A DNA stretch of 11,826 nucleotides from Thermoplasmatota archaeon (lineage in GTDB: Archaea > Thermoplasmatota > E2 > DHVEG-1): contig JAUWCF010000010.1 of NCBI GenBank assembly GCA_030609445.1, forward strand, positions 1-11,826. Reading direction: 5' to 3'. A program made the translations under genes and the position numbers. Of this stretch, positions 1 to 11,826 are shown piece after piece (positions within the stretch are counted from its first letter, which is position 1; the number at the start of each line of letters is the position of its first letter). The notes under the pieces were generated by a model, which was not told where the DNA came from, ran no database searches, and saw only the letters and a program-made list of their open reading frames with translations.

Positions 1-293
1 AACCTCTCTATTATAATCTATGATGGGATATTTAATATATAAATCCTCACATCCGTAAATATAGTCGGTGGTTTTCTTATATAACTAAAAAAATAATTTC
101 TAATTATTACAAAATGATTACTATTGCCCCTACAACTTTCATAAGATGATAAATAGATATAAACTGCAGAGTTAATTTCTTTTCACTTTGTTGTCAATGT
201 AAGAAAACCCCCCCCATATTCTATGTCCAACTTATTTATCAAAAAACATCTGTATTTTATTTGCGTAATAATTTTTGGTTTTTTACCGTGCTT
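1..293. other. AT-rich non-coding stretch
   Basis: I see no convincing gene on either strand. The stretch contains several TATA-like runs (for example around 31-43), a run of eight C at 208-215 that is striking in such AT-rich sequence, and a T6 tract on the minus strand (241-246). That tract lies about 50 bp past the end of the exported-protein gene and could act as its archaeal oligo-T terminator. Nothing else can be supported. Confidence 0.5.
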
Positions 294-767
294 TTAGGGT
301 ATAACTGTCCGTTTTGCTTTTAGCCAAGGCCCGTTAATTATGTAAAAGGTAGCAGTATCGATGTAATTCTCTTCACCGCCGGAGAGAAAACCTTCAACGA
401 CATATCTGCCAACAGGAACCTGAACTCCTTGTTGATCTGTCTGATCCCATGGCGGCCAGGTTATGTATTCGCCTGGTTCAAGTTCATACCAACAATATGT
501 AGCTTCTTGGTATACAATCTCGTTATCGTTATTATATATGGTAATAATAGGCCCTCCAGCACTGAGTAGTTCATCACCAACGTTTGTTAAAAAAATAGCA
601 ACCGGTTCACCTGGACTATAGATAATTTTATCTGTAGTAACTTCCAACACCGCTCCCGTTGAAGATGATTTTTTATTGCTTGCTATAGCAATCCCTAAAG
701 AACTTGTAGATGACAACAATAGTACTATTAAAACTACTCCTACCAAAACATATTTTGCCCCTTTCAT
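294..767 (-). CDS. Small exported protein with BsuPI/Ig-like beta-sandwich domain
   Basis: A protein of 157 residues. The frame is open up to a TTG at 776, but I chose the ATG at 767 because AGAGG lies 9 nt upstream of it, whereas it abuts the TTG directly. The N-terminus is a typical signal or anchor: a short basic start (MKGAKY) followed by about 22 hydrophobic residues (VLVGVVLIVLLLSS and on). A Ser/Asn/Lys linker follows. The rest looks like one beta-sandwich: a YSPGEPVAIFLTN strand, an ELEPGEY motif and a VPVGRYVVEGF strand, the pattern seen in BsuPI-type and FlgD-like Ig domains. No catalytic residues are visible, so a surface-exposed binding or inhibitor-like role is an inference. A TATA-like box at 803-810 and a paired TTGCAA motif at 814-830 lie upstream. 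The gene appears to be transcribed alone. Confidence 0.7.
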   Translation of the reverse strand: MKGAKYVLVGVVLIVLLLSSTSSLGIAIASNKKSSSTGAVLEVTTDKIIYSPGEPVAIFLTNVGDELLSAGGPIITIYNNDNEIVYQEATYCWYELEPGEYITWPPWDQTDQQGVQVPVGRYVVEGFLSGGEENYIDTATFYIINGPWLKAKRTVIP

Positions 768-802
768 TCTTTTCAACCTCTATTTTACATAGAACATAAA
801 GA

Positions 803-830
803 ATATAAATCTTTTGCAAAAAAATTGCAA
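803..830 (-). promoter_or_regulatory. Promoter with a paired TTGCAA operator-like motif
   Basis: Read on the minus strand, a TTTATATTC TATA-like box (about 803-810) lies some 40 bp before the start of the exported-protein gene. This would place transcription start near 780. Directly upstream, where the BRE would sit, are two copies of the palindrome TTGCAA (814-819 and 825-830), 11 bp apart centre to centre, which is one helical turn. That geometry suits a dimeric regulator. The A/T run between them reads as T7 on the minus strand and could also serve as the oligo-T terminator of the zinc-ribbon gene ending at 869. Confidence 0.4.
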
Positions 831-868
831 CATTTGTTACAGGATAAGGTCACATATTAGAATTACGA

Positions 869-1045
869 CTACTTTGCACCAATAACTGATTTACAGTATG
901 GGCAGATCAACCAATATTTTTTATCGGTTCCTGTATATCTACCACCAATAAAATCACTCTTGGCTCTATTCAGCTTGATTAGTGGCTTTACTTTCTTATG
1001 ACAATTTCTGCATTCAACTTCTTTATCACCAAAACGTTTCCTCAC
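869..1045 (-). CDS. Small zinc-ribbon protein coupled to iorB
   Basis: A 58-codon gene starting with GTG whose first base is the last base of the iorB stop codon (TAGTG). AGGA lies about 7 nt upstream, inside the end of iorB. The product starts MRKRFGDKEVECRNCHKK and ends WLICPYCKSVIGAK. Two CxxC knuckles (Cys12/Cys15 and Cys48/Cys51) are separated by about 32 residues, a classic four-Cys zinc ribbon with a basic, polar middle. The terminal stop is TAG at 869-871. I do not recognise the family. The one-base overlap implies translational coupling with iorB and production with the oxidoreductase, so a role in its assembly, maturation or regulation is a reasonable inference. An unrelated nucleic-acid-binding role is equally possible from the ribbon alone. 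Confidence 0.72.
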   Translation of the reverse strand: MRKRFGDKEVECRNCHKKVKPLIKLNRAKSDFIGGRYTGTDKKYWLICPYCKSVIGAK

Positions 1046-1638
1046 TATAGATCCTTTAATGCCTTCATACCGCCGTTAAATGCTTTCTTGTTTATGTCTT
1101 TGTATTTTACAGGGATGTTTCCAAGAATTGTCTCTAATAAAACATCTGATTTAAACGGCAAAACATCAGCTGCAGCGAGAGCACCAAGCATCACAATATT
1201 TTTTGTAATAGCAGCACCAGAATCTTTAGCGATCTTTAATGCATCAATCTTAAATAAAATAGCACGTGATTGTATCTCTTTATAAACGTCATCAAGATTT
1301 GGATACTTTTCACCACCCACAGAAACAGTGAATGGAACAACCGGGTTAATATCTGTTATAATCTTTGTTTTTTTGTTTGCATACATAATATTTCGTAAAG
1401 CTTCCACCGGCTCCAGACTTACGATAACATCTGCAGTAGCAGCTGCCACAAGAGGCCCTGAAACATTACCCAACCGTACTGTGCAATTTACTGCCCCGCC
1501 TCTTTGTGCCATTCCATGGACTTCAGATACATAGACGTTTGTTTTTGCTCTCACTGCTGCTTTTCCCAGGATATTTGCTGCAGTGATTACTCCTTGACCA
1601 CCAACTCCTGTAAGAACAATACTTGTCTTCCTGTTCAT
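1045..1638 (-). CDS. iorB: Indolepyruvate:ferredoxin oxidoreductase, beta (gamma-domain) subunit
   Basis: At 197 residues, the usual IorB length. The N-terminus IVLTGVGGQGVITAANILG is the glycine-rich start of the pyruvate/2-oxoacid oxidoreductase gamma-type domain, followed by SEVHGMAQRGGAV, which is highly characteristic of IorB and related small subunits. With IorA it oxidises indolepyruvate, phenylpyruvate and similar transamination products to aryl-acetyl-CoA, CO2 and reduced ferredoxin, in the cytoplasm. The ATG overlaps the iorA stop as ATGA (1635-1638), so the two are translated in a coupled way at balanced levels. The stop overlaps the GTG of the small zinc-ribbon gene. No frameshift or missing motif is visible. 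Confidence 0.93.
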   Translation of the reverse strand: MNRKTSIVLTGVGGQGVITAANILGKAAVRAKTNVYVSEVHGMAQRGGAVNCTVRLGNVSGPLVAAATADVIVSLEPVEALRNIMYANKKTKIITDINPVVPFTVSVGGEKYPNLDDVYKEIQSRAILFKIDALKIAKDSGAAITKNIVMLGALAAADVLPFKSDVLLETILGNIPVKYKDINKKAFNGGMKALKDL

Positions 1639-3518
1639 TTCTTCCCCTCCTTTTTAGAGATGGCATCTACTGGGCAAATCTCTACACAGTTCCCACAACC
1701 ATTGCACTGTGTCTCATCAATATGGATGCTTCCATCGTCAGCATAGTAAAACGCAGGGCATCCAAATCGGCCGATACATGTCTTACATTTTGTACATTTA
1801 TCTTGGTCAATGGTGTAGACAGGAATTTTTTCTCCTGCTCTTCGCATCCGCTGGACTTCCAGAAGGATACATGGCGATTTACTGACAACAACAGATGGTC
1901 CTTTGAAATCAAGTGCTCTTTTGTATGCTTCAGCTGTCTCTTTAATATTGTTTGGATCAACAACCTCGATATGTTTAACACCAAGACCTTTGACGATATC
2001 CTCAATTACAATAAGGTTTGCTTGTCTCCCCATCCCGTCAAATTCTGTTCCCGGGTTTGGTTGATGTCCAGTCATTGCAGTTGTTCTATTATCAAGGATG
2101 CTTATCACACAGTCATGATTATGATAGACTGCATTGATGATTGGCGGGATTCCTGAATGAAAGAATGTAGAATCTCCCATAAATGAAATGATTTTTTGAT
2201 CAGTTGCAACAGAAAGACCACATGCAGTACCCGCATTTGAACCCATACATAATAACAGATCTGCTGTTTCAAGTGGAGGAGCCTTACCAAGGGTATAACA
2301 TCCAATGTCTGTCGGATAAATCGTGTCTTTTGGCGCTGCTTTTTTCACTGCGTAATATGTTGCTCTATGTGGACATCCTGGACATAGAGTGGGAGGTCTA
2401 CTTGGTAGCTTTAACTTTGGTTGCATCTGTTTTGGAAACGGATTTTTTACCTTGAATATCTTTGAGAACGCCTCAGCAACTATGTCTGGGTTGTATTCGT
2501 ATAATCTGGAGAAATGATCTGTAGATTTTCCATAGATTCTTACGTTTGATCCAATGTCATATGCCATTGCTTTGAATTGATTTTCAAGAATAGGTTCGCC
2601 TTCTTCAACAACAATTAAAGATTTACAAGATTTAATGAATTTTTCACACATTTTTCGTGGGAGAGGATGTGTCATCCCAAGTTTTAAAATGCCGACATCG
2701 AGATCCATGATTTCTGATACTTCTTTTACATAGTTATAGGAAACACCTGAAGTAACTATTCCAAAATCTTTTGGTGTTCCTATGTTTATAACTTCGTTAA
2801 ATGGTGATTTCTCTGAAATTTTTTCAGCTTGCTTCATTTTTTCAAGTAAAACAGGATGTTTTATCCGTGCAGTATTTGGAGTAGTAACTAGCAACGGATC
2901 TTTTTCAAAATGCCCTTTTTTCCGAGGTTTTTTCAGTTTATTAAAAGTAACTGCTCCTCGGGCATGATTTAATCTAGTGGTTGTCCTTAAAAGAACAGGG
3001 AGTTTTAATTCTTCAGATAGTTCAAATCCAAGTCTGGTCATCTCTTTTGCTTCTTGTGGTGTTGTTGGTTCAAGCATTGGTGCACTACCAAACAATGCAA
3101 AATATCTGTTGTCTTGTTCGTTTTGAGAGGAATGACAATACGGATCATCTGCAGTGACAATGATATGACCAGCTTTACAGCCTACATAAAGATATGTCAT
3201 GAATGCATCAGATGCAACGTTTAGACCAACATGTTTCATACAAGTAAGTGCTCTAAGGCCACTAAATGCTGCAGCAGCTGCAACCTCTAATGCAACTTTT
3301 TCATTTGTTGAATATTCACAATAGAATCCAGGGTCTTTATTTTGTTTTGTAGCATATTTTGCAATTTTTGAAAATGTATCAGCGATTTCTGATGAAGGCG
3401 TTCCTGGATAGGTTGTTGCTATATCGACTCCTGCCTCAAGTGCTCCTCTTGTTATGGCTTCATTTCCTAGTAACAGAATTTTTTTCCCAACTTTATTTTC
3501 AATTATTTCCATCATCAT
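1635..3518 (-). CDS. iorA: Indolepyruvate:ferredoxin oxidoreductase, alpha subunit
   Basis: At 627 residues, full IorA length. The N-terminal pyrimidine-binding domain carries TTYPGTPSSEI (about 36-45). A middle domain resembles domain II of 2-oxoacid oxidoreductases. The C-terminal TPP-pyrophosphate domain has CPGCPHRAT (379-386) and the GDS...LDN metal/TPP motif (448-450, 475-477). The extreme C-terminus is a two-cluster ferredoxin module: C575/C578/C581/C587 and C605/C608/C611/C615. It catalyses the TPP-dependent decarboxylating oxidation of aryl-pyruvates, passing electrons to ferredoxin, as partner of IorB. Three ATG codons in a row open the gene (3518, 3515, 3512). GGTGA at 3522-3526 is best spaced for the second or third, so the protein may be one or two residues shorter. 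Confidence 0.95.
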   Translation of the reverse strand: MMMEIIENKVGKKILLLGNEAITRGALEAGVDIATTYPGTPSSEIADTFSKIAKYATKQNKDPGFYCEYSTNEKVALEVAAAAAFSGLRALTCMKHVGLNVASDAFMTYLYVGCKAGHIIVTADDPYCHSSQNEQDNRYFALFGSAPMLEPTTPQEAKEMTRLGFELSEELKLPVLLRTTTRLNHARGAVTFNKLKKPRKKGHFEKDPLLVTTPNTARIKHPVLLEKMKQAEKISEKSPFNEVINIGTPKDFGIVTSGVSYNYVKEVSEIMDLDVGILKLGMTHPLPRKMCEKFIKSCKSLIVVEEGEPILENQFKAMAYDIGSNVRIYGKSTDHFSRLYEYNPDIVAEAFSKIFKVKNPFPKQMQPKLKLPSRPPTLCPGCPHRATYYAVKKAAPKDTIYPTDIGCYTLGKAPPLETADLLLCMGSNAGTACGLSVATDQKIISFMGDSTFFHSGIPPIINAVYHNHDCVISILDNRTTAMTGHQPNPGTEFDGMGRQANLIVIEDIVKGLGVKHIEVVDPNNIKETAEAYKRALDFKGPSVVVSKSPCILLEVQRMRRAGEKIPVYTIDQDKCTKCKTCIGRFGCPAFYYADDGSIHIDETQCNGCGNCVEICPVDAISKKEGKK

Positions 3519-3529
3519 TAATCACCAAA

Positions 3530-3548
3530 TAAACAGATTATATGCTAA
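3530..3548 (-). promoter_or_regulatory. Probable TATA promoter of iorAB
   Basis: On the minus strand a GCATATAATC stretch (about 3537-3546) lies some 20-28 bp upstream of the iorA start. This is the distance expected for an archaeal TATA box driving a transcript with a very short leader. No conserved operator is visible next to it. Confidence 0.35.
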
Positions 3549-3851
3549 TTGCCCCAGACAGTGGTATTTGTGAGCAGAATATAAAGCTAACGAAAAGCAG
3601 ATTTTTCGTCTTGATGTTTTCTGTGCTTTGTTCACTAAAATGTTTGATAAGCGACCAGCGAAGACCCCGTTTCCAATTCTGTAATTTAAAAAAACATACA
3701 TCATTTTTTTCAATTTTTTTTACAAAAAAATGCTGAGAAAAATCCCTCCTTAGAACCAAGGAGTAAATATGTTTGTAATGCTATTGCCTTAACTACATAC
3801 ACATATGCATATTCATCTGCGAACAAGGTACTTAAAAGTGGAGTGAATATT

Positions 3852-3928
3852 GGGGGATGGAAGGAATTGAGCTGGTAGTTGTATTGCATCCCATCCCTCC
3901 TAGTGAGACCAGCCATCCTTCTTTTTTT
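3852..3928 (+). ncRNA. Candidate structured small RNA or attenuator ending in a T-tract
   Basis: A run of G at 3852-3856 opens a stretch that folds by two nested perfect stems: GAAGGA (3860-3865) with TCCTTC (3916-3921), and GCTGGT (3871-3876) with ACCAGC (3908-3913). T7 follows at once (3922-3928). A CTTAAAAG TATA-like box (3831-3838) is about 25 bp before the G run, the right distance for a promoter. GGGATG (3854-3859) could instead pair with either of two overlapping CATCCC copies at 3887-3897, or partly with CATCC at 3914-3918, so mutually exclusive folds are possible. I cannot match it to a known RNA family; it could equally be only a terminator. Confidence 0.35.
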
Positions 3929-4116
3929 GTCACGTTTTTTATCTCTTTTTATTGGGTGATTTTTGTGAGAATGAGAAAGTATTTGTACCTCACGATGCAT
4001 TACAATTTTGTCTGGTGAGGAAAGGTAGGATGTACTGGCTGCAATAAGCCTAAAAATTGTATTGTTTTCCAGATATGCCGCTTTTAATAAGCCCAGATCA
4101 CTTGGAGGGAAAAACT

Positions 4117-4233
4117 ATGACCAAAATTCAAAATATCGGGATGTACACTGAGCCAAAAACAACAACAAAGCAAATACCATTATTTGAGGAAGAGGACGAC
4201 GGCAATCTTATACCCTATGTTAGAGAAGAATAG
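4117..4233 (+). CDS. 38-residue acidic small protein, function unknown
   Basis: A short gene with an excellent ribosome binding site, GGAGGG at 4104-4109, 7 nt before the ATG. The product begins MTKIQNIGMYTEP, has a TTTKQIPLFEEEDDG middle and ends in YVREE, followed by TAG. It is acidic in its second half, has no membrane segment and no Cys, and shows no domain I recognise. Perfect ribosome-site spacing and amino-acid-like composition argue for a real small gene rather than chance. It sits on the same strand as thiDN, which has its own promoter, so the two need not be co-expressed. A CTAAAAAT stretch at 4050-4057 could be its TATA box. Confidence 0.55.
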   Translation: MTKIQNIGMYTEPKTTTKQIPLFEEEDDGNLIPYVREE

Positions 4234-4280
4234 ATTAGCAATAGTTTCAACCTGTTCGTAGTTGTTTTTTGTTCTGAGAA

Positions 4281-4300
4281 GGAAACAAAATATAAATTCA
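4281..4300 (+). promoter_or_regulatory. TATA promoter of thiDN, probably leaderless
   Basis: An ATATAAAT TATA box (4290-4297) is preceded by a purine-rich GGAAAC stretch that fits a BRE. Start would fall about 25 bp downstream, at roughly 4318-4322, on or beside the ATG at 4322. There is no ribosome binding site before that ATG, which supports a leaderless mRNA. Confidence 0.55.
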
Positions 4301-4321
4301 AATGTTATAATGAACTATTGA

Positions 4322-5668
4322 ATGGAAAAAAAAGTTGTACTTAGTATCGCTGGATCAGATCCTTCTGGTGGGGCAGGAATTCAAGCGGATTTGAAATCGT
4401 TTTCATTTCTCAGGCTTCATGGAGTAACTGCTGTGACATGCATTACTTCTCAGAACACTATGCAGGTTAAAAATATACAGAGATTGCCTGTGGAAATAAT
4501 TGAGAGTCAAATTGATGTTTTATTTGAAGATTTCACAATTGATGATGTCAAAACAGGCATGTTGTTTGATGAAGAAACAATAAGGCTTATCTCTAAAAAA
4601 ATAACAGAATACAACATGAATCCTGTTGTTGATCCTGTTATGGTTGCGACAAGCGGCGATGCTTTATCACAAAATACTTTTACCACTTCTTTTAAAAAAT
4701 ATCTAATGCCAAAAACGTTTCTTCTCACGGCAAATATTCCCGAAGCCTCAAGGCTTGCTGGAGTTAAAATAAAAACAATAGACGATGTAAAAAAATCATG
4801 TAAAAAACTTTATGATTCTGGTCCAAAATATGTACTTATTAAAGGCGGACATCTCGATACAACAGACGCAGTTGATGTGTTTTATGATGGAAAAACATTC
4901 CATGAGTTTTCTCTCCCTCGAATTTCAAACAAAAAAGCACATGGCTCCGGATGTAGCTTATCAGCAGTTATAACTGGATTACTTGCTTTAGGAGAGACAC
5001 CTGTTGACGCAGTGAGAAAAGCAAAACATATCATATGGAGTATGATAAACGATGGATATACACCGGGAAAAGGATCAGATGTGCTTAATCATTCTTGCGA
5101 AAAAATACTGCCTTTAAATTTATCTGACGATCATGTCGTTACATGGGTTGAATTAAAAGATGCTGTTGAAAAACTCACATCGTTTTTACCACCTAGTTTT
5201 GTTCCTGAGGTTGGGATGAATTTTGCATATGCACTAAAAAATGCGAAGACATTTGAAGAAATCTGTGCTGTTGACGGTAGGATTTTAAAAACAGAAGAAA
5301 AAGTAAAACTATGCGGTGGCATTAGTTTTGGGGTTTCAAGACATGTCGCATCAATTGTTCTTGCGGCTATGTCTTTTGACAAAAACATACGATCTGTAGT
5401 GAATATTCGTTATTCAAAAAATAATCTGGACTTGTGCAAACAGGCTGGTTTTCGTATTGGTTTTTTTGGTAGTAAAAATGAACCGAAGGCTACGAAGTCT
5501 ACGATGGAATGGGGGACAAAACAAGCAATCAAAGATCTTGGATTCGTACCAGATATTATTTATGATCTAGGCGGTATAGGAAAGGAACCAATGATTCGTA
5601 TATTGGGAAAAAGTCCAAAAGATGTTTTGTTAAAAACACAAAGATTACTAAAATCGGATATAAGATAA
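4322..5668 (+). CDS. thiDN: Bifunctional HMP(-P) kinase / thiamin-phosphate synthase (ThiD-ThiN fusion)
   Basis: A protein of 448 residues with two domains. Residues 1-255 are ThiD, a ribokinase-fold kinase that phosphorylates hydroxymethylpyrimidine and its monophosphate: SIAGSDPSGGAGIQAD (8-23), VVDPVM (102-107), NIPEASRLAG (138-147), and the anion-hole motif HGSGCSLSA with Cys211. Residues about 270-448 are ThiN, the archaeal thiamin-phosphate synthase that joins HMP-PP to the thiazole phosphate: VDGR (317-320), GGISFGVSRHVA (332-343) and the C-terminal DIIYDLGGIGKEPMIRI (411-427). The fusion couples pyrimidine activation to ring joining and replaces bacterial ThiE. It is typical of archaea. 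The TATA box at 4290-4297 suggests a leaderless transcript. I found no TPP riboswitch upstream. Confidence 0.95.
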   Translation: MEKKVVLSIAGSDPSGGAGIQADLKSFSFLRLHGVTAVTCITSQNTMQVKNIQRLPVEIIESQIDVLFEDFTIDDVKTGMLFDEETIRLISKKITEYNMNPVVDPVMVATSGDALSQNTFTTSFKKYLMPKTFLLTANIPEASRLAGVKIKTIDDVKKSCKKLYDSGPKYVLIKGGHLDTTDAVDVFYDGKTFHEFSLPRISNKKAHGSGCSLSAVITGLLALGETPVDAVRKAKHIIWSMINDGYTPGKGSDVLNHSCEKILPLNLSDDHVVTWVELKDAVEKLTSFLPPSFVPEVGMNFAYALKNAKTFEEICAVDGRILKTEEKVKLCGGISFGVSRHVASIVLAAMSFDKNIRSVVNIRYSKNNLDLCKQAGFRIGFFGSKNEPKATKSTMEWGTKQAIKDLGFVPDIIYDLGGIGKEPMIRILGKSPKDVLLKTQRLLKSDIR

Positions 5669-5675
5669 GAAAATA

Positions 5676-5690
5676 CGAAATGTTTATAAG
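5676..5690 (+). promoter_or_regulatory. Promoter of alba
   Basis: A BRE-like CGAAA (5676-5680) is followed by TTTATAAG (5683-5690), a textbook archaeal BRE/TATA pair in the gap after thiDN. Expected transcription start is near 5712, leaving a leader of about 35 nt that contains the GGGAGGT ribosome binding site. Its quality suggests strong expression, as usual for a chromatin protein. Confidence 0.65.
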
Positions 5691-5747
5691 CAATTACGGC
5701 AATAAGAGGGCAATAAAAACAAAGACCTAACAGGGAGGTAAAACCTT

Positions 5748-6032
5748 ATGACAGCAAAAGGAAGCGAAGAAAACGTAATATTTGTAGGAAACAAACCACC
5801 AATGAGCTACGTACTTGCTATAGTCACACAGTTCAATAGCGGCTCAAATGAAGTAATCGTAAAAGCCAGAGGCAGAGCCATCAGCAGAGCCGTCGATGCA
5901 GCAGAGATTACAAGAAACAGGTTTGTTACAGACGCAAAAATCAAGCAAATAGAGATTGGAACAGAATCTATTACAAACGAAGAAGGAAGAACATCAAACG
6001 TCTCATCAATTGAGATAACTCTAGAAAAATAA
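5748..6032 (+). CDS. alba: Alba DNA/RNA-binding chromatin protein
   Basis: At 94 residues, normal Alba length. The family core is plain: [16 protein letters not shown] (9-24), [19 protein letters not shown] (35-53), and IEIGTES followed by a SSIEITL strand at the C-terminus. Alba is an abundant dimer that coats DNA and also binds RNA; the Lys in the first loop contacts nucleic acid and is acetylated in Sulfolobus. The family's usual paired GKKP is GNKP here, keeping only the second Lys (Lys16). A strong GGGAGGT ribosome binding site and a clear promoter imply high expression. The gene is monocistronic, ended by a hairpin and T-rich tract at 6034-6076. Confidence 0.96.
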
Positions 6033-6033
6033 G

Positions 6034-6076
6034 GAAGTATTAAACACATACAATACTTCTATTTCCTTTATTTTTA
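6034..6076 (+). terminator. Hairpin plus T-rich tract after alba
   Basis: A perfect 8-bp stem, GAAGTATT (6034-6041) with AATACTTC (6052-6059) and a 10-nt loop, is followed by a T-rich run to about 6076. It lies 1 bp past the alba stop, in the gap between convergent genes, exactly where transcripts should end. Confidence 0.6.
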
Positions 6077-6098
6077 ATATTTACATTAGGGCTAATTA

Positions 6099-6140
6099 TA
6101 AAAAAATAAAACAGAGGGCCAAATATGTCAGAGTGCCTCT
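6099..6140 (-). terminator. Terminator of the acl-icd unit
   Basis: On the minus strand, just after the icd stop, AGAGGC (6135-6140) pairs with GCCCTCT (6113-6119) with one bulged C. A T-rich stretch including T7 follows (6099-6111). It faces the alba terminator in the 115-bp convergent gap. Confidence 0.5.
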
Positions 6141-6147
6141 ATACAGA

Positions 6148-8397
6148 TTATGCATTAACAACAGCTAATGCTTCTAGTGCTCTATTGAAAGTTGAGCTTG
6201 GGCGCATTGCTTCTGTTACCATTTCAATATTTGGTTTATAGTAGCCACCCATATCAACTGGTTTTCCTTGTGCAGCATTCAACTCATCGATTATCTTGGT
6301 CTCGTTATCTGCAAGTTCTTGTGCAAGTTTTGTAAAACGCTCTTGAAGTTCAATATCTTTTATCTGCTCAGCCATTGATTGTGCCCAGTATAATGTAAGA
6401 TAGAAATGACTACCTCTATTATCCAACTCATTAACCTTACGAGAAGGCGACTTGTTGTTTAAAAGAAATTTACTAGTTGCTTGGTCAAGGGTATCTCCTA
6501 AGACTTGGGCATTCTCATTATTGGTTGTTTTACTTAAATGTTCCAATGATACTGCAAGAGCTAGAAATTCGCCAAGGGAATCCCATCGTAGATGACCTTC
6601 TTCTAGAAATTGTTGAACGTGTTTGGGGGCTGATCCACCTGCTCCCGTTTCATATAACCCACCGCCATTCATGAGAGGTACTATTGAATACATTTTTGCA
6701 CTGGTACCTACTTCAAGAATCGGAAACAAGTCTGTCAAATAATCACGTAATACGTTACCGGTAACTGAAATCGTGTCTTTACCATCTTTCATACGCTCTA
6801 TTGAAAAACGTGTGGCTTCTACCGGTGGCATGATAGGGATTTCCAGGTCATTTGTATCATAATCTTGTAAATAACGATTTAATTTTTCTATAAGTTGCGC
6901 ATCATGTGCTCTGTTTTTGTCCAACCAGAAAACAGCAGGCCATCCAGTTGCTTTTGCTCTATTTACAGCGAGTTTAACCCAGTCTTGAATTGGAAGATCT
7001 TTTACCTGGCACATACGCCAGACGTCTCCTTCTTCGACGGTGTGTTCGAGCATTGTTTGTCCTGAAGAAGCAACAACACGAATTATTCCATTGTCAGGGC
7101 ATAGAAATGTCTTGTCATGAGATCCATATTCTTCTGCTTTTTGGGCCATAAGACCAACATTTTGAACTGTTCCCATTGTTGTTGGATCAAAAGCTCCATG
7201 TTTTTTACAGAAATCAATGGATTCCTTATACACTCCAGCATAACTGCTGTCAGGTATCACAAATTTTGTGTCATGAAGTTTACCATCTGGGCCCCACATT
7301 TGCCCCGAATTCCGAATTGCAGCTGGTATAGATGCATCGATAATCACATCACTAGGTACATGGAGGTTTGTGATTCCTTTATCGGAGTTTACCATCGCAA
7401 GTTTTGGTCCATTTTCATAACATTTCTTAATGTCAGCTTCGATTTCCATTCTTTTTTCTTCAGGCAAAGTATTGATTTTTGTATAAAGATCACCTAGGCC
7501 ATTGTTTGGACTGATGCCCAGTTCTTTAAAAACCGATTCATGTTTTTCAAAAACGTCCTTGAAGAAAACAGAAACCACGTGACCAAAAATGATAGGATCT
7601 GAAACCTTCATCATTGTGGCTTTTAAATGAACAGAGAACAATACATCCTTATTTTTCGCATCTTCTATTTGCTCCTTGAGAAATGTACGTAAAGCACGTT
7701 TGTTCATAACTGTTGCATCGATGATTTCACCATCCAGAAGTGCTAGTGTTTCTTTGAGAACTTGAGAATTTCCATCTTGATCAACGAACTCAATTTTAGC
7801 GTCTCCTGCAGTAGCTTGCGTGATAGTAATAGATTTCTCGTTAGAGCAGAGATCTCCACTGTCCATATGTACAACATGTGATTTTGAATCTTTAGCCCAT
7901 TCGCCCATTGGATGCGGGTTTTCTTTTGCATAATTTTTAACAGGGTCTGGGACTCTCCGATCTGAGTTACCTTCTCTTAAAACAGGGTTTACAGCACTTC
8001 CTTTAATCTTATCATATCTAGCTTTAATCTCTTTCTCTATCTCGCCTTTTGGATTCTCTGGATAGTTTGGCAAGTTATAGCCATGCTCTTGTAATTCTTT
8101 TATTGCTGCCTTCAACTGAGGGAGTGAAGCACTGATACACGGTAGTTTAATGATATTTCCTTCTGGTTTTTTGACAAGCTCACCTAATTCTGCTAAATCA
8201 TCAGATTGTCTCTGACTCTCAGTGAGCTTCTCAGGAAACTTAGCGATAATTCTTCCTGCAAGAGAGATATCTCTCGTTTCAACGGTAACTCCTGTTGCCT
8301 CTGTGAATGCTTCGATGATAGGTAGAAAAGAGTAAGTTGCTAATGCTGGTGCTTCATCGACTTTTGTATAAATAATCTTTCCAACTTCATTACTCAT
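6148..8397 (-). CDS. icd: Monomeric NADP-dependent isocitrate dehydrogenase
   Basis: At 749 residues, it is the large single-chain IDH class, not the ~420-residue dimeric type. It converts isocitrate and NADP to 2-oxoglutarate, CO2 and NADPH, with Mg or Mn. By alignment from memory to the Azotobacter enzyme (offset +4), the key residues are in place: Lys259, Asp350 and Asp354 in [12 protein letters not shown], Tyr424, Arg551-Asp552, and the NADP-binding His593, Arg604 and Arg653. The substrate loop reads CISAS (87-91), where the family usually has NISAS. GGAGAAGG lies 6 nt before the ATG. The IscB element now separates it from aclA by about 1.5 kb; before insertion the two genes probably overlapped. 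This class is mostly bacterial, so horizontal acquisition is plausible. Confidence 0.95.
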
Positions 8398-8448
8398 TTG
8401 AATCCTTCTCCATCATATTATTTATCACCTTTGCCAAGAAGACCGCTT

Positions 8449-8464
8449 CCAAACAAATGTTTGG
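8449..8464. repeat. Right-end hairpin of the IscB element
   Basis: A perfect 6-bp stem CCAAAC/GTTTGG with an AAAT loop, followed on the plus strand by TGGTGG. It matches the left-end hairpin in sequence and orientation, and lies 20 bp past the iscB stop. Confidence 0.75.
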
Positions 8465-8484
8465 TGGTGGATGAATTGGCTTTT

Positions 8485-9840
8485 CTATCCAAATATTTCT
8501 TTTCCATAACAAATCAACTCCACATTTCTAATGTTTGAATTAATGATTTCTTTTGCATCATCAATAAGTCTGACCCATTTACCATAACTGAAAACACCTT
8601 TTACCATGCATTCTTTACCATGATATCTAACTAAATCGTTTGGCTGAAGTTTGTATCTCTGCCTGCGAATAGATGGCTTAAATCCCTTGCGATTGGTCTG
8701 AATTGAACGGTTGTTGCGTCTGACCTGTTTTGCAATCAATGGAATGGTACGAGCTACGTCCCTTGTCCCTCCAGCGATAACAAAAGCATCGTTGATATGG
8801 GACTTTTGCAACCCTTGTTTAATGCGATTATGTTTTGTAACATAACCATAAGTATGTCCGCATCCAAGAGCATTGACTATTTTCCATCGAACCATAGTCA
8901 TAAAGGTCTCAGGCTTGAAATTCTTAACCTTCTTTTTTGGAATGATATCAACACCTGTATGGTGCTCTTCATGACAGGTTTTGCATACTGTCAAAAGCTT
9001 TTCTGATCTGTCCGTTGCACCTTCAGCTTTACCATTGATATGATGAACTTGCAGAATTAGGTCTTTCTTTTTTCCATGACAATGCTGACAGGCATGATTA
9101 TCTCGATGCAAAACATATTCCCGAACGTTCCAAAAACCAAGTTGTTCTCCTTGCTGATATTCTTCTCCTTGAATATCTAGATTTTTGATTTTCTGAATAT
9201 CAAAACCTGCTACCTCAACCATGGTCTCAGTTATGGGTAACAGTTTCTTGATTTTCTCAACAAGCCTGATATGACTGTCAAGTTTGTGCTGGATACTTGG
9301 TGCAAGCCATCCTTTGGGCTTGCTTCGGTTGTCGAATCTTGCCTGTCGATGCCAGAGTTTGTTTCTTCGTGTTCTACGGTAGTTTCTTCTTTGCTCCAGC
9401 AGTTTTGAAATGTTGGTTCGCAGTTGCACTTCACCAGATAGAAGTTCCTTTTTGCTGGTTACTGCTGAAAAACCAATTGTTTTGTACCCATTATCCAATC
9501 CTAAAGTAACTGGTTGTCTTGCAGTGCCTTTTGTTTCCAGCAGCTGTATTGTAAAAGGCTTTCTACTGACTACTATTGCTTTGCCTTGTTCAAGCAGATG
9601 TCGTGCTTTAGCTGGTTTACAAGGCATCAAAGGCTCTTTTTGCAAGTTAATGACATATACGCTTAGGTTATGTCCAGTCTTGCCAGACTGTTGGTCCACA
9701 TCGGAGTTGCTAGAAAACGTTTTTGCATTCTGCAACACTTGACCTACCACACAGTCATGTTTAATCACAGAATTACAGTTGCTACGGATTTGTGGAGCGT
9801 CCGTAGGTGTATTATTATGTCTTTTTTCTAGCTTCTGCAT
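8485..9840 (-). CDS. iscB: IscB RNA-guided nuclease (RuvC + HNH), Cas9-ancestor family
   Basis: A protein of 451 residues from the ATG at 9840, chosen because AGGAGG (9850-9855) lies 9 nt upstream; the frame is open to a TTG at 9888 inside the end hairpin. Residues 1-60 are an unusual extension over hairpin-rich DNA. The PLMP domain starts at VYVINLQKEPLMPC (61-74). RuvC-I is LGLDNG with Asp116. The Arg-rich bridge helix spans about 147-172 (RRNYRRTRRNK). RuvC-II is VEVAGFD with Glu209. HNH spans about 243-295 with zinc Cys251/254 and 286/289 and catalytic VHH (265-267). RuvC-III is HIND with His348 and Asp351. A basic C-terminal domain follows. All catalytic residues are kept, so it should be an active omega-RNA-guided dual nuclease that helps the element persist after excision. 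Confidence 0.92.
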   Translation of the reverse strand: MQKLEKRHNNTPTDAPQIRSNCNSVIKHDCVVGQVLQNAKTFSSNSDVDQQSGKTGHNLSVYVINLQKEPLMPCKPAKARHLLEQGKAIVVSRKPFTIQLLETKGTARQPVTLGLDNGYKTIGFSAVTSKKELLSGEVQLRTNISKLLEQRRNYRRTRRNKLWHRQARFDNRSKPKGWLAPSIQHKLDSHIRLVEKIKKLLPITETMVEVAGFDIQKIKNLDIQGEEYQQGEQLGFWNVREYVLHRDNHACQHCHGKKKDLILQVHHINGKAEGATDRSEKLLTVCKTCHEEHHTGVDIIPKKKVKNFKPETFMTMVRWKIVNALGCGHTYGYVTKHNRIKQGLQKSHINDAFVIAGGTRDVARTIPLIAKQVRRNNRSIQTNRKGFKPSIRRQRYKLQPNDLVRYHGKECMVKGVFSYGKWVRLIDDAKEIINSNIRNVELICYGKEIFG

Positions 9841-9849
9841 ATTTCTATG

Positions 9850-9855
9850 CCTCCT
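9850..9855 (-). promoter_or_regulatory. Ribosome binding site deciding the iscB start
   Basis: AGGAGG on the minus strand, 9 nt before the ATG at 9840. It favours this start over the TTG at 9888 and means the omega RNA region is probably also translated. Confidence 0.7.
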
Positions 9856-9884
9856 AATCAACTTGTGACTTTTGCAAGCCACTT

Positions 9885-9902
9885 CCAAAACCTAAGTTTT
9901 GG
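9885..9902. repeat. Left-end hairpin of the IscB element
   Basis: A perfect 7-bp stem CCAAAAC/GTTTTGG with a CTAA loop, followed on the plus strand by TGGTGG. It contains the present stop codon of aclA (TAG, 9892-9894) and is the counterpart of the right-end hairpin at 8449-8464. Confidence 0.75.
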
Positions 9903-11769
9903 TGGTGGTAGTTGACTTCACTTTTTCTGGTTTATCAGGCATCATATAAGCAATATCGTCCCATGGATGCCGATACAGTCCTGCCTTCATTCGTTTCTGA
10001 TCCATAATATGTCCCATGAATCCAATGCTTCTCCCAAGTACAAAGAGTGCATTGAGTGTTCCAAGAGAAACAAATTCTTTTACTTCTTCTGGAGAGTATC
10101 CTATGCTTCTAAACATGTCACAGCAGAGAATACCAATGCATCCATCAACGTTAAGGATAAGATTTCCTCTTTTTGCTGTGGTTATTTTTTCAACTTCCAG
10201 TGCATAGTCCAAATATGGAGTCATTGGGAAGTTCTTTTTTGCATAAGCCTTGAGTAGCGTTACACGTACATCAGGATTTGTTACTGATTTTATTCTATGG
10301 CCGATACCTTGGATGTTGATATTTTTGTTTTTCATATCTTTTACCATGAATTCAGGAGGATGCCCTGCATCACAATATGATGTGAAATGTTCTGCAGCAC
10401 CTTTTACTGCCCCTCCAAATCTTGGTCCGATAGTAAGTAGACCACTCACCAGTGACGAAATGAGATCTTTACCTGCTCGTGCTGTGACAATCGCGTTATG
10501 AGCTCCAGATACTGCTGGACCGTGATCTGCTGTAAGTAGAACAACCATTTCAAGAAAATCAGTTGACCATTTTGGAAGTTTCTTCTTGAACCAAAGTAGA
10601 CCAAGTACGCCACCTAGCCCATAATTATCTTCAAATATCTTACTGATCGGGATACCGCAATACATGAGTTCCTCGCCACGATCATCTGAAATCGTACTGA
10701 TAAACTCAGAAGGCTTCCGCACGATACCATCACGGATAGCAACCTTGTAATCGATAGGTATCCTTGGTGGTTCTATGTCAGGCATTGGTTTTATTCTCCC
10801 TGCCTTTACTTCTTTATCAAAAACTTCTTTGATTTTTTTATCAAAATCTTCAAAGGAATCCGGAACAGCAGCTCCTGCTTCTTTAAGTGCTTTATTTTTT
10901 ACATCAGCTGTTTCCCTATCAGCACCCGCTCTTGCACCTGCATGACCAAACTGTACCTCCGCTGGGAAGACCTTTGAGCATGTTCCAATGCACCAGGCAA
11001 CGAGTGGCTTTTTGATTTTTCCAGATTTTAACGCATCAACAACTACATATTCGTCAATACCACCAACTTCCCCTAGCAATACGATCATTTTTATGTCTGG
11101 ATTTTTCTCGTATCTCATGATGTGCTCTATAAATGTTGAGCCAGGATACCGGTCACCACCAATAGCTACTCCTTCATAGACGCCGTCAGAGTTGCGGGCA
11201 ATGATGTTGTTCAGTTCATTTGATAAACCACCTGATTTTGATACATAGGCAACGCTACCTGGTCTATGAAGGCGACAGGCAATAATGTTATCAAGCATTC
11301 CTGCGGTGTTTCCTATCCTAAATCCACCACCAGCAATACCTCCAACTGTTGCAGGACCAATAATCCATTTTTTCTTTTCATTTGCAATTTTAACCAACTC
11401 TCTTGATCTCCGCTCAGGAACACCTTCAGCGATAATTGCTACTGTTCGTATGGTTTTGCTTTCAAGAGCTTCTTTTGATGTTTGATATGCCGACCTAAAC
11501 GATGCAAAGTTTACCATGACATCTACATCATTATGCTTTGCAACTGCTTCCTTAAGAGTCTTGTACATAGGGATCATAACTTCTTTTGTTCCCCAGAAGC
11601 ACTTGTGATATCCTTCTCTAGTGGGATTTACAATACAGGCAACTGATGGTTCTTTTCTCCTGCAGATGTAATCAAAATCAAGCATACGTTGGATTGCATT
11701 TTGTTGATAACCAAACACTATGGCCTTTGTATCCTTATCAAACAATATATATTCTGGTCTTTTTTTCAT
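9892..11769 (-). CDS. aclA: ATP-citrate lyase, large subunit (CoA-ligase plus citrate synthase domains)
   Basis: A protein of 625 residues from the ATG at 11769; GAGGGGG 6 nt upstream favours this over the TTG at 11787. Residues 1-330 are the succinyl-CoA-ligase alpha-like part with phosphohistidine His276 in VQFGHAGARAG and Glu234 in LLGEVGG. Residues about 340-612 are the citrate-synthase domain with TADHGPAVSGAHN (His416), GIGHRIKS (His491) and NVDGCIG (Asp542). The end HPWDDIAYMMP matches the C-terminus of eukaryotic and Chlorobium enzymes. With AclB it cleaves citrate with ATP and CoA to acetyl-CoA and oxaloacetate. The last eight residues (KSTTTTKT) and the stop lie in or at the border of the inserted IscB element, so the native tail has been replaced. 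The gene naming follows Chlorobium (aclBA). Confidence 0.95.
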   Translation of the reverse strand: MKKRPEYILFDKDTKAIVFGYQQNAIQRMLDFDYICRRKEPSVACIVNPTREGYHKCFWGTKEVMIPMYKTLKEAVAKHNDVDVMVNFASFRSAYQTSKEALESKTIRTVAIIAEGVPERRSRELVKIANEKKKWIIGPATVGGIAGGGFRIGNTAGMLDNIIACRLHRPGSVAYVSKSGGLSNELNNIIARNSDGVYEGVAIGGDRYPGSTFIEHIMRYEKNPDIKMIVLLGEVGGIDEYVVVDALKSGKIKKPLVAWCIGTCSKVFPAEVQFGHAGARAGADRETADVKNKALKEAGAAVPDSFEDFDKKIKEVFDKEVKAGRIKPMPDIEPPRIPIDYKVAIRDGIVRKPSEFISTISDDRGEELMYCGIPISKIFEDNYGLGGVLGLLWFKKKLPKWSTDFLEMVVLLTADHGPAVSGAHNAIVTARAGKDLISSLVSGLLTIGPRFGGAVKGAAEHFTSYCDAGHPPEFMVKDMKNKNINIQGIGHRIKSVTNPDVRVTLLKAYAKKNFPMTPYLDYALEVEKITTAKRGNLILNVDGCIGILCCDMFRSIGYSPEEVKEFVSLGTLNALFVLGRSIGFMGHIMDQKRMKAGLYRHPWDDIAYMMPDKPEKVKSTTTTKT

Positions 11770-11770
11770 T

Positions 11771-11826
11771 TTAAACCCCCTCGCCAAGAGCTATTGGAAC
11801 AATTCTTGTCATGTGAGTTTCAGGAC
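11771..11826 (-). CDS. aclB: ATP-citrate lyase, small subunit, C-terminal end only
   Basis: The last 18 codons of a gene entering from the right edge, ending TAA at 11771-11773, one base before the aclA ATG. The visible peptide is PETHMTRIVPIALGEGV. It resembles the conserved GPEATMTGI (eukaryotic) or GPETHMT-type end of the ATP-grasp, citrate- and ATP-binding small subunit. The order small then large subunit matches the aclBA operons of green sulfur bacteria, and the one-base gap implies translational coupling. Identification rests on this short peptide plus position. Confidence 0.75.
   Translation of the reverse strand, partial: PETHMTRIVPIALGEGV

Follow-up and report, generated by a model that had tools for sequence, protein, structure and literature searches.

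This locus raises the question of where translation of an IscB nuclease begins when its reading frame runs through its own guide RNA, and whether one transcript could then serve as either message or guide. The gene lies on the minus strand of an 11,826-nucleotide stretch of archaeal DNA, hereafter the window. We think it probable that the locus is a non-autonomous IscB element whose start codon lies within the omegaRNA, so that each transcript would act either as message or as guide.

The element and its insertion site

The complete element occupies 1,491 bp (8426–9916, GTCAAC...GGTG on the iscB strand). We place the borders here because they are fixed by a second copy and by empty sites in relatives. 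The second full copy (G000:C112, in the same genome) is 86% identical over the whole query and has the same ends. When the flanks of the window element are joined at 8426/9916, the resulting sequence, GTGAAATAAATAATATGATGG, is exactly the acl-icd junction of the relative G021, and removing the second copy at the same borders leaves mfnA with its start in frame and as many codons as in G007. The preliminary description had thus recognized a real element with definable ends, but its borders, 8425 and 9917, lie one base too far on each side. The GTGA that it took as a border signature is a chance occurrence; on the omegaRNA side of the second copy, TTATA stands in its place. It was right that the two ends carry similar hairpins pointing the same way; we located these by reading the sequence and by repeat analysis. 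CCAAAC-AAAT-GTTTGG is found at the iscB-3' end (8449–8464) and CCAAAAC-CTAA-GTTTTGG at the omegaRNA end (9885–9902), where it is also the first hairpin of the RNA, and each is directly followed by TGGTGG on the plus strand. On the iscB-3' side, the element adjoins ATAAA, the predicted target site and target-adjacent motif (8421–8425, minus strand; TTTAT on the plus strand); among occupied sites this is common to the two own insertions, and ATAAA is also present at the empty sites of G010 and G021.

The element interrupts acl (9892–11787, minus strand), identified by the ORF list, Pfam and comparison with relatives as encoding CoA-ligase and citrate-synthase domains, at its stop codon, and acl gains STTTTKT from element sequence. 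Downstream in the same direction lies the gene for a monomeric NADP isocitrate dehydrogenase (icd, 6148–8397, minus strand; profile match), and the co-directional host acl-icd operon could transcribe the element. We read 30 acl loci, our own and those of 29 relatives, and several have icd directly after acl with no insert. The preliminary description had named two findings that would speak against it, iscB-less relatives carrying both hairpins and conservation of the whole interval as a fixed chromosomal gene; neither was encountered. Of the checks that it proposed, the empty-site comparison gave the uninterrupted acl-icd junctions and the exact join in G021, and the search for copies of the end motifs gave the second full copy. 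In the 66% complete own genome, the two element copies were accompanied only by 15-base matches to the ends, with no solo left end.

Subterminal hairpin ends, a defined target and no target duplication are features of the IS200/IS605 family. According to the ORF list and the Pfam analysis of the one gene, there is no Y1 TnpA or other transposase gene inside the element, as had been predicted, and because TnpA is missing we file it as non-autonomous and IS200/IS605-type. The suggested search for a tnpA gene in trans gave a mixed outcome. The genome has two Y1 TnpA genes, on contigs C51 and C83. The C51 enzyme was rejected as the cognate transposase, its hairpins (CCCCGCC/GGCGG and CCCCGGC/GCCGGGG) being unlike those of the element, and the C83 gene is cut by the contig end, so its ends are not readable. 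Mobilisation in trans by a host TnpA is therefore putative.

IscB, its omegaRNA and the guide

The sole gene matches the IscB family (NF040563, 347.2 bits with a cut-off of 175; PF14239), in agreement with the preliminary description, and the best Foldseek matches of its model are IscBs. The RuvC I–III and HNH residues, which had been reported as kept, are predicted in the motifs LGLDNG, VEVAGFD, HHINGK and KSHINDAF from the alignment to 11hr_A only. Relatives of this IscB occur in 24 phage records and 79 plasmid records, all at <60% identity.

Using cmscan, we found a HEARO omegaRNA scaffold (RF02033) on the 5' side of the IscB core (9690–9916, minus strand), covering the full model (positions 1–211) at 104.5 bits (gathering score 83, E 3.5e-21). 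The preliminary description overlooked this RNA at 9916–9690 and the reading frame running through it. Its "complete" locus is indeed compact and apparently intact, but incomplete without the omegaRNA and guide. A second cmscan covered 19 of 20 sources (L035 was left out for size). The RNA match in G042 had no IscB in the DNA stretch examined around it.

The predicted guide (9917–9932, minus strand) is the flanking acl 3' end, assigned from the position 5' of the omegaRNA known for IscB (PMC9640706); its length was set at 16 nt here, and that source gives ~17 nt for OgeuIscB. As in OMEGA systems, the guide is flank sequence and matches the empty site, in this case the acl-icd junctions of three other genera, where no element intervenes. 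Of 80 genomes of the class, three contain guide plus ATAA exactly, in each case at the acl stop, and two more contain it with one mismatch (G021 at acl, G038 elsewhere); the reversed-pattern control gave 0 of 80. We infer that the guide would direct RNA-guided cleavage of element-free alleles. Judged by its sequence, the locus is an OMEGA/IscB system in a non-autonomous IS200/IS605-type element.

The reading frame through the omegaRNA

The program-called ORF begins at TTG 9888, and we propose a start at the ATG within the omegaRNA (9838–9840, minus strand), giving a protein of 451 aa (8485–9840). This start adds ~60 residues to IscB, with the first 50 codons inside the RNA match. It is preceded by a Shine-Dalgarno sequence, AGGAGG (9850–9855, minus strand), that is also the 5' arm of omegaRNA helix 4 and pairs with CUCC in the 3' arm (9703–9706, minus strand). 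As this sequence forms one side of a conserved omegaRNA helix, it should be masked when the RNA folds. The pairing of its core is ~0.77–0.79 in the full RNA, and the four central bases are at <=0.34 without the 3' part. In an RNAalifold analysis, 40 of 55 omegaRNA pairs covary, a number reached by none of 500 shuffles, and helix 4 is paired in 13/13 rows; structure and controls share one alignment, made from 13 of the 15 extension loci (L165 and L146 were left out).

The arrangement is common among close relatives. Among the 120 proteins that a core-only query listed as closest to the IscB core, 113 carry the extension, three are without it and four are unclear; P0052, P0080, P0086 and P0122, truncated or unclear, were not counted, and P0099, P0113, P0114 and P0117 were counted as extension-bearing, the extension being visible in the sequence. 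The extension label is clustered on a tree of 212 rows built with FastTree (5 changes versus a shuffled mean of 62.7), and the frame is open in 10 of 12 DNA loci of the clade holding every extension protein (support 81); it is not open in L115, which has a long insertion, and L191, where the RNA is cut by the contig end. Upstream of the core, stops per 180 nt in frames 0/-1/-2 are 0.20/4.07/4.80 in 15 extension loci and 3.97/3.80/3.96 in 76 other loci, a count that is partly circular because the 15 were chosen partly for their open frame; the core-only protein list, the tree and the helix-arm count are less circular. In that last count, the helix-4 5' arm is Shine-Dalgarno-like in 14 of 14 extension loci and 4 of 53 others where the arm was located by regex (24 loci, where it was not, are left out). 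L129 and L126 have such an arm though they are not counted as extension loci. The anti-Shine-Dalgarno energy at the internal start is -6.0 to -9.9 in all 15 extension loci. A genome-contig scan with a single-sequence query returned 16 loci, and in none of the 12 examined was the frame open through the whole RNA. Initiation inside the omegaRNA is strongly supported at the sequence level.

The extension peptide looks unconstrained while the RNA pairing is conserved. Differences by codon position are 0.33/0.32/0.36 in the extension versus 0.31/0.25/0.58 in the core, synonymous and other single-base changes stand at 363:925 versus 1750:603, and pLDDT is ~39–50 across residues 1–60 of the model. 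A conserved N-terminal domain was ruled out by the codon-position differences and the low-confidence model. Since the extension shows no amino-acid conservation, it is the openness of the frame, and not the peptide, that is kept.

We suggest that RNA starting in acl would carry the flank-derived guide ahead of the omegaRNA. Members of this IscB clade would have both their ribosome-binding site and their start codon in the 5' half of the omegaRNA, with the frame open through the remainder into the nuclease. The folded, IscB-bound omegaRNA would be untranslatable and translated RNA unusable as guide, and IscB would thereby restrain its own production. IscB with its guide may cut element-free alleles beside ATAAA, by which the element would be retained or copied.

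An ordinary IscB, starting 3' of the omegaRNA at GTG 9699 (9697–9699, minus strand) or a non-standard codon, would make the upstream open frame a by-product of gene callers choosing the farthest start. The unconstrained, predicted disordered peptide is compatible with this, a start codon closely follows the RNA in 84 of 86 other relatives, a TTG, GTG or ATG is retained farther downstream in most other extension loci, and published curation shifts such starts downstream where a start codon permits (PMC13180657). However, past the ATG and ahead of the core strand, neither ATG nor TTG occurs in the window, and GTG occurs only at codons 25, 31, 35 and 48; the GTG at 9699 lacks a Shine-Dalgarno, the anti-Shine-Dalgarno energy is -3.8 for the stretch upstream of the core versus -9.9 at ATG 9840, and the frame stays open through the RNA in 113 of the 120 nearest listed proteins, which makes an ordinary start unlikely. 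Somewhat less improbable, at about one chance in four, is translation of the omegaRNA with no switch, whereby ribosomes would be kept on the leader (for example against termination), or the arrangement would be neutral after loss of an old start, and omegaRNA would come from separate transcripts or processing. The peptide again fits, the hairpin holding the ATG stays paired whether or not helix 4 is present, which means that occlusion is not all-or-none, and TnpB guide RNA is processed from its own mRNA (PMC10278001); yet the Shine-Dalgarno falls precisely within one arm of a conserved helix whose opposite arm has changed along with it. That the locus is instead a decayed or fixed chromosomal gene is highly improbable. 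The 66% complete genome has only two copies and, with C83 truncated, the one readable TnpA is not cognate, but the frame is intact, the catalytic residues align to solved IscBs, and two copies share the same ends at unrelated sites with precise empty sites.

Implications and known systems

Should the preferred guide-or-message reading be true, these Cas9 relatives would have a guide RNA that doubles as coding sequence, and the supply of guide and enzyme would compete on one molecule. This competition would provide simple feedback and a testable explanation of how OMEGA systems hold down the level of a nuclease prone to self-targeting. For this clade, the start would then be misplaced by the published curation of IscB starts and omegaRNA ends, and expression constructs with separate protein and RNA would drop a natural control. 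The exact empty sites in other genera make the target and retention of the element directly testable. More tentatively, and with rather less than even confidence, a large IscB clade of archaea and bacteria may have moved the ribosome-binding site and start into the omegaRNA, with folding or IscB binding as the switch that makes each transcript either nuclease message or guide, an autoregulated system on one RNA at the root of the Cas9 lineage.

The element shares with OgeuIscB and other IscB-omegaRNA systems the PLMP, RuvC and HNH layout, a HEARO-type omegaRNA 5' of the core, a guide 5' of the RNA and a motif 3' of the target (PMC9640706). Like non-autonomous IS200/IS605 elements, it has subterminal hairpins, is inserted on the 3' side of a short AT-rich site and shows no target duplication; it differs from the family in having no TnpA. 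The IscB omegaRNA has been described as a 5' UTR (PMC9755519), and curation has placed its end ~2 bp ahead of the start codon (PMC13180657). In the present locus the reading frame continues through the omegaRNA, a non-coding leader being reported as the usual arrangement and not as a strict definition. We found no description of a start codon inside an IscB omegaRNA in the open-licence literature consulted. The IsrB omegaRNA has a Shine-Dalgarno in its terminal hairpin that contacts the PLMP domain, and regulation of expression was suggested (PMC9581776). A ribosome-binding site inside the omegaRNA is thus common to IsrB and our proposal, but in IsrB it belongs to the final hairpin, directly ahead of the coding region, whereas here it lies in the 5' half and most of the RNA is coding. 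For TnpB, the omegaRNA derives from its own mRNA (PMC10278001) and sense-overlapping RNAs are described (PMC12558985), so that one RNA is both message and guide, as proposed here; the RNA of TnpB is located at the gene's 3' end, while the RNA described here occupies the 5' end and contains the proposed start.

The element, its borders and its insertion sites

The iscB gene is on the minus strand between acl, which encodes CoA-ligase and citrate-synthase domains, and the gene for monomeric isocitrate dehydrogenase (icd), with all three genes co-directional. A search for copies elsewhere in the genome found one, on contig C112, that is 86% identical over the full query. When both copies were aligned with their flanks, the common sequence ran from (A)GTCAAC to GGTGATAAA. 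Insert-free relatives settle the remaining border ambiguity: the acl-icd junction of the relative G021, GTGAAATAAATAATATGATGG, is identical to the window flanks fused between GTGAA and ATAAAT, so the element spans 8426-9916. The preliminary description was thus right that the borders are defined, since this junction and the second copy fix them, but GTGA, which it placed at both borders, is not common to the two copies; what both insertion sites do have in common is the context ATAAA, read on the iscB strand (TTTAT on the other strand). Applied to contig C112, these borders place the copy at 6615-8102 (1,488 bp) and give M-T-S-N-Y-N-K-K-R, which has as many codons as M-S-L-Y-N-D-K-K-R in the relative G007.

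In the window, the element takes the place of the acl stop codon; the omegaRNA start (9892-9916) adds seven residues, STTTTKT, to acl, and the two overlap by ~25 nt. At the second locus (L003, C112 5473-6696), the copy lies inside codon 6 of a pyridoxal-dependent decarboxylase gene, which we take to be MfnA-like, and an ATG supplied by the element, which overlaps the end of iscB, gives the decarboxylase back an in-frame N-terminus. The omegaRNA and several blocks are near-identical between the two copies but the core N-terminus is strongly divergent, which suggests recombination or gene conversion.

The omegaRNA, its predicted guide and mobility

The HEARO model (RF02033) matched 9916-9690 over its full length, scoring 104.5 bits (gathering score, 83; cmscan), and the match and the element begin at the same base. 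The predicted guide, the 16 nt immediately before the omegaRNA, is the acl end. Of 80 genomes of the class, three contain the guide plus ATAA without mismatch (G010, G020, G062) and two contain it with a single mismatch (G021, G038); it has no match in the own genome, and the reversed-pattern control gave 0/80. Four of the five matches, all but that in G038, sit at the stop codon of acl, ahead of icd, and the next bases are ATAAA in G010 and G021, ATAAT in G020 and ATAAG in G062. From these positions, the guide is predicted to recognise the uninterrupted site of relatives. Such a match to empty sites is what the proposed retention and copying role of OMEGA nucleases would require. Another HEARO match (102.3 bits; 3115-3323 of contig C90 in the relative G042) has no IscB in the fetched stretch, which ends soon after and may simply cut the locus.

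As described earlier, the architecture is transposase-free, with no TnpA within the element. A Y1 tnpA acting in trans with matching ends had also been considered: the genome does hold two Y1 genes (contigs C51 and C83), but the C51 TnpA was rejected as a partner because its hairpins differ from those of the element, and the C83 gene is cut by the contig end. Y1 genes are present in 24 of 60 relatives. The element is best called non-autonomous IS200/IS605-type.

An IscB frame that runs through the omegaRNA

The element belongs to the IscB/OMEGA systems; what is new is the probable location of the IscB start, inside the omegaRNA. In 12 HEARO-bearing relatives examined, the IscB start lies immediately 3' of the RNA. 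The frame stays open deep into the RNA in the window, the C112 copy and both copies of the relative G035, up to an ATG (9840 in the window) with AGGAGG upstream, which places an extension of ~60 residues ahead of the core. A core-only query (residues 75-467 of the ORF) listed 120 proteins. The extension is present in 113 and missing from three (P0118, P0123, P0124); the other four are truncated or unclear. The N-termini of the 113, four of which were assigned by hand rather than by motif, are MQKL-like in 90, MV(E/K/A)V in 19 and other in 4; judged from protein sequences, proteins of the MVEV type seem to use another frame for the first part of the RNA and then rejoin.

Mapped onto a FastTree tree of 212 rows, the extension requires 5 changes, at least 4 of them forced by starred branches; shuffles require 62.7. 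In the clade holding every extension protein (support 81), the frame is open in 10 of 12 DNA loci; the others have a long insertion (L115) or are cut at a contig end (L191). A genome from another family of the phylum (G180; L114, L119-L122) has one full IscB and several broken pieces with RNAs kept; three of the decayed pieces (L119-L121) were left off the tree because of their short length. Two IMG/VR viral contigs outside the main clade (L125, L147) also carry the IscB frame through the RNA, with AAAGGAG and TTG replacing AGGAGG and ATG, apparently a separate gain.

Among 103 rows with RNA and IscB, we counted 15 distinct extension loci, whose stops per 180 nt are 0.20 in the IscB frame and 4.07 and 4.80 in the others, compared with 3.97, 3.80 and 3.96 in 76 other loci; since an open frame was among the grounds for choosing the 15, these counts display the contrast and are no test on their own. 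Most extension loci also have rival start codons further downstream, the nearest in the window being GTG 9699. The anti-Shine-Dalgarno energy in the window is -9.9 at the ATG versus -3.8 for the stretch upstream of the core, and Shine-Dalgarno use is plausible in this genome because GGGAGG precedes the ATG at 5748. Internal initiation inside the omegaRNA is likely.

Across 13 loci, differences in the extension are even over codon positions (0.33/0.32/0.36) with non-synonymous changes in the majority, while the beginning of the core differs mainly at the third position (0.58) and most of its changes are synonymous. AlphaFold2 pLDDT is ~39-50 at residues 1-60 and >84 for most of the next 40; the best Foldseek matches are IscB structures, with TM kept low by the looseness of the model as a whole (pTM 0.54). 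The omegaRNA changes on both sides in 40 of 55 pairs, and 90.4% of its cells pair; shuffling lowers this share to 75.4% and sliding to 40.6% or less. The RNA is constrained, unlike the extension peptide, which therefore looks like a by-product, the open frame being the point.

Helix 4 and a possible guide-or-message switch

Helix 4 of the omegaRNA pairs GGAG of the Shine-Dalgarno sequence (9855-9850) with CUCC 147 nt downstream. It forms in 13 of 13 rows, two of its pairs varying on both sides, and its 5' arm is Shine-Dalgarno-like in 14/14 located extension loci versus 4/53 located others; the Rfam consensus pairs Gccaa with uuggC. In partition-function folding, the four central bases have pairing probabilities of 0.77-0.79 when the RNA is complete and ≤0.34 when its 3' part is missing, while the ATG lies within a short hairpin either way. 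Given this difference in Shine-Dalgarno pairing, nascent or unfolded RNA could be translated and folded RNA could not, and we hypothesize a guide-or-message switch. In IsrB, the PLMP domain has already been linked to a Shine-Dalgarno sequence at the end of the RNA, and control of expression is suggested (PMC9581776); the present IscB clade would take such control further.
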